Shown: positions 1 through 64,000 of the stretch, one piece after another | Layout of the letters: the number at the start of each line of letters is the position of its first letter | How positions within the stretch are numbered: position 1 is the stretch's first letter | Assembly (NCBI RefSeq): GCF_004297185.1 | Contig: NZ_PGCL01000001.1 | Span: forward strand, 186,001-250,000 | DNA from: Methanofollis fontis | GTDB taxonomy: Archaea; Halobacteriota; Methanomicrobia; Methanomicrobiales; Methanofollaceae | DNA length: 64,000 nt | Direction: 5' to 3' | Translations under genes and position numbers: made by a program | The notes under the pieces: model-generated | Seen by the model: the letters and a program-made list of their open reading frames with translations, nothing else | The model's database searches: none | What the model was told of the DNA's origin: nothing

Positions 1-1121
1 CGGTGTTCCCGACACAGGCGGAGATCGAGGCGATCAAACCCCTCCGAGAGTGCATCGAGTGCATGTCCTGCGTCTCGGTCTGCCCGGCCCTGAAGGTTTC
101 CGATTTTGCCGGACCGACGGCGATGCGGCAGGAGATGCGCCTTGCCCTCGATCCGCGTGACACGCAGGACCGCATCGCCGAGGCGATCGAGCATGACCTC
201 TTCAACTGCACCACCTGCCAGCAGTGCTGGAAGGTCTGCCCCAAGGAGATCCAGACCCCGGGCAAGGCGATCGAGAAGCTGCGGGAGATCGCCAACCGGC
301 GCGGCCTCACCCTCCCCCGCCACCAGGAGGTGGCCGAACTGGTCAGGACGACCGGTCGATCGGTCGGGAAGACGCAGGAGACCTTCCTGGAACAGGTGCC
401 CGAGGTGATCGAGCCCGAGGGCGAGGTGCGGGCCACAGTCGGCTTTTTCGTGGGCTGCATGTACAACGGCAGACTTCCACAGACCGCACTGGACATGATC
501 GAGGTGATGCGGAGGAACGGCATCCGCGTGATCATCCCGCACGAACAGGTCTGCTGCGGTTCCCCGCTGATCCGCACCGGCCAGACGGCGATCGTCGACT
601 CCCTCAAGCACCAGAACATCGAGGCCTTCACCTCCCGCGATATCGATATCGTGATGACAATGTGCGCCGGGTGCGGTTCGACCCTGAAAAACGATTATGA
701 CACTCCTTTCACCGTGATGGACGCCACAGAGGTGCTGAACAGGGTCGGGATCGAAGACCCCGCCCCCCTCCACATCACCGTCACCTACCATGACCCCTGC
801 CACCTCCTCAGGGGGCAGGGCATATCAGAGGAGCCGCGCAAACTCCTCAGAAAGGTGGTCGACCGTCTGGTCGAGACCCCGAACCAGTGCTGCGGGTCCG
901 GCGGCGGCGTCCGTTCGGGCGTCCCCGAGGTGGCGGGCGCCCTGGGTCAGAAGAGAGGGGAGGCCTTCGAGTCGAGCGGTGCCGAGATGGTCGTATCCTG
1001 CTGCCCCTTCTGCGAGTTCCATATCGCCGAGAATACGCGCCTGCCGGTGAAGGACCTGATGACCCTGCTGCGCCGGGGCTACGAGGAGAAAGACCGGCAG
1101 AAGGCAGCAAAAGAGGAATGA
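1..1121 (+). CDS. tfrB: Thiol:fumarate reductase subunit B (TfrB), 5'-truncated by window edge
   Basis: The reading frame is already open at the window edge; about 372 residues of the C-terminal part are visible. The first GTG at base 3 is probably internal. Two CxxCxxCxxxCP ferredoxin motifs lie at visible residues 17-28 and 69-80, followed by two CCG domains (CCGSP near 184, CCGSGGG near 297, plus MCAGCG and SCCPFC). SdhB/FrdB-type clusters followed by HdrB-like CCG domains is the TfrB arrangement; TfrB couples CoM-SH/CoB-SH oxidation to fumarate reduction in the cytoplasm. The N-terminal 2Fe-2S domain lies outside the window. An HdrC-HdrB-type fusion is the main alternative. Confidence 0.8.
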   Translation, partial: VFPTQAEIEAIKPLRECIECMSCVSVCPALKVSDFAGPTAMRQEMRLALDPRDTQDRIAEAIEHDLFNCTTCQQCWKVCPKEIQTPGKAIEKLREIANRRGLTLPRHQEVAELVRTTGRSVGKTQETFLEQVPEVIEPEGEVRATVGFFVGCMYNGRLPQTALDMIEVMRRNGIRVIIPHEQVCCGSPLIRTGQTAIVDSLKHQNIEAFTSRDIDIVMTMCAGCGSTLKNDYDTPFTVMDATEVLNRVGIEDPAPLHITVTYHDPCHLLRGQGISEEPRKLLRKVVDRLVETPNQCCGSGGGVRSGVPEVAGALGQKRGEAFESSGAEMVVSCCPFCEFHIAENTRLPVKDLMTLLRRGYEEKDRQKAAKEE

Positions 1122-1152
1122 AGACCTCCATACACCCCCATCCCCAGATACC

Positions 1153-3159
1153 ATGGACGCACCCCTATTCGACAGCATCATCATCGTCTTCGGACTTGCC
1201 ATCCTCATCCTTTTCGTCTGCACCCGCCTGCGCATCCCGGCAATCGTCGGTTTCCTCATCACCGGCATGCTCGTCGGCCCGCACGCCCTCGGGCTGATCC
1301 CGGATTCCCAGACCGTCAGCACGATCGCTGAGATCGGGATCATCCTTCTCCTGTTCACCATTGGCATGGAGTTCTCGTTCCAGAACCTGCTCCGCATCCG
1401 CCGCGCCGTCCTAATCGGCGGATCAGTGCAGGTGCTCCTCACCATCGCCGTGGTTGCGGCGGTGGCGATGATCGCCGGCCTCTCGGTCCAGCAGGCGATC
1501 TTCTTCGGGTTCCTGCTCTCTCTCTCCAGCACGGCGATCGTGCTCTCCATCCTGCAGGGGCGCTCGGAGGTCGAGAGCCCGCATGGGCGCACGGCACTGG
1601 GCATCCTGATCTTTCAGGACCTCGTGATCATCCCGATGATGCTCCTGGTCCCGATCCTTGCCGGGGAGGCAGGCGAGGGTGCCTCTTCGATCCCGATGTT
1701 CCTGCTCACTTCGGTGGCGATACTGGGCTTCGTGATCGTCTCCGCCCGCTGGCTCGTCCCCTATCTCCTGTTTCAGGTGGCGCGACTCCGGAGCAAGGAG
1801 ATCTTCCTCCTCTCGATCGTCGTCATCTGCCTCTTCACCGCATGGCTCACTGCCAGTGCCGGTCTCTCCCTCTCCCTCGGCGCCTTCCTGGCCGGGCTGA
1901 TCATCTCGGAGTCCGAATACTCGCATGAGGCGCTGGGGGCCATCCTGCCCTTCAAGGACGTATTCACCAGTTTTTTCTTTATATCGGTTGGAATGCTCCT
2001 CAACATCGGCTTTTTGCTCGAAAATCCGGCGATTATCCTGGCCCTCACCGCCGGCATCGTCCTCCTGAAGGCCGCCGTCGCCGGCACCGCCACGCTTGCG
2101 ATCGGCTACTCCCTGCGGACCGCCGTGCTTGCCGGACTTTCAATCAGCCAGATCGGCGAGTTTTCGTTCGTGCTCTCTGAGAGCGGCGCAAGTTACGGAC
2201 TTATCGACAACGGCATGTACCAGGGCTTCCTTGCGGTGACCGTCATCTCGATGATCGCCACGCCCTTCCTGATCGATTCAGCACCTCGAGCAGCCGAACG
2301 GGCGATGCGCCTCTCCCTGCCGACCCGTATCAGGCAGGGCACGGTCCCGGAGACGAAAACGGGTGAGCACGAACAGAAAGACCATATCATCATCATCGGT
2401 TTTGGGCTTGGCGGGAGAAATGTCGCCAGAGCGGCGCGGGCCGCCGATATCCCCTATGTGATCGTCGAGACAAATCCGGAGACGGTGCGGGAAGAACGCG
2501 ATCGCGGCGAACCGATCCATTACGGCGACGCCACCAGGCGGGCGGTGCTCGCCCATGCCGGCATTGCAGCGGCAAAGGTGCTCGTCATCGTCATCTCCGA
2601 CCCCACGGCCACCCGGCGGATCGTCGCTGCCGCCCGCCGGGCCAACCCGCACCTGCGGATCATCGCCCGCACCCGTTACATGGGAGATATCGCCGAACTC
2701 TCACGTCTTGGCGCTGACGAGGTCGTCCCCGAGGAGTTCGTCACCTCCATCGAGATCTTCTCGCGCATCCTCTCCTCATACCTGGTGCCGCGGGACGAGA
2801 TCGAGCGCTTCGCCGCAGAAGTGCGCACCGACGGGTATGTGCTCTTCAGGTCGTCTGAGGCGCCGGCACCCGCCCTTGAGGACATCGGGTTCTACCGCCC
2901 CGGCGCCGAGATCGAGAGCCTCAGGGTGAGTGCGGGCGCCCCGATCAGCGATCAGAGTCTTGGTGAAATGAATCTCCGCCGCCGGTTCGGCGTCACCGTG
3001 CTCGCAATCCGCCGGGGTGCCGGAGTGATCACGGCGCCCTGCGGCGATACCAGGATCGAGGAGGACGACATCTGCGTGGTCATCGGCCCCGAAGACCGGA
3101 TCGCCGACCTCGAGCCCTTATTCCGGGGAGAAGAGAACGGGGAAGAAAACGGGAGGTGA
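1153..3159 (+). CDS. Kef-type monovalent cation:proton antiporter (CPA2) with RCK domains
   Basis: A 668-aa membrane protein. Residues about 1-385 are strongly hydrophobic with roughly a dozen membrane segments, as in the Na+/H+ exchanger domain. A cytoplasmic TrkA-N/RCK domain follows (Rossmann GFGLGG near residue 415, with an acidic residue, VETN, ending the second strand), then a TrkA-C domain near 575-660. This is the KefB/KefC layout; it probably exchanges K+ or Na+ for H+ under nucleotide or ligand control. It starts 31 bp after tfrB with no clear Shine-Dalgarno, and its end converges with the thioredoxin reductase gene. Substrate ion cannot be told from sequence. Confidence 0.85.
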   Translation: MDAPLFDSIIIVFGLAILILFVCTRLRIPAIVGFLITGMLVGPHALGLIPDSQTVSTIAEIGIILLLFTIGMEFSFQNLLRIRRAVLIGGSVQVLLTIAVVAAVAMIAGLSVQQAIFFGFLLSLSSTAIVLSILQGRSEVESPHGRTALGILIFQDLVIIPMMLLVPILAGEAGEGASSIPMFLLTSVAILGFVIVSARWLVPYLLFQVARLRSKEIFLLSIVVICLFTAWLTASAGLSLSLGAFLAGLIISESEYSHEALGAILPFKDVFTSFFFISVGMLLNIGFLLENPAIILALTAGIVLLKAAVAGTATLAIGYSLRTAVLAGLSISQIGEFSFVLSESGASYGLIDNGMYQGFLAVTVISMIATPFLIDSAPRAAERAMRLSLPTRIRQGTVPETKTGEHEQKDHIIIIGFGLGGRNVARAARAADIPYVIVETNPETVREERDRGEPIHYGDATRRAVLAHAGIAAAKVLVIVISDPTATRRIVAAARRANPHLRIIARTRYMGDIAELSRLGADEVVPEEFVTSIEIFSRILSSYLVPRDEIERFAAEVRTDGYVLFRSSEAPAPALEDIGFYRPGAEIESLRVSAGAPISDQSLGEMNLRRRFGVTVLAIRRGAGVITAPCGDTRIEEDDICVVIGPEDRIADLEPLFRGEENGEENGR

Positions 3160-3166
3160 AGGGGCA

Positions 3167-4321
3167 TCACTGTGCAAGCAGATAGGCCTGCACCTCGAGC
3201 GCCGCCTTCGCCCCCTCACCGGCGGCAATGATGATCTGTTTGCCCTTGATCGAGGTGACGTCGCCGGCGGCAAACACGCCGGGTGAATCGGTCCGGCAGT
3301 TCTCGTCCACAATGATCTCGCCACCATCATTGAGGGCGACAAGACCGCGCACGGCATCGACATTCGGTTCGTGCCCGATCTCCGCAAACACCCCGTCCAC
3401 GGCGATCTCCTCCTCGTCACCGCTCTCGTTGTTCCTGATGCGGATACCGGTGAGCACGGACTCACCCGAGAGAGCGGACACGGTGAAGGGGCGGTGGATG
3501 GTAACATTTTCGTGCTCCTTCAGGCGGTCGAGGTACACCGCATCAGCCCGGATGGTGCTCCGGACGATCATGTGGACCTGCCGGGCGATCCGTGCCATCT
3601 CGATCGCCGCCGTCACCGCCGCGTTACCGCCGCCAACGATGGCCACGTCCCGATCGCGGAAGAGCGGACCGTCACAGGTCGAACAGACCGAGACCCCCCG
3701 CCCCCAGAAGCGGTCCTCCCCCTCGACACCGAGACGACGGGGGCGCCGCCCGGTGGCCACGATCACGCTCCGGGCCAGAAAAGAGCGGTCAGAAAAGGTT
3801 TTGACCAGGAATGTCCCGTCCTTCCGGGTGATGCCCGTCACCCGGTCGAGTTCCAGGTGAATATTCAGGTTCCTCACCTGTTCCTCGAATTTCGACATCA
3901 GGTCCTCACCGCTCACCATCCGGTAACCCATATAATTCTCGATCGCCCAGGACTCCATCGCCTGTCCACCGATATTCTCTGAGATGATCATCGTCGAGAG
4001 GAGCTTGCGGGTGGTATAGACCGCGGCCGTCAACCCTGCCGGTCCGGCGCCCATGATGATGACGTCAAAGACCTCTTCCTCCCGCCCCCCGGCACCGAAG
4101 ACTTCAGTGAGCCGCGGCACATCGAACCCGATGATCATCTCGTCGCCCGCCACCGTCACCGGCACCCCGTACTGCCCGGTGAGTGCCACCATCTCCTCTG
4201 CCGCTGCCGTGTCGGCGCCGACATCGACATCCTCGTATTCGATATTGTTTTTTTCGAGGAATGCCTTGACCATGCGGCAGTATGGGCACTGTTTTGTCGA
4301 GTACACCTTTACCTTCGGCAT
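3167..4321 (-). CDS. trxB: Glutaredoxin-thioredoxin reductase fusion
   Basis: 384 aa. Residues 1-78 form a glutaredoxin-like domain with CPYC at 12-15. From about residue 84 there is an FAD/NAD-binding thioredoxin reductase with GAGPAG (91-96), the redox motif CSTCDG near 215, a second GGGNAA nucleotide motif and a C-terminal GD-type FAD motif. The start at 4321 is chosen because AGGAAGG lies just upstream and the glutaredoxin fold begins there; the longer frame upstream has no conserved features. A TTTTATTC box at about 4341-4350 may be its promoter. It heads a set of oxidative-stress genes. The fused glutaredoxin may be the direct electron acceptor of the reductase. Confidence 0.88.
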   Translation of the reverse strand: MPKVKVYSTKQCPYCRMVKAFLEKNNIEYEDVDVGADTAAAEEMVALTGQYGVPVTVAGDEMIIGFDVPRLTEVFGAGGREEEVFDVIIMGAGPAGLTAAVYTTRKLLSTMIISENIGGQAMESWAIENYMGYRMVSGEDLMSKFEEQVRNLNIHLELDRVTGITRKDGTFLVKTFSDRSFLARSVIVATGRRPRRLGVEGEDRFWGRGVSVCSTCDGPLFRDRDVAIVGGGNAAVTAAIEMARIARQVHMIVRSTIRADAVYLDRLKEHENVTIHRPFTVSALSGESVLTGIRIRNNESGDEEEIAVDGVFAEIGHEPNVDAVRGLVALNDGGEIIVDENCRTDSPGVFAAGDVTSIKGKQIIIAAGEGAKAALEVQAYLLAQ

Positions 4322-4539
4322 ATGTTCCTTCCTCACAGAACTGGAATAAAAGGGTTGCGCCGGGAACGGCCCATTTCCACCAATGATACGCCCATTCCAG
4401 AAGGCGTAACGGGGTGCGCTTACGTTCCATGCGCCCATCCATGCAACAGGCGCCGGGAGGGACATAATAGACCCTGATGACACAACAGGATCCCCGGAGT
4501 CCCGGTTCAATACCAGGAACACCAGAAAAATGGAGGTGA

Positions 4540-5040
4540 TCACTCCACGCTGCCGAAACGGACGCCCGGGACCCCGCAGATCGGGCACCGTTCCGGGACG
4601 GCGTTCAGGACGATGTTGCCGCAGACCGGGCAGAGGAAGACATCGGTGAGATCGAGATCCTTTCCGCCCTGCACCGCCTCAAGCGCCCGCGTATACAGAC
4701 CGGCATGCACCTGTTCGGCCTTCATGGCGTGGGTGAAAGTGATCACGGCCTCATCATTCCCCTCCTTCTCCGCCTCCTCGACAAAACGGGGGTACATCTC
4801 GGTGAACTCGTCGGTCTCGCCCTCGATGCTCCCCTGCAGGTTCTCGGCCGTCGTCTTCAGGCCACCCATCACGACGAGTTCGCGCCGCGCGTGGATCGCC
4901 TCGGCCATGGAGGCGGCCCGATAGAGACGCCCCACATTCTTGAAACCCTCTTCGTCGGCTTTCTCGGAAAATGCTGCGTATTTCCGGTTTGCCTGCGATT
5001 CACCGGCAAATGCCGCCCTGAGATTCTCCTGTGTTGCCAT
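4540..5040 (-). CDS. rbr: Rubrerythrin
   Basis: 166 aa. The N-terminal four-helix ferritin-like domain carries the ExxH-type iron ligands (AEAIHARRE and KAEQVHAG). A C-terminal rubredoxin-like ribbon has CPVC and CPIC. It reduces hydrogen peroxide with electrons delivered through rubredoxin-type partners, in the cytoplasm. The ATG at 5040 sits about 28 bp from a TATA box (5064-5073), pointing to a leaderless mRNA, so the in-frame extension upstream is not used. A run of five T on the coding strand (4526-4530) follows the stop codon. Confidence 0.93.
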   Translation of the reverse strand: MATQENLRAAFAGESQANRKYAAFSEKADEEGFKNVGRLYRAASMAEAIHARRELVVMGGLKTTAENLQGSIEGETDEFTEMYPRFVEEAEKEGNDEAVITFTHAMKAEQVHAGLYTRALEAVQGGKDLDLTDVFLCPVCGNIVLNAVPERCPICGVPGVRFGSVE

Positions 5041-5063
5041 GATTGACCATCTGATCAGGGATC

Positions 5064-5073
5064 TACATATACC
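5064..5073 (-). promoter_or_regulatory. TATA box of rubrerythrin
   Basis: Coding-strand sequence GGTATATGTA centred about 28 bp before the ATG at 5040. This spacing predicts transcription starting at or next to the start codon. Confidence 0.5.
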
Positions 5074-5159
5074 TTCCACCCGGCAGGGGAGGCGGACGAC
5101 CGGAACAGAGGCTCCGGACCCGATTCAGGGGGGCGGGGACCGCCGGATCACAATTTGAA

Positions 5160-5171
5160 TATTTATATATT
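5160..5171 (+). promoter_or_regulatory. TATA box of radC-cdf operon
   Basis: TATTTATATATT in an AT-rich patch, centred about 27 bp before the ATG at 5193, with no Shine-Dalgarno between. This fits a leaderless transcript. Confidence 0.55.
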
Positions 5172-5192
5172 ACCGGAACCGAACCCAACCTG

Positions 5193-5849
5193 ATGAAGCG
5201 GATGCGCGATATGGCGGACCCGGACCGCCCACGGGAGAAGATCGCCACCCGGGGCGTGGGCGCCCTCACCGACCGGGAATTGATCGCCGCCATCATCGGG
5301 AGGGGGGTGCCGGGACGGGACGTGCTGGAGATCGCCCGTGATATCGAGGGGGTGATCGCCGATTCTGGGGCGCCCCCCTATGCCGCCCTCACAGAGATCC
5401 AGGGGGTCGGATCGGCGAAGGCCTGCCAGATCGCCGCCGCCTTCGAACTCGCCCGCCGCCATTACGAACCCGGCGAGGTGCGCATCGCCGCTCCGGCAGA
5501 CGTGGTGCCGCTCGTGCGCCACATCGCCGATCGAAAACAGGAATATTTCGTCTGCATCTCGCTCAACGGCGCCGGGGAGGTGATCGGCAACCGGGAGGTG
5601 ACCAAGGGGCTGATCAACTACAGCCCGGTCCACCCGCGGGAGGTGTTCGCCGACGTGATCACCGACCGGGCGACCTCGGTGATCTTTGTGCACAACCATC
5701 CCTCGGGAAGCCTCGAACCAAGCCGTGAAGACATCGCCATGACCCGCCAGCTCGTTTCGGCCGCCGAGATCCTGGGGATCCGGGTGCTCGACCATATCAT
5801 CATCACTCGCCGCGCCCACCTCTCCATGCGCGAACGCGGACTGCTCTGA
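5193..5849 (+). CDS. radC: RadC/JAB-domain (MPN+) protein
   Basis: 218 aa, the usual RadC length. An N-terminal UPF0758-like helical region contains a helix-hairpin-helix (IQGVGSAKA, about 69-77). The C-terminal JAB/MPN+ metalloprotease-like domain has the zinc-binding HNHPSG motif at 167-172 followed by the conserved Asp (SRED). Despite the name, a DNA-repair role for RadC is not established; a metal-dependent hydrolase is the safest reading. It is followed after 6 bp by the CDF transporter, so the two are probably co-transcribed. Confidence 0.88.
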   Translation: MKRMRDMADPDRPREKIATRGVGALTDRELIAAIIGRGVPGRDVLEIARDIEGVIADSGAPPYAALTEIQGVGSAKACQIAAAFELARRHYEPGEVRIAAPADVVPLVRHIADRKQEYFVCISLNGAGEVIGNREVTKGLINYSPVHPREVFADVITDRATSVIFVHNHPSGSLEPSREDIAMTRQLVSAAEILGIRVLDHIIITRRAHLSMRERGLL

Positions 5850-5855
5850 AACGGC

Positions 5856-6740
5856 ATGACCGATTACCGCCGGGTGAACCGGACCCTCTGGCTGATCCTT
5901 ACGGCAAACATCCTCGTAGCAGTTGCAAAAGCCTCATTCGGCCTCATGGCCGGTTCGATGTCGATGGTGGCCGACGCCCTCCATTCCACCTTCGACTCGG
6001 CCTCGAACGTCATCGGGATCATCGCCACCCGCTACGCCGCACTCCCCCCGGACAGAAACCATCCCTACGGTCATGCAAAGGTGGAGACGCTCGCCACCCT
6101 GATCATCGGGGGGATGCTCATGCTGACGGCCTACTGGGTGATCAGCGAGGGCCTGGGGCGCCTCAGCGGCGGGGCATCACCGACGATCACCGGGGTCACG
6201 ATCGCCGTGATGGCAGGGACACTCGTCGTCAACCTGCTTGTGGCCAGGTATGAACGGCGCATGGGGGAGGAACTGGGGAGCCCCTTTCTCATCGCCGATT
6301 CAGAGCACACAAAAAGCGACATCTGGGTCTCCCTCTCGGTGCTTGCCGGTTTTGTCGCCGTCACCCTCGGGTACCCCATCGCCGATCCCCTCATCGCCCT
6401 CCTCATCGGTGCCGTCATCGGACGGATGGGGCTCTCCATCCTGCATGAGGCCGGTCTGATCCTCACCGACGCCACGACGGTGGAATGCGTCGAGGCGGTC
6501 AGAGAGGCGGTGGCGGGAATAGAGGGGGCGAAGGGGTTCCACCGTTTCCGCTGCCGGGGAACACCCGGCAACCTCTTCGCTGACATCCATGTCACCGTCG
6601 ACCCGCAGATGAGCGTTGAGGACGCCCATGCCATCGCTTCACGGGTGGAGGCGGCGATCAAGGGCGCCGTAGCCGGCATGCAGGAGGTGGTGGTGCACAT
6701 CGAACCCTCACGGAAGGAGGGAGAGGGGAAATCCGGGTAG
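5856..6740 (+). CDS. Cation diffusion facilitator (CDF) family metal exporter
   Basis: 294 aa with about six membrane segments. Metal-site motifs typical of CDF proteins are visible: HSTFD in the second segment and HTKSD before the fifth. The C-terminal cytoplasmic ferredoxin-like domain (from about residue 210) contains HRFRCRG and ADIHVTVDP and ends in VHIEP. It probably exports Zn2+, Fe2+ or Mn2+ in exchange for protons. It is coupled to radC by a 6-bp gap and converges with the flavoprotein gene downstream. Confidence 0.9.
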   Translation: MTDYRRVNRTLWLILTANILVAVAKASFGLMAGSMSMVADALHSTFDSASNVIGIIATRYAALPPDRNHPYGHAKVETLATLIIGGMLMLTAYWVISEGLGRLSGGASPTITGVTIAVMAGTLVVNLLVARYERRMGEELGSPFLIADSEHTKSDIWVSLSVLAGFVAVTLGYPIADPLIALLIGAVIGRMGLSILHEAGLILTDATTVECVEAVREAVAGIEGAKGFHRFRCRGTPGNLFADIHVTVDPQMSVEDAHAIASRVEAAIKGAVAGMQEVVVHIEPSRKEGEGKSG

Positions 6741-6744
6741 GAAA

Positions 6745-7344
6745 TCAGTCGGATGGTCCGACAATCGAGCAGAGTTCCCGCCCCTTCTCACGGCATGCCT
6801 CCACGATCTCCGGGCGGGTCCTGATATCCCGCACATGGTCCATGTCCCGCTGGAACACGCCGTCCCAGTAGGGGCAGTCGATGATCTCACAGAAGGTCCG
6901 GGTCGTCTGGAGGGCGCCGTCGAAGACATCGTCGTAGTTTGTGCCCGAGATGCAGATGAACAGGGTTTTTCTTTGTTTTCGGCGGTCTGGAGAGATAAAA
7001 GAGTTTTTTCGCATGTACTTTGCCATATAATAGACCTGAAACCGGTCCATAAACGACTTCAGCTTCCCCGGAATACCCATCGTCATGATGGGGGTGGCGA
7101 TGATCAGACCGTCCATCTCCCTGAACCGCCGGTAGAAGGGGGTGACGTCATCCTGCATCCGGCAGTCCTCGTGCTCCATGCAGTGCAGGATCTCCATGCA
7201 GGGTGAGAAGTTCAGGAAGGGCACCATCACCCGCTCCACCTCACACCCCCCCTCCTCGGCCCCGGCGACCGCCTGCTCAAAAAGATAGGCGGTATTGCCG
7301 TTCCTGACCGGACTGCCGAGAAGGGCGATGATCTTCTTTCCCAT
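6745..7344 (-). CDS. NADPH-dependent FMN reductase-like flavoprotein
   Basis: 199 aa flavodoxin-like protein. The N-terminal GSPVRNGNT is the FMN-phosphate loop of the NADPH-dependent FMN reductase/iron-sulfur flavoprotein family, and ATPIMTMGIPG is the isoalloxazine-contacting loop. Cysteines are scattered (CMEILHCMEHEDC) and do not form the compact Isf motif, so it may lack the 4Fe-4S cluster. The ATG at 7344 is preferred; a TTG six bases upstream sits closer to the AGAGG Shine-Dalgarno and is possible. The gene is divergent from the zinc-ribbon gene. Electron donor and acceptor are unknown. Confidence 0.75.
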   Translation of the reverse strand: MGKKIIALLGSPVRNGNTAYLFEQAVAGAEEGGCEVERVMVPFLNFSPCMEILHCMEHEDCRMQDDVTPFYRRFREMDGLIIATPIMTMGIPGKLKSFMDRFQVYYMAKYMRKNSFISPDRRKQRKTLFICISGTNYDDVFDGALQTTRTFCEIIDCPYWDGVFQRDMDHVRDIRTRPEIVEACREKGRELCSIVGPSD

Positions 7345-7396
7345 GCACAAGAACCTCTTTCCCTCCTATATCTACCTATTCCCCCCCCTGCAAAAG

Positions 7397-7408
7397 CCAT
7401 ATATAATG
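7397..7408. promoter_or_regulatory. Shared AT-rich promoter between divergent genes
   Basis: CATATATAATGG lies between the flavoprotein (-) and the zinc-ribbon protein (+). The + direction gives a TATA box about 35 bp from the GTG at 7438, which has GGTGA four bases ahead of it. It can also be read toward the minus gene. Confidence 0.4.
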
Positions 7409-7437
7409 GATCATGCTATTCTTCGTCTGGTGAAAAC

Positions 7438-7662
7438 GTGACTGCAGAAGAACCCACGAAGGTAAAGGCAGGAGAGAAGGTCGGCCCCGGCAAGTATGTC
7501 TGTATCGACTGCGGTCGGGAACTCCATGTGACCGAATCCGAGAAGGATCTGGTCAAGTGCCCGAGCTGTGCCTGCGAGACCTACCAGTGCTTCCCGATGA
7601 CGCACATCAGACCCGACATCAAGACACCTGAAGACGCAGTTCACCCGCCAAAACGCAAGTAA
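7438..7662 (+). CDS. Small zinc-ribbon protein
   Basis: 74 aa, starting at GTG with GGTGA four bases upstream. It contains one rubredoxin/zinc-ribbon-like knuckle pair, CIDCG and CPSCAC, with a PGKYVC stretch as seen in small zinc-ribbon proteins of methanogens. It precedes the desulforedoxin-like, CMD-like and peroxiredoxin genes in the same direction, which suggests a role in redox chemistry or metal handling. No specific function can be assigned. Confidence 0.7.
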
Positions 7663-7699
7663 ACCCCCTATCGGTGCGGGGGGCCGGAGGAATGGTTTC

Positions 7700-7825
7700 A
7701 TGGCGAATGTTGAAGAGGTGGGACAGATCTTCATCTGTGAGATCTGCGGCAACGTGGTCGAAGTAAAGGAGGTCGGCGGAGGCGAACTGGTCTGTTGCGG
7801 CGAACCGATGGTCCTCCAGGAGTGA
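7700..7825 (+). CDS. Desulforedoxin-like mini-protein
   Basis: 41 aa beginning [11 protein letters not shown]. It has the desulforedoxin pattern CEIC followed by a CC pair (VCCGEPM) and ends MVLQE, matching the N-terminal FeS4 domain of desulfoferrodoxin/superoxide reductase but without the catalytic neelaredoxin domain. GGAGG lies upstream. Its TGA overlaps the ATG of the next gene by one base (TGATG), so translation is probably coupled. It likely acts as a small electron carrier, possibly toward rubrerythrin or peroxiredoxin. Confidence 0.8.
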
Positions 7826-8172
7826 TGGACATGGAACAGAAGATGAAGGAACTTGAGGAGAAGATCGGCAAAGTTCCGAAAATATTTGCCGAACTCAAGG
7901 ATATCGAACCCGACATCTATGAGAAGGTGATGGGCATCGATCAACTCGTCTGGGCGGACGGTGCCCTATCCAAACAGACGAAAAAAGTGATTGCTATCGC
8001 TATTGCAGCTGCCCTCAGGGACCGCCATGCGGTAAGGGCCCAGATGGCGGGCGCAAAGAACCTGGGCGTCAGGAAAGAGGAGATCGAAGAGGGGCTCCGC
8101 GTCGCCTTCCTGCTGGCCGGCATGCCGGCCTATGTCTATGGTAAGACGGCGCTCGAGGAGATGATGGGGTAA
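7825..8172 (+). CDS. Carboxymuconolactone decarboxylase-like protein lacking cysteines
   Basis: 115 aa, all-alpha, with the CMD/AhpD core pattern (KVIAIAIAAALRDRHAV, then AGAKNLGV and EEGLRVAFLLAG). AhpD enzymes carry a CxxC at the start of this helix; here the protein contains no cysteine at all, so it cannot be a disulfide-reducing AhpD. The start at 7825 overlaps the previous stop; an ATG at 7831 is also possible. It lies between the desulforedoxin-like protein and peroxiredoxin, probably one operon. It may be a structural or cofactor-binding member of the family. Confidence 0.75.
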   Translation: MDMEQKMKELEEKIGKVPKIFAELKDIEPDIYEKVMGIDQLVWADGALSKQTKKVIAIAIAAALRDRHAVRAQMAGAKNLGVRKEEIEEGLRVAFLLAGMPAYVYGKTALEEMMG

Positions 8173-8197
8173 TTCCCCCTCTTTTCAGGTGATTGAT

Positions 8198-8836
8198 ATG
8201 GAAGAAGCGTATTCCCTGCCGATTATCGGTGAGGCCGCCCCCGATTTCCAGGCCGTCACCACCCACGGCCCGATGAAACTCTCCGAACTGCGGGGAAAAT
8301 GGGTCGTGCTCTTCTCGCACCCGGCCGACTTCACGCCGGTCTGTACCACCGAGTTCATGGCGCTTGCACGGGCGAACGATGAACTCGAGGGCCTGAACGT
8401 GCAGCTTGTCGGTCTCTCCATCGACAGTGTCCACTCCCATCTCGCATGGGTGCGGAGCATCGAAGAGAAGATGGGGGTGAAGATCCCCTTCCCGGTGATC
8501 GCCGATCTCGACATGAAGGTCGCACGAAGGTTCGGTATGATCCACCCGGGCCAGAGCAGTACGGCGACGATCAGGACCGTCTTCTTCATCGATCCCGAGG
8601 GGACGATGCGGGCGATGATCTATTATCCGCTGAACAATGGGCGCTATATCCCGGAGATCGTCAGGCTGGTGAAGGCACTCCAGGTCACCGACCAGTTCAA
8701 GGTCTCGACACCGGCGAACTGGCAGCCCGGCGATAAAGTCGTCGTCTCCCCACCGAAGACAGCGGAGGAGATGGAGCGCCGCGGGGAAGAAGGCTACGAG
8801 TGCAAGGACTGGTACCTCTGCTTCAAGCAGATCTGA
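8198..8836 (+). CDS. Peroxiredoxin (archaeal 1-Cys/Prx6-like type)
   Basis: 212 aa. The peroxidatic cysteine is C49 in PVCTTEF, and the C-terminal pair C202/C208 (CKDWYLC) matches archaeal thioredoxin peroxidases in which the C-terminal cysteines resolve the sulfenic acid. RTVFFIDP and the C-terminal dimer domain are present. The ATG at 8198 is chosen because AGGTGA sits five bases before it; the frame could also start at GTG 8189. It is the last gene of the zinc-ribbon/desulforedoxin/CMD cluster and reduces H2O2 or alkyl hydroperoxides in the cytoplasm. Confidence 0.92.
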   Translation: MEEAYSLPIIGEAAPDFQAVTTHGPMKLSELRGKWVVLFSHPADFTPVCTTEFMALARANDELEGLNVQLVGLSIDSVHSHLAWVRSIEEKMGVKIPFPVIADLDMKVARRFGMIHPGQSSTATIRTVFFIDPEGTMRAMIYYPLNNGRYIPEIVRLVKALQVTDQFKVSTPANWQPGDKVVVSPPKTAEEMERRGEEGYECKDWYLCFKQI

Positions 8837-8904
8837 TCCCCCAACCCTTTTAGCCGCCCCCAGGCGGAGCAGCCAGATATCAGTGAGGACAGGAGGAGGC
8901 GTTT

Positions 8905-11367
8905 ATGGTCCCTGCACAGAAACGATCGGTTCTGCTGGTGGGAACAGCAGGCAAACGGTTCCAGACAGATGATCTCGAGAAGCAGGGCGATCGATGGACC
9001 GTCCGGGCCGTTCCCTCCAGCAGTGACGCCCTTACCCATCTGCAGGAGGAACCCGCCGACCTCGTCGTCCTCTGCGCAGGCGACCCCGGCATCAGAGATC
9101 TTCTGTCCGTATTCAGCCTCCCAACACCCCCTTCCCTTGTGATCCTTCGTGAGGGGGCACCACCCCTGATCATCAATGCTGTGAAGAGAGCAAGCGGCGA
9201 CGAGATCCCGGAGATCCTCAGTGAGGCGATGGATGATCGGGACCACCAGCGCCTGCTCGGGGAGCAGGAGCGGCAGTTGAGCACGCTGCTCGGCAGTCTG
9301 CCCGGCATGGCGTACCGCTGCAAGAACACACCGACCCATACCATGGAGTTCGTGAGTCAGGGCTGCCTCCCCCTGCTCGGCTATCCTGCAGAGGACCTGA
9401 TCGGCGACCGGAGGGTGGCCTATGGCGACCTGATCCACCCGGACGATCGGGAGGGTTTCTGGGAGGCGATCCAGGATGCGATAGATGAGAGGCGCCAGTT
9501 CACGCTCCGCTACCGGGTCCGGACGGCAGACGGCAGGACACGATGGGTCAGGGAGCAGGGCCGCGGGGTGGTCGGGGAGGACGGCACCCTGGAGGTGCTC
9601 GAAGGCTTCATCACCGACATCACCCCCGAAGCCGAGCTGCGTGATGAGATCGAACGGCGCGGGATCATCCAGACGGCGATCCTGGACAACATCCCTGACC
9701 TTGCATGGTTGAAAGACGGGGAAGGGCATTATATCGCCGTGAACCAGGCGTTCGAACACGCCTCTGGCTTCTCGCGCAGCGAGGTCGTCGGCCGGACCGA
9801 CCTTGAAATCTGGCCGCGCTACCTTGCCGAACGCTATATGAACGAAGACCGGGAGGCGATGCGCTCAGGGTGCAGACAGGCCCTGGTCGAACCTTTCGTC
9901 CGGGTGGACGGCCTGGAAACCTGGGTGGAGACGGTAAAGACCCCGATCCGGAACAGGAGCGGGAATGTCACGGGAACGGCAGGGATCGCCAGGGATATCA
10001 CCGAACGCCGCGCTATGGAAGAGGCGCTCAGAAAGAGCGAGGAGCGGTACCGCCTTTTCCTTCTCAATTTCCAGGGGATCGCCTTCAGGACGGGACCCGA
10101 CCTGCTGCCGCTCTTCCTCTACGGCGACGTCCTGGGGATCACCGGCTATACGCCGGATCAACTGCTCAGGCAAAAGGAGATCTGGGAGGAGGTGATCTAT
10201 CCTGCAGACCGGGAGGGGTTCCTGGGGACACTGGAGAAGACCACCCGCACCGGCACTGCAGGGGCGGTGGACCTCAGGATCATTGGTAAGGACGGCAGGG
10301 TCAGGTGGCTCCATGCCAGCGTGCAGAGGGTCGCTGACGATAGCGGCCACGGGGTGCAGGGCGCCCTCTTCGATATCACCGACCGCAAAGACGCTGAAGA
10401 GCAGATCAGATATCTCGCACGATTCCCGCAGGAGGATCCAGGACCAGTCATGCGTATCGGGCGGGACGGCATCGTGGCGTATGCAAATGAGGCGAGCAAA
10501 CCGCTTCTTGAAGAGTGGGGCACCAGCGTCGGCGAACTCCTCCCGCCGGTGTGGCGGTCGGTCGTCAGGGGGGCCGTCGCCGACGGCCGCAGCCGTACGC
10601 GCGACGTCTCTGTTCGGGGGGCGGAGTACCAGCTGGTCTGCGTGCCAATTCCCGAAGGGGGTTATGTCAATCTCTACGGCGTGGAGATCACCGATCGTCG
10701 GGCCATGGAGGTGGCGGTGTGGGAGGCGAACCGAAAACTCAACCTGCTCAACAGCATCATCCGCCACGACATACTCAACCAGATCACGGTGCTTCAGGGA
10801 TATATCGCACTCACCCTCCAGAAAGGTGAGGGAGGAGAATATCTCAAGCGGATCACCGATGCAACCGAGCGGATCCGGCGGCAGGTGGAGTTCACGCGCG
10901 ATTATCATGAACTCGGGGTGAAGGGGCCGGTCTGGCAGTCGCCGGGGCGTGAGATGGACCGCGCCTGGAGGTCCCTCTCTCCGGTCGGCATCACGCTCCA
11001 TTCAACAGTCGATCCCGACCTTCAGGTCTTCGCCGATCCGCTGTTCTGGCGGGTGCTCTACAACCTGGTGGACAACACGGTCCGCCATGCCGCCGGCGCC
11101 ACGGAGATCCGTTTCTCTGCCGCTTCGGCCGGCGAGGAGATGCACCTGATCTATGAAGACAACGGACCCGGGATACCGGCAGGTCAGAAGGAGAGCCTCT
11201 TCAAGGAGGTGACAGGGCAGAAGAAAGGGCTCGGCATGTTCCTCTCACGTGAGATCCTCTCCCTGACCGGGCTTCTGATCCACGAGGAGGGCGAACCAGG
11301 ACAGGGGGCGCGGTTTGTGATCACCGTCCCGGAAGGGGGTTTCAGGCGCCGCCCGGACGACGCCTGA
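8905..11367 (+). CDS. Multi-PAS sensor histidine kinase with degenerate receiver-like N-terminus
   Basis: 820 aa, no membrane segments. Residues about 1-115 look like a response-regulator fold (SVLLVGTAG, ADLVVLCAGDPG), but the usual acidic pocket and phospho-acceptor Asp are not evident. Three to four PAS domains follow (about 126-250, 252-375, 382-495, 500-600). The H-box RHDILNQ near residue 618, the N-box NLVDNTVRHA, and G-boxes DNGPGIP and GLGMFLS define the kinase. GGAGG lies ahead of the ATG. It is a cytoplasmic sensor, possibly of redox state or a small ligand. No cognate output protein is adjacent; the next genes are iron-sulfur flavoproteins. Confidence 0.88.
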   Translation: MVPAQKRSVLLVGTAGKRFQTDDLEKQGDRWTVRAVPSSSDALTHLQEEPADLVVLCAGDPGIRDLLSVFSLPTPPSLVILREGAPPLIINAVKRASGDEIPEILSEAMDDRDHQRLLGEQERQLSTLLGSLPGMAYRCKNTPTHTMEFVSQGCLPLLGYPAEDLIGDRRVAYGDLIHPDDREGFWEAIQDAIDERRQFTLRYRVRTADGRTRWVREQGRGVVGEDGTLEVLEGFITDITPEAELRDEIERRGIIQTAILDNIPDLAWLKDGEGHYIAVNQAFEHASGFSRSEVVGRTDLEIWPRYLAERYMNEDREAMRSGCRQALVEPFVRVDGLETWVETVKTPIRNRSGNVTGTAGIARDITERRAMEEALRKSEERYRLFLLNFQGIAFRTGPDLLPLFLYGDVLGITGYTPDQLLRQKEIWEEVIYPADREGFLGTLEKTTRTGTAGAVDLRIIGKDGRVRWLHASVQRVADDSGHGVQGALFDITDRKDAEEQIRYLARFPQEDPGPVMRIGRDGIVAYANEASKPLLEEWGTSVGELLPPVWRSVVRGAVADGRSRTRDVSVRGAEYQLVCVPIPEGGYVNLYGVEITDRRAMEVAVWEANRKLNLLNSIIRHDILNQITVLQGYIALTLQKGEGGEYLKRITDATERIRRQVEFTRDYHELGVKGPVWQSPGREMDRAWRSLSPVGITLHSTVDPDLQVFADPLFWRVLYNLVDNTVRHAAGATEIRFSAASAGEEMHLIYEDNGPGIPAGQKESLFKEVTGQKKGLGMFLSREILSLTGLLIHEEGEPGQGARFVITVPEGGFRRRPDDA

Positions 11368-11407
11368 CCGCCACTCTTTTTATTCCGCAGGGAGAACGAG
11401 AAGACCG

Positions 11408-12028
11408 ATGGCACTCCATGTTCTGGCCGTGGCCGGAAGCCCCCGGCGGCACGGCAACTCCGAAACCCTCCTCGACCGGGTGATCGCCTCGATGGCGGCC
11501 GAGGAGGGGATCGAGGTCGAGAAGGTCGCCCTCTCCGAGGTGACGGTGCACCCCTGCAAGGGGTGCAATGCCTGCGAACGGCTGAACCGATGCGTCCAGC
11601 GCGACGACCTCGACTGGCTCGGGCAGCGGCTCCTGGACGCCGACTGCGTACTGCTCTCCTCGCCGATCTACTGCATGGGCATCTGCGCCCAGGTGAAGGC
11701 GCTCATTGACCGGGCACAGGTCTTCAGGTCGAGAAAATATGTGCTGAAACTCCCGGTGGTCCCCCAGGAGAGGAAATGGAAACGGCTCGGATGTTTTATC
11801 TCAACTGCGGGCCAGAAATGGGACTATGTCTTCGATGCCGCTGTCCCGAGCGTGAAATGCTTTTACCATGTGATGGATATCAGGGACAGCGATATCGCCT
11901 ATCTGATGATCAACGGCGTGGACCTTGCTGGCGAAGTCGAGAAACACCCGACGGCACTGGATGAGGCGGAGGCGCTCGGTAAAAAACTGGTGATTGAGAT
12001 GAAGGAGCGGTTCGGCGATGGCAGTTAA
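11408..12028 (+). CDS. Iron-sulfur flavoprotein (Isf) paralog 1
   Basis: 206 aa. GSPRRHGNS is the FMN-phosphate loop and the compact cysteine motif CKGCNACERLNRC (CX2CX2CX5C) is the 4Fe-4S ligand set of Methanosarcina-type iron-sulfur flavoprotein. SSPIYCMGI contacts the flavin. Isf proteins move electrons between ferredoxin and acceptors such as O2/H2O2 in methanogens. The 3' end overlaps the start of the next, paralogous gene by 11 bp, so the two are co-translated. A short T-run upstream (CTCTTTTTATT) may end the kinase transcript or act as its TATA element. Confidence 0.87.
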   Translation: MALHVLAVAGSPRRHGNSETLLDRVIASMAAEEGIEVEKVALSEVTVHPCKGCNACERLNRCVQRDDLDWLGQRLLDADCVLLSSPIYCMGICAQVKALIDRAQVFRSRKYVLKLPVVPQERKWKRLGCFISTAGQKWDYVFDAAVPSVKCFYHVMDIRDSDIAYLMINGVDLAGEVEKHPTALDEAEALGKKLVIEMKERFGDGS

Positions 12029-12641
12029 GGTTCTTGGCATTTCGGGCAGCCCGCACCGGCGCGGAAACACCGAGACCCTCCTGGATGCATTCCTCCACGG
12101 GGCGGAGGAGGCGGGAGGCGAGGTGCGCAAGGTGGTGCTCCGCGACCTCGCCTATTCCTCCTGCCGGGGGTGCAATGCCTGCCATAAGAACGGAAGATGC
12201 GTGGTAAAAGACGACCTGACCGGACTGTTTGAGGAGATTCTGGCCGCAGACGTCCTTGCCATCGCCTCCCCGATCTATTCGATGGGGATCACCGCCGACC
12301 TGAAGGGGCTCATCGACCGGGCACAATACCTCTGGGCACAGAAATTCGTGCTGAAATCCCTCTACTTCTCAGACGAGCATATCAGGCTGCACAAGGGGGT
12401 GTTCCTCTCCACGGCCGGACAGGCCTGGGACCATGTCTTCGATTCGGCCTACCCGATGGTGACCGCCTTTTTCAACGGCGCCGGATTCGAGTATTACGAC
12501 AACGTGATTGCAAACAATATGGACGAGTACGGCGGGATCAGGGGGCATCCGACCGCTCTCGCCGAGGCGGAGCAGAAGGGGGGGGAGGTGGTCGAGGAGA
12601 TCAACTCCCTGCAGACTACAGGACAATCAGTGCACCGATGA
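12018..12641 (+). CDS. Iron-sulfur flavoprotein (Isf) paralog 2
   Basis: 207 aa, clearly homologous to the preceding gene: FMN loop GSPHRRGNT, cluster motif CRGCNACHKNGRC (CX2CX2CX5C) and SPIYSMGI. GGAG lies within the end of the upstream gene ahead of this ATG. Divergence between the two copies suggests an old tandem duplication and possibly a heteromeric pair. The last 26 bp overlap the end of the convergent M50 protease gene. Confidence 0.87.
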   Translation: MAVKVLGISGSPHRRGNTETLLDAFLHGAEEAGGEVRKVVLRDLAYSSCRGCNACHKNGRCVVKDDLTGLFEEILAADVLAIASPIYSMGITADLKGLIDRAQYLWAQKFVLKSLYFSDEHIRLHKGVFLSTAGQAWDHVFDSAYPMVTAFFNGAGFEYYDNVIANNMDEYGGIRGHPTALAEAEQKGGEVVEEINSLQTTGQSVHR

Positions 12642-13218
12642 GGGCGGCGAACGAGGCGGCGATCAGCACGGCGAATACGGCGGGGTTCCATGCCAGGACC
12701 TTTCTGCCGTCGAGGACGCTCACCGGGAGCATATTGAAGGTGGCGATCATGGCGTTGATCTGGACGCCCATGAACCCGATTGTGGCCAGGAAGGGGGCGT
12801 GCACCGTGCCGGCGCCGACCATCAGGGCAAAGAACCCGGCGCAGAGGGCAAGGTTGGTGACTGGACCGGCGGCCGAGATGATCCCGTTCTCGCGCCGGGT
12901 GGTCGCCCCGTAGATCACGGTGGCGCCGGGGGCGGCAAAGACCACGCCGACGAGGGCGGCGAGGATCACCGCCATGACGAGCATGGTGTTGTCCTTCTGG
13001 AACTCCGCCCAGTAGCCGAAGTGCATGGCGGCGAATTTGTGGGCGAGTTCATGGAGCACAAACCCCACGCCGACGGTCAGCAGGGAGGCGGCGAAGACGA
13101 CGAGGAAGCCCGACGGGCTGATGCCGCCCCGCACATAGAGAAGGCTGAAGGCGACGGCGATGGCGACCCATGCGATGAGCAGGTCGCGCCGTTCGCGTCG
13201 GGGAATTCTCTTGAGCAT
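12616..13218 (-). CDS. M50 (site-2 protease) family membrane metalloprotease
   Basis: 200 aa integral membrane protein. The zinc-binding HELAH motif is preceded by a hydrophobic segment, and the second conserved motif is NMLPVSVLDGRKV, in which the Asp of LDG is the third zinc ligand. The start at 13218 excludes a 51-residue basic, proline-rich upstream extension that shows no conserved features. It belongs to the small SpoIVFB-like archaeal group; substrates are unknown, typically membrane-bound regulators or signal peptides. Confidence 0.88.
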   Translation of the reverse strand: MLKRIPRRERRDLLIAWVAIAVAFSLLYVRGGISPSGFLVVFAASLLTVGVGFVLHELAHKFAAMHFGYWAEFQKDNTMLVMAVILAALVGVVFAAPGATVIYGATTRRENGIISAAGPVTNLALCAGFFALMVGAGTVHAPFLATIGFMGVQINAMIATFNMLPVSVLDGRKVLAWNPAVFAVLIAASFAALIGALIVL

Positions 13219-13405
13219 ACGCGTATATGGGGGCGGAGGGTGTTTATCTCTTCGGAATGGGGTGTCGGGGCCGCTCCATCCGGGGCGAATACCGGCAGGC
13301 ACGGCTATCTGAATGCATTTATTCTGCCCTGCAACACAGGGCGTGGAAATACCGCCGTTCCGCAGGGCCATTCATTTTTTTACCCCGGACCGCCGATGGA
13401 ATGCC

Positions 13406-13690
13406 ATGACGATCGAGGACATCAGGGCGGAGATCGATGCACTGGACAGGGAGATCATCGGGCTGATCGCACAACGGCAGGCGATCGCCGGCAGGATGGC
13501 ACACGAAAAATATCTGGCCGGTCTGCCGGTGCGGGACCAGAAAAGGCGGGAGGCGCTGCTCAAACAGGTCTTCGATACAGCGGTGGAGCAGAACATCAAT
13601 CCGGTGATGGTCAGGCAGATCTTTGAGATCCTGATGGATATGAGCGAGGAGCGTCAGCACGAGTGTATCGGGGAGGGCAACCTCCCCTGA
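13406..13690 (+). CDS. aroQ: Chorismate mutase (AroQ type)
   Basis: 94 aa, all-helical, the standard length of monofunctional AroQ. N-terminal IRAEIDALDREIIGLIAQR and the KxxxGxxxRDxxR-like stretch (EKYLAGLPVRDQKR) carry the active-site residues. It converts chorismate to prephenate, the step between AroC and PheA/TyrA, which are encoded on the opposite strand from 17.4 kb. The gene stands alone, separated from the operon by the U32 peptidase and AroD. A T-rich TATA-like stretch precedes it by about 25-35 bp. Confidence 0.93.
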   Translation: MTIEDIRAEIDALDREIIGLIAQRQAIAGRMAHEKYLAGLPVRDQKRREALLKQVFDTAVEQNINPVMVRQIFEILMDMSEERQHECIGEGNLP

Positions 13691-13694
13691 TGTG

Positions 13695-16202
13695 TCACTC
13701 TGTTCCCCGCAGGTAGGAGGCGGCGGTGATCCCCCCGAGGGCAAGGGCGCGGACCTCGTCCTTCAGACCCCGGAGCACCACGGGATCGTCGATTGCATCG
13801 AGTGCCCGGCGGTAGAGGGCGGTCATCCGGGCAGTGTAGTCCGGGCCCCGGCCACGGGCATCGACGACGACGTCCCGCACCCCGGCGGCGGCGAGGGCCG
13901 GGAGGTGGTCGATCAGACAGGTCTCGACGGCGTTTCCAATCCGCATGCGGCAGTCGCCGTCGGGATGGAGGGGGAAGATCCGGCCCCGTTCATCCCGGAG
14001 GGCAAACCGTTCCTCCCCACAGCCTGAAGGACAACCAAGGGCGGTGGCCGGCGGGCAGTCCTCGGTGATCATCGCCACAGCCGTCCCCTGCACGATCATC
14101 CTGGCCTCCGGGCCGTCCGGGGGCAGGCGGGTGATGAGCGCAGCGATATCCGCCGCCCCGAGTTCGGGGGAGAGGGTGACCGGGGAGAGGCCCGGGTGTG
14201 AGAGGGCGGCGCAATGGTTCCAGACGTTCAGCCCGGCGCCGCCCGAGAGGGGCATGGCGGGGGCGGCGGAACATACGGCTCGAGCACCTCCGTGCCCCCC
14301 GACCATCACGCCGGCGATGCGGGCACAGGGAAGGAGGGGGACCGCCGTGTCCAGAAACGCCTTCCTGATGACCGTCGGCCACATCCAGATCAGGGGGAGG
14401 GGGGCGGCACAATCCACCGCCTCCTGCAGCACCTCTCCGGACGGATGGAGAGGTTCAAAACAGATGCGGTCCGCCCCCCCTTCCTGTGCCGCCCTGACCC
14501 CCTCTGCGGTGTCGGTATAGACACTGAGGCAGGGGAGGAACGGGACCGCAGGTGCGGGCGGGGCGCGGAGGCTCTCCACGGCGGCGGCGCAGCGGCGGCT
14601 GGCGTCCCGGACCGCCCCCTCATCAGGCCGGGCGGCTCGGACCAGCGCCTCCTCAGCTGCCAGGAGCATCCGTCGCCTGAGATCATTGAGATAGGAGGGC
14701 GGGGCAAAGAGACCGCCAGGATAGGCGAGGTCAAGGCTGCCGATGAAAAACTGCGTTCCCCCGGTCTTCCTGAGGTGTGCGGCGATCGCCTCTGCACCGA
14801 GCGGACGGGTGCGGGCCGCCCCCATCGGCGTCTCGCCCCGCACCGTGATCTCCACCCCCTTACGCCGGGGCGGTGTGCAGACGGCGTCGATCACGGGCGT
14901 CCCGTCCGCCTCCCAGCGGACCGAGGCATCGATCCGGACCGCCTGGCGTTCGCGTTGTATGATCTCCACCGCACGCCGCTCCAGGGATCCACGCCGGGTG
15001 ATCGCCACCACCGCGCCGGGTGGAGCGGGGCGGGGGAGGCGGAGAACGACCGTCCCACCGCGGCGGGGCGGCGTGCCGCGCACGACAAACCCGACCTCCC
15101 CCTCCTGCGAGCAGACGACGCAGCCGTCACCGTTCTCCGGGACCGCCTGACCGGTGAGGGCGACCGTCGCCTCCATCCGGCTGCGGGAGAAGGAGAGGAC
15201 GGATCCGACCTCCACGCCCCGGTTGTCCGGGCGCTCCGGACCGATCACCCCGGTGTGCCGGGCGCCGGTGAGATAGCCGCGGGTAAACCCCCGGTTGAAG
15301 GCGAAGGCAAGGTCCAGCTCGTCCTCTGCCGATGGCACAAACCGACCCGCCGCCACGCTGTCCAGGGCCCGCCGATAGATCTCCGTAACAATTGCCACGT
15401 AGGCCGGCGCCTTCATCCGCCCCTCGATCTTCAGGGAGGCGACCGGCAGGGCGACCACCCCCTCGAGCAGCGGGTAGAGGCAGAGGTCGCGGGTGGAGAG
15501 AGGGTAGGGCCCGCCCTCTGCCACCGGCGCCATCCCCTCCGGGCGACCGAAGCGGTCGGTTCCCCCCCTGAGCAGGGTATAGGGTTTGCGGCAGGGCTGG
15601 GCGCAGGCCCCCCGGTTCCCGCTCCGACCGCCGATCAGGGACGAAAGAAGACACTGACCGGAATAGGCATAGCAGAGTGCCCCGTGGACAAATATCTCCA
15701 GTTCTGTCCCGGTCTGCTCCACAACCTCCCGCATCCCCTCGATCTCAGCCCCGGAGAGTTCCCGGGCCAGCACCACACGGTCGACGCCCATCGATGCCGC
15801 CCACGCAAGACCGTCGGCAGACGAGATCGCCATCTGGGTGGAGGCGTGCACCGGCAAATCCGGGACGATCCGCCGGGCGAGAGCAAGAACGCCGGCGTCC
15901 TGGACCAGCACCGCATCCACCCCGATCCGGTAGAGGAAGAGCAGGTAGCTGCCCACTGCAGGGAGTTCGTCCTCCCGGATCAGGGTGTTCACGGTGACAT
16001 GGACCGAGACACCGCGGGCGTGGGCATAGTCCACCGCCTCTGCAAGGGCATCGTCATCGAAGTTCGTCGCAAACCGCCGGGCGGAAAACCGGGTGCCGCC
16101 AAGATAGACCGCATCGGCTCCAGCCGCAACGGCGGCGACAAGCGCCTCCCGGGACCCGGCGGGGGCGAGGAGTTCGGGGATCTCTCGTGGTTTCGTGTGC
16201 AT
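13695..16202 (-). CDS. Peptidase U32 family protein with DUF3656-like C-terminal region
   Basis: 835 aa. The N-terminal half is a TIM-barrel U32 domain (LLAPAGS, DAVYLGG) with the U32 signature around FVHGALCYAYSGQC and further cysteines in RGACAQPCR that probably bind an iron-sulfur cluster. The long C-terminal half resembles the extended U32 proteins and ends with another barrel-like segment. U32 relatives include RlhA (23S rRNA hydroxylation) and UbiU/V, so an RNA- or cofactor-hydroxylating role is as likely as proteolysis. The start at 16202 follows a possible TATATCC box about 20 bp upstream. Confidence 0.82.
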   Translation of the reverse strand: MHTKPREIPELLAPAGSREALVAAVAAGADAVYLGGTRFSARRFATNFDDDALAEAVDYAHARGVSVHVTVNTLIREDELPAVGSYLLFLYRIGVDAVLVQDAGVLALARRIVPDLPVHASTQMAISSADGLAWAASMGVDRVVLARELSGAEIEGMREVVEQTGTELEIFVHGALCYAYSGQCLLSSLIGGRSGNRGACAQPCRKPYTLLRGGTDRFGRPEGMAPVAEGGPYPLSTRDLCLYPLLEGVVALPVASLKIEGRMKAPAYVAIVTEIYRRALDSVAAGRFVPSAEDELDLAFAFNRGFTRGYLTGARHTGVIGPERPDNRGVEVGSVLSFSRSRMEATVALTGQAVPENGDGCVVCSQEGEVGFVVRGTPPRRGGTVVLRLPRPAPPGAVVAITRRGSLERRAVEIIQRERQAVRIDASVRWEADGTPVIDAVCTPPRRKGVEITVRGETPMGAARTRPLGAEAIAAHLRKTGGTQFFIGSLDLAYPGGLFAPPSYLNDLRRRMLLAAEEALVRAARPDEGAVRDASRRCAAAVESLRAPPAPAVPFLPCLSVYTDTAEGVRAAQEGGADRICFEPLHPSGEVLQEAVDCAAPLPLIWMWPTVIRKAFLDTAVPLLPCARIAGVMVGGHGGARAVCSAAPAMPLSGGAGLNVWNHCAALSHPGLSPVTLSPELGAADIAALITRLPPDGPEARMIVQGTAVAMITEDCPPATALGCPSGCGEERFALRDERGRIFPLHPDGDCRMRIGNAVETCLIDHLPALAAAGVRDVVVDARGRGPDYTARMTALYRRALDAIDDPVVLRGLKDEVRALALGGITAASYLRGTE

Positions 16203-16284
16203 AAATGGATCCGGCCCGGATATAGCCCTTTCAGCCGGGGCAGGCAGGAACCCATATGCCAATGCATCGGAACATCTCTCATCC

Positions 16285-16428
16285 ATGCCCAAAATCAGAG
16301 AATACCTCGAGCAGGTCAAGCAGACCAACCAGGAGATCGCCGGGGCGACCCGCCAGGAGATCATGGAGGGGCCCTCACCGCGGCCCCGATGGGCGGGAGT
16401 CCTGCGATGGCCTGTACGCGCCATGTGA
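16285..16428 (+). CDS. Possible small protein or gene remnant
   Basis: A 47-codon frame starting MPKIREYLEQVKQTNQEIAG. The first 30 residues look like a natural amphipathic helix, while the last 17 (PRPRWAGVLRWPVRAM) look like out-of-frame GC-rich sequence. A weak CATATG box lies about 30 bp upstream. It may be the 5' end of a gene whose remainder was lost or frameshifted before aroD. I do not recognise a family. The whole 387-bp gap between the U32 gene and aroD holds nothing else that I can support. Confidence 0.2.
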   Translation: MPKIREYLEQVKQTNQEIAGATRQEIMEGPSPRPRWAGVLRWPVRAM

Positions 16429-16589
16429 TCGATGCCTGCGACGAATTTAGAGCAGCGTGAGAGAACACCAACATCTGCGCCCCGATCCAAGATCGCTACG
16501 AGAATATTGGATTTACGGGGACGCCCCTTCTCTCCATCGGACCGGCACCCGATCCGCCCCAAAGGGACAGGCATATAACAGGTGAGGAT

Positions 16590-17240
16590 ATGATACCTGA
16601 GTGTATGAAGATCGTCGTCTCACTGACGTGTCCCGACGAAATCCAGAAGGCGGTGGCCCTTGGCGCCGATATCGTCGAACTGAGGCTTGACCTCATGGGG
16701 GACGACCTATCGGCGGTGATGGCGGGGTGCGGCGGTGAATGCGCCGTTCCGCTCATCGCCACCCTCAGAAGCAGGGAAGAGGGAGGTGAGTTTGGCGGAG
16801 ATGCCGAGGAATGGTTCTCGATCATCCAGCCCTTCCTCGATCTGGTGGACTATGTGGACGTAGAGAGGAAGTTCAGGCGGTTCGCCCGCATCATTCGCCA
16901 GCAGCATCGGGAGGTGATCGCTTCGGCGCATATCGGATATATGCCCCCTCCAGACGATCTGCTGGCAATCGAGCGCGACTTGCGCTCGTTCGGCACCATA
17001 CCGAAGATTGCGGTCACTCCGTCATCGCCCGCCGAAATACTGGACCTGTGTTCGTTCACCCTGAATGCCGAGAAGCCGATCGTCACCAGCATCCAGGGTG
17101 AAGAGTTCAGGTACGCCCGCACCTGGCTCCCATTCTTCGGTTCCGGGCTGGTCTACTGCCATATCGGCACACCGACGGCCCCGGGTCAGTACGACATCAG
17201 GGAACTCCAGAAACTCGAGGAACTCCTCACATATCACTGA
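16590..17240 (+). CDS. aroD: 3-dehydroquinate dehydratase, type I
   Basis: 216 aa. Strand motifs ADIVELRLDLM (substrate-binding ELR and D), the catalytic His in SAHIGYM and the Schiff-base Lys in TIPKIAVTP are all visible; the C-terminal GTPTAPGQ closes the phosphate-like site. It dehydrates 3-dehydroquinate to 3-dehydroshikimate, the step between the DHQ synthase II and AroE activities encoded nearby on the minus strand. The ATG at 16590 follows AGGTGAGG. Type I enzymes are usual in euryarchaea. Confidence 0.95.
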   Translation: MIPECMKIVVSLTCPDEIQKAVALGADIVELRLDLMGDDLSAVMAGCGGECAVPLIATLRSREEGGEFGGDAEEWFSIIQPFLDLVDYVDVERKFRRFARIIRQQHREVIASAHIGYMPPPDDLLAIERDLRSFGTIPKIAVTPSSPAEILDLCSFTLNAEKPIVTSIQGEEFRYARTWLPFFGSGLVYCHIGTPTAPGQYDIRELQKLEELLTYH

Positions 17241-17392
17241 GGACCACCTCCGGTGCACCGGAAACGGACAGGCCCATCCGTTCCCGAGCATACATCTTTT
17301 TTTCACGCGGGCGGATCGCGCTTCAATCGTATTGTGCCCTGATTGAGGGGACCGGAAAAAACGGAGCATCGGTTCCCCCTCCAGGGGATCAT

Positions 17393-18397
17393 TCACAAAC
17401 CAGAAGCGTCGTTCACCGCATATGCCCTCTCTTCGAGCAGGGCATCCACAATCACCAGCGCCAGCATCGCCTCGGCCACCGGGACGATCCTGAGGGCGAT
17501 GCAGGGATCGTGACGCCCCCGGATCGAGACCTCCCGCTCCCGACCCGCCGTATCGACGGTCCGCTGGGAGAGGGCGATGGAAGGGGTCGGTTTGACGGCG
17601 ATCCGTGCGACAATCTCCGCACCGGTTGAGATGCCGCCGAGGACGCCGCCCGCATGGTTGGAGAGAAAACCCGTGGCATCCATGGCATCGTTGTTCTCGC
17701 TCCCCAGGAGGGCGGCGGCACCGAACCCCTCGCCGATCTCGACACCCTTCACCGCCCCGATCCCCATCAGGGCGGCGGCGATGGCGGCATCGAGTTTCCC
17801 GAAGACCGGGCTGCCGAGGCCCGCCGGGATGCCGGCGGCGCGGACCTCGACGATCCCGCCAACCGAGTCGCCCGCCGCCTGCGCCTCCCGGATCACCACA
17901 GCGAACCGGTCGGGATCAGATTCGCCGCGGACCGAGAGCACCGCACCTGAAACAGAGATACCCTCCCGTTCGAGCACCCGGAGGGCCACCGCACCGGCGG
18001 CGACCCGGGCGGCAGTCTCCCGCCCGGAACTCCGACCGCCGCCGCGATGGTCGCGGAGTCCGTATTTTTTCCAGTAGGTGTAGTCGGCATGACCTGGCCT
18101 GAAGACTTCCCGCAGGGCGTCATAGTCATGGCTCCTGACGTCCCGGTTCGGGATGATCAGGGCGAGGGGGGTGCCGGTGGTCTTCCCCTCGAAGACCCCG
18201 GAGAGGATCTCGACCCGGTCGGTTTCGGCGCGAGGCGAGGAGAGGGGGCCGCCCGGTCGTCGGCGGTCGAGCATCGGCTGGATATCGGCCTCGGAGAGGG
18301 GCATCCCTGCGGGGCACCCGTCGATCACCGCACCGATAGCGGGGCCGTGACTCTCGCCGAATGTGGTGACCCGGAAATGGCGGCCGAAGGTGTTCAT
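17393..18397 (-). CDS. aroC: Chorismate synthase
   Basis: 334 aa. It has the N-terminal FGESHG motif, the FMN/EPSP-binding [19 protein letters not shown] stretch and a C-terminal IRGRHDPC. It converts 5-enolpyruvylshikimate-3-phosphate to chorismate, with reduced FMN needed catalytically. Its ATG overlaps the stop codon of the AroK-AroE fusion by 4 bp (ATGA), so it is the last gene of the eight-gene operon. Confidence 0.97.
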
Positions 18398-19743
18398 ACC
18401 CCGAGCACCTCCCTCACCCGTTCAGGCAGGACTCTGATCCCGGTCATATGGAGGAACTGTTCGCACGCCTGATACACAAACATCCCGGTGCCTGAGATTG
18501 TCCGGCACCCCAGTTCGGCCGCTATGCGGAGGAGCGGGGTTTCAGCCGGGGTGTAGACGAGGTCAAAGACCGTCATCGAAGGCAGGAGATCGGCGGGCGA
18601 GAGCAGGGAGCCGGGATCCCCGCCCATACCCACCGGTGTGGCGTGGATGACGATTTCGGGCCGAATCACCCCGAACTGCTGCATCGTCCCGGAATCACAG
18701 CCAAACCGCCCGGCCAGCGCCCGCGACTGTTCCGGATTGCGGGCGAGCACCGTCACCTCGCAGCCAAGGTCGAGCAGGGCATAGACAGCGGCGGCAGCGG
18801 CACCACCCGCCCCCAGGACGACCGCCCGCCCCGGCAATACCCCATCCAGGGGGCGGCGGACACCGATCCAGTCGGTGTTCGAGGCACAGCACATCCCGCA
18901 CCTGATGAGAAGGGTGTTTGCAGCCCCGATCGCCTCCGCATGGGGGTCGGCCCGATCGGCAGCGTTGAGGGCCGACTCCTTGTGCGGGATGGTGACCGAG
19001 AGCCCCTGCACCCCGAGCCCGACCGCCGCATCCAGGACGGCGGAGAAATCCGGGTGGCCAAGGAAGGTGTAATGCGCATCCAGCCCGCACTCGGCAAACA
19101 AGGCGTTCCAGAGCTCTGGGCTCCGGCTGTGCAGCACCGGATGGCCAGCGATGCCAAAGAGACGGGTGGGGGCAGGGAGGGAGGCGAGGCGCTTCCTCTC
19201 CCCCGACGGCATCGAAAAACCATCCAGGATCCCGATGTCCCTGCCGGATGCATGGAGGTGATCGAGCACCGCCTCTGCCACCTCGCCCGGGGTGAGGGCG
19301 GCAGTATCGACACAGATGTCGGCCGCACGGAGATAATATGGGCGACGAATGGCGAGCACCTCCCGGATCTCCTCGTCGGGTGGCAGGGCGGTGAGTGGCG
19401 GGCGGTCAGACCCGGCGATCCTTTCGGCGATCACGGATGCCGGTGCATGGAGCAGCACCACCGTCCCCCCCCGCCGGAGCGCGGCCACATTTGCCGGGTC
19501 CAGGACCGCCCCGCCGCCGGTGCTGATCACCCCTTCCTCATCGGCGAGACCGGCGATCACCGAGCGCTCTATTGCCCGGAAGGCCTCTTCCCCGAGACGC
19601 TCGAAGATCGCCGGTATCGACATCCCGGCCCGCCCCTCGGTGGCGGCGTCGGTGTCGATGAAGGGAAGACCGAGACGGCGGGCAAGAAGACGCCCGACAA
19701 CCGTTTTTCCGGTGCCCCGGTAACCAATCAGCACGACCTTCAT
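18394..19743 (-). CDS. aroKE: Shikimate kinase (bacterial NMP-kinase type) fused to shikimate dehydrogenase
   Basis: 449 aa bifunctional protein. Residues 1-175 are a P-loop shikimate kinase: Walker A GYRGTGKT (7-14), FIDTD (substrate/Mg site) and STGGGAVL. From about residue 190 a shikimate dehydrogenase begins: [11 protein letters not shown], catalytic Lys in SVTIPHKE and the NADP-binding GAGGAAAAA. Most archaea use an unrelated GHMP-family shikimate kinase, so the bacterial-type domain suggests acquisition from bacteria. The dehydrogenase acts before the kinase in the pathway, so fused order does not follow reaction order. ATGA overlaps couple it to aroA upstream and aroC downstream. Confidence 0.95.
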
Positions 19744-21008
19744 AGCAGTCCCACCCCCACAAGCGCCTCCCAGAAACCGGGATAGGACTTTTCGACGCAC
19801 CCCGCATCCCGGACAACGACACCCCCGGCACCGAGTCCGATCACGGCGGCGCTCATCGCCGTCCGGTGATCATTCTCTGGATCGACGATCAGGGGCCTGA
19901 GGGGGCCGGGACGGATGGTGAGGCGGTCACCCTCCACCGTCACCCCGGCCCCGGCGGCGGTGAGCACGCGCCGGATCGCCTCCAGACGGTCGCTCTCCTT
20001 GTACCTGAGGTGGGCGACCCCGGTGATCGTGGTCGATCCGCGGGCGAACGCCGCCACGGCCGCCACCGTCTGGACGATGTCGGGGGCGGAGGCCATCCCC
20101 ACCTCGATCCCCTCCAGGGGCCCGTCGCGCTCGACCGTGAGGAGGTCGCCGTTCCAGCGCACCCGGCACCCCATTGCCGAGAGGATCTCAGGGAAGATCC
20201 GGTCACCCTGCGCCGAGGTGCGCTCCAGCCCGCCGACGCTCACCCGTCCACCGCAGACGGCGGCGATCGCACAGAGATAGGAGGCCGAGGACCAGTCGCC
20301 CTCGACGGTGTAGTCCCGGCCCCGATAGACCCCTTCCGGCACCACGAACCATTCCGAACCGACCCTGAAGGGACGGACGCCGAAATCTTCCATCGTGCGG
20401 AGCGTGAGGTCGATATAGGGGCGGGAGACCGGCGGGGTGCGCATGCAGACGGCGAGGGTGCGGCGGGCATAGGGCCCGGCGATGAGCAGGGAGGAGAGGA
20501 ACTGGCTGCTCATGCCGCCCTCCAAGTTGACCACACCCCCACGGAGGGGGCCCTGCACCTCAACCGGCGGATAGCCCTCCTGAACCGGATAGCGGACCCG
20601 CCCCCCCGCCTGCACCAGGGCGTCGCCGAGCGGGCCGAAGGGGCGCTGCTGCATGCGGGCATCGCCGGTCAGACAGACCGGATGCGGGGCGAGGAGGGAG
20701 ACTCCAGCCATGATCCGCAGGGTGGTGCCCGAGTTGCCGAGGGAGAGGCGCACCGGACCCCCTGTGTCGGGCAGGGCACCGGCGCAGCCCTGCAGGCGCA
20801 CGCTCTCCTCCTCCTGCACCAGGTCAATCCCCAGGGAGCGGAGGGCGGCGGCGGTCAGACGGGTGTCGGCGGCACGGAGCGGGCGGCGGATCACCGACTC
20901 GCCCTCCGCAAGGGCGGCGATCATGAGGGCGCGGTGGGTGACGCTCTTTGAGGGGGGGGCGGTGAAGCGGAGGTCCACCTCCTGCCGCCGTTCGATCCTC
21001 ACCTCCAC
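19740..21008 (-). CDS. aroA: 5-enolpyruvylshikimate-3-phosphate synthase
   Basis: 422 aa. Diagnostic motifs: PPSKSVTHRAL (phosphate/shikimate binding), LGNSGTTLR, and the RYKESDR loop near the C-terminus. It joins shikimate-3-phosphate and PEP. The GTG at 21008 is chosen because GGAGGT lies six bases ahead and there is a short overlap with the end of pheA; the longer upstream frame is glycine-rich and unconserved. ATGA overlap with aroKE. Confidence 0.96.
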   Translation of the reverse strand: MEVRIERRQEVDLRFTAPPSKSVTHRALMIAALAEGESVIRRPLRAADTRLTAAALRSLGIDLVQEEESVRLQGCAGALPDTGGPVRLSLGNSGTTLRIMAGVSLLAPHPVCLTGDARMQQRPFGPLGDALVQAGGRVRYPVQEGYPPVEVQGPLRGGVVNLEGGMSSQFLSSLLIAGPYARRTLAVCMRTPPVSRPYIDLTLRTMEDFGVRPFRVGSEWFVVPEGVYRGRDYTVEGDWSSASYLCAIAAVCGGRVSVGGLERTSAQGDRIFPEILSAMGCRVRWNGDLLTVERDGPLEGIEVGMASAPDIVQTVAAVAAFARGSTTITGVAHLRYKESDRLEAIRRVLTAAGAGVTVEGDRLTIRPGPLRPLIVDPENDHRTAMSAAVIGLGAGGVVVRDAGCVEKSYPGFWEALVGVGLL

Positions 21009-21793
21009 TCCCCCACCTCCAGACGCGGATAGCAGCCAAACCATTGTACAGCCGCCAGACCATCGAGCTCAGCCAGGGCACCCTCCCAGGCGGGAGAGGC
21101 ATGACCGTCCACAAAGAATACATACCGCCCCATCCCCCGTCTGGCTGGCCGGGACTCGATCCTGGTGAGGTTGATCGAGCGCCGGGCAAACACCGCCAGC
21201 ATCTCGGCGAGCAGCCCGACGCGGTCGGTCCGCGGATCGATGAGCACCGAACACTTGACGGCGTCTTCGCCCGCATAGCGTTGCCGGGAAATGACCACAA
21301 AGCGCGTGGTGTTGCCAGCGGCGTCCTGCACGTCGGACTCCAGGACCGGGACGCCGGCGCGTTCCGCCGCAGCCAGCGTGGTGATCGCCGCCGCCGTTCC
21401 ATCCGGCCTCACCGCACGGGCACTTGCGGCGTTCGAGGGCGTATGGATCACCGGCACCCCCAGAGCGTCGGCCAGACGGCTGCACTGCTCGTGGGCCTGC
21501 GGATGGGCATGGAGCTCGGTGATCGCCTCCCGTCCCACAAAGGATGCGAGATGGTGGCGGACCGGCACATACACCTCGGCGGTGATGAAGAGGGGATGGC
21601 GCATCAGGGCGTCGAGCACCGCCCCCACCCCACCTGCCTCACTGTTCTCGATAGGAACGACACCATCGCCCCCTCCAGCAGCGACATGGGCGAAGACGGC
21701 GGCGATGGTGGGGAGGAGGACGACCTCGTCGGCAAGACGGGAGGCGATGGCGTGGCTCACCGTCCCCTCGGGCCCCAGGGCCGCAAGCCTCAT
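20999..21793 (-). CDS. pheA: Prephenate dehydratase with ACT domain
   Basis: 264 aa monofunctional enzyme. The catalytic domain (1-180) starts LGPEGTVSH and contains the NTTRF signature with the catalytic Thr; PIENSEAGGV is also present. The C-terminal ACT domain has INLTRIESRPAR, the ESRP motif that binds Phe for feedback inhibition. Protein-level feedback by Phe is therefore likely. ATG 21793 overlaps the tyrA stop (ATGA). Confidence 0.95.
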   Translation of the reverse strand: MRLAALGPEGTVSHAIASRLADEVVLLPTIAAVFAHVAAGGGDGVVPIENSEAGGVGAVLDALMRHPLFITAEVYVPVRHHLASFVGREAITELHAHPQAHEQCSRLADALGVPVIHTPSNAASARAVRPDGTAAAITTLAAAERAGVPVLESDVQDAAGNTTRFVVISRQRYAGEDAVKCSVLIDPRTDRVGLLAEMLAVFARRSINLTRIESRPARRGMGRYVFFVDGHASPAWEGALAELDGLAAVQWFGCYPRLEVGEWR

Positions 21794-22614
21794 CGTTCGG
21801 AGAGACACCGCACCAGCACCTCCGAGTCCTCCGTCGCCTGTGGGATATAGCCGGAGAAATACCGGGCATCGGCCGCAAAGATCTCCGTGAACGCCTGTTC
21901 GTCCCCATCGACGACCGCGCGTGAGAGTTCGACCGCCGCGTCCGAGAAAGCGGCGAGCACCTCCGGCACCGCCGGGTTCTCCTGCAGGATAGGACCGTAG
22001 AGGTCCGGATCCTGCCCCAGGATCCGCCCGACGAGCGCCGTCTCGATCCGGTAGACCGGGCTGGTGGCAGAGAGCAGGGCATCGAGATCGATCCCCAGGC
22101 GGCGGATCGTCCCTGCCACCGTCAGGGTCGCATAATGGGTGAGGGCCTGCACCACCGCCATCAAACGGTCGTGCTCCAGGGGGTCCATCTCCGTGATCTG
22201 TGCCCCTTCGGCCCTGAAGATGCCGAGCACCTCTTCCTGGCGCTCAGGATCGATCCGGGCCGGGCAGGCGATGATCGTCTGCCCCCGCAGGGATGCGACC
22301 GACGGACCGAACATCGGGTGGAGACCGAGCACTGCCGCCTCCGTCTCGAGCATCGCCGCTACCGGCACCGCCTTCAGGGAGGTGAGGTCGCAGAGGCTCT
22401 GCTCGGGGCGGAGGAGGGGTGCGATCTCTCGGATCACCGCCGCCGTGGCCCGGATGGGGACGGAAACGACCACAAGGTCGCAGTGCTCCGCAATCCATGC
22501 ATTCGTCACGGCGGTATGGCGGCCCGAGACCGAGACCTCATGCCCGGCGGCGGCGAAGGTGCGGGCAAAAAACGAGCCCATACCCCCTGTGCCACCGATG
22601 ATCCCGATATGCAT
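21790..22614 (-). CDS. tyrA: Prephenate dehydrogenase
   Basis: 274 aa. An N-terminal Rossmann motif GIIGGTGGMGSFFA binds NAD(P), followed by LTSLKA and the catalytic-His region GLHPMFGP. It oxidatively decarboxylates prephenate to 4-hydroxyphenylpyruvate. There is no visible ACT domain, unlike PheA next door. One base separates it from the stop of the upstream DHQ synthase gene. Confidence 0.95.
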   Translation of the reverse strand: MHIGIIGGTGGMGSFFARTFAAAGHEVSVSGRHTAVTNAWIAEHCDLVVVSVPIRATAAVIREIAPLLRPEQSLCDLTSLKAVPVAAMLETEAAVLGLHPMFGPSVASLRGQTIIACPARIDPERQEEVLGIFRAEGAQITEMDPLEHDRLMAVVQALTHYATLTVAGTIRRLGIDLDALLSATSPVYRIETALVGRILGQDPDLYGPILQENPAVPEVLAAFSDAAVELSRAVVDGDEQAFTEIFAADARYFSGYIPQATEDSEVLVRCLSER

Positions 22615-22615
22615 C

Positions 22616-23602
22616 TCAGGTCTCCGTGATCGTCTCGCCGACGGCCATCCCGAAGTGGCGGCCCTTCTCCATCGAGACCCCCAGCACCCGGTCCCCGACC
22701 GATAGTGCGGCCACCGAGAGCGGCCCGGACTCGCCCATCAGCCTGACAGTCTCGGCGTTCTGGAGCACCAGCCCGGCCTTCGCACCGCCGCTCTCGGCCT
22801 CGACCAGCAGCAGGGGACGGCGTTCGATCTTCACCCGACCGACCGCCGCCGTCTCCCCGGTGCCGTCGGCACCGATCACCAGCACGCTGTTGCCCGCCCG
22901 CACCTCGGAGAGATAAGAGGTCCGCCCGTCCGGGCCGAGCAGGTAGGCGTGGACCGCCCCGGCGTTCACCCGGAACGGGCGGGGGGCGACATAGGGGTTC
23001 TCGGCCGTCTCGGCAAGCACGAGCAGGAACCCGGATGAGGTGTTGCCGACGAGCATCCCCTCCCCTTCGGCCAGGAGGGAGCAGGTATCGATGCACGCCC
23101 GGTCGCCCATGCCGACCGGCACAATCCTGGTGACGGTGAAGGGGGCCAGAGCGTATCGCCCTCCCACATCCCGCAGGACGGCGGCGACCTCCCCGATCTG
23201 CAGGGGATCGGCGGTCCTGAGCAGCACCCCGGCAACACCCCGCTCCAGGATGCCGAGGGCGAGCCGCGCCTCATCGGCGTCTGAGACGACGGCGATCACC
23301 CGGTCGGGGAAGGCGGCGACGAGATTTTCAAGGGGGATCACCGTCCAGTCCGTGGTGGAGACGACGAGCAGGGCGTCGCCGGCGTCCGGGAGGGGCGAAT
23401 CCGGCGTCACCTCGGCAAACACAACATCGCGCTCAGGCACCAGGTCACCGTCCGGCGCCACCGTAGCGATCCGCCCGAGGGCGCGGGCATCGGCGGCACG
23501 GTCCGCCACCAGGGCATCGGCCCCTGCCTCGATCGCCGCCGTGGCGATCTCCGTGCTCCAGGGGCGCACGTCCACCCAGAAGCGCTTCGAAGTCCCGGTC
23601 AT
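22616..23602 (-). CDS. aroB': 3-dehydroquinate synthase II
   Basis: 328 aa archaeal enzyme unrelated to bacterial AroB. It starts KRFWVDVRPW and contains DWTVIPLENLVA, VPVGMGDRACIDTC, GMLVGNTSSGF and RPFRVNAGAVHAY, typical of DHQ synthase II. It uses NAD+ for oxidative deamination and cyclisation of 2-amino-3,7-dideoxy-D-threo-hept-6-ulosonate to 3-dehydroquinate. The start at 23602 overlaps the upstream stop (ATGA), which confirms it over the longer open frame. Confidence 0.95.
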   Translation of the reverse strand: MTGTSKRFWVDVRPWSTEIATAAIEAGADALVADRAADARALGRIATVAPDGDLVPERDVVFAEVTPDSPLPDAGDALLVVSTTDWTVIPLENLVAAFPDRVIAVVSDADEARLALGILERGVAGVLLRTADPLQIGEVAAVLRDVGGRYALAPFTVTRIVPVGMGDRACIDTCSLLAEGEGMLVGNTSSGFLLVLAETAENPYVAPRPFRVNAGAVHAYLLGPDGRTSYLSEVRAGNSVLVIGADGTGETAAVGRVKIERRPLLLVEAESGGAKAGLVLQNAETVRLMGESGPLSVAALSVGDRVLGVSMEKGRHFGMAVGETITET

Positions 23603-24381
23603 GCCTCCTCCAGCGCCCGGGCGGGATCGGTCTTCTCGTGGACGACGGCGCAGAGGGCGCGGACGAACAAACGGGGGTCCTCCCGCTGGAAGGCGTTCCT
23701 CCCGATGCAGACACCCGCCGCACCGGCCGAAACGGCATCCCTGATGGCGTTCAGGGTGGCGAGATCGCCCGCCTTTTCCCCGCCGGCGATGAGCACCGGC
23801 ACCGAGCATGCAGCGCAGATCTCGGCGAACGACGCCGGATCGCCGGTGTAGTTCGTCTTGATCAGGTCGGCCCCGATCTCCTCGGCCACCCGCACGCAGT
23901 GACCGACGGCCACCGGAGAGCGCGGGTCGATGCCGGTGCCCCGCGGGTAGATCATGATCAGGAGCGGCATGCCCCGGCGGGTGCACTCCCGAGAGACCTC
24001 GCCGGCGGCCTCGATCATCCGCGACTCGTTGGGCGCCCCCAGGTTGATGTGGATCGAGACGGCATCAGCACCCAGGGCGACCGCCTCCTCCACGGTGCAG
24101 ACGAGCACCTTGTCGTCCGGGTCCGGGTTGAGGGAGGTGGAGGCCGAGAGATGGACGATGAGCCCGATATCCCGCCCGCTCCCGCGGTGACCCGCCTTCA
24201 CCATGCCCTTGTGCATGACGATGGCGTTCGCCCCCCCATCGGAAACGGCGGCCACCGCCTCGGGCATTCTCCGGAGTCCCTCGATCTGCCCCAGAGTGAA
24301 GCCATGGTCCATCGGGACGATGACCGTCCTGCCCGTATTCCGGTCCATGATCCGTTCCAGTCTGATCGCCTTGCCGATCAT
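23599..24381 (-). CDS. ADH synthase/class I aldolase family protein, paralog 2
   Basis: 260 aa TIM-barrel aldolase. It shares PMDHG, HLSAST, MIYPRG and the Schiff-base Lys in [10 protein letters not shown] with archaeal 2-amino-3,7-dideoxy-D-threo-hept-6-ulosonate synthase (transaldolase condensing L-aspartate semialdehyde with 6-deoxy-5-ketofructose-1-phosphate). It lies in tandem with a close paralog and all catalytic positions are kept in both. One copy may make the deoxyketofructose phosphate precursor while the other makes ADH, or both may be ADH synthases. ATGA overlaps on both sides. Confidence 0.85.
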
Positions 24382-25166
24382 TTCACCATCTCCAGTGCCT
24401 CTTCCGCCGTCCGCCCCCCGTGCACGATCGCCGCCGCCGCCCGAAGGAAGCGGTCGGGGTGCCGGTGCTGGAAGGCATTGCGCCCGATGGATAGGCCGGC
24501 GGCACCCCCCTCCATCGCCCCTTCGATGAGCTGGAGCGTCGAGAGGTCTTCGGTCTTCGATCCGCCGGCCACGACCACCGGCACCGGGCATCCCCGCGTC
24601 ACCTCACGGAACGAGTCCGGGTCGCCGGTGTAGACAGTCTTGATGATGTCGGCCCCGAGTTCGGCACCGGCGCGGGCGGCGAGGCAGACCGCCTCTACAT
24701 CCTTCTCGTCCGGGATCTTCGCACCGCGGGGGTACATCATCGCAAGCAGGGGCATCCCCCAGTCCATGCACTCCACCGCCACCTGCCCGAGATCCTCGAG
24801 CATCCGGGCCTCCGAACCGGCGCCGATGTTGATATGCACCGAAACGGCGTCGGCCCCCATCTTGAGGGCGTTGGTGACGGTGTTCACGATCACTTTCTCG
24901 TTCGGGTCCGGCCCGAGGGTCGTGGAGGCCGAGAGGTGGAGGATGAGCCCGATGTCCCGCCCGCTCTGCCGGTGGCCGTAGAGGGCGAGTCCGAGATGAC
25001 CGAGCACGGCGTTCGCTCCCCCGTCGGCAACCGCATCCACCGTCCGTCCCATGTCGATGAGCCCGGGCATGGGCCCTGCCGTCACACCGTGATCCATCGG
25101 TACGATGATCGTCTTTCCGGTGTTCCGGTCCATGATACGTTCCATCCTGATCTGTTTTCCTCTCAT
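24378..25166 (-). CDS. ADH synthase/class I aldolase family protein, paralog 1 (first gene of aromatic operon)
   Basis: 262 aa, closely similar to the next gene: PMDHG, HLSAST, MMYPRG and Schiff-base Lys in [10 protein letters not shown]. It probably catalyses the committed first step of the archaeal shikimate route. The ATG at 25166 has GGGGAGGAG eight to nine bases upstream; the Shine-Dalgarno overlaps the 3' arm of a hairpin (25178-25203). Upstream lie a Phe/Tyr-rich mini-ORF and a second mini-ORF, described separately, which may regulate this gene and hence the operon. Confidence 0.87.
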
Positions 25167-25177
25167 GATCAACTCCT

Positions 25178-25203
25178 CCCCGCCGGCATGACATACTGCG
25201 GGG
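25178..25203 (-). promoter_or_regulatory. Hairpin overlapping the Shine-Dalgarno of the aromatic operon
   Basis: On the coding (minus) strand CCCCGC pairs with GCGGGG across a 14-nt loop. The 3' arm runs directly into the GGGGAGGAG Shine-Dalgarno of the first aromatic gene, so folding would shield part of it. The 5' arm begins four bases after the stop codon of the Phe/Tyr-rich mini-ORF, within reach of a ribosome terminating there. Only the pairing is seen; regulation is inferred. Confidence 0.4.
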
Positions 25204-25212
25204 ACTTTTAAA
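25204..25212 (-). promoter_or_regulatory. Candidate proximal TATA box of the aromatic operon
   Basis: Coding-strand TCTTTTAAA about 40 bp before the first structural ATG. If used, the transcript would start near 25180 and carry only a short untranslated region with the Shine-Dalgarno, and the mini-ORFs upstream would not be transcribed with the operon. It overlaps the stop codon of the Phe/Tyr mini-ORF. Confidence 0.35.
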
Positions 25213-25252
25213 AGAGATAAAAATATCCAAAAAAGAAGGCGTACATCGCCAT
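25208..25252 (-). CDS. Candidate Phe/Tyr-rich leader peptide
   Basis: A 14-codon frame reading [14 protein letters not shown] then TAA, ending 41 nt before the first gene of the Phe/Tyr pathway operon. Nine of fourteen residues are Phe or Tyr, the end products of the operon. GGAG lies two bases before the first ATG and eight before the second (25246). It is preceded by the perfect stem CGCTCC/GGAGCG, which includes that GGAG, and followed by the hairpin shielding the operon's Shine-Dalgarno. The arrangement resembles bacterial attenuator leaders. The caveat is that T-rich promoter DNA codes for Phe/Tyr by chance, and a proximal TATA box overlaps this frame. Confidence 0.4.
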
Positions 25253-25265
25253 CGCTCCGGGAGCG
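25253..25265 (-). promoter_or_regulatory. Perfect stem around the leader Shine-Dalgarno
   Basis: Coding-strand CGCTCC C GGAGCG, a 6-bp perfect inverted repeat with a single-base centre (too tight to close fully, so the inner pair would open). GGAG inside it is the only Shine-Dalgarno-like motif for the Phe/Tyr mini-ORF. The CTCCC can alternatively pair with the GGGAG of the operon's own Shine-Dalgarno, offering a competing fold. Confidence 0.3.
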
Positions 25266-25295
25266 ACGGTCAGAGAACCGATGTCTGTGTGACGA

Positions 25296-25352
25296 TCAGC
25301 GGCGCTGGTGAGGATAAAGGCATTCACCGGCGAAAAAACATTCACCACACAT
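25296..25352 (-). CDS. Candidate leaderless mini-ORF upstream of aromatic operon
   Basis: An 18-codon frame MCGECFFAGECLYPHQRR followed by TGA. Its ATG lies about 28 bp from the centre of a TATA box at 25376-25388, where this genome's leaderless genes place their start codon. It contains a Phe-Phe and a Tyr and three cysteines. It would be the first thing translated on a transcript running into the aromatic operon. No family is recognisable; it may be a chance frame. Confidence 0.25.
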   Translation of the reverse strand: MCGECFFAGECLYPHQRR

Positions 25353-25375
25353 TACCTGAAGGGTGGCACTCCCCC

Positions 25376-25388
25376 CTATATAATAGGT
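25376..25388 (-). promoter_or_regulatory. Distal TATA box upstream of aromatic operon leader
   Basis: Coding-strand CCTATTATATAGG, nearly palindromic. It is the best TATA match in the 304-bp gap between 25167 and 25470. Read on the minus strand it predicts a start near 25354 and a leader of about 190 nt before the first aromatic gene. Read on the plus strand it would face no gene. Confidence 0.4.
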
Positions 25389-25470
25389 GTGGAACAGAGG
25401 GGGAGAACCCCGCCGACCCCACAGAACGGTGGAAGGGAAATCCGGAACAGGGCCGACGGAATGATGTGTT

Positions 25471-26295
25471 TCACCGCTTTGCCACAAAGGCGTTCCTGAC
25501 CAGATCGTCGCCAAAGGCGGGAGAAACTGTCCCGTCTTTCGCATACCGGTAGAGGGCGGTGACAAAGATGCCGTGCAGACTCCCGTAGACCACACCGAGG
25601 ACCGCCGTCCCGATGATGGCCAGCACAAACAATCCTGCCGTGAGGACGATATTCCCCAGGACGAGGCTTGCGAAGGCGAGGACAAACAGCAGAATGCCCG
25701 GGAGGACCAGGAGGCCCAGACCGCCGTTTCCTATGACGTTTTCGCCCCACGTTCCCTTGAAGAGACGCCAGGACTCCCCGATGGCGTCGGCGACACCCTT
25801 CTGCTCGAAGACCATCACCGGGATCACGAACAGGGTCGCAAGGCTCCAGACACCGCCGACGATGGCGATGGCAATTTTTCCCAGGAGACCGGAACGTTCT
25901 GCGGCCAGACGGAGCACCAGCCCGACCGTGGCGGCGACCAGGGCCCAGGAGAGGATCCGCCCGATGTTTGCCCATGCAACCGAAAGCCCGTCCCGCACCG
26001 TCGGGTCGCCGCCCCTGAGTCTGATATCGGCGCAGGCGATGATGCCGGTGTTGAAGAAGATGGCGACCGAGAAGGTGATGAAGTAAAAAATGGCCAGGAG
26101 AACGACCTGTAACACCCATGAGGACGCCGCCTGCATCAGCAGACCGGAGACGAAGATCGGCACGATGAACGAGGCGACCAGGATGATCGTGGCGATTGCG
26201 GAGAGGACCGGGAAGAGGAGGAGTTCCCGGTCCTGTTTCAGGACCGAAAGCGAGGTTTTGATGAGCGCAATGCTGCGCCCGAAGGTGCCTGCCAT
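25471..26295 (-). CDS. DUF6159-like integral membrane protein
   Basis: 274 aa with about six hydrophobic segments, running from RSIALIKTSLSVLKQDREL at the N-terminus to a short soluble tail. The pattern (a short amphipathic start, then paired membrane segments, with ESWRLFKGTWG between the middle pairs) matches DUF6159/glycerophosphodiester phosphodiesterase membrane-domain-like proteins found across prokaryotes. The start at 26295 excludes 13 upstream hydrophobic residues. Function is unknown. It stands alone between the aromatic leader and the radical SAM gene. Confidence 0.65.
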   Translation of the reverse strand: MAGTFGRSIALIKTSLSVLKQDRELLLFPVLSAIATIILVASFIVPIFVSGLLMQAASSWVLQVVLLAIFYFITFSVAIFFNTGIIACADIRLRGGDPTVRDGLSVAWANIGRILSWALVAATVGLVLRLAAERSGLLGKIAIAIVGGVWSLATLFVIPVMVFEQKGVADAIGESWRLFKGTWGENVIGNGGLGLLVLPGILLFVLAFASLVLGNIVLTAGLFVLAIIGTAVLGVVYGSLHGIFVTALYRYAKDGTVSPAFGDDLVRNAFVAKR

Positions 26296-26396
26296 ATACA
26301 GGGATGCGGGCGAAACGGATAAAAACGGGATCATTTTGATCGGGAACAGGGTTTTCCAGGCGTCCGGATCACAGGGAGCGGAGAGGTGTGCCCCCC

Positions 26397-28145
26397 TTAC
26401 TTCACGGTCGTGCCCCGGAAGGAACGGTTATGGTTCACCGCCTCCGGATCGACCCCGTAGAAGCGGCGGTAGAACGCCCGCTCCTCCTCATCCAGGTCGA
26501 AGGCGCAGTGATCGGGGTGGAGAGTGGCGGCGAGCGCCATCAGCCCGAGCACCCAGCGTGGACTGCCGAAATCCCATCCCGGCGGCATCGTATACACGGC
26601 ACCGGTGCGGACAGCATCCACGATCAGACCCCCCTCATGGCAGAACCGCAGGTAATCCTCGGCAGGAGCGGAGAGGAATCCGGAGACGATGATCACCTCC
26701 GGGTTCAGGGCGAGGAACTCCTCGGACGAGATGTTCACGCCCGGTTTTCCCTTCCTGGGGATCTGCCGGTTGACCACCGTCGCCCCGGCGGTCCCGGCAA
26801 GACAGACCTCGAACCTCCCGGCGTTCAGGGCGAACAGCGGGGTGCCCATCGAATAATAGAGACGGGGCCGGCGGTCGGATCCGGCCACGGCCACCATCAC
26901 CTGCTCCGTGCGATCAGAAAGCCATGCATGGAGCGCCGCCGCCTCCTCCTGCCTGCCGGCCCTGGCCCCGATATCATCCACAAGTCCCAGATAGCCGTCG
27001 ATCGTCTGGATGCGGTCGTGCATTCCGCCGATAAAATTCTCGTTCACGATCCCCGACCAGAACCCCTGCAGGGCAGCGCCGTCGCCGGCGCCCAGGCAGG
27101 CAAGGATCGCCCGCACCATCTCGAACGCCCGCGTGGTGCGGTAACCACCGAGCAGACCGGGCTCGTCGAAGCACTCCGTCCCGATGGCGCCGCGGACCGG
27201 GAGGCGCTCCCCGCAGGAGCAGACCGGGCTGGAGCGTGCCCACACTGTCCTGGCCCCCATCGGCCCATAAAACTCCCGCCCGATGATCCGCTCGCCGCAG
27301 CGCGGGCAGAGGGTGTCGAGACAGGGCGTCCCGGGCGAGTTGAAGAGATAGACGAACGGCAGGATCTCCCGCGCCCGCCGGCAGAGGTCCTCCGATTCCA
27401 GGACCGTGGGTTCGTCACCGGCGCATGCATCGCCGAAGGGCACAAACCGCATCACCTGCAGGGGGATCTCGGGAGAGATGCCGACAAGCCGACGCGCCGC
27501 ACCGAGCACCTCCTCCTCGCCGCCGCGGAGGTACATGACCGAGGCCTCGACATGCACACCGGCGGCGGCACAGAGCCCGATGTTCCTGAAGACCGGGGCC
27601 GCATGCGCCGCCCCGCAGGCGCGGTAGCGCCCGTCCGAGACCCCCTTCAGCCCCACATTCATATAGTCCAGATGGGGGATGAGGGCGTTGAGCGCCTCCT
27701 CCGTAAAATACCCGTTCGTCGAGCACCCCACCGAGAGTCCGGCCTCCTGCGCCGCACGGGCGAGTCTGAGAAAGGTGGGGAACGAGGCGGCGGGTTCGTT
27801 GAGGCAGAACACGATCCCCGAGCACCCCTCCGCCTCCGCCCGTTCAACCATCCCGGCAGGCGATCGGTGCCTGAGGGCGCCGGCGATTCCGTCCGGGTCC
27901 CCGATCAACACCTCGGAGATGCACCCCGGACAGGAGAAGGTGCAGCCGACCGTGCTCACCTGGAGCACCTTTGCCCGCGGGGAGTAGTGGAGGACCGGCA
28001 CCGTCTCGATCGAGACCGGCATCACGGTGAGATAGGCGTCCGGGTGGCGCTCGACGAACTCGCCACCCCTCACGGTATACATCCGGCAGATGCCGGTGCT
28101 GCCCTCAGGGATGGTGCAGCCCTGCTCGCAGATCCGGCACTTCAT
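26397..28145 (-). CDS. Radical SAM enzyme fused to a periplasmic-binding-protein-like domain
   Basis: 582 aa. Residues 1-20 hold a cysteine knuckle (C3, C6, C10, C20, with IPEGSTGIC) like that of AmmeMemoRadiSam/PflA-type activases. The radical SAM CxxxCxxC is C68-C72-C75. A zinc-ribbon-like pair (CPRCGER, CSCGER) lies near 275-315. From about residue 335 to the end the sequence resembles FepB/BtuF-type substrate-binding proteins: ISSEEFLALNPEVIIVSG, a GAVYTMPPGW strand and the terminal pattern VLGLMALAATLHPDH...FYRRFYG. There is no signal peptide, so the binding domain must act in the cytoplasm. It overlaps the methyltransferase gene by 4 bp (ATGA). Substrate is unknown; a cofactor, tetrapyrrole or metal chelate is a reasonable guess. 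Confidence 0.8.
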   Translation of the reverse strand: MKCRICEQGCTIPEGSTGICRMYTVRGGEFVERHPDAYLTVMPVSIETVPVLHYSPRAKVLQVSTVGCTFSCPGCISEVLIGDPDGIAGALRHRSPAGMVERAEAEGCSGIVFCLNEPAASFPTFLRLARAAQEAGLSVGCSTNGYFTEEALNALIPHLDYMNVGLKGVSDGRYRACGAAHAAPVFRNIGLCAAAGVHVEASVMYLRGGEEEVLGAARRLVGISPEIPLQVMRFVPFGDACAGDEPTVLESEDLCRRAREILPFVYLFNSPGTPCLDTLCPRCGERIIGREFYGPMGARTVWARSSPVCSCGERLPVRGAIGTECFDEPGLLGGYRTTRAFEMVRAILACLGAGDGAALQGFWSGIVNENFIGGMHDRIQTIDGYLGLVDDIGARAGRQEEAAALHAWLSDRTEQVMVAVAGSDRRPRLYYSMGTPLFALNAGRFEVCLAGTAGATVVNRQIPRKGKPGVNISSEEFLALNPEVIIVSGFLSAPAEDYLRFCHEGGLIVDAVRTGAVYTMPPGWDFGSPRWVLGLMALAATLHPDHCAFDLDEEERAFYRRFYGVDPEAVNHNRSFRGTTVK

Positions 28146-28789
28146 GCCGACGCCCCCTTCCTCATCACGATCCAGAGGCCGGATTCGTCCCTGACGACAT
28201 CTCCCTCGACGCCCTCCACCCCGGACAATGCCTCCCTGAAGCGCTCCATCGTCTCAGATGAGATGTTCTTCCGGTTGAACTCCCCCCAGTCGGGGTTGCG
28301 GCGGATCATCTCCGGCACGATCCGTCCGTTCAGTTCGGCATTCCCGAACCCGCCGCCGATGATCGCCATCCCTCCATTCTTCAGCACCCGTGCGGCCTCG
28401 CGGAGGGCGGCAGGAAGGTCCTCCCAGAAGAACACCGAACCGCGGCTGACCACGAGATCGGCGGAGGCATCCGGGAAGGGAAGGGCAGCAACGTTCCCCG
28501 GGACCGTCCGCACGCGTCCCTCCAGGCCCGCTTCCTGGATGTTATTCTCCGCGATCGCCTGTGCCGACGCCGAGATGTCGAGGGACCACACCTCCATCTC
28601 AGATGCCGTTGCGACAGCGATCGCCAGATGACCGGGACCGCTCCCCAGATCAATGCAGACGCCGTCCCGCCGACCGAAATGCTCGAAAAAATATTCCGCG
28701 AGCACCGGATAGATCGGGGCGAAGATCGTCCGCGCAATTCGGTCCATTCCCTCTGCTTTTTCCTGTTCGGAACGTGTATCCTGTTTCAT
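28142..28789 (-). CDS. SAM-dependent class I methyltransferase
   Basis: 215 aa Rossmann-type methyltransferase: motif I CIDLGSGPGHLAIA, acidic end of the second strand in VWSLDIS, and motif IV-like SADLVVSRGSVFFWEDLPAALREAARVLKNGG, as in the UbiE/type 11 family. GGAGGTGA lies six to seven bases before the ATG, one of the strongest Shine-Dalgarnos in the window. It is translationally coupled to the radical SAM-binding-protein fusion downstream, so both probably modify the same small molecule. It is divergent from the Mch-like gene. Confidence 0.85.
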   Translation of the reverse strand: MKQDTRSEQEKAEGMDRIARTIFAPIYPVLAEYFFEHFGRRDGVCIDLGSGPGHLAIAVATASEMEVWSLDISASAQAIAENNIQEAGLEGRVRTVPGNVAALPFPDASADLVVSRGSVFFWEDLPAALREAARVLKNGGMAIIGGGFGNAELNGRIVPEMIRRNPDWGEFNRKNISSETMERFREALSGVEGVEGDVVRDESGLWIVMRKGASA

Positions 28790-28938
28790 AGTGTCACCTC
28801 CGGCATACCGCCGTGGGATGGGCAGGGCCCCCCTCCTTCATCTCTCTCTGGCGGGACGGAGGATGAAGATAGCGATTGACACATCGCCCATGGAAACGAC
28901 ATCCCATTACCTCCGGAGGTCGGTCGTGCGGCCCACAA

Positions 28939-28949
28939 CACTATATATC
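28939..28949 (+). promoter_or_regulatory. TATA box of the Mch-like gene
   Basis: CACTATATATC centred about 25 bp before the ATG at 28969, consistent with leaderless initiation there rather than at the ATG six bases earlier. Confidence 0.5.
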
Positions 28950-28968
28950 TGGAGGGAAAGGGATGCCC

Positions 28969-29913
28969 ATGGCTGGTCTGAACGAGGGGGCCCTCCCGAT
29001 GGTGAAGGAGATGACCGAACGTGCCGCATTGCTCGGCATCAGGGCCGGGAGGATGAAAGGAGGGGCCATGCTCATCGACTGCGGGAGCGGGCGGGAGGTC
29101 ACCGGGAGTTATGAGGCGGGATGCCGGACGGTAGAGGCGGCATGCGGAGGATGCGCCCGGGCATGGACAGGGATCGGCGCCATCGGCCCCTATACTCTGC
29201 CTATCCTTCAGATGAACATCGCATCCCCTGCAGACGCCTGCCTTGGCGCACTGCTCCCCCTCTGGAAGGTGCGGGCTGGAGGAGAGGCGGTGTCGGCATC
29301 AGGGCCAGGACGCGCCCTCGCCCGCCGCCCCCCCCGGATCTATCAGATGATCGAGATGGACGAACAGGCAGACGACGCCGTCGTCTGCCTGGATGCCGGA
29401 TGGTTCCCTGACGACGACGAGGCAGGACGGATTGCTGAGGCATGCGGCGTCGGGGTAGACCGCCTCACCATCATTCTTGCTCCCGCTTCAGGGATCGCCG
29501 GGGCGGTGATGAACGCAGCCCTTGTCGCCGGGACGACCGTGGCCCGGTTGATAAAATACGGCTACGAGTCCGATCGCATTCTCCACGCCTCCCTGCGGGT
29601 GCCGGTTCCCCCCCCCTCTCTGGACGCCGAACGGGTCCGGGACGCTGCATGCCTCGGCGGCACTGTCTCCGGCACCATCCATCTTGTGGTTGCAGGCTAT
29701 GACGATGCTATTGCCGGGTGTGTGAGCGGCAGGTGCTCCTGGACCGCCTCCAGGGACACCCGCCTCACCGCACCGGTGGCCGAACTGACCGTCACCGACA
29801 GCAGAGACGGCAGCGTCCGGCGGTTCGGGGCCTGTGATCCAGGAAAAGCCCTCGAACACTTCGGGATCAGGCGCCGGAGCGTCCGGCCCGACCGGATCAC
29901 CGCCATCCGCTGA
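28969..29913 (+). CDS. Divergent methenyl-tetrahydromethanopterin cyclohydrolase (Mch) homologue
   Basis: 314 aa, the length of Mch. The start MAGLNEGALP aligns with the Mch N-terminus, AMLIDCGS with its IDCG strand, SGPGRALA with the conserved SGPARAL loop, IEMDEQADDAV with the conserved GYEDDAD strand and APASGIAGAV with the APT-S--GS segment. Many normally strict Mch positions are changed, including the region that is usually API-PI. A second, canonical Mch would be expected elsewhere in the genome. The TATA spacing supports the ATG at 28969. GGAGGG also lies before an alternative ATG at 28963. It may act on a modified pterin, or be non-catalytic. Confidence 0.7.
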   Translation: MAGLNEGALPMVKEMTERAALLGIRAGRMKGGAMLIDCGSGREVTGSYEAGCRTVEAACGGCARAWTGIGAIGPYTLPILQMNIASPADACLGALLPLWKVRAGGEAVSASGPGRALARRPPRIYQMIEMDEQADDAVVCLDAGWFPDDDEAGRIAEACGVGVDRLTIILAPASGIAGAVMNAALVAGTTVARLIKYGYESDRILHASLRVPVPPPSLDAERVRDAACLGGTVSGTIHLVVAGYDDAIAGCVSGRCSWTASRDTRLTAPVAELTVTDSRDGSVRRFGACDPGKALEHFGIRRRSVRPDRITAIR

Positions 29914-29995
29914 CCGGCACTACAGACCGACCGAAGAGATTCCAGAATAAAATATGAGGCGAGAAGCGTTCAACGACAGGGGCAGCTGCCGCGGT

Positions 29996-30367
29996 TCACT
30001 CCCCGCTCTTCTCGATCGGGCACTTCGCCACATACTCGAGGTTGAACTTATAGAAATGTGTGTATCCGCAGTTATTGCACCGCGTCGTGAACTGGTTGCA
30101 GCCGATGATCAGGTCGTGCGGACCCTCGACACCACAGTTCTTGCACGCCGCCGTTGCCTCCAGGTTCCAGATGTCGTAGCAGCTGATCGGGGTAAAGGTG
30201 CCCTCGTCTCTGACGTCCTCCAGACGGGGCACGAAGATCCGCGTGGCACCGCAGTTGTCGCACTCCACCTGCGCCTGTGAGGAAACGGCCTTGATCACCT
30301 GGTCGGCCTCCTGGTGACAGTTGTAGCAGACGGTGCGATATTTCGTGAAGATAAAACGCTCACTCAT
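29996..30367 (-). CDS. Conserved protein with four CxxC motifs
   Basis: 123 aa. Four CxxC pairs are spread along the chain (CYNC, CDNC, CKNC, CNNC), enough for two zinc-ribbon folds, with an aromatic C-terminal stretch (YTHFYKFNLEYVAKCP). GAGAGGAG lies ahead of the ATG at 30367. It resembles archaeal double zinc-ribbon proteins of unknown role that may bind nucleic acid or an enzyme partner. No operon partners; the neighbours are the Mch-like gene (convergent) and the chemoreceptor (divergent). Confidence 0.65.
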   Translation of the reverse strand: MSERFIFTKYRTVCYNCHQEADQVIKAVSSQAQVECDNCGATRIFVPRLEDVRDEGTFTPISCYDIWNLEATAACKNCGVEGPHDLIIGCNQFTTRCNNCGYTHFYKFNLEYVAKCPIEKSGE

Positions 30368-30516
30368 GCATTCTCCTCTCAAAGAGGAGAATAAATAATT
30401 ACCTGCTGGCCCTGGCGGGGCAGAAAACCGAATTGCCCGAAATAACAGACATCAAACAAAAATACAGGGCCGATTTAATTTTTGCAGTTGTATTTTTCCA
30501 GAATTGAAATAGATAC

Positions 30517-30527
30517 ACTATATTATC
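30517..30527 (+). promoter_or_regulatory. TATA box of the chemoreceptor-cheW operon
   Basis: ACTATATTATC about 58 bp before the ATG at 30580, preceded by an AT-rich stretch. This predicts a 5' leader of about 30 nt carrying GAGGG. Confidence 0.45.
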
Positions 30528-30579
30528 AGGAAGTCAAAGAGATCACCACGACACCAGCGACACACCAGAGGGTTCAGAA

Positions 30580-32574
30580 ATGACAGCACACCATGAAAAA
30601 ATCGAAACAGTATTCCAGAGAGCACTTGACGGCGATTATTCGGCCCGATGCAGCATCGACCTTCTGGACGAGGATTTCAAGTCCCTCGGCCGGATGGTGA
30701 ACCAGGTCATCGAAGAGATGCAGAGGCGTGAAGAAGAGCAAAAGGAGGCCGAACGCCTGAAAAAAAGGGCTGAAGCATTTGTAAAATTCAACCCCCAGGC
30801 AATCGCCGTGCTCGCTTCGGACAAGCACCGCCTCGACCTCAACAAGGAATACGAGCGTGTCTGGCGCGGAACCTACGACGAACTGATGGCCAAAAAACTC
30901 TACGACTTCAATATCAAGACCTCGGGAGACGACTTCTACGCCTCTTTCGAGACGAAAAAGATGGCAATCTCTGATCTGGAGATCGCATGGGAGGACGGCA
31001 CTACCACCTACCTCCGCCTCTTCCAGGTGCCCATCCTTGATGACGACGGCGAGATCGACGTCAACTACTACATCTACCAGGATCTCACCGAGCAGAAGCA
31101 GGAGCTGAAGGAGATCCAGGCACTGCAGCGCCGTGCAGACGCCTTCCTGAAGTACAACCCACAGGCGATCACGGTGCTCGCAGCGGACAAGCACCGCCTC
31201 GACCTTAACAAGGAGTACGAGCGTGTCTGGCGCGGAACCTACGACGAACTGATGGCCAAAAAACTCTACGACTTCAATATCAAGACCTCGGGAGACGACT
31301 TCTACGCCTCCTTCGAGACAAAGCAGATGGCGATCTCGGATATGGAGGTCGCATGGGAGGATAACACGACCTCCTACCTCCGCCTCTTCCAGGTGCCCAT
31401 CCTCGACGAAGACGGCGAGATCGACGTCAACTACTACATCTACCAGGACAACACCGTCCTGGTTGAGAAGGAGAAGGAGGCACAGGAAAAGGGCGCCCTT
31501 CTCGCCGCCAGCGCCGAAGAGCTGAAGAGGGCGATGGACGAGATGGCAACCGGCGATCTCACCGCCTTCGTGGAGATCAGGGACGACGACCCCATCCGCG
31601 ACCTCAAGCTCAACTACCGCCATTCGCGCGACAGCATCAAGACGGTGCTCAACGAGATCGCAGCGGTCGGCAACAGGGTCCAGGAGAGCACGCAGGACAC
31701 CAGTCGCAGTGCCGCCGACATCTCGCGGGCGATCGAGGAGGTTGCACAGAAGAGCCAGCAGACCGCCGACAACGCCAAACAGCAGCTCGAGAACCTTGAG
31801 GAGGTCGCCCGCGCCATGTCCGACCTCTCGGCATCGATCGAGGAGATCGCCAGCACGGCACAGGGTGTCCTCGACGGTACAGAGGCCGCCGTTCGGATCG
31901 GTGACGAAGCCGAGGTCATCGGCAGGGAGGCCGCCGTCAAGATGCAGCAGGTCGAAACCATTACGAGGGAGGGCGTCGAGGAATTTTCACGGCTGAAAGA
32001 GGAGATGCAGGAGATCTCCAAGATCGTCAAACTCATCAATGACATCTCCAGCCAGACAAACCTGCTGGCGCTGAACGCCGCCATCGAGGCGGCCAGGGCT
32101 GGCGAGCACGGGCGGGGCTTCGCCGTCGTTGCCGGAGAGGTCAGGAATCTGGCCGGCGAGTCGAAGAACGCCACCAACCATATCGGCGACCTGATCGGCA
32201 GCATCCAGGAGAAGAGCGAGAAGACGGCCCGGGATCTCCAGGCGGCATTCAACGAGATCGAGGCCGGCATTCTCTCGGTCAACCGCACCATCGAGGCCCT
32301 GAACCGGATCATCGGCGCCTCCAAGGAGGCGCACGAGAACGTCACCGAGATCGCACGGGCAACCGACGATCAGGCGACCTCCACCAACCGCGTGATGGAG
32401 AGGATGGAGGTGACCACCAGGATGACCAAGGAGACGATGAACCGGATCGAGGACATGGCCGCCCTCGCCGAAGAAGTCTCGGCATCTGCCGAAGAGGTCG
32501 GCAGCGCCTCAGAGGAGGTCGCAGAGATGGCTGGAGAGATGAAGGAGAGCATTGGACGTTTCAGGCTTGAATAA
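30580..32574 (+). CDS. Soluble methyl-accepting chemotaxis protein with duplicated PAS domains
   Basis: 664 aa without membrane segments. Two PAS domains (about residues 60-180 and 182-302) are nearly identical, the product of a 366-bp tandem duplication. A short HAMP-like linker (MATGDLTAFVEI) and a long coiled-coil signalling domain follow, with the canonical hairpin ISSQTNLLALNAAIEAARAGE and glutamate-rich methylation-like helices. It senses a cytoplasmic or freely diffusing signal and controls CheA through CheW, the next gene, whose Shine-Dalgarno overlaps this stop codon. Confidence 0.93.
   Translation: MTAHHEKIETVFQRALDGDYSARCSIDLLDEDFKSLGRMVNQVIEEMQRREEEQKEAERLKKRAEAFVKFNPQAIAVLASDKHRLDLNKEYERVWRGTYDELMAKKLYDFNIKTSGDDFYASFETKKMAISDLEIAWEDGTTTYLRLFQVPILDDDGEIDVNYYIYQDLTEQKQELKEIQALQRRADAFLKYNPQAITVLAADKHRLDLNKEYERVWRGTYDELMAKKLYDFNIKTSGDDFYASFETKQMAISDMEVAWEDNTTSYLRLFQVPILDEDGEIDVNYYIYQDNTVLVEKEKEAQEKGALLAASAEELKRAMDEMATGDLTAFVEIRDDDPIRDLKLNYRHSRDSIKTVLNEIAAVGNRVQESTQDTSRSAADISRAIEEVAQKSQQTADNAKQQLENLEEVARAMSDLSASIEEIASTAQGVLDGTEAAVRIGDEAEVIGREAAVKMQQVETITREGVEEFSRLKEEMQEISKIVKLINDISSQTNLLALNAAIEAARAGEHGRGFAVVAGEVRNLAGESKNATNHIGDLIGSIQEKSEKTARDLQAAFNEIEAGILSVNRTIEALNRIIGASKEAHENVTEIARATDDQATSTNRVMERMEVTTRMTKETMNRIEDMAALAEEVSASAEEVGSASEEVAEMAGEMKESIGRFRLE
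30763..31494 (+). repeat. 366-bp tandem duplication within chemoreceptor (two PAS units)
   Basis: Two adjacent copies with a period of 366 bp (for example GACAAGCACCGCCTCGACCT at 30820 and 31186). The central part, coding DKHRLDLNKEYERVWRGTYD and the following 35 residues, is almost base-identical, whereas the ends have drifted. This indicates a recent duplication or ongoing gene conversion. Confidence 0.9.
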
Positions 32575-32584
32575 GGTGAACAAT

Positions 32585-33070
32585 GTGGAAAATGTAGACG
32601 TAGTGGAATTTGAGGTTGCAGACGAGCACTACGCCCTCGACATATCCCTTGCACGCGAGATTGTGGAGATGGTCCCGATCACCCCGGTGCCCCGGGCACC
32701 CCCCCACATCGCCGGGATCATCAACCTCCGCGGCGAGATCACGACCGTGATGGACCTATCCACCCTCCTCGGGATCGCCCGGGCAGGCGAGGCGGAGCGT
32801 CAGAAGATCATCATCCTGGTCCCGGAGGCGGCAGGGGGCTCCAACGTGGGGATAATCGTGGACGATGTGCTCTCGGTGATGCAGGTCTCAGAGAATGATG
32901 TCGAGCGGATGGACGACTCGATTGCCCGCGATGCGTTTGTGAAGGGCATCATCAAGATCGGCCTCGATAAGAACGGCGATAAGGATAAGGACAAGGGCGA
33001 AGTGAAGAACCTGGTCATCTGGATTGACGTCCAGAAGATCCTCGAGCAGCTGAACGCATACGCGGTCTGA
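32585..33070 (+). CDS. cheW: CheW chemotaxis coupling protein
   Basis: 161 aa. CheW fold with VVEFEVADEHYALDI, the receptor/CheA-contact segment PRAPPHIAGIINLRGEI and VGIIVDDVLSVM. The GTG at 32585 is preferred because AAGGTGA (overlapping the receptor's TAA) lies five bases upstream; TTG/GTG codons further upstream keep the frame open. A lysine/aspartate-rich insertion (GDKDKDKGEVK) near the C-terminus is unusual. CheA is not in this window. Confidence 0.92.
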   Translation: MENVDVVEFEVADEHYALDISLAREIVEMVPITPVPRAPPHIAGIINLRGEITTVMDLSTLLGIARAGEAERQKIIILVPEAAGGSNVGIIVDDVLSVMQVSENDVERMDDSIARDAFVKGIIKIGLDKNGDKDKDKGEVKNLVIWIDVQKILEQLNAYAV

Positions 33071-33087
33071 TCCCCCCTCTTTTTTCA
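33071..33087 (+). terminator. T-rich terminator after cheW
   Basis: CCCCCCTCTTTTTT immediately follows the stop codon; archaeal terminators commonly consist of a T run after the coding region. The 276 bp from here to the thermosome stop contain no supported gene. Confidence 0.4.
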
Positions 33088-33319
33088 GGCAGCACACCAT
33101 GCGGCATTCATGAGCAGATGCCGCCTTCAGAACCGGCGGCGGGCACCGACCCCCACCATCGATGCAGTCGTCCAGGAGGCGGCACGCTCCTGAACAGAGG
33201 ACTATTCCCGCCAGCGATCAGGACGACGATACGGTCCTACCGGATCCGTTCAGCCGCGGCAGAGGCGCACCCGCAGGTTGGTGCGACAGGATATACAGCG
33301 ATACGAGAGAACAACGGCC

Positions 33320-33346
33320 CAAAAAAAGATGCCCCTGGAGGGGGCG
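33320..33346 (-). terminator. Hairpin terminator of the thermosome gene
   Basis: On the coding strand GCCCC-CTCCA-GGGGC is followed by ATCTTTTTTT, starting 18 bases after the stop codon. A classic stem plus T run. Confidence 0.6.
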
Positions 33347-33363
33347 GGATAGTATTTTTGAGA

Positions 33364-35019
33364 TTACATCATGGGGGGCATGCCGCCCATACCGCCGCCC
33401 ATGCCGCCGCCCATTGCCGCCATCTCCTCGGGTGAGGGGCCGGCGGACCTGGAGGATGCAATGACGTCGTCGATCCTGAGGATCATCACGGCCGCTTCGG
33501 CGGCGGAGCTGATCGCCTGGGTCTTAACGCGCAGGGGCTCGACAACGCCCTTCTCGAGCATGTCGCCGGCCTTGCCGGAGTAGACGTCGAGACCGGCGGT
33601 CTTCTGACCCTGCTCGTGGGCCGCACGGAGGTCGACCAGGGTGTCGATCGGGTCGAGACCGGCGTTCTCGGCCAGGGTTCTCGGGATGATCTCGAGGGCG
33701 TTTGCAAAGGCCTCGATGGCGAGCTGTGCACGTCCGCCGACGGTGGCGGCGTACTCCCGCAGACGCAGGGAGAGCTCGACCTCGGGGGAACCGCCGCCGG
33801 CCACGAACTTCCTGTCGCGGATGGCAACCTCGACAACGCGGAGGGCGTCCTCGATGGCGCGGTCCAGCTCGTCGACGACATGCTCGGTGCCGCCCTTGAT
33901 GATGATCGAGACCGCCTTGGGGTTCTTGCACTGCTCGACGAAGATCATGTCCTCGCCGGAAACCTTGCGCTCCTCGACGATACCGGCGAACCCGAGTTCG
34001 TCACCGGAGATGGCGTCGATGGAGGAGACCAGGGAGGCGCCGGTGGCGCGGGCGAGCTTCTCCATGTCGCTCTTCTTCACACGGCGGGTGGCGAAGATGC
34101 CGGCCTTGGCCAGGTAGTGCTGGGCGATGTCGTCGATGCCCTTCTGGCAGAAGAGAACGTTCGCACCGGAGGCGACGATCTTGTCGACGATGGCGCGGAT
34201 CATCCGCTCCTCCTCATCCAGGAACATCTGGAGCTGGTCGGGGCTCGTGATGTTGATCTCGGCGTCGACCTCGGTCTTCTTGAACTCGACGGCGGCGTTC
34301 AGGAGCAGGATCTTTGCGTCGTTGACCGTCTTCGGCATGGCCGGGTGGACACGCTCCTTGTCGATGAGCATACCCTCGATGATCTCCGAGTCCTCGATGG
34401 TGCCGCCGACCTTCTTCTCGATCTTGACGTAGTCGGTGTCGACGGTGCCGTCCTCGTCGGCGACCATCGTGACGGCCTTGACGATGAGGTCACAGAGTTT
34501 GTCCTTGGAGGCCTCGGCGCCCTTGCCGGTCATGGCGGTGCCGGCGATCTTCTTGAGCGCCTCAACGTCGTCGGGCTTGATGTCGATGGCAAGGTCCCTG
34601 ACAAGTTCGATCGCCTTCTCGGCGGCCAGGCGGTAGCCCTGTGCGATCACCGTGGGGTGAACGTCCTGCTCGAGGAGGTCCTCGGAGCGCTTGAGGAGTT
34701 CGCCGGCCACAACGACTGCGGTGGTGGTGCCGTCGCCGACCTCGTCGTCCTGCGTCTTGGCGACCTCGACCATCATCTTGGCGGCCGGGTGCTCGATGTC
34801 CATCTCCTTGAGAATGGTCACACCGTCGTTCGTGATGACGACGTCACCGATGGTGTCGACGAGCATCTTGTCCATGCCCTTCGGGCCGAGCGTCGTGCGC
34901 ACAGCCGAGGCGACGGCCTTGGCTGCGGCGATGTTGATGCTCTGTGCGTCACGCCCGCGGGTGCGGGAGCTCCCTTCTTTCAGAATAAGGATTGGTTGTC
35001 CTCCCAGTTGCTGAGACAT
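33364..35019 (-). CDS. thsA: Thermosome subunit (group II chaperonin)
   Basis: 551 aa. Equatorial-domain motifs [10 protein letters not shown] and GDGTTTAVV, the second nucleotide motif [10 protein letters not shown] and the C-terminal Gly-Gly-Met repeat tail ([15 protein letters not shown]) identify the archaeal chaperonin. It forms a double-ring ATP-driven folding machine in the cytosol. The coding strand is highly codon-biased, as expected for an abundant protein. GGTGAT lies five bases before the ATG; a TATA box is at 35066-35073 and a hairpin terminator follows. Confidence 0.97.
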
Positions 35020-35065
35020 TGCATATCACCGTATAAATTAGCGTAAAAAAGTAGGTTTGTAGTTC

Positions 35066-35073
35066 TATATAAA
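35066..35073 (-). promoter_or_regulatory. TATA box of thermosome gene
   Basis: Coding-strand TTTATATA, an exact consensus, about 50 bp before the ATG. It begins only six bases after the stop codon of the upstream regulator gene, giving a short leader with GGTGAT. Confidence 0.6.
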
Positions 35074-35078
35074 ATTTA

Positions 35079-35990
35079 TCAGTGGTTGATCATCTCGATG
35101 AGGTCGGAGCTATCCTCAAGACCGCTCAGATGCACCTCTCCGACAACCAGCGTCTTTCCAATCCTCTTCTTCTTCCTGGAGTCGGATATGACACAGATCG
35201 CATGAGTTCGGGTCACCTGAGAGATGTTGCCGATCAGGGCCGCTCGCTTGACGATCCGCTGGGCCGTCCCGTAACAGGCAAGGATCATCTCATCTTCGGC
35301 CATTGCAAGCGCCTGAAATGGAGCGCGGCGCATCTGGTGGACTTCAACCCCGATACGATCGAAATCAGGAATGAAATCAGAATGGGGAACTTGCTCCTCT
35401 CGTTCCGAGGACGGAGAGTACGAAAGCAGGTCGATCGACTCCACCACCGCCTCGTCAAAGATCTCTTCGAGCTCGATGGCGACCTCAAGTGAGGTGCTCA
35501 TGCCGTCCTCGTACTTCGAGATCGTCCGTCGTGAGACCCCCAGGTGGCGGGCAAGATCACCGAGAGAGAGCTGGTGGCGTTCACGCAGCCCCTTCAGCAC
35601 ACCGCCATTGATATTCACATACAGCCCGCCGGGCTGGGCATAGATGAGGGGCGGCACCTCCTCGACGAGAAAGTCATAGAGAGTGGCCGGACTGATCGCA
35701 TAGATGCCATAGCGCACATACACGGTGCCCCGCTCAAGATCGGAATCACGGGCCCGGTCGCCGATGATCATGGGAGAGGCACGCATGTGGCGGGCGATGA
35801 TGTCCATGTCCCGTGCGATCTCCTCAGAGACAGAATCGATATGGGAGACGACCTTGATGACCAGAAGAACCCTGCCGTTCCCGGCGATGAGGTCAAACGA
35901 CCTGGGGCGCATGCTACACCGTTCGGAAACGTCATATCCAGCCGTCAGCATCACGCTGACAACCATATCAAGAAGGTGCTCCTGGGACAT
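35079..35990 (-). CDS. Archaeal XRE-family HTH regulator (putative HTH-type protein family)
   Basis: 303 aa. An N-terminal half with a nuclease-like alpha/beta pattern (RSFDLIAGNGRVLLVIKVVSHID) precedes a Cro/CI helix-turn-helix near 130-185 (LSLGDLARHLGVSRRTISKYEDG) and a C-terminal domain of unknown fold. This three-part layout is that of the conserved archaeal 'putative HTH-type transcriptional regulatory protein' family. It sits just upstream of the thermosome in the same direction but the thermosome has its own TATA box. ATG 35990 is chosen; a GTG six bases upstream is possible. Confidence 0.85.
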   Translation of the reverse strand: MSQEHLLDMVVSVMLTAGYDVSERCSMRPRSFDLIAGNGRVLLVIKVVSHIDSVSEEIARDMDIIARHMRASPMIIGDRARDSDLERGTVYVRYGIYAISPATLYDFLVEEVPPLIYAQPGGLYVNINGGVLKGLRERHQLSLGDLARHLGVSRRTISKYEDGMSTSLEVAIELEEIFDEAVVESIDLLSYSPSSEREEQVPHSDFIPDFDRIGVEVHQMRRAPFQALAMAEDEMILACYGTAQRIVKRAALIGNISQVTRTHAICVISDSRKKKRIGKTLVVGEVHLSGLEDSSDLIEMINH

Positions 35991-36042
35991 GACCACTCGT
36001 TAAAGGTGGATATAGGAGGACACCCTAATAAATAATCGCTTT

Positions 36043-37317
36043 ATGTTCATCGGGATCGACGACACCGACTCCCCGGCCGGGATGTGCACGACCTACCTCG
36101 GGGCCGTGCTCGGGGAACGGTTGCGCGAGGGCGGAATGGAGGTAGTCGAGATGCGCCTTGTGCGCCTGAACCCGAACGCTCCCTACAAGACGCGGGGGAA
36201 TGCGACGGTGTGCATCGAGGCGCGGGGCGATCCGGAGAGAGCGTTCGGGATCGCCGCCGCCGCCATCGACGAGTTCGCCGATCTTTCCTGCGAGAACACC
36301 AATCCGGGGCTGGTGGTGGTCGAAGAGCGGCCCGACCCCGCATTCTACTGGAAGGCCGTCCGCCATTTCTGTTCGATCGAGGAGGCCTGCGACCTGCTGG
36401 AGGAGAGCGCCGCCCTCTACCGCGGCTGGAAGAACGGACGGGGGCTGATCGGGGCGACGGCAGGTGTTGCAAGTGAACTTCCCGACCGGACCTGGGAACT
36501 ACTGGCCTATCGCCGGCCGGAATGCTGGGGGACACGGCGTGCAGTGGAACGCTCATCCGTCTTTGCCGCCGAGGCGGCGACCTACCCCCACACCTGGGAC
36601 TCAGTGGACCGGCAAAACGGTGTCGTCGTCTGTGTGCCCCACACCCCGGACCCCGTGCTCTACGGGATCAGGGGGGAGTCGGCGGCATGGGTGCAGGAGG
36701 CCGGATCGATGATCCGGGCCGAGGAGCCCGAACGCCTGACAGTCTGGATCACCAACCAGGGCACCGACGCCCACCTGATCGACGGGGAGATCGGGACCCT
36801 CCTGGAGGGACGCTCCTACCGAGTCCGCGGACGGGTGGCGGAACGGGCGTCGACCGGTGAAGGGGGGCATGTCAGAGCCCTCCTTGAAGACGGGGACAAA
36901 CATCTCGCCTGCATGGCCTTTGAACCGACAAAAGGGTTCAGGGAGGTTGTACGAGGGCTGGTGCCTGGCGACACCGTGCTCGCCTGCGGGAGCTGCAGGC
37001 ATGGAGCACTCAACCTGGAAAAGATCCGCATTGACACCCTTTCAGAGGATACAATATACAGACCGCCGTTATGCCCGACCTGTGGAAGCCGGATGACCTC
37101 GGCCGGGAGGGAGAAGGGGTATAAGTGCCGAAAATGCGGGGCACGGGCACAGGAACCGGAGACCTCCCTCAGGCCCAGGTCCGTGCAGAAGGGCTGGTTC
37201 GAGGTTCCGCCGGTGGCGAGGCGCCATCTCTCCAGACCGCAGGTCAGGGAGGGCCTGGACCAGAGGGACACCCCTCTACCCCTGGATCCGATTGAAACCT
37301 CCATTAAAGAGAGGTGA
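36043..37317 (+). CDS. tiaS: tRNA(Ile2) 2-agmatinylcytidine synthetase TiaS
   Basis: 424 aa. It starts with the GIDDTDSP motif characteristic of TiaS and continues with NPNAPYKTRGNA; an OB-fold region near 265-340 and a C-terminal zinc ribbon (CPTCG, CRKCG) bind the tRNA. The enzyme attaches agmatine to C34 of tRNA-Ile(CAU) using ATP, so that it reads AUA. A GATATA box about 30 bp upstream suggests a leaderless transcript. The C-terminal 60 residues after the ribbon are a variable tail. It overlaps the open frame of npdG but not its real start. Confidence 0.96.
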   Translation: MFIGIDDTDSPAGMCTTYLGAVLGERLREGGMEVVEMRLVRLNPNAPYKTRGNATVCIEARGDPERAFGIAAAAIDEFADLSCENTNPGLVVVEERPDPAFYWKAVRHFCSIEEACDLLEESAALYRGWKNGRGLIGATAGVASELPDRTWELLAYRRPECWGTRRAVERSSVFAAEAATYPHTWDSVDRQNGVVVCVPHTPDPVLYGIRGESAAWVQEAGSMIRAEEPERLTVWITNQGTDAHLIDGEIGTLLEGRSYRVRGRVAERASTGEGGHVRALLEDGDKHLACMAFEPTKGFREVVRGLVPGDTVLACGSCRHGALNLEKIRIDTLSEDTIYRPPLCPTCGSRMTSAGREKGYKCRKCGARAQEPETSLRPRSVQKGWFEVPPVARRHLSRPQVREGLDQRDTPLPLDPIETSIKER

Positions 37318-37367
37318 TCCCGCACTCCGGCACAAAATACAATATCTTCCGGGTAGATAGGCAGAGC

Positions 37368-38015
37368 ATGAAAGTGGGAATCATCGGCGGCACCGGCGGC
37401 ATCGGTCAGGGGATGGCATTGCGGCTATCACAGAACCACTCCGTACTCATCGGATCTCGCATCGAGGAGAAGGCCCAGGCCGCCTGCGAACTCTGCGAGT
37501 ATGCCCTCAAGGTGCTCGGCCTCCCCTTCGACCTGCTCCCGACAACCAACCAGGGCGTTGTGGACGAATCAGATATCGTTGTCTTCTCGATCCCGGCCGA
37601 GAACCTTGAACAGACAATCAAGGGCCTTACCGGGCTCGAGGGCAAGACCGTCATCAGCCTGATGAACCCGATGGTCAGGACCGACTACTTCAGGTACGAT
37701 CCCCCTGCGGAGGGATCGGCGGCCCTCAAACTCCAGAAACTCCTGCCCGACTCAAAGGTCGTCGCCGCCTTCAACAATATTCCGGCCGGAAAATGGCAGA
37801 AACTCTCAGAGCCCCTTGACTATTCGGTCTGTGTCTGCTCGGACTTTGACGACGCCAAGAAGACGGTCATGGAGCTGGTCGAATCGGTCTCAGAACTGAA
37901 GTCCCTGGATGCCGGCCCCCTGGCGGTCTCGCCATACATCGAGGCCATCACCCCACTCGTCATCAATATCGCACGCTTCAGTAAGATGCGCGACGTCGGC
38001 GTCTACTTCAAGTGA
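37368..38015 (+). CDS. npdG: F420-dependent NADP reductase
   Basis: 215 aa. The N-terminal GIIGGTGGIGQGMA binds NADP, and SLMNPM, AFNNIPAGKW and SPYIEAITPLVIN match the archaeal Fno/NpdG family that exchanges hydride between F420H2 and NADP+. The ATG at 37368 is the first Met at the Rossmann strand; upstream frame codons are not conserved. A T run (TATTTTTTG) ends the unit at about 38031-38038. Confidence 0.95.
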   Translation: MKVGIIGGTGGIGQGMALRLSQNHSVLIGSRIEEKAQAACELCEYALKVLGLPFDLLPTTNQGVVDESDIVVFSIPAENLEQTIKGLTGLEGKTVISLMNPMVRTDYFRYDPPAEGSAALKLQKLLPDSKVVAAFNNIPAGKWQKLSEPLDYSVCVCSDFDDAKKTVMELVESVSELKSLDAGPLAVSPYIEAITPLVINIARFSKMRDVGVYFK

Positions 38016-38028
38016 AACATATCCACCT

Positions 38029-38039
38029 ATTTTTTGTAT
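38029..38039 (+). terminator. T-rich terminator after npdG
   Basis: CCTATTTTTTG within 25 bases of the stop codon, with no strong stem. Confidence 0.35.
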
Positions 38040-38208
38040 CTCCGGCGATCCTCGCGCATCGATTCCATGGAAACGTACCGGTGGTGCGCCTGAATATCCA
38101 GGGGCGCTGCAAGCAGATGACAGGGATCGGCTGAAATACCCGGAGGAATACCACCTTCACAACTGTTAATGAATGGGAGCACAAGAGAGTACACCTAACT
38201 GGTGCTCA

Positions 38209-39156
38209 ATGGAATCCAACAGGGAAGAATGCGCAGAACCGGTCAGGCAACTTAAGCCCGCCCCGGACATGACGGCCGATGCCCTTGTGCGTGCAATCGC
38301 TGGGGCAGGGGCATACAACGGCGGGGCGCTTGCCCGGGCGACCGACATCTACGAGACGATGCTCAGGGATGAGGCGTCGACGAATTTCTTCGGGCTCGCG
38401 GGTGCGATGGTCCCGGCCGGAATGGGCGGGATCGTCAGCGATCTCATCGAGAGGGGGCATATCGACATCCTGGTCTCCACCGGCGCCAACCTCACCCACG
38501 ACACCATCGAGGCGATCGGCTGCCACCACTACCGGGGCAGCGCTGTCTGTGACGATGTCGAACTGCGGCACGAGGAGATCAACCGGATCTACGACATCTT
38601 CCTTCCGGACGAGGCCTTCGTCCGCCTGGAGGAGTTCATGCAGGACTGCCTCTCCGATATACCGGACCGCTCGACGGTTTCGATCTCCGGGCTCCTCCGC
38701 CACATCGGCGAGCGCCTGGAGAGCGGGATCCTGGCGACGGCGGCGAGGTATGACGTCCCGGTCTTCTGCCCGGCGGTCCAGGACTCGATGCTCGGGTTGC
38801 AGTTCTGGGTCTACAACCAGATGCACGGGATCACCGTCGACGCCTTCGGCGACATGCGGGAGATCATCGACCGCTGCTATGCCGCCGAGCATGCCGGCGC
38901 CTTCCTTGTGGGCGGCGGGGTGCCGAAGAACTTCATCTTCCAGAGCAAACTCATCACCCCATCGGGCTTTGACTATGCCGTCCAGCTCACCGGTGACCGC
39001 CCGGACCTGGGGGGACTCTCGGGCGCTACCCTCACCGAGGCGCAGTCCTGGGGGAAGATCAACGAGGACGCCGCGGCGATCACGGTCTACGGGGACGCCA
39101 CCATCAACCTGCCCCTGATCACCGCCGCCGTGCTGGAGAGGCTGGAGCATGACTGA
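38209..39156 (+). CDS. dys: Deoxyhypusine synthase
   Basis: 315 aa. NAD-binding segments (STGANLTHD, AEHAGAFLVGGGVPKNF) and the catalytic Lys in SWGKINEDA identify DHS, which transfers the butylamine of spermidine to a lysine of aIF5A. The ATG at 38209 has GGTG four bases upstream; an in-frame ATG at 38173 would add 12 residues but has no ribosome-binding site. The 190 bp before it hold no supported gene. Its last 8 bp overlap pyrF. Confidence 0.94.
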   Translation: MESNREECAEPVRQLKPAPDMTADALVRAIAGAGAYNGGALARATDIYETMLRDEASTNFFGLAGAMVPAGMGGIVSDLIERGHIDILVSTGANLTHDTIEAIGCHHYRGSAVCDDVELRHEEINRIYDIFLPDEAFVRLEEFMQDCLSDIPDRSTVSISGLLRHIGERLESGILATAARYDVPVFCPAVQDSMLGLQFWVYNQMHGITVDAFGDMREIIDRCYAAEHAGAFLVGGGVPKNFIFQSKLITPSGFDYAVQLTGDRPDLGGLSGATLTEAQSWGKINEDAAAITVYGDATINLPLITAAVLERLEHD

Positions 39157-39784
39157 CCTGATCCTCTCCCTGGATGTCACCGACCGCAGTGAAGCGCTCC
39201 GCATCGCCGCCGCCGTCGCTCCCGAGGCGGATGCGATCAAGGTCGGCTACCCGCTGGTGCTCGCCGCCGGACTCGGGATCGCACATGACCTCGCCGAACT
39301 GGGCCTCCCGCTCATCGCCGACTTCAAGGTGGCCGACATCCCGAACACCAACACCCTGATCTGCGAACAGGTGTTTGCGGCCGGTTTTTCCGCCGTGATC
39401 GCCCAGGGCTTTCCGGGACCGGACTCGGTGCTTGCCTGCGTCGATGCCGCCCGTGCTGCCGGCGGTGAGTGTTATGTGGTCGCCGAGATGAGTCATCCCG
39501 GCGCCCGCACCTTCTTCTCTGAGGGCGTCCCCGAACGCCTCTGCGCCATCGTCGCCGAGACCGGGGCGGACGGGATCATCGCCCCGGCCACCCGCCCGGA
39601 ACGGGTGCGTGCCCTGCGGGAGCAGGTCGGGACGAAGAAGATCCTTTCCCCGGGCATCGGGGCGCAGGGCGGCGACCCGGCGGCGATCGCAGCCCTCGTC
39701 GACGGCATGATCGTCGGGCGCTCCATCTATGGTGCAGAAGACCCGGCGGCGGCGGCGCGGGCATATGCACCCTACCGCCGATGA
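39149..39784 (+). CDS. pyrF: Orotidine 5'-phosphate decarboxylase
   Basis: 211 aa TIM barrel. N-terminal LILSLDVTD, the catalytic Lys/Asp array DFKVADIPNT and the phosphate loop SPGIGAQGGDP are all present. It makes UMP from OMP. It overlaps the end of deoxyhypusine synthase by 8 bp, so the two are co-expressed. The 286 bp that follow, up to 40070, contain GC-rich inverted repeats but no supported gene. Confidence 0.96.
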   Translation: MTDLILSLDVTDRSEALRIAAAVAPEADAIKVGYPLVLAAGLGIAHDLAELGLPLIADFKVADIPNTNTLICEQVFAAGFSAVIAQGFPGPDSVLACVDAARAAGGECYVVAEMSHPGARTFFSEGVPERLCAIVAETGADGIIAPATRPERVRALREQVGTKKILSPGIGAQGGDPAAIAALVDGMIVGRSIYGAEDPAAAARAYAPYRR

Positions 39785-40070
39785 TGAGATAATCAATCGT
39801 TCCGAGCCCCGTAGGGGGGCGGTGACGAACCCTATGAGTCTTCTGAGGCACCGGTGCCGGGACCCCCCGGTACATCTCGATTTTGAAGTCTTCGCACGTA
39901 CATGCAGGCAACAGCCGGCGCCTTTCCGGTGATCTGTCCTACAAGAGGATGGACCGTGAGGGGACGACCCCTCCCTATCAAATTAAGGAGGGGCGACACC
40001 ACCCGCCACCACCGGAAAAAAGCCGATTTCATCCCGGTTGTGCAGATCCTGACCAGGAGAGAGAAAAAAG

Positions 40071-41663
40071 TTATTCAGAGAGTTTCCAGATCGGCGTGCC
40101 GATCCCGGTGATCTTCGCCCTCAGATAGGTATCCTCCGGGTCGAAGGATTCCGGGACCTCGAATACGAGATAACCGGTGCTAAAATCTGATTTATCAACA
40201 TAATCAGAGATATAGACCGAACCGACACCCCGGACATATCCGGACGGCTGGGAGGGGGTATATTCATCGCCGCCGGTGATCAGCGTGAAATCGGTTGGTT
40301 TCGGGGTGCGGTATCTCGAACTGCCGCCGCCATAATACCCGATATGGTTGACCTCCACGAGCACGAAGAGATACTCTCTGCCGTAGGGGGCGCGGACCTC
40401 GACGGCGTCCTCACCGGTGCCGAGAGTATAACTCCCCCAGGAGGTGTAGGAGCGGGGACGCACGGAGATCTTGTTCACTTCGCGGCTGTCCACGAAGCGG
40501 TAGGGTTCGCCGAGGTCGAGGGCGTCCGGATAGAGGTCGGTGGACTGGAGGGTGAGGGTTGAGTCCTCGACCTGCCGGAGGTTCAGCCCGCCGAGCACTC
40601 CGTTCAGGGCGTCCTGCCCCTCGACCAGGTATTCGTTCCCGAGTTCGATGGCGGCGCCGTCGGTGAAGGTGGCGCCGTACCAGATCGCCGAACCGGCGTC
40701 CACATAACAATCGAGGGCGGCAATGAACTCGTCCTTCAGGCCTTCATAGCTATCCGGGACATCATAGGCCGAGAATTCTTCCTCATAGGTGCGGGCGGAC
40801 GTTGTCAGGGCGAGGGCGGACGCCGCTACCGCCCCGTAATCCTGATCGATGGACTGGATTGACATCTCACTCGCCGTCGCTGCGATATCGGCCGTTGCAT
40901 CGATCACGGCATTCCTGAACGCCTCCTCGTCACAAGGCACCGCCACTGTCGTAACGATCTCCTGTCCGGGAACCATCGCCGACGACGGGTCCTCAAATCC
41001 AACACCCCGGTATCTGCTGCTGACGGCGGCGTCAGACCAGTGCTTCAGCCTGATATAGGAGGTGCCGTCCCATGACTGATCGAATACGGCAGCGGTCTTT
41101 GCGTCCAGGACCAGTTTCATCAGCGGATCTCCTCCCGCCTTCTCCCTGAAAAAGACTGCAACACAGGCGGTCCGCCCCTTCTGATCGCCATCGAAGAGGG
41201 TCTCTGCAATCCTGGTGGCGTCGACCTCATAGGCCCAGAGCGTGTCCCCCAGCGTGCCGCGGGAGGAGTTCAGGATCACGTCCACCTTCACCACCTTCTC
41301 CCGGCCCAGATAGTCGGGATCGGCGAGGTCGGGATCGGTGATCACCGAATAGATGGTGACCATCACGTCCTGTGCACCGGCGGCCGATCCACTCATGGAC
41401 AGGCGCGCCTGTTCCACCAGATAGGCCGCCATCGCATCATAGTCGGACGGATCCGGGGCCGCCGGGAGAGAAGGCGCAGGATCGGCGCCACTACTCCCGA
41501 AGACCGAGCCATTGCCGGAGAGGTTGCCGTTATCACCGCCGATCGGCGGGAGGTTCAGGCCGGTCGATCCGGCCCATCCCGCCGCCGCAGGCGATACGAC
41601 GCAGATACAGAGCAGGACGCATGCCAGAAGAAGCGGCGGCATGCGTCGGGCTGGATAATGCAT
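40071..41663 (-). CDS. Secreted protein of unknown function with DUF4352-like C-terminal domain
   Basis: About 530 aa. An N-terminal signal peptide (RRMPPLLLACVLLCICVVSPAAAG) is followed by a low-complexity Gly/Asn/Ser/Pro linker, a helical middle region (about 75-350) and a C-terminal beta domain (from about 385: EVNKISVRPRSY, VLVEVNHIGY, GYLVFEVPE) like DUF4352. It is probably anchored or free outside the cell membrane. The exact start is uncertain (41663 or 41642). The middle region is not recognised. A run of six T on the coding strand lies directly after the stop. Confidence 0.6.
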   Translation of the reverse strand: MHYPARRMPPLLLACVLLCICVVSPAAAGWAGSTGLNLPPIGGDNGNLSGNGSVFGSSGADPAPSLPAAPDPSDYDAMAAYLVEQARLSMSGSAAGAQDVMVTIYSVITDPDLADPDYLGREKVVKVDVILNSSRGTLGDTLWAYEVDATRIAETLFDGDQKGRTACVAVFFREKAGGDPLMKLVLDAKTAAVFDQSWDGTSYIRLKHWSDAAVSSRYRGVGFEDPSSAMVPGQEIVTTVAVPCDEEAFRNAVIDATADIAATASEMSIQSIDQDYGAVAASALALTTSARTYEEEFSAYDVPDSYEGLKDEFIAALDCYVDAGSAIWYGATFTDGAAIELGNEYLVEGQDALNGVLGGLNLRQVEDSTLTLQSTDLYPDALDLGEPYRFVDSREVNKISVRPRSYTSWGSYTLGTGEDAVEVRAPYGREYLFVLVEVNHIGYYGGGSSRYRTPKPTDFTLITGGDEYTPSQPSGYVRGVGSVYISDYVDKSDFSTGYLVFEVPESFDPEDTYLRAKITGIGTPIWKLSE

Positions 41664-41768
41664 AACCACAGATGCGAGGAGATGATACAAATAGGTTCTC
41701 ACCGTGACCGGAACGGCATCGCATCGACCCGCCATTCCGTCCCAGAAATATGCGCAATCCAATGCACA

Positions 41769-41778
41769 TTTATATTTT
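41769..41778 (+). promoter_or_regulatory. TATA box of the NrdD-tail-like gene
   Basis: TTTATATTTT centred about 24 bp before the ATG at 41797; no Shine-Dalgarno is visible, so the transcript is probably leaderless. Confidence 0.55.
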
Positions 41779-41796
41779 GGGCCGGGATCTGTATGC

Positions 41797-42159
41797 ATGC
41801 AGTGGACCGAGGAGCAGCGTGCGCTGGCACAGAAATACAAACGGCTTGAAGACATCCCGGTGGAGGAGCGGCGCTATAAGTGCCACACCTGCAACCATGT
41901 GGTGGACGCCACGCCCTGCCCGGTCTGCGGGGAGACCGAACTGGAGATCATGTGCCCCCTCGACCACACCCACTGTTCCCACGAGGTCGTCTCCGGGATC
42001 GAGTACTGCCCCCTCTGCGGTGCGGCGGTCTGCCCGGAGTGCGGCTGCCACGATGTCAGCCAGATCAGCCGCGTCACCGGATACCTGCAGGATGTTTCGG
42101 GCTGGAACGCCGGCAAACAGCAGGAACTCAAGGACCGCGTCCGCTATACCGTTGCATGA
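41797..42159 (+). CDS. Small NrdD C-terminus-like zinc/glycyl-radical module
   Basis: 120 aa. A cysteine-rich half (CHTC 29-32, CPVC 41-44, C53, C60, CPLC 71-74, CPEC 79-82) precedes SRVTGYL (91-97) and GWNAGKQQELKDRVRY. Cysteine pairs followed by RV-GYL and a terminal DRVRY/SRVKH stretch is the end of anaerobic (class III) ribonucleotide reductase, in which the Gly of -GYL carries the radical; here that would be G95. The approximately 550-residue catalytic barrel is absent. It could be a separately encoded radical subunit, a repair 'spare part' like YfiD/GrcA for pyruvate formate-lyase, or a repurposed zinc protein. It overlaps cbiZ by ATGA. Confidence 0.65.
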   Translation: MQWTEEQRALAQKYKRLEDIPVEERRYKCHTCNHVVDATPCPVCGETELEIMCPLDHTHCSHEVVSGIEYCPLCGAAVCPECGCHDVSQISRVTGYLQDVSGWNAGKQQELKDRVRYTVA

Positions 42160-43058
42160 GATACTATTACAGCGCCGACACCCTGTTTGTCCGCGGCTCG
42201 TTCAGGGCGGCGAGCACCGGTGTCAACGGCGGTCTGGGCACGGTCTCGACCCTGCTCAACCATACAGTCCCTGAACACTTCGGGCACGCCGATCCCTCCC
42301 GCCACCTGCGGGAGATCACCGATGCCGCAGGCATGGGGGAGGACGCATTCGGGCTGCTGACGGCGGTGCCGATGCGCCATCTCTGCATCCTGCAGTACGA
42401 CTTCATCACGGTGTTCGTGACGGCCGGCGTCACCAACCCCAACCCTGACCCCGCCGTTCCCCATACGATCAATATCATCGTCACCTCGCGGGAGGGCTTT
42501 TCCGACGCCGCACTGCTGGGGGCGATCATCACCGTCACCGAGGCAAAGACCCGGGCGCTCCGCGACCTCGGTCGGACCTTCACCGGCACGACGACCGACG
42601 CCGTGATTGCCGCCTCCGAGGGGGAGGTCGTCCACGAATATGCCGGCCCCCTCACCGCCGCCGGGATGCGCATCTATGCCGCCGTGCTCAGGGGGGTCGC
42701 GGCGGCGCTCGACCGGCAGGAGGGGCGGGTGGAGGACACAGGGCCGTCGTATTTCATCTTCAGCCGCTACAACGGCGATCACTGGGTGGAGTGGCAACCC
42801 GAGGGGTGCCCCTATTATCCCTGCCATTTCCCCGGACAGGTCTGCGATTTCTGTTACTGCCCCTATTACCCATGCAGGGACGGCGATCTGGGCCACTGGG
42901 TGGAGAGTTCCTCGGGCGGGCAGGTCTGGAGCTGCAGCCGCTGCACTCTCCTCCACATCCCGGAGGTTGCCGACTATTACAAACAGAATCCCGAGGCGTC
43001 CCTCGACGAGCTGAAAAAGCTCAGGGCAACACTGGATACGAAGCGGTCAGGGGCCTGA
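42156..43058 (+). CDS. cbiZ: Adenosylcobinamide amidohydrolase CbiZ with Cys-rich C-terminal extension
   Basis: 300 aa. Residues 1-205 are Cbi[39 protein letters not shown] and GTTTDAV. The enzyme removes the aminopropanol side chain from adenosylcobinamide so that cobyric acid can be re-used in archaeal B12 salvage. About 90 further residues are cysteine-rich ([23 protein letters not shown], then CSRC) with two similar YYPC units, probably a zinc or iron-sulfur site. It overlaps the upstream NrdD-like gene (ATGA) and ends 36 bases before a T6 run. Confidence 0.9.
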
Positions 43059-43215
43059 AGGAAAATATCAGGGCCCGGACCGGGGCAGATCCCTTTTTTC
43101 GAATTGCGTCACTCTGAGAGGCGACGGCACCGGCCCCATCGCAAGACCTCTTCACCTCAGCCGACCAACAGATCCTGCAGCAGGGGCACGGATGTGCCCC
43201 CACGCGGAGAGTATC

Positions 43216-44016
43216 ATGGACGCACAGACATCTGCCGCACTCCTCGGGCTGGTCAGGGAGAAACGACCGCTCGTGCACCACATCACCAACACCGTGACGA
43301 TCAATGACTGCGCCAACATCACCATCTGCGCCGGCGGCGCCCCGGTGATGGCCGGGGCCGCCGAAGAGTCGGCAGAGATGGCGGCGGCGGCCGGTGCGCT
43401 GGTGCTGAACATCGGGACCCTGGACCCGGCCCAGGTGGAGTCGATGCTCAGGGCGGGCAGACGGGCAAACGAATGCGGCGTGCCTGTCATTCTCGATCCC
43501 GTGGGTGCCGGGGCGACCGCCCTGCGGACCGAGAGCGTGCTCAGGATCCTTGAGGAGGTGGAGGTTGCCGTCCTGAAGGGGAATGCCGGAGAGATCGGGG
43601 TGCTCGCCGGGACCGGCGGGACGGTGCGGGGCGTGGACTCGGGCGGGTGTGACGGCGACGCCGTCGAGACCGCCCGCACCTGCGCCCGGGCGACCGGGAC
43701 GGTGGTGGCGATGACCGGCATAGTGGACGTCGTCACCGATGGCGAGCGGTGCGTGCTGGTGCAAAACGGCGATCCCCTGATGGACCGCCTCTCCGGCACC
43801 GGCTGCATGGCCTCGTCGGTGGTCGGCTGTTTTGTCGCCGTCGCCGACGATCCCCTCTCCGGGGCCGCCGCAGCGCTGTGTGCCTTCGGGCTTGCGGGGG
43901 AGAGGGGCGCCGCCGCGGCCAGAGGACCATATTCCTTCAGGACAGGGCTCTTCGACGAACTCTATGCCCTCACGCCCGAAGACCTGGCGGGCGGTGCGCG
44001 GCTGGAGGCCGCCTGA
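43216..44016 (+). CDS. thiM: Hydroxyethylthiazole kinase
   Basis: 266 aa ribokinase-fold enzyme. N-terminal [17 protein letters not shown] and the catalytic-Cys region SGTGCMAS are characteristic. It phosphorylates 4-methyl-5-(2-hydroxyethyl)thiazole for thiamine salvage. ATG 43216 has GGAGAG upstream. Its TGA overlaps the thiE ATG by one base (TGATG), so translation is coupled. Confidence 0.95.
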
Positions 44017-44690
44017 TGGGCTACGACCTCTATGTCGTCACCGATGCACGGATCGGCCGCGGCCGATCCCATATCGAGCAGGTCCGCCATGCCGTTGCCG
44101 GCGGGGCGGACGTCGTCCAGCTCAGGGACAAAGAGATGGACATCGCCGACCTGCTGCAGGCGGGGCGGGCGATCCGGGAGGTCACCCGGGAGGCGGGCGC
44201 CCTCTTCATCGTGAACGATCACCCGGATCTTGCCCTGGCGGCCGATGCCGACGGCGTTCATCTCGGTCAGGAGGACATCACCCCGGCGGCGGTGCGGGCG
44301 ATCGCCCCGCCGGGATTCATCATCGGGGTCTCGGTCGGGAACGTCGCCGAGGCGGTGGCGGCAGAGGCGGCGGGTGCCGATTATGTTGCCCTCAGCCCGA
44401 CCTTCTCGACGGACTCCAAGAGCGATGCGGGACCGGGGCAGGGGCTTGCAGTGCTGCGGGCGATCCGCTCCTCGGTCACCGTCCCGCTTGTGGCGATCGG
44501 CGGGATCACACCGGCGAATGTGGCGGAGGTGGTCGCCGCAGGTGCCGACGGCATCGCCGTAATCTCCGCCGTCGTCGGGCAGGAGGACGTGACCGGGGCA
44601 GCCCGACAGATGAAGCACCTGATAAAGGCTGCAAAAACGGAGCGGGTCGGCGAGGGTGAAACAACGGTGCCGGATCCACCCGCGGCCTGA
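44016..44690 (+). CDS. thiE: Thiamine-phosphate synthase
   Basis: 224 aa TIM barrel. VVQLRDKEM, IVNDHPDLALAADADGVHLGQED, GVSVGN and VAIGGITPANV are the ThiE active-site segments. It joins HMP-PP and thiazole phosphate to thiamine phosphate. It is coupled to thiM. The Gly/Ala-rich C-terminal tail of about 20 residues is not conserved. No TPP riboswitch is evident upstream of the pair. Confidence 0.95.
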   Translation: MGYDLYVVTDARIGRGRSHIEQVRHAVAGGADVVQLRDKEMDIADLLQAGRAIREVTREAGALFIVNDHPDLALAADADGVHLGQEDITPAAVRAIAPPGFIIGVSVGNVAEAVAAEAAGADYVALSPTFSTDSKSDAGPGQGLAVLRAIRSSVTVPLVAIGGITPANVAEVVAAGADGIAVISAVVGQEDVTGAARQMKHLIKAAKTERVGEGETTVPDPPAA

Positions 44691-44823
44691 CCGGAGATCA
44701 GGCAGACATAGAGAGGATTTTCAGGATTCACCCTCGCCAGAGCACGGGGCAGGACAGGATACAGAACTGCCGGTGACGGTGAAGAAATGCCGCTCCGCCC
44801 TCCGGCGGGAAACACCGATACGA

Positions 44824-44833
44824 GGAAAAAAGG
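44824..44833 (-). terminator. T-rich terminator after the DUF1858 gene
   Basis: Coding-strand CCCTTTTTTCC directly after the stop codon at 44835. Confidence 0.4.
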
Positions 44834-44834
44834 G

Positions 44835-45029
44835 TTACTGTTCGGAAATGCCGAGCGCCCCGAGGAGTTCCTCGAGCGGGATCCCGTGTGCCGCCGCCGC
44901 CTGGCGGATGCTCTCTCCACGGCCGATCGCACATCCGAGGCAGCCCATGCCAAAACGCATCAGGACATCTGCAGATTCCGGTTTTTCCTGGAGGAGCTCC
45001 AGAATTGTACTTTCAGCGGTGATCGCCAT
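44835..45029 (-). CDS. DUF1858 small redox-disulfide protein
   Basis: 64 aa. One helical domain: STILELLQEKPESADVLMRFGMGCLGCAIGRGESI, with the conserved GMGCLGCA (CxxC) of DUF1858, also called the hybrid-cluster-protein-associated redox disulfide domain. It probably acts as a small thiol or cluster-binding module. A TATA box (CTTATATACT, 45051-45059) lies about 26 bp before the ATG, indicating a leaderless transcript. It is divergent from the RPA operon. Confidence 0.88.
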   Translation of the reverse strand: MAITAESTILELLQEKPESADVLMRFGMGCLGCAIGRGESIRQAAAAHGIPLEELLGALGISEQ

Positions 45030-45050
45030 ATCAACCGTATTAGCCCCCGA

Positions 45051-45060
45051 AGTATATAAG
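45051..45060 (-). promoter_or_regulatory. TATA box of DUF1858 gene
   Basis: Coding-strand CTTATATACT centred about 26 bp before the ATG at 45029. Confidence 0.55.
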
Positions 45061-45100
45061 ATATGAAGGGGGCCGACACTTTCACACCGCCCACCCTATG

Positions 45101-45110
45101 GCTATATATC
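45101..45110 (+). promoter_or_regulatory. TATA box of RPA operon
   Basis: GCTATATATC about 37 bp before the ATG at 45143; a short leader with GGAGAT would result. Its presence argues against the earlier in-frame ATG at 45098. Confidence 0.5.
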
Positions 45111-45142
45111 CCGCTGTCACTGACGCTCATCTGGAGATCTAT

Positions 45143-46945
45143 ATGGACCTGAACGAAGCAGCAGAAAGAATCTCCCGGAAATTCCAGACCCAGAACGTGG
45201 AGGTCGATCCGGCCCTCGTAATGCGAAAACTGCAGACCCTTGTCGAGGAGTTCGGGGTGAACCTCCCTGAGGCCGAACGCACGGTGACCGCAGACCTCGG
45301 CAGGCAGTACAACCTCTCCCTCTCCCCCACCCAGACAACGACGGAACGGGAGATCGGGGGACTGGTGACCGGCGAATGGGTGACGATCGAGGGTCAGGTG
45401 GTCTCGATCACCATCCCGCCGACCGATGCGATCGCCCAGAGCGGGGTCATCGCCGACGCCTCGGGAGCGATTCAGTTCACGATGTGGGCGCGTGCCGGGC
45501 ATGAACCCCTCGAGGCAGGTCAGTGGTATCGCTTTGAATCGGCGGTGGTGGACGAGTACCGCGGCGTCCCCAAGGTGAACCTCCACCAGGGCACCACGAT
45601 CACACCCATCGAGGACAGGGCTCCGGTCACACCCGCGTATATAAACGTTGATGATCTCAGGCCCGGAATCGCCAGCGTCAGGGTGAAGATGGTCCAGGAA
45701 TGGGAAAACCGACACGAGCGGATCCTCCAGACCGGGCTTGTCGGCGACGAGAGCGGCAGAATAAAGTTCACCATCTGGAAGGAAGAGGGCAAAACGCCCC
45801 TCGCCCCCGATACCGTCTACGCAATCCGTTTTGCAACCGTCGAAGAATACCAGGGGCGCCTCTCCATCACCCTCAACACCGCCAACTATTCTGTGGACAG
45901 TGGCGAGATCGAGGTCGCCTCAGGCCCCGCCGGTACGCTCAAAAAAGAGAGCATCACCGGCAAGGTGGTCGCCCTCACCACGCCGGGCAGCCCATCCATC
46001 GCCCAGAGCGGGATCATCGCCTACCCGGAGGGCGCCATGACCTTTGTGGCATGGGCAAGTGCCGGCGCCCCGAAGATGGAGTACGGGCGGTGGTATAGGA
46101 TTGAAAACGCCTCGGTCGGCCAGTTCAGGGGGGCGCAACGGCTGAGCATCGGCGAGGAGACGAGCCTGACCGGGATCGAGAGCGACACCCCGATCGTCCC
46201 TGCCGTGATCCCGGTGCGGGACCTTGCCCCGGGCGTCGCCAGCGTCAGGGTGAAGATGGTCCAGGAGTGGGAAAACCGGCACGAGCGGATCCTCCAGACC
46301 GGCATCGTCGGCGACGAGTCAGGCACAACGAAGTTCACCATCTGGAAGGAGGAGGGGGTCGAACCCCTCAGCCCGAACACGGTCTATACCATCTATTATG
46401 CAACCGTCGACGAGTACCAGGGGCGCCTCTCCATCACCCTCAACGGGGCGATGCTCCTCGCAGAGGAGGGCGCCACCCTCGAGGTCGGGACCGGCGGCAC
46501 GACTATTTCCGGCGCAATCGTGAATGTCGGCCCGGGTTCGGGCCTGATCAAGCGCTGTCCGGTGGAGGGGTGCAACCGCGTCCTCTCGAAGCGGAACTAC
46601 TGCACGGTCCACGAGATCCAGACAGACTTCAGGTACGACCTGCGGATCAAGGCCGTGCTCGATGACGGGCAGAAGGCACACAATATCCTGATGCAGCGCG
46701 AGGCCGTCGAGGCCCTCAGCGGCCTCAGCCTCGATGAGGCGGTGAAGATGGCGACCGAGAGCCCGCTCGGCATGGACGATGTCTTCTACCGTCTGCGCGA
46801 CGGGATGATGGGGCGCTACTATGCCTGCACCGGCAGCGACCTGGGGGATACCCTGCTCGTCAGGGAGTGCAGACCCCTCGGACCTGATCGTGAGCGGCAT
46901 GCCGCCCTCCTCAACCATCTCGGAGGTGAGATGAATGCCAGCTGA
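45143..46945 (+). CDS. rpa: Replication protein A (single-stranded DNA-binding), multi-OB-fold
   Basis: 600 aa. Four OB-fold units (about 75-165, 185-285, 295-365, 372-480) are followed by a zinc knuckle near 485-510 (CPVEGCNRVLSKRNYC, then VH) and a C-terminal OB-like domain. Units 2 and 4 share a nearly identical stretch (ASVRVKMVQEWENRHERILQ). It coats single-stranded DNA in replication and repair. ATG 45143 has GGAGAT upstream and fits the TATA box. It overlaps the RPA-associated gene by 11 bp. Confidence 0.93.
   Translation: MDLNEAAERISRKFQTQNVEVDPALVMRKLQTLVEEFGVNLPEAERTVTADLGRQYNLSLSPTQTTTEREIGGLVTGEWVTIEGQVVSITIPPTDAIAQSGVIADASGAIQFTMWARAGHEPLEAGQWYRFESAVVDEYRGVPKVNLHQGTTITPIEDRAPVTPAYINVDDLRPGIASVRVKMVQEWENRHERILQTGLVGDESGRIKFTIWKEEGKTPLAPDTVYAIRFATVEEYQGRLSITLNTANYSVDSGEIEVASGPAGTLKKESITGKVVALTTPGSPSIAQSGIIAYPEGAMTFVAWASAGAPKMEYGRWYRIENASVGQFRGAQRLSIGEETSLTGIESDTPIVPAVIPVRDLAPGVASVRVKMVQEWENRHERILQTGIVGDESGTTKFTIWKEEGVEPLSPNTVYTIYYATVDEYQGRLSITLNGAMLLAEEGATLEVGTGGTTISGAIVNVGPGSGLIKRCPVEGCNRVLSKRNYCTVHEIQTDFRYDLRIKAVLDDGQKAHNILMQREAVEALSGLSLDEAVKMATESPLGMDDVFYRLRDGMMGRYYACTGSDLGDTLLVRECRPLGPDRERHAALLNHLGGEMNAS
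45671..46367 (+). repeat. Internal duplication in RPA, period 567 bp
   Basis: Two copies of about 130 bp coding ASVRVKMVQEWENRHERILQ and the following residues through TIWKEEG occur at 45671 and 46238, 567 bp (189 codons) apart and almost identical in DNA. They mark duplicated OB-fold units kept similar by recent duplication or gene conversion. Confidence 0.85.
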
Positions 46946-47543
46946 ACGAGCAATCACACCGCGCTATGAGCGCGAGCCCGCCCGCCGGGTGTTTGCGGCC
47001 GAACTGCGGGAGGCCACCCACCACTTCAAGGACGGCGAGGACGAGAAGAGCCCGACCTATGTGCTGCTGCCGACCGGCGAGCGCTGCAACCGGGTGTTCT
47101 TCGTGGGTTCGATGACCCAGAAGGAGAAACGCGGCGAGCAGAACATCTTCTACTCGGTGCGGGTCGTCGACCCCACCGGCACCTTCTATGTGACGGCAAG
47201 TTCGTACCAGGGCGAGGCAATGACCCAGGTCTCCCGGATCGATCCACCGGCATTTGTTGCTGTGGTCGGCAAACCGAACGTCTATGACGCTCCCGACGGA
47301 CGGGTCTTCGTCTCGATCCGGGCCGAATCGGTGACCGTCGTGGACCGGGAGATGCGGGACTGCTGGGTCCTGGACGCCGCCGAAGAGACGGTCCGGCGCA
47401 TCGACGCCCTCGAGACTCCAGAGGATGACGAGGAAGACCAGGTAAAGAAGGACGACAGAAAAAAGGCGCAGGAGCGCTACCGCGTCGATCTGGCGGCCTA
47501 CCGGCAGATGGTCTACGACGCCCTCGCCCAGATAGACATGTAA
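46935..47543 (+). CDS. RPA-associated protein (COG3390-type, single OB-fold)
   Basis: 202 aa. It begins with an arginine/proline-rich segment (PRYEREPARRVFAAELREA), then an OB-fold (TYVLLPTGERCNRVFFVGS, FYSVRVVDPTGTFYVTASSY, FVAVVGKPNVY) and an acidic/lysine-rich helical tail. These proteins are encoded next to RPA in euryarchaea and bind it or co-bind ssDNA. GGAGGTGAG precedes the ATG, inside the end of the RPA gene. Confidence 0.9.
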   Translation: MPAERAITPRYEREPARRVFAAELREATHHFKDGEDEKSPTYVLLPTGERCNRVFFVGSMTQKEKRGEQNIFYSVRVVDPTGTFYVTASSYQGEAMTQVSRIDPPAFVAVVGKPNVYDAPDGRVFVSIRAESVTVVDREMRDCWVLDAAEETVRRIDALETPEDDEEDQVKKDDRKKAQERYRVDLAAYRQMVYDALAQIDM

Positions 47544-47566
47544 GCCCCTCAGGGGCCCCATTTTTT
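47544..47566 (+). terminator. Hairpin terminator of RPA operon
   Basis: GCCCC-TCA-GGGGC starts right after the stop codon and is followed by CCCA and six T. Strong stem plus T run. Confidence 0.6.
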
Positions 47567-47694
47567 GAGAGATGCAGAGGGGATCCATCCCCGTCTGCGA
47601 TAAAAGATGATATTGGCTCAATTTTCTGATTTGGACCACAATAACTCATTTTAAGATATTTTTAGCGATTAACACACAAAATAAACATAATAAT

Positions 47695-47704
47695 CTATAA
47701 ATAT
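47695..47704 (+). promoter_or_regulatory. TATA box of large hybrid kinase gene
   Basis: CTATAAATAT at the end of an unusually AT-rich 100-bp stretch. It predicts a start near 47725-47730 and a leader of about 55 nt that begins with the hairpin at 47731-47767. Confidence 0.5.
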
Positions 47705-47730
47705 GATTGCTGCATCCTGAGAAATTAGAC

Positions 47731-47767
47731 GCCGCCGGCCCCCCGTTCCCCGGAGGGCGCCGGCGGC
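47731..47767 (+). promoter_or_regulatory. Strong GC hairpin in 5' leader of hybrid kinase
   Basis: GCCGCCGGC pairs perfectly with GCCGGCGGC, and the CCC/GGG inside can extend the stem. It ends 14 bases before the ATG at 47782 and sits at the predicted 5' end of the mRNA. It may protect the transcript or limit ribosome access. Confidence 0.5.
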
Positions 47768-47781
47768 AGGGGCAGACTGGG

Positions 47782-50700
47782 ATGATATCGGTCCTCTATG
47801 TCGATGACGAACCCCACCTCTCAGAGATCGCAACGGCATTTCTCGAGATCGATGGAGGGATCAGGGTCACAACTGCACCCGATGCAGCGGCGGCACTTGA
47901 CCTGATCGCCAGGGGCACCTATGACGCCATCGTCTCGGACTACCAGATGCCGGGGATGGACGGCATCGCATTCCTCAAGGAACTCAGGGCACGCGAGAAC
48001 TTCATCCCCTTCATTCTCTTCACCGGAAAGAGCAGGGAAGACGTGGCGATCGAGGCATTGAACAGCGGTGCCGACTACTATCTCCAGAAAAGCGCTGACA
48101 CCTCGACCCAGTTTGTAGAGCTCAGAAACCTGATCCAGCAGTCGCACCGACGCCGCACGGCGGAAATCGCCCACCAGGAATCAGAACACCGGTTCAGGAG
48201 CATCGTCGAAGACCAGAACGAGATGATCGCCCGTTTTCTCCCGGACGGACGGATCACATACGCAAACCCGGCGTTCTGTGCATTTTTTGGCATAGAACCC
48301 CGGAGCACAGAGGAGAACCGGATGAACGCACTGCCGCTGCCCGAGGAGCGGCGCCTCGTGCAGGAACACCTGCACTCGCTCTCGCCCGAGATACCGGTGC
48401 GGGAGATCACCCACCGCATCCAGCTCGCCGATGGGCGGATACGCTGGATACGCTCCTCAGACCGGGCGTTCTTCGATCCCGACGGAAACATCTGTGCCTA
48501 CCAGGCGGTGGCCCGGGACATCACCGAGATCAGGACCATCAGCGACTCCATGGCCTTCGGCGAACGGGTGCTCAGGATCATCGCAGGCAGCAATGACATC
48601 CTTACAGGTGAAGACAGCATCAAAATGATTTCAGATGCCATCGGCCAGATCACCGGAACCCTCACGGTGGGTCGGGCGCACCTCTGGAAGGAGATGGACG
48701 TGGGCGAACACCAGCCGTCGGCCGCCGCCCTGATCACCTGGAACCAGAAGGAGGGCGGATCAGAGATCCAGACCTTCCAGCCGAAAATGGCCGTCGCCCA
48801 CTCCTACCCCCTGCGCTGGCAGCAGATATTCCAGGGCGGCGAGAGCGTCGAAGGGGCAATCGACACTCTCCCGGTCGATGAGGCAGCATGGCTGGCAGAA
48901 TATGGGCACGCATCGATCCTCCTCGTCCCGATCATGATTAAAGGCACATTCTGGGGTTTTTTCGGGATCGAGAGCGCCTGTCCCGGACGAAGATGGGCAC
49001 CGGAAGAATACCGGATTCTCAACAATGTATCCGAGACCATCGGCAGAGTGGTCATCTGGTTCCAGACCAACCAGATTCTCATCGAGAACCAGGAAAAATT
49101 CAAGGCGATTGCAGAACGTGCACAGGACGCCATCATCATCGCCGACGGGCAGGACCGGGTGCACTACTGGAACCCGGCGGCGGAGCGGATGTTCGGTTTC
49201 TCGTTTCAGGAGATCGGTTGCCGCAGACTGCAGGAATGCATCCAGAATGGGGAGGGAGACGTCGAACGCTTCAGGAAGCAGCGGAAAGAGCTCATGACGA
49301 CAGGAACCAGTCCCCTGACCGCATGTGCGCACCGCATGGAAGGGCGGCGAAATGGCGGCGACACCTTTCCGGTCGAGGTGACGATCTCAGGTATCCAGAA
49401 GGACGAAGAGTGGATGGCCCTTGTCATCGCCAGGGACATCTCGGAGCAGAAGAGAATGGAAACTCTTCTGCGGCAGAGCGAGGAGGCCTACCGGACGATC
49501 TTCGACACCACCCTGGACGGCATGTTCGTGCTCGACGCCGAAACTCTCAGGATCGTGTTTGCCAATGGTGCCGCCCTGAAGATCATGGGGTGCGACCCGG
49601 TCGATAACTTTGAGGAGGTGAGCCTCTTTGATTTTATCCCGGAAGAGAGATGGGACGCCCTCGCCCGTATCATCAGGGACGATCTCTTCGGCGAGAACCC
49701 CCAGCACGTCCATGAACTCCCGGTGATCAGGCGTGACGGTATGGAGCGCTGGGTGCGTGTGGTGGGTAAAAAGGCGCTCTTCAGGGGGAAGACCGCAGGG
49801 ATCGTCTCCTGCATCGACATCACCGACCAGAAACACCTGGAGATGCGGCTTCGCAGGAGGGCAGAGATGGAGGTGATGGTCAGCAGCATCTCCACCCGCC
49901 TGCTGAACCTTAAGAGCGAACAGATGGAGGAGGGATTCACCGCTGCCCTCGGGTCCATATGCGGGGTGATCGGTGCCGATGCCGCCCACCTCTTCTGGCT
50001 GGACACCGAACAGCGGGGTGTCGAGGTAGTCTATGAGTGGTGTCTCGAGGGGTTGCCACCGGCGCGGGAGGTGGCGGTTTGCCTCATGACCGGCGACCAC
50101 CCCTGGTGGATGGAGCAGCTGCAGACATCGCGGCCGTTCCGGATCTCCCGGACCGCGGACCTCCCGCCCCAGGCGGCGGCCGAACGGGAGATCCTGGAGC
50201 ATTTCAATGTCAGGTCGACATTCTGCCAGCCCATCACCAGGAACGATCGGCCCTATGGGTTCCTCCTGTTTCATTCCATTCTCGGGGAACGGGAATGGGA
50301 CGAGGACGAAATCGCCATCTTCCACATCCTCGCCGACACATTTGCCGAGATCTATCTCCGCGGCCGTGCCGAGAAACGCCTCCAGGAGAGTGTGACACGG
50401 TTCAGGTCCTTTGTCGAGGGGACAAAGGACGTCTCGATGCGGCTTGTGATGCAGCCCGACGGTCCGCCAAACGTCGACTATCTCAGCCCCTCATGGGAGG
50501 AATTCATTGGTTACTCCAGAGAAGAGGTGTTCCGTGATCCGTTCTTCGGCCTGAAAGTTATCCATCCCGAAGACCGGGAACGGTTCATGGACATGCAGCG
50601 ACACCCGGAACAGCATGTGAACAGACCGTTGCAGTACCGCTACCGTCACAGGGATGGTCACTACATCTGGGCAGAAGAGTACGTGATCCCGGAGTATGAC

Positions 50701-51417
50701 AGCAAGGGGACGCTGGTCGCGGTCGAGACGGTGATTCACAGCATCGATCACATCAAACAGACCGAGGAGACGCTCAGGCAGATGAACTCCAAGCTCTCCC
50801 TCCTCGGGAGCATCACCCGCCACGACATCCTGAATCAGCTCACCGTGATCCAGGGCTACCAGGATATCCTCGTCGATTCAATCGCAGATCCGGCCTTACA
50901 ACCATTTTTCAACCAGCAGCAGGCAGCCATCGACCGGATCATCGGCCATATCGCCTTCATGAAGAGTTACCAGGAACTCGGTGCACGCCTTCCCGAGTGG
51001 CAGACGCTCTCCGAGGTGGCGAAACGGGCCGGGGCGCTCGCCAACCTCAACGGCACCGACCTCACGGTTGATGCCGACGGCTATTCAGTCTATGCCGACC
51101 CCATGCTTGAAAAGGTCTTCTTTAACTTCTATGACAACGCCCTCCGCCATGGCGGCGATGTGAAACATATCCGTGTCGCCTGCGAACCGCAGGAGAACTG
51201 TCTCCGCGTCATCGTGGAGGACGATGGCGCCGGCATTCCTGATGCCGACAAGGAAAAGATATTCAGACGCGGTGTCGGGAGGAACACCGGACTCGGGTTA
51301 TTCCTGGTCCGGGAGGTGCTCTTGATCACCGGTTTCTCCATCAAGGAGAACGGTGCCGAGGGGGAAGGGGCGCGCTTCGAGATAGAGGTGCCGGCAGGGA
51401 TGTACCGTCGGAACTGA
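47782..51417 (+). CDS. Receiver-PAS-GAF hybrid sensor histidine kinase
   Basis: 1211 aa, no membrane segments. An N-terminal receiver (ISVLYVDDEP, phospho-acceptor Asp in DAIVSDYQMPGMDG, Lys in FTGKS) is followed by PAS (about 135-260), GAF-like (270-430), PAS (435-570), PAS (570-690), GAF (695-865) and PAS (870-995) domains. The kinase core has the H-box ITRHDILNQ near 1010, NFYDNALRHGG, EDDGAGIP and GLGLFLVREVL. A receiver placed first suggests that an upstream kinase gates this one. No cognate effector is adjacent. The start at 47782 is set by the receiver fold. Confidence 0.9.
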   Translation: MISVLYVDDEPHLSEIATAFLEIDGGIRVTTAPDAAAALDLIARGTYDAIVSDYQMPGMDGIAFLKELRARENFIPFILFTGKSREDVAIEALNSGADYYLQKSADTSTQFVELRNLIQQSHRRRTAEIAHQESEHRFRSIVEDQNEMIARFLPDGRITYANPAFCAFFGIEPRSTEENRMNALPLPEERRLVQEHLHSLSPEIPVREITHRIQLADGRIRWIRSSDRAFFDPDGNICAYQAVARDITEIRTISDSMAFGERVLRIIAGSNDILTGEDSIKMISDAIGQITGTLTVGRAHLWKEMDVGEHQPSAAALITWNQKEGGSEIQTFQPKMAVAHSYPLRWQQIFQGGESVEGAIDTLPVDEAAWLAEYGHASILLVPIMIKGTFWGFFGIESACPGRRWAPEEYRILNNVSETIGRVVIWFQTNQILIENQEKFKAIAERAQDAIIIADGQDRVHYWNPAAERMFGFSFQEIGCRRLQECIQNGEGDVERFRKQRKELMTTGTSPLTACAHRMEGRRNGGDTFPVEVTISGIQKDEEWMALVIARDISEQKRMETLLRQSEEAYRTIFDTTLDGMFVLDAETLRIVFANGAALKIMGCDPVDNFEEVSLFDFIPEERWDALARIIRDDLFGENPQHVHELPVIRRDGMERWVRVVGKKALFRGKTAGIVSCIDITDQKHLEMRLRRRAEMEVMVSSISTRLLNLKSEQMEEGFTAALGSICGVIGADAAHLFWLDTEQRGVEVVYEWCLEGLPPAREVAVCLMTGDHPWWMEQLQTSRPFRISRTADLPPQAAAEREILEHFNVRSTFCQPITRNDRPYGFLLFHSILGEREWDEDEIAIFHILADTFAEIYLRGRAEKRLQESVTRFRSFVEGTKDVSMRLVMQPDGPPNVDYLSPSWEEFIGYSREEVFRDPFFGLKVIHPEDRERFMDMQRHPEQHVNRPLQYRYRHRDGHYIWAEEYVIPEYDSKGTLVAVETVIHSIDHIKQTEETLRQMNSKLSLLGSITRHDILNQLTVIQGYQDILVDSIADPALQPFFNQQQAAIDRIIGHIAFMKSYQELGARLPEWQTLSEVAKRAGALANLNGTDLTVDADGYSVYADPMLEKVFFNFYDNALRHGGDVKHIRVACEPQENCLRVIVEDDGAGIPDADKEKIFRRGVGRNTGLGLFLVREVLLITGFSIKENGAEGEGARFEIEVPAGMYRRN

Positions 51418-51432
51418 TAGCACCCCCGAGGT

Positions 51433-52083
51433 TCACTCGCTCCCTGCCTCTTCGGCGTCCTGCCGCCTGCCCTTCCATTCCCCCTTCAGCTCGGGGTAAT
51501 CGGTCAGGATCTTTGAGACCGTGCTCCGACTCACATTGAACATGCGGCAGATTTGCGAGATGCTGGTTCCCGAACGGCGCACCGTGATCAACGCCTCGAT
51601 CTGCCCCTCGTTCAGGGCCTTCGGCCGTCCGATCGCACCCTTCGTGCGCGACTCCTGGCGCGGGGAGGTGGACTGTGCCTTCCTGACCCGTTCGGCGTAG
51701 GTGCCCATATATTCAACGAAATGTCCGATTGCTTCTGTTCTGAGTTCTGGGTTGTCAACATACCCAATAAAATCATTTTTTGCGAAAAAAGGAACGAAAC
51801 CCTCGGAAATCAGGGAGTGGATCTCATCTATTCCATTTTCAGGGTTCCTTGCGATATCGGAGAGGCTGAGAAATATGACGAACTGCGCCATATGTTCACG
51901 GCAGTATTGGAGCATGGCATTGTATCCGTCCCGTTTTCTGGGCGGGGTACTGGCGGCGCGATGATCGTTGAAAACCGTATTGATGGTAAAGCGGTATTTG
52001 CAAAATTGCTCAAGAACCTCTCGTTGATGCTCGATATCGCCTCTCCTCCTCGTGACAAGGTAGGCTACGGCATCCTTCTTCAT
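51433..52083 (-). CDS. Resolvase/invertase-like serine recombinase homologue with altered active site
   Basis: 216 aa. The N-terminal domain follows the resolvase pattern (VAYLVTRRRGDIEHQREVLEQF, then VIFLSLSDIARN and the long E-helix), and the C-terminus has the Hin-like helix-turn-helix (GRPKALNEGQIEALITVRRSG, ISQICRMFNVSRSTVSKIL). Where active enzymes have the nucleophilic Ser in RVS(T/S), this one reads LVTRR, a Thr with one residue missing. It may therefore be a DNA-binding regulator rather than a recombinase. The gene is AT-richer than its neighbours, suggesting transfer. The TATA box gives a leaderless start. Confidence 0.75.
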   Translation of the reverse strand: MKKDAVAYLVTRRRGDIEHQREVLEQFCKYRFTINTVFNDHRAASTPPRKRDGYNAMLQYCREHMAQFVIFLSLSDIARNPENGIDEIHSLISEGFVPFFAKNDFIGYVDNPELRTEAIGHFVEYMGTYAERVRKAQSTSPRQESRTKGAIGRPKALNEGQIEALITVRRSGTSISQICRMFNVSRSTVSKILTDYPELKGEWKGRRQDAEEAGSE

Positions 52084-52105
52084 ACCAATTATTGAAATTG
52101 ATCTG

Positions 52106-52112
52106 CATATAT
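52106..52112 (-). promoter_or_regulatory. TATA box of resolvase-like gene
   Basis: Coding-strand ATATATG centred about 26 bp before the ATG at 52083. The remaining approximately 200 bp up to ribB are AT-rich and hold no supported gene. Confidence 0.5.
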
Positions 52113-52314
52113 CTGTTACGATTTTTTATTAGATTGATCGATCTTCCAAAACCAAATATCCATGAGATTGAGACAGAGATCCAGATTTTGGATACGGATA
52201 TCGGAGAAAATGAGAACAGGGAGGCATGTGAACGGCGGGAGCGGTGCGGCACAGGTGTCAGAAAAAAGAGAGAAGGGGCCGGCACACATACCGGCTATAC
52301 GTTCAGGTCAGCTG

Positions 52315-52324
52315 GAGAAAAAAA
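52315..52324 (-). terminator. T-rich terminator after ribB
   Basis: Coding-strand TTTTTTTCTCC begins directly after the TGA of ribB. Confidence 0.45.
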
Positions 52325-52996
52325 TCAGTTTTTTGTGTGTTCCCAGTGTTCGAGCACCTCGCTTCCCCCGATGAAGGGGATACCGTGCTCCGCTCCGTAT
52401 CTGACGGCGTCCTCCTTTGTGAGGGCGAGGCCGCTCTCGTCATCGAGCATCTCGCAGACGACCACGGCCGGAGTGGTCCCTGCCAGCTCGGCCAGGGCGA
52501 TCGAGAGTTCGGTCTGGCCCCGCCGGACATCCAGCAGCCCGTCGGCGGCACGGAGGAGGGCGACATGGCCGGGGGTCCTGAACTCGGCGGCGAAGTTGTG
52601 GCCGCCGCCATTGAGGGAGCGCTTCACCTGATCGGCGATGGCGTTGATCGTGACGGCGCGGTCACGGTCCGGGATGCCGGTGAAGGTGCTCCGGTGGTTC
52701 ACCCAGATCGAGAAGGACGAGTGGTTCCGGCGGTCGTAGGGGATGTCGCCGGGCTGTTCGGCGGCTGCAACGTTCTGCATCAGATCGGAGGCGAAGGGGA
52801 GGCCGAGACGTTCGGCGGCCAGCGGGTGGACGGCCGTGCAGATGAGGCCGCCGCCGTCCCTGCGCATCCTCAGCACGTCCTGCGGGGTGACCGCATCGGC
52901 GCGGATGATCAGGTCGGTCTCCTGTTCACGGTCGTCGAAATCGTACAGCAACACAAACTTTCCGTCCCTCAGGGCGGCACAGGCATCTTCAAACAT
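52325..52996 (-). CDS. ribB: 3,4-dihydroxy-2-butanone 4-phosphate synthase
   Basis: 223 aa. Acidic metal-binding loop DDREQETDLII, the DGGGLICTAV segment, and RSTFTGIPDRDRAVTI with GHVALLRAADG are diagnostic of RibB. It makes the four-carbon unit of riboflavin from ribulose-5-phosphate. The start overlaps the end of the riboflavin kinase gene by 8 bp, so the two form an operon. Confidence 0.95.
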   Translation of the reverse strand: MFEDACAALRDGKFVLLYDFDDREQETDLIIRADAVTPQDVLRMRRDGGGLICTAVHPLAAERLGLPFASDLMQNVAAAEQPGDIPYDRRNHSSFSIWVNHRSTFTGIPDRDRAVTINAIADQVKRSLNGGGHNFAAEFRTPGHVALLRAADGLLDVRRGQTELSIALAELAGTTPAVVVCEMLDDESGLALTKEDAVRYGAEHGIPFIGGSEVLEHWEHTKN

Positions 52997-53657
52997 GGTG
53001 AACCTCCACGGTTACGGTATCAGAATCCTTCAGGTCAAACTTTTCCCGCAGGCGATCGGGGGAGATGATCTCGATGATCTCATCGGGGTAGTGGCTCCGC
53101 CCGGGCTGGACGATAGCACACGGCGAATCCCCGATCCGGCAGGGGAGACAACGAGCGCCCCCGAACGTCCTGCCGTCCGCATGAAATCCATCGATGGTGA
53201 TCCAGTTCAGCCCCTCAAGCCTCCGCTTCACCCCGACACTCGCACCGTTCAGCCGTATGTTCAGGGTGCCGGGATAGGCGTAAAACCCGAGTTTATCATG
53301 GAACTGCGCGCGGTAATGGGGGTGATCCACATAATAGCGCCCCTCCCCGAGACCGCTGATCACACTGCCGGTCAATACAAAGCGCCCCTTCTCCTCGGAA
53401 AAGATTCGGGCATAGTCGGAGAACTCCCGCCGCAGCTCCTCCTCACCCTTCGGCGTGATCGCCACGTACTGCCCGTCGGGGTGGATGGAGCGGGCGATCA
53501 GAAGGGCCGATTCAAGCGCCTGAAGGCGCCTTGAGGCCGTTTGAGGACTGATATTCAGGGCATCGGCAAGCGTCTGGGAGGAGATCCTCTGCGAAGCGCA
53601 CAGACCGCCGGTCAGGGCGATCACCTTCAGACACTGGAGTTCTCCCGCATCGGTCAT
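52989..53657 (-). CDS. rbkR: RbkR: winged-helix regulator fused to CTP-dependent riboflavin kinase
   Basis: 222 aa. Residues 1-90 are a winged helix-turn-helix (SQTLADALNISPQTASRRLQALE); residues about 95-222 are the archaeal riboflavin kinase (TGSVISGLGEGRYYVDHPHY, GFYAYPGTLNIRLN, DGFHADGRTFGGARCLPC, ISPDRLREKFDLKDSD). It phosphorylates riboflavin to FMN using CTP, and members of this family repress riboflavin genes in archaea. A TATA box 28 bp upstream indicates a leaderless mRNA, and an inverted repeat lies just beyond it. It is co-transcribed with ribB. Confidence 0.94.
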   Translation of the reverse strand: MTDAGELQCLKVIALTGGLCASQRISSQTLADALNISPQTASRRLQALESALLIARSIHPDGQYVAITPKGEEELRREFSDYARIFSEEKGRFVLTGSVISGLGEGRYYVDHPHYRAQFHDKLGFYAYPGTLNIRLNGASVGVKRRLEGLNWITIDGFHADGRTFGGARCLPCRIGDSPCAIVQPGRSHYPDEIIEIISPDRLREKFDLKDSDTVTVEVHHV

Positions 53658-53680
53658 GGATATCAAAATTGAGATGCATC

Positions 53681-53690
53681 CCATATATGG
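53681..53690 (-). promoter_or_regulatory. TATA box of rbkR-ribB operon
   Basis: CCATATATGG, palindromic, centred about 28 bp before the ATG at 53657. Confidence 0.55.
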
Positions 53691-53699
53691 GTTGTGCCT

Positions 53700-53719
53700 T
53701 CGACTTCGTAGATTGTCGA
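53700..53719. promoter_or_regulatory. Candidate operator in rbkR/regulator intergenic region
   Basis: Inverted repeat TCGAC-n10-GTCGA, ten bases upstream of the rbkR TATA box and about 12 bases upstream of the TATA box of the divergent regulator gene. The half-site spacing (15 bp centre to centre) is unusual for one helical turn. It could serve RbkR autoregulation or the neighbouring XRE regulator. Confidence 0.35.
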
Positions 53720-53731
53720 TATGCGATTCGT

Positions 53732-53741
53732 TAATTATTTA
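53732..53741 (+). promoter_or_regulatory. TATA box of the mevalonate-entry operon
   Basis: TAATTATTTA about 30 bp before the ATG at 53767, with no Shine-Dalgarno; probably leaderless. Confidence 0.4.
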
Positions 53742-53766
53742 ATGTGAGGGCTCAACACCTACTCCT

Positions 53767-54480
53767 ATGAACTCCGAACTGCGTAAACAACTCGCCGAAA
53801 AGATGGCGGGGGAGATTACGCTCTCGGACTCGCCGGGGAAGGCGCTGAAGAAGTGGCGGATGAGCTTTGGCATTCCGCAGGGCACGCTCTCCGAGCGTCT
53901 CGGCACCTCCCCCTCGGTCATCTCCGACTATGAGGGGGGGCGGCGCAAAAGCCCCGGAACCGCTGTTGTCGGTAAGATCGTCGATGCGATCCTCTCGATC
54001 GACGAGGAGAACGGCGGCAAATACATTCAGCGATTTTCAAAAATTCTCTACACCCAGTTCGACGACGACGATGTCATCTATGACATGCACGACTACGCGT
54101 CGGCGGTGTCCCTTCCATCGCTGGCAGAGGCGATCGGCGCCCGCAAACTCTGCGGCTCGACCGATCTGACGATCTTCGGCTACACCGTGGTCAACAGCCT
54201 CAACGCCATCATGCACCTCTCGGCCAACGAGTTCAACCGCATCTATGGGTGGAGCACCGAACGGGCACTCATCTTTACCAACGTATCGACTGGAAAATCC
54301 CCCCTCGTCGCCATCCGCGTCACCCCCTTCAAGCCCCGCTGTGTCGTGCTGCAGGGGCTTGAACCCGAGCAGGTCCACCCGCTCGTGCCGCGGCTTGCGG
54401 AGCGGGACCGAATCACGGTCCTCTGCACCTCAATGGGCGTCGAGGAGATTGTGAGTACACTGAGGGAAAAGGAATGGTAG
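53767..54480 (+). CDS. XRE-family HTH regulator encoded with HMG-CoA synthase
   Basis: 237 aa. An N-terminal Cro/CI helix-turn-helix ([35 protein letters not shown]) spans about 28-65. The rest (about 90-237) is an alpha/beta ligand-type domain with conserved-looking [40 protein letters not shown] and CVVLQGL. The last 7 bp overlap the start of HMG-CoA synthase, so this regulator is co-expressed with the mevalonate-entry enzymes and may sense a pathway intermediate. Confidence 0.87.
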
Positions 54481-55529
54481 GCATCATCACGTATGGGGCG
54501 CAGATCCCCAGATACCGGATCACCATCGAGGAGATCGCCAAGGTCTGGGGCGACAACCCCAAGGAGATCTCAGGCGGCCTCGGTGTGAGGGAGAAGTCCC
54601 TCCCCGACATGGACGAGGACACCGCAACCATCGCCGTCGAGGCGACACGCAACGCACTGATCAGGAGAAACGTCGACCGGGACGCCATCGGGGCGATCTA
54701 TGTGGGCTCCGAGTCCCACCCCTATGCCGTCAAACCGACATCGGCGACGGTCGGTGAGGCGATCGGGGCGACGCCGGTGATGACGGCGGCCGACTACGAG
54801 TTTGCCTGCAAGGCGGGCACTGCCGCCGTGCAGACCTGCATGGGGCTTGTCGGCAGCGGTATGGTCCGCTACGGCATCGCCGTCGGCGCCGACGTGGCAC
54901 AGGGCGCTCCAGGTGACGCACTGGAGTACACCGCCGCCGCCGGCGGGTGCGCCATGATCCTGGGCACCGAGGACCCGATCGCCGAGATCAACCACACCTG
55001 CTCGTTCACCACCGACACGCCGGACTTCTGGCGGCGCGAGGGGCAGCCCTACCCCCGCCACGGCGGGCGGTTCACCGGCGACCCAGGCTACTTCAAGCAC
55101 ATCATGGGTGCCGCGAAGATGATGTTCGAGCACAGGGGCACCAGTCCCGCTGACTACGACTATGCGATCTTCCACCAGCCGAATGCGAAGTTCCCCCAGC
55201 GGGTGGCAGGCATGCTCGGCTTCACGGGCGAACAGATCAAACCCGGCCTTGTCGTGCCCCGCCTCGGCAACACCTATTCGGGCGCCTCGATGATCGGTCT
55301 TGCCGCCACCCTGGACGTGGCAGAGCCCGGCGACCGCATCTTTGTCACCTCGTTCGGTTCAGGTGCGGGCAGTGACGCCTTCGACATCACGGTCACCGAC
55401 CGGATCACAGACGAATCGGTGTTCGCACGCTCGGCGGCCCCCACGGTCGAAGAGCTCCTCGCAAACCCGATCTATGTCGACTATGCACGGTATGCCAAAC
55501 ACAAGGGTAAGATCATGGTGCAGAAATGA
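54474..55529 (+). CDS. hmgB: Hydroxymethylglutaryl-CoA synthase
   Basis: 351 aa archaeal HMGCS. The nucleophilic Cys is C112 in [12 protein letters not shown]; the catalytic His lies in [13 protein letters not shown] and NTYSGAS closes the CoA site. It condenses acetyl-CoA and acetoacetyl-CoA to HMG-CoA, the entry to isoprenoid lipids. It overlaps the upstream regulator by 7 bp and the thiolase by 4 bp (ATGA). In archaea this enzyme, the thiolase and the DUF35 protein form a channelling complex. Confidence 0.96.
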
Positions 55530-56692
55530 GAGATGTGGCAGTGATTGGGATCGGCATCACCAGGTTTGGCGAATGGTGGGACCGATCCTTCAGGAACCTC
55601 TTTGTTGAGGCGGGCGTGAAGGCGATCGAGGATGCGAACCTCTCCGGCGAGCAGATCGACGCCATGTATGTCGGAAACATGAGCGCAGGACGGTTCGTCG
55701 AGCAGGAGCACATCGGTGCCCTGATCGCCGACTACTCCGGACTCGCCGCAGGGCACATCCCGGCGACGAGGGTGGAGGCGGCCTGCGCCTCGGGCGGTCT
55801 GGCCTTCCGTGAGGCCGTGACCAGCGTGGCATCCGGGATGTCGGATATCGTCGTCGCCGCCGGTGTCGAGAAGATGACCGACGTGGACACCAGCCTCTCC
55901 ACCGACGCCCTTACGGCGGCGGCCGACCGTGAGTGGGAAGGCTTTGCCGGAGCGACCTTCCCCGGGCTGTATGCGATGATCGCCAACGATTACATGCACA
56001 AGTATCCCCTCACCCGGGAGCAGCTGGCGCAGGTGGCGGTGAAGAACCATGCCAACGGCGCCCACAACCCGATCGCACAGTTCCAGAAGGAGATCACGCT
56101 GGACACCGTGCTGCGCTCCACGATGGTCGCCGACCCCCTCCGCCTCTTCGACTGCTCGCCGATCACCGACGGCGCCGCCGCCGTGGTCGTAGCACCCCTG
56201 GAGATGGCAAGAAAATTCACCGATACTCCAATCCGAGTGCTGGCGACCGCACAGGCGAGCGACACGATCTCCCTCCACGACCGCCGCGACATCTCCACGA
56301 TGGATGCAACGGTCGCTGCGGGCAACCGCGCCTTCTCCATGGCCGGTCTGGAGCGCAAAGCCATCGACTTCGTTGAGGTCCATGACTGCTTCACCATCGC
56401 TGAGATCTGCGCCATCGAGGACCTGGGCTTCTGCACCAAGGGCGAGGCCGGGCGGATGACCGAGGAGGGCGTGACCGCCCTTGACGGCAATCTACCGGTG
56501 AACCCATCGGGCGGTCTGAAGTCCTGCGGCCACCCGGTCGGTGCGACCGGCATCAAGCAGGTCTGCGAGGCCGTCATCCAGCTCCGCGGCGAGGCCGGAA
56601 AGCGGCAGGTCGAAGGGGCCGAGATCGGAATGACACACAATGTCGGCGGCACGGGTGCGACGGTCGCCGCCCATATCTTCGGGAGGTCCTGA
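55526..56692 (+). CDS. Acetyl-CoA acetyltransferase (thiolase)
   Basis: 388 aa, archaeal SCP-x-like thiolase. The acyl-accepting Cys is in [12 protein letters not shown], with HDCFTIAE and the C-terminal CGHPVGATG completing the site. It forms acetoacetyl-CoA and is expected to pass it to HMG-CoA synthase inside a shared complex bridged by the DUF35 protein encoded next. ATGA overlap upstream; a 1-bp gap to the DUF35 gene. Confidence 0.95.
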
Positions 56693-56693
56693 A

Positions 56694-57086
56694 ATGTCGG
56701 TACCACGATTCTGGAGAAAGATCCCCCAGCGCTACAACCTGGAGGGGACGCACTGTGAGACCTGCGGGCGCTATTTCTTCCCGCCCCGCAACCTCTGCCC
56801 GACCTGTCGCCGGGAGGGGCGGATCGTCGATTACACCTTCAAGGGCACCGGGAAAATCGTCACCTACTCGGTGATCCGATCGGCGAGCGACCAGTTCGCA
56901 GCGCTCACCCCCTACGTGCTTGCCATCGTCGAACTCGACGAGGGGGCCCGCATGACCGCACAGGTCGTCGTCGAGGACCCGGAGGAGGTCTCCATCGGCA
57001 TGCCGGTGAAGGCTGTCTTCCGCCGCCTCGGCGCAGAAGGGGAGAGCGGCGTCATCTACTACGGCACCAAGTTCGTGCCGGTATGA
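56694..57086 (+). CDS. DUF35 OB-fold/zinc-ribbon scaffold protein
   Basis: 130 aa. An N-terminal helix (WRKIPQRYNLEG) leads to a rubredoxin-like zinc ribbon (CETCG, CPTCR) and an OB-fold (GTGKIVTYSVIR, PYVLAIVEL). DUF35 proteins hold thiolase and HMG-CoA synthase together and bind CoA, allowing transfer of acetoacetyl-CoA. GGAGG lies before the ATG. It is the last gene of this operon. A 107-bp gap without genes follows. Confidence 0.94.
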   Translation: MSVPRFWRKIPQRYNLEGTHCETCGRYFFPPRNLCPTCRREGRIVDYTFKGTGKIVTYSVIRSASDQFAALTPYVLAIVELDEGARMTAQVVVEDPEEVSIGMPVKAVFRRLGAEGESGVIYYGTKFVPV

Positions 57087-57193
57087 CGGGCATCCCCCGT
57101 CCTCCTTTCAGATACCCCGATTGCCTCTCCGCGAATACCCCCGCCCCGGCAGACCCCGCCGGGACGAACGATTCTTTTTCGGTCCCCCTGTGA

Positions 57194-58078
57194 TCAGGAG
57201 TCCGTGCGGCAGAGTGCAGCATCAAAAAAGGCGATGACCCGACGCTCGTAGTCGTCAGGACGGAGGGAATATGCACCGGTATGACCCGCACCAGGGACAA
57301 CCCACACCGATGCCCGTCCACCCGCCTCTCCGGCGTACAGACGGGCGAAGGCCTCCTCCATCGGTTTTTCTCCGGCTGCGATCAGCAGGTATCCGGTGGA
57401 TCCCGACCCGGCGATCGACTCCGGCAGCGGCAGGGGGGCGGCGTCACCGCTCAGCAGGGCCACGACGGCATACATCAGGCGGGCCGTGAAACTCCGCTCG
57501 AGCGGACGTTCTGATTCCAGCGCCAGAAGGTCGGCGGAGGAGCGGTGTGTGGCGCCGTCGGCGACGATCGCCTCCACCGCCGGATGGGCAGACGCCGCCC
57601 CGAGGAGCACCTCGCCGCCGAGCGAGAGGCCCATGCCCCCGATGGCCCTGACCCCCTCCTGTCCTTCCAGAAAGGCGACGGCGGCGCCCACATCCCGGTC
57701 GCTCTCCCAGCCGAACCGGTTGGTCCCGCCCCCGCTCATGCCGTGCCCCCGCAGGTCAGGGGCGAGGACGCCGTAGCCGTGGCGCTGGAGCATCAGGGCG
57801 TAGGAACAGATATCATGGCGCGAACCCCCAGCCCCGTGGATCAGGATGATCGCCGCCCCGGTGCCGGAGGGCGGGGCGTACCATGCCGCAAGGGGGATCC
57901 CGTCCTCTGTCGTAAACCCCACCTCCTCAAACCCCGGTGGAGGGGGACCGACCTCCTCACCGGCCGGGAGGACGGCATAGACCCCGAATAGTGCAGGGAT
58001 GCCAATATAGACCAGCAGCACAACGGCCGCTGTGAGGATCAGGAGGGGGCGGAGGCGAACGAAGGAGAGGGGAATCAT
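57194..58078 (-). CDS. Membrane-anchored alpha/beta hydrolase
   Basis: 294 aa. One N-terminal membrane segment (residues about 8-32) anchors the catalytic domain outside. Oxyanion motif HGAGGSRHD, nucleophile elbow GLSLGGE and catalytic His in GAGHTGAYS are present, as in the YqkD/BEM46-like group. Substrate is unknown; lipids, esters or peptides are all possible. It is separated by 18 bp from the Trm5 gene upstream and probably shares its transcript. Confidence 0.86.
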   Translation of the reverse strand: MIPLSFVRLRPLLILTAAVVLLVYIGIPALFGVYAVLPAGEEVGPPPPGFEEVGFTTEDGIPLAAWYAPPSGTGAAIILIHGAGGSRHDICSYALMLQRHGYGVLAPDLRGHGMSGGGTNRFGWESDRDVGAAVAFLEGQEGVRAIGGMGLSLGGEVLLGAASAHPAVEAIVADGATHRSSADLLALESERPLERSFTARLMYAVVALLSGDAAPLPLPESIAGSGSTGYLLIAAGEKPMEEAFARLYAGEAGGRASVWVVPGAGHTGAYSLRPDDYERRVIAFFDAALCRTDS

Positions 58079-58096
58079 GGCCGCATCAGGGGGGCT

Positions 58097-59020
58097 TCAC
58101 TCCCCCACCACAATATCGTACACGGCGTGCCACTCCCCGGGCGAGTAGCTCCGCACCCGCCGCTCCGTCACCGCCTTCACCGGAAACGCCCGGATGCGTT
58201 CGAGGTACCCCCCCTCGGCATCCTGGAGGGTGTAGAAGTGGATCGTCCCGCCCGGACGGCAAAGGGCGAAGGCGGCAGGCAGAAACCCGGCAGACTCCAT
58301 GGGCAGGTTCATCACCACGCGCTCGAAGGTCCGCCCGAAGATGCGGGGCAGGTGGGCGGCGTCGGCCAGCACCGGCAGGACGTTTGTGACCCGGTTTCTG
58401 CCGATGTTCTCGCACATCAGGGAGACCGCCGCCGGGTTGAGGTCGGCGGCCACCACCAGGGAGGCGCGGGCAGAGCAGGCGATCGCAAACGGCCCCACGC
58501 CCGCAAACATATCGCAGAGGCGTTCTGCTGGTGCCATCAGGGAGCGTATCCGCTGCCGCTCGGTGGAGAGGCGGGCCGAAAAATATGCGTGCGAGAGGTC
58601 GACGGCAAAACGGTGACCATGCTCGGTGACGGTGGTGCGCGTCGTCGGTTCCCCGGCGAGCACCCGGAAGGAGCGGGTGCGAAACTCCCCCTCCACGGCC
58701 GAGAGGGGGACCACCACCGTGTGCAGGGAGGGGCGGGATGCCAGGATCCGCACCGCACCGGCGACGTCCTCATCCTGCATGATGGCGATCCCGCCCACCA
58801 GTTCGTGGCGGGGGAGGTCCTCGCGCGGCGGAAAAGCGGCGAAAAGCGCCAGTTCCGCCCCTGGCACCTCTTCGGTCAGGGGGAGGAGGAGGTCGGCCCC
58901 GTCGGCACGCGGGCGGCGGGAGCGGTCCAGGAGACCGCGGGCGATCAGGTCCTGCCGCCGCTCCTCCGCCTCTCGTTTCGGCACCCGCAGCCCCCATCCC
59001 TCCTCGTCCCCCGCGTGCAT
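58097..59020 (-). CDS. trm5: tRNA (guanine37-N1)-methyltransferase Trm5 (archaeal)
   Basis: 307 aa. The C-terminal class I methyltransferase domain has DMFAGVGPFAI (SAM motif I), ADLNPAAV, and the catalytic NLPMES motif. The N-terminal D2-like region (about 95-150) contains YFSARLSTER, typical of Trm5. It makes m1G37, which prevents frameshifting. The ATG at 59020 is about 25 bp from an AT-rich box, so leaderless. It is divergent from HMG-CoA reductase and the two promoters interlock. Confidence 0.93.
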   Translation of the reverse strand: MHAGDEEGWGLRVPKREAEERRQDLIARGLLDRSRRPRADGADLLLPLTEEVPGAELALFAAFPPREDLPRHELVGGIAIMQDEDVAGAVRILASRPSLHTVVVPLSAVEGEFRTRSFRVLAGEPTTRTTVTEHGHRFAVDLSHAYFSARLSTERQRIRSLMAPAERLCDMFAGVGPFAIACSARASLVVAADLNPAAVSLMCENIGRNRVTNVLPVLADAAHLPRIFGRTFERVVMNLPMESAGFLPAAFALCRPGGTIHFYTLQDAEGGYLERIRAFPVKAVTERRVRSYSPGEWHAVYDIVVGE

Positions 59021-59050
59021 CTTTATCCCGGATCCCCCTATCTAATTGCT

Positions 59051-60259
59051 ATGGAAGATCCTCTCGCAAGGCTAAAAAATGGAACCCTCAAACTCTATGC
59101 CCTCGAAAGCGAATTTCCACCCGTCGAGGCCGTGCGGGTCAGGCGGAACTACGTTGAGGCGGAGAGCGGCGCCGACCTCGCCGCCCTCGGATCCTTCTCG
59201 ATCGGGATCGACCGCGTGGTGAAGCGGAACATCGAGAACATGATCGGCGCCGTCCAGATACCGGTCGGCGTCGCCGGGCCGATCCGGGTGAACGGCGCCC
59301 ATGCGTCGGGCACCTACTGGCTCCCGCTCGCCACCACCGAGGGGGCGCTCGTGGCCTCGGCCAACCGCGGCGCATCGGCGATCACGCGGGCCGGCGGGGC
59401 CGAGGTGCGGATCACCGGCGAGGGGATGACCCGCGCCCCCATCTTTGCCGCCCGGGACATCGTGCACGCCGCCGAGATCGTCGACTGGGCCCGCACGCAC
59501 CATGCGGAGTGCGCCGCCGCCGCCGAGCGCACCACCTCGCGCGGCAGGCTCCTCTCGGTCACCCCCTATATCGTGGGCACGAACGTCTTCCTCCGCTGCG
59601 CCTACGACACCAAGGACGCCATGGGTATGAACATGGCCACCATCGCCACCGCCGAGATCGCCAACCTGGTCGAGCGGGAGACGGGTGCGCGGCTCATCGC
59701 CCTCTCCGGCAACATGTGCACCGACAAAAAACCGGCGGCGATCAATATGATCGAGGGGCGGGGCAGGAGTGTCGTGGCCGGCATCCGCCTCACCAATGAG
59801 CAGATCGCCTCTATCCTGAAGACCGATGCCAGAAGCCTGGTTGAGGTGAACACCAGGAAGAACCTGATCGGGTCGGCCCGGGCGGGCTCGCTCGGTTTCA
59901 ACGCCCATGCAGCCAATATCGTGGCCGCACTCTACCTCGCCTGCGGGCAGGACCCCGCCCATGTGGTCGAGGGGAGCACCTGCATCACCACCGTCGAGGA
60001 GACGGAGGACGGGGCCTATATCGCCGTCACCCTCCCGGCCGTGCAGGTCGGCACCGTCGGCGGCGGGACCGGGATCGACACGCAGGCGGCCTGCCTCTCC
60101 CTCCTGGGAGTCGCTGGCGGCGGGACGCCTGAAGGGGCCAATGCACGGGCGTTCGCCGAGATCGTCGGTGCGGCAGTGCTCGCCGGGGAGCTCTCCCTCC
60201 TGGGGGCGCTGGCCGCCAACCACCTCGCCCGCGCCCACCAGCAGCTGGGGCGGGGTTAG
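59051..60259 (+). CDS. hmgA: 3-hydroxy-3-methylglutaryl-CoA reductase
   Basis: 402 aa class I HMG-CoA reductase. ENMIGAVQIPVGVAGPI, the catalytic Glu in ATTEGALVAS, DAMGMNM, the catalytic Lys in DKKPAA, and GGGTGIDTQ are present. It reduces HMG-CoA to mevalonate with NAD(P)H, following HMG-CoA synthase encoded 4 kb upstream. A CTTTATCC box about 27 bp upstream overlaps the trm5 start codon. The stop overlaps the convergent rimI stop by 4 bp. Confidence 0.97.
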   Translation: MEDPLARLKNGTLKLYALESEFPPVEAVRVRRNYVEAESGADLAALGSFSIGIDRVVKRNIENMIGAVQIPVGVAGPIRVNGAHASGTYWLPLATTEGALVASANRGASAITRAGGAEVRITGEGMTRAPIFAARDIVHAAEIVDWARTHHAECAAAAERTTSRGRLLSVTPYIVGTNVFLRCAYDTKDAMGMNMATIATAEIANLVERETGARLIALSGNMCTDKKPAAINMIEGRGRSVVAGIRLTNEQIASILKTDARSLVEVNTRKNLIGSARAGSLGFNAHAANIVAALYLACGQDPAHVVEGSTCITTVEETEDGAYIAVTLPAVQVGTVGGGTGIDTQAACLSLLGVAGGGTPEGANARAFAEIVGAAVLAGELSLLGALAANHLARAHQQLGRG

Positions 60260-60720
60260 AACCGGAACCACTTCATCATCATGATGGCGTCCTCGCCGTT
60301 GGAGTAGTAGCCGCCAATCGTGAAGACCGGGCTGTAGCCGAGCCGCCGGTAAAATGACTGCGCAGCGGTGTTGGAGATGCGCACCTCGAGCTGCACCCCG
60401 CCGGCCAGGCGGAGGGCGAACTGGTGCTCGGCCCGCCGCACCAGGCTGCGCCCGATGCCCCGGTGACGGTAGCGTTCGGTGACGGCGAAGTTGCAGATGT
60501 GGCCGTAGACCTCCTCCCCGGTATCCTCCAGCCCGCCAACGATGAAACCCGCGATGTCGCCGTTCACCGCCACCACAAAAAAACAGTCGGCCCAGCATTC
60601 AAGGGCCTGCGAGAAGGCCTCCTCCTCCCAGGGATCGATAAAGCACTCCCGCTCGATTGACACAATTGCCGGCAGATCCGCAGCCGCCGCCCGCCTGAGG
60701 AACACCCCTGGCCCAGACAT
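60256..60720 (-). CDS. rimI: RimI-type N-acetyltransferase
   Basis: 154 aa GNAT fold. VFLRRAAAADLPAIVSIERECF starts the domain, VTERYRHRGIGRSLV is the acetyl-CoA pyrophosphate loop (R-x-x-G-x-G) and NTAAQSFYRRLGY the C-terminal GNAT motif. In archaea this protein acetylates protein N-termini and ribosomal protein alanine. The ATG at 60720 is preferred to the GTG three bases upstream. It shares an AT-rich promoter (60747-60757) with the divergent DUF1015 gene. Confidence 0.92.
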   Translation of the reverse strand: MSGPGVFLRRAAAADLPAIVSIERECFIDPWEEEAFSQALECWADCFFVVAVNGDIAGFIVGGLEDTGEEVYGHICNFAVTERYRHRGIGRSLVRRAEHQFALRLAGGVQLEVRISNTAAQSFYRRLGYSPVFTIGGYYSNGEDAIMMMKWFRF

Positions 60721-60746
60721 CACCCAGTATTCTCCCCTCGAAAAGA

Positions 60747-60758
60747 GATAATATATCG
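60747..60758. promoter_or_regulatory. Shared TATA region between rimI and DUF1015 gene
   Basis: GATAATATATCG lies about 32 bp from the rimI ATG and 46 bp from the DUF1015 ATG; usable in both directions. Confidence 0.4.
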
Positions 60759-60798
60759 GTCGGGAGCCAACTACTACCCGCTTGAAGGTGCGGATTCC

Positions 60799-62070
60799 AT
60801 GGTGAAGATATACCGATTTTCCGGACTGCGGCCCGGGCGCCAGGACGCCCCAAAAATTGCCGCAGTGCCCTATGACGTAGTGACGGCCGACGAGGCAGCT
60901 GAGATCATCGAGAACAATCCGCTCTCATTCCTGAAGGTGAGCCGGACTGACGCCGTGCTCCGGGATATCCCCTCCGATGACGAGCGGATCTATACGGCGG
61001 CCCGGGACGCCTTCAGAGAGATGGAGGAGGAAGGCTCCCTGAAACGGGATGAAAGCCCCTCGCTCTATCTCTACCGCGTGAAGCAGGGCGGCAGCCTCTA
61101 CCTCGGTCTTGTCGCCTGCATGGACGTCGACGATTATGTCAGCGACGTGATCAAGAAGCACGAGCACACCCGCTACGACAAGGAGCGGGACCGGACGCGG
61201 CATATCGCCGCCACCAATGCCAACACCGGGCTCGTGGTGATCCTCTACCCGGACGAGGGCGACATCTTCGGCTACATCGAGTCGATCCTCCCGGAGGGCG
61301 AGCCCGAGGCGGTGGTCAAGACCGAACAGGGCAACGTGCATGAACTCTTCAGGATCACCGACACCGTGCGCCTCGCCCATATCGAGGACCTCTTCTCCCG
61401 GGTGCCGGCCTCCTATATCGCCGACGGCCACCACCGGGCGAAGTCGGCCGTGCTCGTCGCCGAGGAGCGCCGGAAAAACGGCACCTATACCCCCGAAGAC
61501 GGACGCTTCATGGCGATCCTCTTCGCCCACAACCGCGTGCGGATTCACGGCTACTCCCGCCTGGTCACCGATCTCGGCGACTACACCCCTGAGTCCTTCC
61601 TCGCCGCCCTGCAGGAGCGCTTCGAAGTCCGCCCCTACGGCGAGATCGACGACACCGTCTTCAGGGTGCCGCCCCTGCGGGATGCGGCCGGGGTGCACGT
61701 CTTCCACATGTACCTTGGCGGGGCCTGGTACGAGTGCACCTGCCCGGTCGAAAACCCGGACGACCTGATCGGTTCCCTGGATGTTTCAGTCCTCCAGAAA
61801 CAGGTGCTCGAGGGGATGCTCGGGATCACCGACCCCCGCGGCGACCCCCGCCTCCAGTACCTCGGCGGCGCCCGACCGCTGGCCGATCTGGAGGAGCGGG
61901 TGGACTCCGGTGAGTTCATCGTCGCCTTCTCGATGCAGCCCGTCTCGGTCGGCACCGTAATGGAGATCGCCGACGACGGCATGGTGATGCCCCCGAAGTC
62001 CACCTGGTTCGAGCCCAAACTTCTCTCCGGCCTGGTGATCCACACCCTGGGCGAGGGAGAGCAGAAATAA
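60799..62070 (+). CDS. DUF1015 family protein
   Basis: 423 aa. Typical DUF1015 start (FSGLRPGRQDAPKIAAVPYDVVTADEA, then NPLSFLKVSR), with the conserved HEHTRYDKERDR, YIADGHHRAKSA and C-terminal MPPKSTWFEPKL motifs. The ADGHHR motif and the N-terminal pattern resemble ParB/SerK-like nucleotide-using enzymes, so a kinase-like activity is possible but not established. AAGGTG lies upstream of the ATG. T runs after the stop (62076-62104) probably end transcription. Confidence 0.9.
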   Translation: MVKIYRFSGLRPGRQDAPKIAAVPYDVVTADEAAEIIENNPLSFLKVSRTDAVLRDIPSDDERIYTAARDAFREMEEEGSLKRDESPSLYLYRVKQGGSLYLGLVACMDVDDYVSDVIKKHEHTRYDKERDRTRHIAATNANTGLVVILYPDEGDIFGYIESILPEGEPEAVVKTEQGNVHELFRITDTVRLAHIEDLFSRVPASYIADGHHRAKSAVLVAEERRKNGTYTPEDGRFMAILFAHNRVRIHGYSRLVTDLGDYTPESFLAALQERFEVRPYGEIDDTVFRVPPLRDAAGVHVFHMYLGGAWYECTCPVENPDDLIGSLDVSVLQKQVLEGMLGITDPRGDPRLQYLGGARPLADLEERVDSGEFIVAFSMQPVSVGTVMEIADDGMVMPPKSTWFEPKLLSGLVIHTLGEGEQK

Positions 62071-62075
62071 TTCTA

Positions 62076-62104
62076 TTTTTCGGTCAGTTTACGTTCTTTT
62101 TTTG
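62076..62104 (+). terminator. Double T-run terminator after DUF1015 gene
   Basis: CTATTTTTCGG and TTCTTTTTTTGAG within 35 bases of the stop codon. Confidence 0.4.
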
Positions 62105-62151
62105 AGCCCTGAATAGTGTCCCGGCCCCGATTAAGCCAGGGCTGCCTCTCC

Positions 62152-63243
62152 TCAGTGCCGGTGCCGGTGGTGGATATCGGGCATATGGGGGTGGTCGTGG
62201 CTGACCTGCGCATGCAGATGCGTGTGTGAGTGATAGCCGCTCCTGTCGGTCGGGGGAGTGCCGGGCGGGTGCCCGTGATCATGGTGAAGGTCGTCGTGGC
62301 AGTGGCGGTGCTCATGCTCCCCGCCAGGATGGTGATGCAGATGGGTGTGCCGTTCGGTGAGGAGCAGACCGAGTCCAACGAGCATGAGGAGGAGGGCAAC
62401 GCCGAAGATAGGCTCCGGCACCCCATGGAAGATCAGGAGCGAGAAGAGCACACCGAATACCGGGTTCATGCCGAAGACCGAACCGGTGCGGGCGGCGCCG
62501 AGACCGCGGAGGGCCCGGAAATACAGCAGGTTTGGAACGCCGTACATGACCATGCCCAGGGCAAGGGCGGCGAGGGCGATCGAAGGGGCGGGCGCCCCCT
62601 CTCCCGCCACCAGGGCGATGAGGATCATGGCGGCGCCGGCCACCGTACACTTCACCGCCGTCAGGCGGACAGGGTCACCGGCATCGATCTGGCGGTTGAA
62701 GCAGGCCTCAGAGCCCCAGAAGATGCAGGCGATCAGCACGCCGAAGGCACCCATGGAGAGCCCCAGGCCATCTTCGGGCCTGACGGTGAGGAGGAGGCAG
62801 GCGGCGGTGATGAGGGCGATCGCCCCCCAGACACGCCTGCCGATCGGTTCGCCGAAGACCGATGCGGCAAGGAGGGTGGTCACCACCGCCTCGAAGCTGA
62901 GCAGGAGGGAGGCGGTGGCGGCCGGCACATGCTCCAGGCTCATGAGCAGGATGATGGTGGAGAGGGCCGATCCGACCAGGGCGGAGAGGAGGAGCCAGGG
63001 GACATCCGAACGCCGGATGGGCGCTTCGATGGCGTTTCGCTCCCGTCCGGGCAGACTGAGGATAAATCCGAGGAGACCGGCCCCCAGGTAGAGCAGGGCG
63101 CCGAGCGTGATCGGGCCGATCGAATCGAGCAGCACCTTAGAGAGCGGGGTGCCGGCCCCGAAGAACAGGGCAGCGATGAGGGCGAAGGCAACCGGAACAG
63201 CACACCGGGAGTCCAGATGTGGAAAAAAAGGAAAAAACACCAC
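62152..63243 (-). CDS. EamA/DMT-family transporter with His-rich cytoplasmic or external tail
   Basis: 363 aa. Residues about 15-292 carry ten hydrophobic segments in two EamA repeats (GAGTPLSKVLLDSIGP; PATASLLLSFEAVVTTLLAASVFGEPIGRR; second-repeat SVFGMNPVFGVLFSLLIFHGVPE). The last approximately 66 residues contain 24 histidines plus Asp/Cys, a likely Ni2+, Zn2+ or Co2+ binding tail. The export or import substrate is unknown but the tail suggests metal sensing or transport. The start is uncertain (GTG 63243 or 63240). It lies three bases after the FmdE-like gene. Confidence 0.85.
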   Translation of the reverse strand: MVFFPFFPHLDSRCAVPVAFALIAALFFGAGTPLSKVLLDSIGPITLGALLYLGAGLLGFILSLPGRERNAIEAPIRRSDVPWLLLSALVGSALSTIILLMSLEHVPAATASLLLSFEAVVTTLLAASVFGEPIGRRVWGAIALITAACLLLTVRPEDGLGLSMGAFGVLIACIFWGSEACFNRQIDAGDPVRLTAVKCTVAGAAMILIALVAGEGAPAPSIALAALALGMVMYGVPNLLYFRALRGLGAARTGSVFGMNPVFGVLFSLLIFHGVPEPIFGVALLLMLVGLGLLLTERHTHLHHHPGGEHEHRHCHDDLHHDHGHPPGTPPTDRSGYHSHTHLHAQVSHDHPHMPDIHHRHRH

Positions 63244-63246
63244 CCT

Positions 63247-63855
63247 CTACCAGCCGCGGGTGTACTCACCGGCACAGGGGATGCAGACGATCCGTCCGTC
63301 CTTCACCCGCGCCCGCGACTCGGCGACGCCTTCGCCGCAGACAGCGCAGATATGCGTCCTGAACAGCCGCGCCCGTTCGGGGACGACCGGTTCGACCTTA
63401 CGGATGATGAAGACCTCGTCCTCCGGGCGGGTGAGGATCGCCTGGCAGATGGCGTCGAGGCGGCGGTGCAAGTCCTCTTCCTCATCAGGGGTGGCGCTCC
63501 CCTCCCACACCCGCGCCCTGAGGGGGAGGAAGGCGGGATCGAGTTCTTCAATCGAGAACCCGGGGCGGACCACGATCCGCACCGCCGTTCCGGCCGTACG
63601 GTTGACGAGCGTCCAGGCGTTCTTGCCGAAGTCCCGGAGGATCAGGTTCCCCTTGCCGATGGTGCACCCGGTGAGCACCTGGAAGGCGTCCAGGCCACAG
63701 GCATCGTTCTCGGCAATCACCACGAGCTCCTCGTCCGGGGCGCGGCCCGCACCGGTCCTCTCCAGGGCGATCTGGGCTGCACGGTAACCGAAGGTCACCC
63801 CGGGACAGAGGTGGCCGTGGAAACGGATCACATCATCATAGGTGGGCATCTGCAT
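63247..63855 (-). CDS. FmdE-family protein with C-terminal zinc finger
   Basis: 202 aa. The N-terminal FmdE domain has HGHLCPGVTFGYRAA, ENDACGLDAFQVLTGCTIGKGNL and RDFGKNAW; the C-terminal zinc finger has CAVCGE and CIPCAGE. FmdE co-purifies with or lies near molybdenum formylmethanofuran dehydrogenase in some methanogens but is not a catalytic subunit. The partner here is a His-tailed transporter, hinting at metal handling. The start at 63855 (MQMPTYDD) is chosen at the fold boundary; an earlier ATG at 63909 overlapping the upstream stop is possible. Confidence 0.85.
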   Translation of the reverse strand: MQMPTYDDVIRFHGHLCPGVTFGYRAAQIALERTGAGRAPDEELVVIAENDACGLDAFQVLTGCTIGKGNLILRDFGKNAWTLVNRTAGTAVRIVVRPGFSIEELDPAFLPLRARVWEGSATPDEEEDLHRRLDAICQAILTRPEDEVFIIRKVEPVVPERARLFRTHICAVCGEGVAESRARVKDGRIVCIPCAGEYTRGW

Positions 63856-63908
63856 GGGAGAGAGTACAACCTCCGAGGAAAAAAGTGTTATGAGGGAAAG
63901 ACCCCCCA

Positions 63909-64000
63909 TCAGGCAGCGGCAAACTCCAGAAGCGTCGTCCCCGGGGTGTCGGTGAGAACGAGGGCGGCGCCCTCGATCCGGTAGCCCCCCGCCGCCCCGA
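63909..64000 (-). CDS. C-terminal end of an unidentified gene (truncated by window edge)
   Basis: About 30 codons of an open frame end in GGYRIEGAALVLTDTPG and then TLLEFAAA, followed by TGA. The rest lies beyond the window. The stop codon overlaps an ATG in frame with the FmdE-like gene (TGATG), so the two are probably in one operon. The fragment is too short to identify. Confidence 0.5.
   Translation of the reverse strand, partial: GAAGGYRIEGAALVLTDTPGTTLLEFAAA

Follow-up and report, generated by a model that had tools for sequence, protein, structure and literature searches.

A candidate starvation-responsive +1 frameshift leader upstream of the aromatic amino-acid operon in Methanomicrobiales

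The 5′ region of the Phe/Tyr operon mRNA in the analysed stretch of Methanofollis fontis DNA (64,000 nucleotides; hereafter the window) is likely to be a leader that senses amino acids, involves a +1 frameshift and acts through a hairpin. Comparison of sequences strongly supports a leader that is translated in a conserved frame, would start at an ATG that we call ATG1, has Phe and Tyr codons at two defined sites and has its +1 phase tied to YUU-UAY. In the mechanism we propose, translation would begin at a leaderless AUG (25352) and pass through two tandem cassettes. With Phe-tRNA and Tyr-tRNA plentiful, the ribosome would stay in the zero frame and terminate within about 18 codons, after which a hairpin over the Shine-Dalgarno (SD) sequence of the operon would remain closed. 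With Phe or Tyr scarce, the A site would fill slowly and the P-site tRNA on YUU would slip +1 onto UUU. The shifted ribosome would enter a Phe/Tyr(/Trp)-rich tail and slow or stall there, covering the 5′ arm of the hairpin, so that the SD sequence would be freed and the operon translated. We infer the starvation trigger, the stalling in the tail and the opening of the hairpin, the link to starvation being drawn from which amino acids the A-site codons specify and which the operon makes. With somewhat less assurance, we favour the broader reading that this is a hungry-codon +1 frameshifting sensor, with separate tandem Phe and Tyr sites, controlling aromatic synthesis order-wide.

Family matches of six genes bear out the Phe/Tyr operon that a sequence-only reading of this DNA had placed downstream of a Phe/Tyr-rich mini-ORF, ATGGCGATGTACGCCTTCTTTTTTGGATATTTTTATCTCTTTTAA (Table 1). 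This 14-residue ORF lies at exactly 25208-25252 on the minus strand, as claimed, and its stop is indeed 41 nt from the ATG of the first operon gene (25166). Eight of its 14 codons, rather than the nine claimed, specify Phe or Tyr, and the GGAG noted before it is present but stands merely 2 nt from its first ATG. Alignment across the Methanomicrobiales found the frame, the stop and the aromatic-rich end kept. The mini-ORF ATG is not conserved in relatives and hence is not the real start, so that the idea of a complete leader initiated within the mini-ORF is rejected; moreover, the conserved open frame extends upstream. The central idea of that reading, an archaeal Phe/Tyr leader-peptide attenuator, thus gains strong comparative support across the order, while its start, frame and output have to be replaced.

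Table 1. Features of the operon and its leader in the window; counts refer to the 84 shift-type leaders described in the text.
Feature	Positions	Strand	Basis or remark
EPSP synthase	19740..21044	-	TIGR01356 above cut-off
Prephenate dehydratase with ACT domain, Phe branch	20999..21808	-	PF00800, PF01842
Prephenate dehydrogenase, Tyr branch	21790..22614	-	PF02153, PF20463
3-Dehydroquinate synthase II (DHQ synthase II)	22616..23602	-	PF01959, NF002627
Second 2-amino-3,7-dideoxy-D-threo-hept-6-ulosonate synthase paralogue	23599..24381	-	TIGR01949 above cut-off
First gene, 2-amino-3,7-dideoxy-D-threo-hept-6-ulosonate synthase	24378..25166	-	TIGR01949 above cut-off
SD sequence GGGGAGGAG of first operon gene	25173..25181	-	sequence
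Hairpin UCCCCGC...GCGGGGA	25177..25204	-	5′ arm 3 nt past leader stop; 3′ arm overlaps SD
Mini-ORF, C-terminal end (last 14 codons) of +1 segment	25208..25252	-	ATG not conserved
+1-frame segment, would be read after shift (35-residue peptide)	25208..25315	-	gap pattern in relatives
Zero-frame leader ORF from ATG1, MCGECFFAGECLYPHQRR, stop TGA	25296..25352	-	sequence; conserved in relatives
Cassette 2, GGTGAA TGC CTT TAT CCT	25311..25328	-	SD-like GGUGA, P codon CUU, Tyr UAU, then C
Cassette 2 CTT TAT C, proposed main +1 shift site	25313-25319	-	P codon YTT and A codon TAY in 84/84
Cassette 1, GGTGAA TGT TTT TTC GCC	25329..25346	-	SD-like GGUGA, slippery P codon UUU, Phe UUC
Cassette 1 TTT TTC	25332-25337	-	P codon YTT and A codon TTY in 84/84
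TATA box ATTATATA	25377..25384	-	32 nt upstream of ATG1

The leader start, ATG1, lies ~100 nt upstream of the mini-ORF. From it the zero frame reads ATG TGT GGT GAA TGT TTT TTC GCC GGT GAA TGC CTT TAT CCT CAC CAG CGC CGC TGA, ending in the window after 18 codons. The corresponding peptides in relatives follow the pattern M[CQR]G[EG]C[FL]FA..[CRG][FL]Y, elsewhere given as M[CQR]GECFFAGECFYxx followed by the stop. A TATA box with at least 6 of 8 matches to TTTATATA is found 30-35 nt upstream of ATG1 in 96% of 84 shift-type leaders, and 5% of control positions reach this score. An archaeal TATA box at 30-35 nt puts the start of transcription at the ATG or within a few bases of it. Because this spacing places the transcription start at or near ATG1, the operon mRNA is probably leaderless, or nearly so. 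The TTTTAAA box that the sequence-only reading had put forward as a possible promoter is ruled out, since the conserved TATA box belongs to ATG1.

A typical leader carries two 18-nt cassettes, GGTGAA TGY YTT TTY GCC (site 1) and GGTGAA TGY YTT TAY C (site 2). The P codon at both sites is TTT or CTT in all 84 shift-type leaders and never TTC or CTC; in the adjacent gene, T is the third base in merely 27% of YTY codons. Without exception, the A codon specifies Phe at site 1 (70 TTC, 14 TTT) and Tyr at site 2 (68 TAT, 16 TAC), and TAY is followed by C in 83 of 84. YTT is followed by T at both sites in every one of these leaders, such that the P-site tRNA could re-pair one base on, onto UUU, and slips at either site enter one common +1 frame. 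This frame is free of stops between ATG1 and TAY in all 84. The zero-frame stop comes at a median of 3 codons from TAY, as against 14.5 in the +2 frame. GUGA stands immediately ahead of the E-site codon at site 1 in 63 leaders and at site 2 in 77. The Tyr codon of the window's site 2 is preceded by Leu CUU rather than Phe UUU, a point that counts against the explanation we prefer.

Two other accounts of the cassettes were rejected. RNA-polymerase slippage at a T-run is unlikely, as several leaders carry only CTTTTC and CTTTAT there, and taking the GGTGAATG repeat as an operator only fails to explain why the phase is locked and why the Phe/Tyr codons vary at the wobble base. The leader L189 (Methanoregula) seems to contain an extra cassette (MQGECSIARECFFTRECLYLYD, then stop), which suggests that the cassette can duplicate.

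We compared regions upstream of the first operon gene fetched from relatives within the order Methanomicrobiales, including Methanoculleus, Methanoregula and Methanospirillum. The set comprised 110 leaders, 57 in a first set and 53 held out; L058 and L059, paralogous matches without a leader, were excluded, and the phase of L100 and L096 was settled by eye. Wherever both YTT-TTY (Phe) and YTT-TAY (Tyr) occur in the zero frame (84 leaders from 24 genera), the aromatic tail is in the +1 frame of ATG1, without exception. Where YTT-TAY is missing (26 leaders from 8 genera), the tail is in frame with ATG1 in 26 of 26, a count weaker than that of 84 in that the start of the in-frame leaders was picked partly by the TATA box. 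A tail in the +2 frame was found in none of the 110. The held-out leaders divide in the same way, 38 having the YTT-TAY site and a +1 tail and 15 having no site and an in-frame tail. The 26 leaders without the shift indicate that it is not essential to regulation, which counts against the preferred explanation; with the shift site gone and the frame restored, such lineages serve as natural controls.

The distance from the aromatic stop to ATG1 ranges from 130 to 214 nt and equals 1 mod 3, except in lineages with one continuous ORF. In the first 46 leaders the +1 segment has 16 distinct lengths (93-198 nt), and in four groups of relatives pairwise comparison gives 115 gaps in it, every one a multiple of 3; in the hairpin region after the stop, 32 of 244 pairwise gaps are. 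A fifth group, genus g17 with 3 sequences, has 3 of 7 gaps in the +1 segment that are multiples of 3. A tree built from the first enzyme requires about 5 changes to account for the in-frame state, 4 of them forced by well-supported branches, and sister genera can differ in leader state. In one paired comparison, the in-frame leader L023 lacks exactly one T of the CTTTATC of L021. A strong third-position bias was sought in the middle of the leader and was absent, the codon-position substitution bias there being weak; hence it is the frame, not the peptide, that appears to be kept. Taken together, these comparisons strongly support overlapping frames held in a fixed +1 phase and conserved in evolution.

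The aromatic-rich leader end is kept in relatives of 32 genera, and nearly every genome compared has an aromatic-rich open frame terminating just ahead of a hairpin. The tail peptides themselves are diverse, examples being YRYSGFGFYFWY, AAAFYRYFTRF and FFGYYRYFFAYFFSFGFWYRF, each followed by a stop. A strict core pattern is present in 26 of 61 genomes, once per genome and always beside the synthase gene, and a reversed control pattern had no matches in the same search. In 11 genomes from other groups within the phylum, the DNA ahead of relatives of the gene contained no leader of this kind, and neither did the other archaeal records checked.

The output predicted for the leader is also different from that of the pheL/trpL type put forward in the sequence-only reading, being translation attenuation by a hairpin over the SD sequence of the operon. 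The window hairpin has a predicted stability of -20 kcal/mol (z -2.2). It is followed by GGAGUUGAUCAUG, in which there is no U-run of an intrinsic terminator. Most genera have the same arrangement of hairpin and SD in different sequences, and in 17 genus representatives the two arms from one genome pair with each other better, on average, than do arms exchanged across genera (permutation p 0.0005). The predicted hairpins are individually modest, many z-scores being near -1, and the SD region is poorly paired in L031, L037, L044 and L050. A search of 24000-26500 against Rfam gave no family at gathering score, and so no riboswitch or T-box match. In AT-rich genera (L038, L039, L043, L045, L046, L048 and L049), a long hairpin follows the leader but lies far from the gene start and not over the SD; the output step there may be different, perhaps transcriptional.

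Several other explanations can be weighed against these observations. The +1 shift might be constitutive, a fixed fraction of ribosomes always shifting and only stalling in the tail sensing Phe/Tyr. This would sit well with the in-frame leaders of 8 genera, which regulate, if at all, without a shift, and efficient shifting at CUU ahead of a slow codon is known from other systems (PMC5009743). A constitutive shift would not, however, need A codons that specify Phe at the first site and Tyr at the second in 84 of 84 leaders with both synonyms in use, and we consider it unlikely. Frameshifting could be dispensed with altogether if the aromatic ORF were initiated separately at a +1-frame GTG or ATG inside the first ORF, giving two overlapping leader ORFs. 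All 84 leaders do have such a codon at cassette 1 (GGTG, CGTG or CATG), and the absence of +1-frame stops from ATG1 to TAY would suit it. Yet in most leaders only ~7 nt separate the codon from the inferred 5′ end, too few for an SD sequence. Moreover, internal initiation leaves unexplained the invariant YTT-TAY/TTY sites, the nearby zero-frame stop and the in-frame tail that goes with the same leaderless ATG1 in leaders that have lost YTT-TAY, which makes it distinctly improbable. If ribosomes terminated at the zero-frame stop and then re-initiated in the +1 frame, this would account for a stop near the shift site in nearly all leaders, but 40 of the 84 (12 genera) are without any ATG, GTG or TTG in the +1 segment. 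Because of these 40, re-initiation is very unlikely and mostly excluded.

The output, too, could be of another kind. Untranslated RNA might favour transcription termination, which shifted ribosomes would prevent, whether by attenuation or by polarity. Archaea show polarity on untranslated RNA, which counts for a transcriptional output, as do the AT-rich genera with a long hairpin far upstream of the gene start (L038, L039, L043, L046 and L048). Against it, the 3′ arm of the hairpin abuts or contains the SD sequence in the window and most genera, and the window has no U-run, so that we regard this alternative as doubtful. Finally, the coding strand of the region is T-rich, and T-rich promoter DNA might be read as Phe/Tyr codons by chance, a counter-argument that the sequence-only reading had itself raised. 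Frame, stop and aromatic content are nevertheless kept in 32 genera amid differing sequence and codon-sized gaps, and when the 304-nt intergenic region was resampled 5000 times under a first-order Markov model, just 2 resamples had at least 8 aromatic codons in the last 15. Chance is refuted by the comparison across relatives and its probability is negligible.

The preferred reading, a starvation-induced +1 shift that opens a hairpin over the SD sequence, shares features with several known systems. The bacterial prfB gene has a programmed +1 frameshift at CUU UGA C with an upstream SD-like element. The cassettes have the same order of parts, an SD-like element, one codon, YUU in the P site and a slow A codon followed by C, with re-pairing on UUU. 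The slow codon is a stop codon in prfB, whereas here it is Tyr or Phe, and regulation here would be in cis, via a leader, in an archaeon. Like the bacterial pheL and trpL attenuators, the leader is a short ORF rich in end-product codons directly upstream of a biosynthesis operon. It differs from them in being archaeal, in its leaderless start, in a tail reached by the +1 shift only, and in a hairpin that covers the SD sequence with the terminator U-run absent. The pheL leader of E. coli frameshifts too, which is regarded as incidental (PMC5009743). As in cat and erm translational attenuation, the leader ORF is followed immediately by an SD-covering hairpin to be opened by the leader ribosome; indeed, the 5′ arm of the SD-sequestering hairpin in the window is within reach of a ribosome at the leader end. 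Unlike in cat and erm, the signal here would be amino-acid supply rather than a drug, and a conserved shift site is part of the leader itself. Induction of ermC with telithromycin is brought about by frame-shifting ribosomes that unfold the mRNA (PMC5009743).

Hungry-codon frameshifting (Gallant and co-workers) resembles the proposal made here in that the shift occurs when the A-site codon is without charged tRNA, but it is known from laboratory starvation, unlike the natural leader described here. According to a major review of frameshifting, no natural trans-frame products with a starvation-specific function are known (PMC5009743), and a review of archaeal recoding lists only one case of -1 frameshifting reported in archaea (PMC8211752). 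The literature searched, which covered few subscription papers, held no description of this leader and no account of archaeal leader-peptide control of an amino-acid operon. The leader is a concrete candidate that makes natural hungry-codon frameshifting testable.

A His-rich leader was looked for before hisG and none was convincing. The leader tail in the window has zero Trp codons. The window genome has no TrpE family match (PF04715), and likewise several others of its genus, and g6; this absence suggests possible Trp auxotrophy. Within genus g1, Trp codons in the tail showed no clear link to the presence of trpE. At trpE loci of relatives (L142-L144 and L147-L159; for example, L149:1363), the start overlaps a near-invariant ATG CCG GTG GA[A/C] TGG in 16 of 19. 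The overlapping ORF reads MPV[E/D]W and reaches a stop within 0-15 codons, with TrpE in one fixed other frame in 16 of 16, and in L143, L144 and L159 TrpE is without ATG, GTG or TTG near its start. This arrangement may be a Trp-codon-dependent overlap or frameshift. Conventional aromatic leader-like ORFs are also found in bacteria (Desulfobacterales, Desulfobacteraceae or Deltaproteobacteria; L193, L201, L203 and L205-L208), upstream of a related synthase gene. Examples are MHHFTADGQWYYFYFYGRGLPVVR and MTDTYSGRNCYYSGYYYYFYATGLPKAC, each followed by a stop, and most have a GLP motif after the aromatic run.

Follow-up and report, generated by a model that had tools for sequence, protein, structure and literature searches.

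The genome of the methanogen Methanofollis fontis encodes a protein in which a radical SAM enzyme is joined to a domain resembling the binding proteins of chelate importers, and the locus raises the question of what a transport lobe might do on a radical enzyme. Importers and binding proteins of the FecCD/PBP family mostly carry iron and corrinoid complexes, and anaerobes are thought to import molybdenum (Mo) and tungsten (W) as simple oxyanions, through ModABC, TupABC, WtpABC and MolBCA. The gene lies in a window of 64,000 nucleotides, the whole stretch of DNA that was analysed; an original prediction, made from the letters of that window, saw in it a cytosolic radical enzyme whose binding lobe could present a tetrapyrrole or a metal chelate for radical chemistry. 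We have followed this prediction through family models, structure models, a tree of the fused lobes and the gene neighbourhoods of relatives.

The fusion is real and is encoded on the minus strand (Table 1); a plus-strand frame at 26397-28145 is spurious. The protein scores 48.6 bits against Radical_SAM (PF04055), for which the cut-off is 29.5, and with its CxxxCxxC motif it is a member of the superfamily. This motif, the N-terminal cysteine knuckle and the zinc ribbon had all been read correctly: among 30 relatives C68, C72, C75, C280 and C283 are invariant, and C309 and C311 are at least 90% conserved. To judge from its conserved cysteines, the knuckle probably ligates a metal or a cluster. 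In an AlphaFold2 model of the whole fusion (pLDDT 86.3, pTM 0.86) pyruvate formate-lyase activating enzyme (PFL-AE, 3c8f) is a match for the first half, with a Z score of 18.4 and an rmsd of 2.8 over 223 residues, and QueE and NifB are also among its structural matches. The top NCBIfam match is TIGR04337, the radical SAM enzyme of AmmeMemoRadiSam systems (AmrS), which is matched by all 30 relatives. Like AmrS, the fusion has an N-terminal cysteine knuckle followed by a barrel; unlike AmrS, it carries a binding lobe, and it scores 82.5 bits where the equivalog cut-off is 220. None of the neighbours examined is an AMMECR1 or Memo gene, those immediately around the fusion in the window being methyltransferase, Mch-like, Zn-ribbon and DUF6159 genes. 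The radical SAM enzyme spans residues 1-330 and is of the PFL-AE/AmmeMemo type; family-model searches gave no match to the curated ChuW/HutW/HmuW or HemN/HutW-type families. By eye, the N-terminus (MKCRICEQGC) shows neither a signal peptide nor a lipobox.

Table 1. Features of the fusion gene and its partner in the window (all coordinates are positions in the window)
Feature	Coordinates	Strand	Remarks
Radical SAM / half binding-protein fusion gene	26397..28145	minus	582 aa; same architecture in 65 non-redundant loci
Four-cysteine knuckle, N-terminal, residues 1-25 (C3, C6, C10, C20)	28071..28145	minus	invariant in 30/30 relatives
Radical SAM barrel, residues 31-295	27261..28055	minus	PF04055; PFL-AE 3c8f Z 18.4, QueE, NifB
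CxxxCxxC (SAM-binding 4Fe-4S cluster), residues 68-75	27921..27944	minus	C68-x3-C72-x2-C75, invariant
Zinc-ribbon-like CPxC...CxCG, residues 280-312	27210..27308	minus	cysteine conservation in 30 relatives
Backbone helix and C-terminal lobe, FepB/BtuF/MolA-type, residues 337-573	26427..27137	minus	N-lobe absent; C502 invariant; profile and structure matches
Class I SAM-dependent methyltransferase	28142..28789	minus	215 aa; directly upstream of fusion, 4-bp ATGA overlap

The second half had been described as about 240 residues of FepB/BtuF type, and here the fold stands while the completeness does not. Taken singly, the protein scores 22.3 bits against Peripla_BP_2 (PF01497), below the cut-off of 27.5 and over profile positions 93-233 of 235 only, and a profile built from 30 fusions matches the solved binding proteins 4pag (E=1.8e-18, chain residues 106-322), 4ovk (1.8e-16), 4hn9 (2.4e-16) and the molybdate-binding MolA 3psa (1.2e-9). 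AlphaFold2 returns a binding-protein fold both within the whole model and for residues 322-582 modelled alone (pLDDT 88.4, pTM 0.88); the top structure match is 4hn9 (Z 21.3-21.5, rmsd 2.3, 214 residues), with CeuE (Z 19.5), MolA (Z 18.2-18.3) and BtuF (Z 15.3) among the others. Since fusion positions from about 364 pair with chain positions from 106 in the profile alignment, the N-terminal lobe of the binding protein is missing, and in the model residues 336-380 form three helices where the N-lobe beta sheet is absent. What the fusion holds is therefore the C-lobe fold and backbone helix of a class III binding protein (PF01497), not both lobes. Within it E446, P468, G469, P482, C502, A511, P529, W531, L533 and G534 are invariant in 30 members. 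The idea of a binding lobe on a cytosolic radical enzyme is in this form supported, and it has parallels in MoeA-PF12727 and HTH-PBP_like proteins, where a binding-protein-derived domain likewise sits on a cytosolic Mo/W protein; those domains, unlike the fused lobe, are complete, have a ModA-type fold and come without a radical SAM domain.

Sixty-five non-redundant loci with the same architecture were found in methanogens, syntrophs, sulfate reducers, Geobacter, clostridia and Deferribacteres. Full-length relatives occur among archaea in Methanomicrobiales, Methanosarcinales and Methanolliviera, and among bacteria in Desulfobacteraceae, Syntrophomonas, Desulfotruncus, Pelotomaculum, Clostridium, Seleniivibrio, Geobacter and Desulfovibrio. 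The recurrence of one junction across both domains in these loci, and the grouping of the fused lobes in the tree, rule out an assembly error or split genes. A branch with 100% SH-aLRT separates all fused lobes from 38 transporter binding-protein sequences, and the tree is thus consistent with a single origin of the fusion. Its occurrence is scattered: it is present in 2 of 38 Geobacterales, in 4 of 299 genomes from the phylum of Syntrophomonas and in 9 of 61 from its class. It is therefore an accessory trait; stand-alone radical SAM relatives without a lobe exist as well (L037, L039, L131), which means that the lobe can be dispensed with in some cases. A search of plasmids returned partial matches only, either AmmeMemo-like or to binding proteins. 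No description of such a radical SAM/half-lobe uptake system was found in the open-licence literature, and the accessible portions of papers on Methanococcus iron-source proteomics and diazotrophy make no mention of one.

The closest companion of the fusion is the methyltransferase, which lies directly upstream in 38 of the 65 loci, with a gap of -31 to +24 bp and commonly the same 4-bp ATGA overlap as in the window. The window copy is 43% identical to that of Syntrophomonas and has a solved relative, 3dlc (E=8.6e-64). A RiPP metallophore precursor was considered and rejected for this junction, which is too small for a precursor peptide. Within 9 kb of the fusion a methyltransferase was found in 47 of the 65 loci, a binding protein in 47, an ABC ATPase in 39 and FecCD in 37, counts that come from a simple greedy ORF caller, by which some neighbours may be missed or mis-started. 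The presence of ABC permease genes, suggested at the outset as a check on homologues, is borne out in many relatives, where they adjoin the fusion and link it to metal-chelate uptake. DUF364/DUF4213 'heavy-metal chelation' proteins recur as neighbours too, and TonB-dependent receptors or plug domains lie nearby in Geobacter, Pelobacter and Desulfobacter, which implies a large chelate. In the window, the methyltransferase is the sole system partner alongside the fusion, with no importer gene adjoining. Elsewhere in the same genome (contig C5; L039, 9782-16104) a stand-alone radical SAM paralogue (36% identical) is encoded with a methyltransferase, FecCD and a double binding protein of 774 residues, and a ModA-like gene is about 11 kb away. 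The paralogous systems L036-L038 have the same make-up, the unusual double binding proteins of the set measuring 736-774 aa.

Which metal is concerned is indicated by riboswitches. In an Rfam scan of thirty bacterial loci (521 kb), the Moco/Tuco element RF01055 was present above gathering score in L101, L102, L104, L127, L128, L130, L131 and L132, and Moco-II in L123; Moco-II elements lie upstream in a Pelobacter. RF01055 heads the fusion operon itself in L101/L102, L104, L127 and L132, in the orders FecCD-ATPase-DUF364-PBP-fusion, PBP-fusion-MT, TonB-fusion-PBP and PBP-fusion (PBP, binding protein; MT, methyltransferase). Genomes picked for the presence of the fusion added further cases in G071, G108 and the complete genome G346, whose two copies stand in the orders riboswitch-DUF364-FecCD-ATPase-PBP-MT-fusion and, elsewhere, riboswitch-MT-fusion; the first of these operons adjoins a second riboswitch-led group, ModA-ModB-ATPase, and a FecCD-PBP-FmdE group. 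Across 20 bacterial genomes, a set that included some genomes in which riboswitches near the fusion had been seen beforehand, a same-strand Moco/Tuco riboswitch lay within 6 kb upstream of 9 of 23 fusions (the near-identical Syntrophomonas loci G061 and G443 being counted separately), against 0.19 expected from riboswitch density (Poisson P ~6e-13, kinship ignored). The excess is large even if reduced to about six independent cases. The remaining 14 copies have no riboswitch within 6 kb, several of them being on short contigs. Stem P3 is absent from the riboswitches at Geobacter copies and present in those of Bacillota (Syntrophomonadaceae, G346); as loss of P3 correlates with the tungsten cofactor (Regulski et al. 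2008, PMC2408646), both metals may be served.

Gene neighbours point the same way. ModA, ModB (ModAB), MoeA, FmdE and HTH-PBP_like proteins recur around the fusion; of 32 archaeal groups, 6 have ModA or ModB no more than 9 kb away and 4 have ModA itself, against about 0.6 expected, there being two to three such genes per genome. The Mo/W link of the fusion operons is well supported in bacteria. RF01055 does not occur in the window itself, and archaea offer no Moco riboswitch; for Methanofollis fontis we infer the link, since its fusion and its methyltransferase are both orthologous to bacterial copies that carry it. BioB-like radical SAM genes with a BATS domain, interleaved with binding-protein genes beside the fusion (L131 5900-9331, L132 4202-5257, L152 4046-4933), add a further orphan radical SAM enzyme to these Mo/W-linked operons, and in two loci (L126 12344-13192, L128 11810-12613) a TrmO_N domain fused to a weak FmdE-like domain is encoded directly downstream of the fusion.

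This evidence weighs against the substrates first named for the lobe. Processing of a tetrapyrrole (cobinamide, F430, heme) is the least supported reading and an extremely improbable one: BtuF, IsdE and other heme-binding proteins do share the fold class of the fused lobe in the profile and structure matches, and one Methanoculleus copy has a cob(I)alamin adenosyltransferase-like gene upstream, but the 521 kb of bacterial loci hold no cobalamin riboswitch by Rfam, a HemN/HutW-type family match is absent and corrin genes are not recurrent, the recurring elements being Moco/Tuco riboswitches and Mo/W genes instead. It is also highly unlikely that the fusion is an enzyme of iron-siderophore utilisation beside which the Moco riboswitches are incidental; iron chelates are the typical cargo of FecCD and FepB-like families and 4hn9 bears the name iron-complex binding protein, but the riboswitch excess and the Mo/W gene neighbours speak against this reading. 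Metal release by the fusion, as suggested earlier, may still apply, with Mo/W as the metal indicated.

We propose, at roughly even odds, that the fusion is the cytosolic processing enzyme of a FecCD-type acquisition system for Mo/W complexes, in which the lobe holds the chelate, radical chemistry changes the ligand and the metal is freed. The Mo/W chelate would enter the cell through an ABC importer of FecCD type and its MolA/FepB-like binding proteins, together with TonB receptors in Gram-negatives, and in the cytosol the half lobe would grip it against the radical centre, the radical SAM barrel taking the place of the absent N-lobe. A 5'-deoxyadenosyl radical and the partner methyltransferase might then alter or cleave the ligand, the methyltransferase modifying the ligand or the product, and the freed Mo/W could pass to cofactor insertion (MoeA). 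The substrate, the cooperation of lobe and barrel and the radical reaction are inferred, and chelate release is suggested by analogy with anaerobic heme systems, in which an importer delivers the chelate, a radical SAM enzyme opens the ligand and the metal is released (PMC10404700, PMC10035031). As with ChuW/HutW/HmuW, a radical SAM enzyme is encoded with a chelate importer, and by that analogy it would free metal anaerobically in the cell; unlike them, the fusion belongs to another radical SAM family, has a fused binding lobe and a separate methyltransferase, and its operons are, in bacteria, often under a Moco/Tuco riboswitch rather than iron control. The likeness to MolBCA (HI1470-1472), described in the accessible text of PMC4031551 as a molybdate/tungstate importer carrying Mo/W oxyanions, lies in the FecCD-type importer, the FepB-like binding protein and the structural closeness of MolA to the fused lobe; a radical SAM enzyme, a methyltransferase and a fused lobe are not described for MolBCA in that text.

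Two further readings keep Mo/W and change the role of the enzyme. The radical SAM enzyme and the methyltransferase could synthesise a small Mo/W metallophore, or mature one, inside the cytosol; the lobe would then hold the product, and the FecCD importer would retrieve the loaded form. Translational coupling of the methyltransferase to the fusion, the extra methyltransferases and second BATS-type radical SAM enzyme of some operons, and the TonB receptors would all suit this, and we nevertheless regard it as unlikely, as no exporter, NRPS or other synthetic gene recurs among the neighbours. Alternatively, the radical SAM domain might mature a Mo/W enzyme or another protein in the manner of PFL-AE, gated by the lobe as an intracellular metal sensor or metallochaperone. 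The barrel is indeed nearest PFL-AE and AmmeMemo-type enzymes, 26 of 30 members show weak similarity to TIGR04317 (the tungsten-oxidoreductase radical SAM maturase), and DVU0951, a MoeA with PF12727, sets a precedent, as a Mo/W protein with a PBP-type domain in the cytosol (PMC10102598); a recurrent target enzyme alongside is absent, the conserved partners being transport genes and the methyltransferase, and this reading seems to us quite unlikely.

If the fusion does process imported Mo/W complexes, it may belong to an undescribed and widespread anaerobic route, a larger claim that we hold tentatively: an organic Mo/W chelate (a molybdophore or tungstophore) would enter by TonB and FecCD importers, the radical SAM enzyme would free the metal, and half lobe and barrel would jointly form the substrate pocket. 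That riboswitches control TonB/FecCD operons in which a radical SAM enzyme and a methyltransferase are encoded suggests that complexed Mo/W is taken up in sulfidic, chelator-rich habitats and that its ligand is processed inside the cell. Methanogens and syntrophs need Mo/W for their formylmethanofuran and formate dehydrogenases, and the system could therefore govern how much metal is available for methane production. An orphan radical SAM family gains a testable substrate class, and in the fusion a lobe of transport origin has been put to new use as part of an enzyme.

Other features of the window were observed around this locus. Transcribed divergently from the methyltransferase-fusion pair is a second, divergent paralogue of Mch (methenyl-H4MPT cyclohydrolase; 28876-29913, plus strand), which matches PF02289 at E=9e-45 and falls below the NCBIfam cut-off; it is 32% identical to the genome's other Mch (G000:C3:511944), and close orthologues (55%) were seen in just two genomes, both from the same genus. 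On the minus strand, at 23599-25172, two tandem DhnA-type aldolase paralogues, identified by eye, lie in an archaeal aromatic amino acid gene cluster, and a chemoreceptor-like protein encoded at 30580-32574 on the plus strand contains two nearly identical tandem PAS-like repeats.
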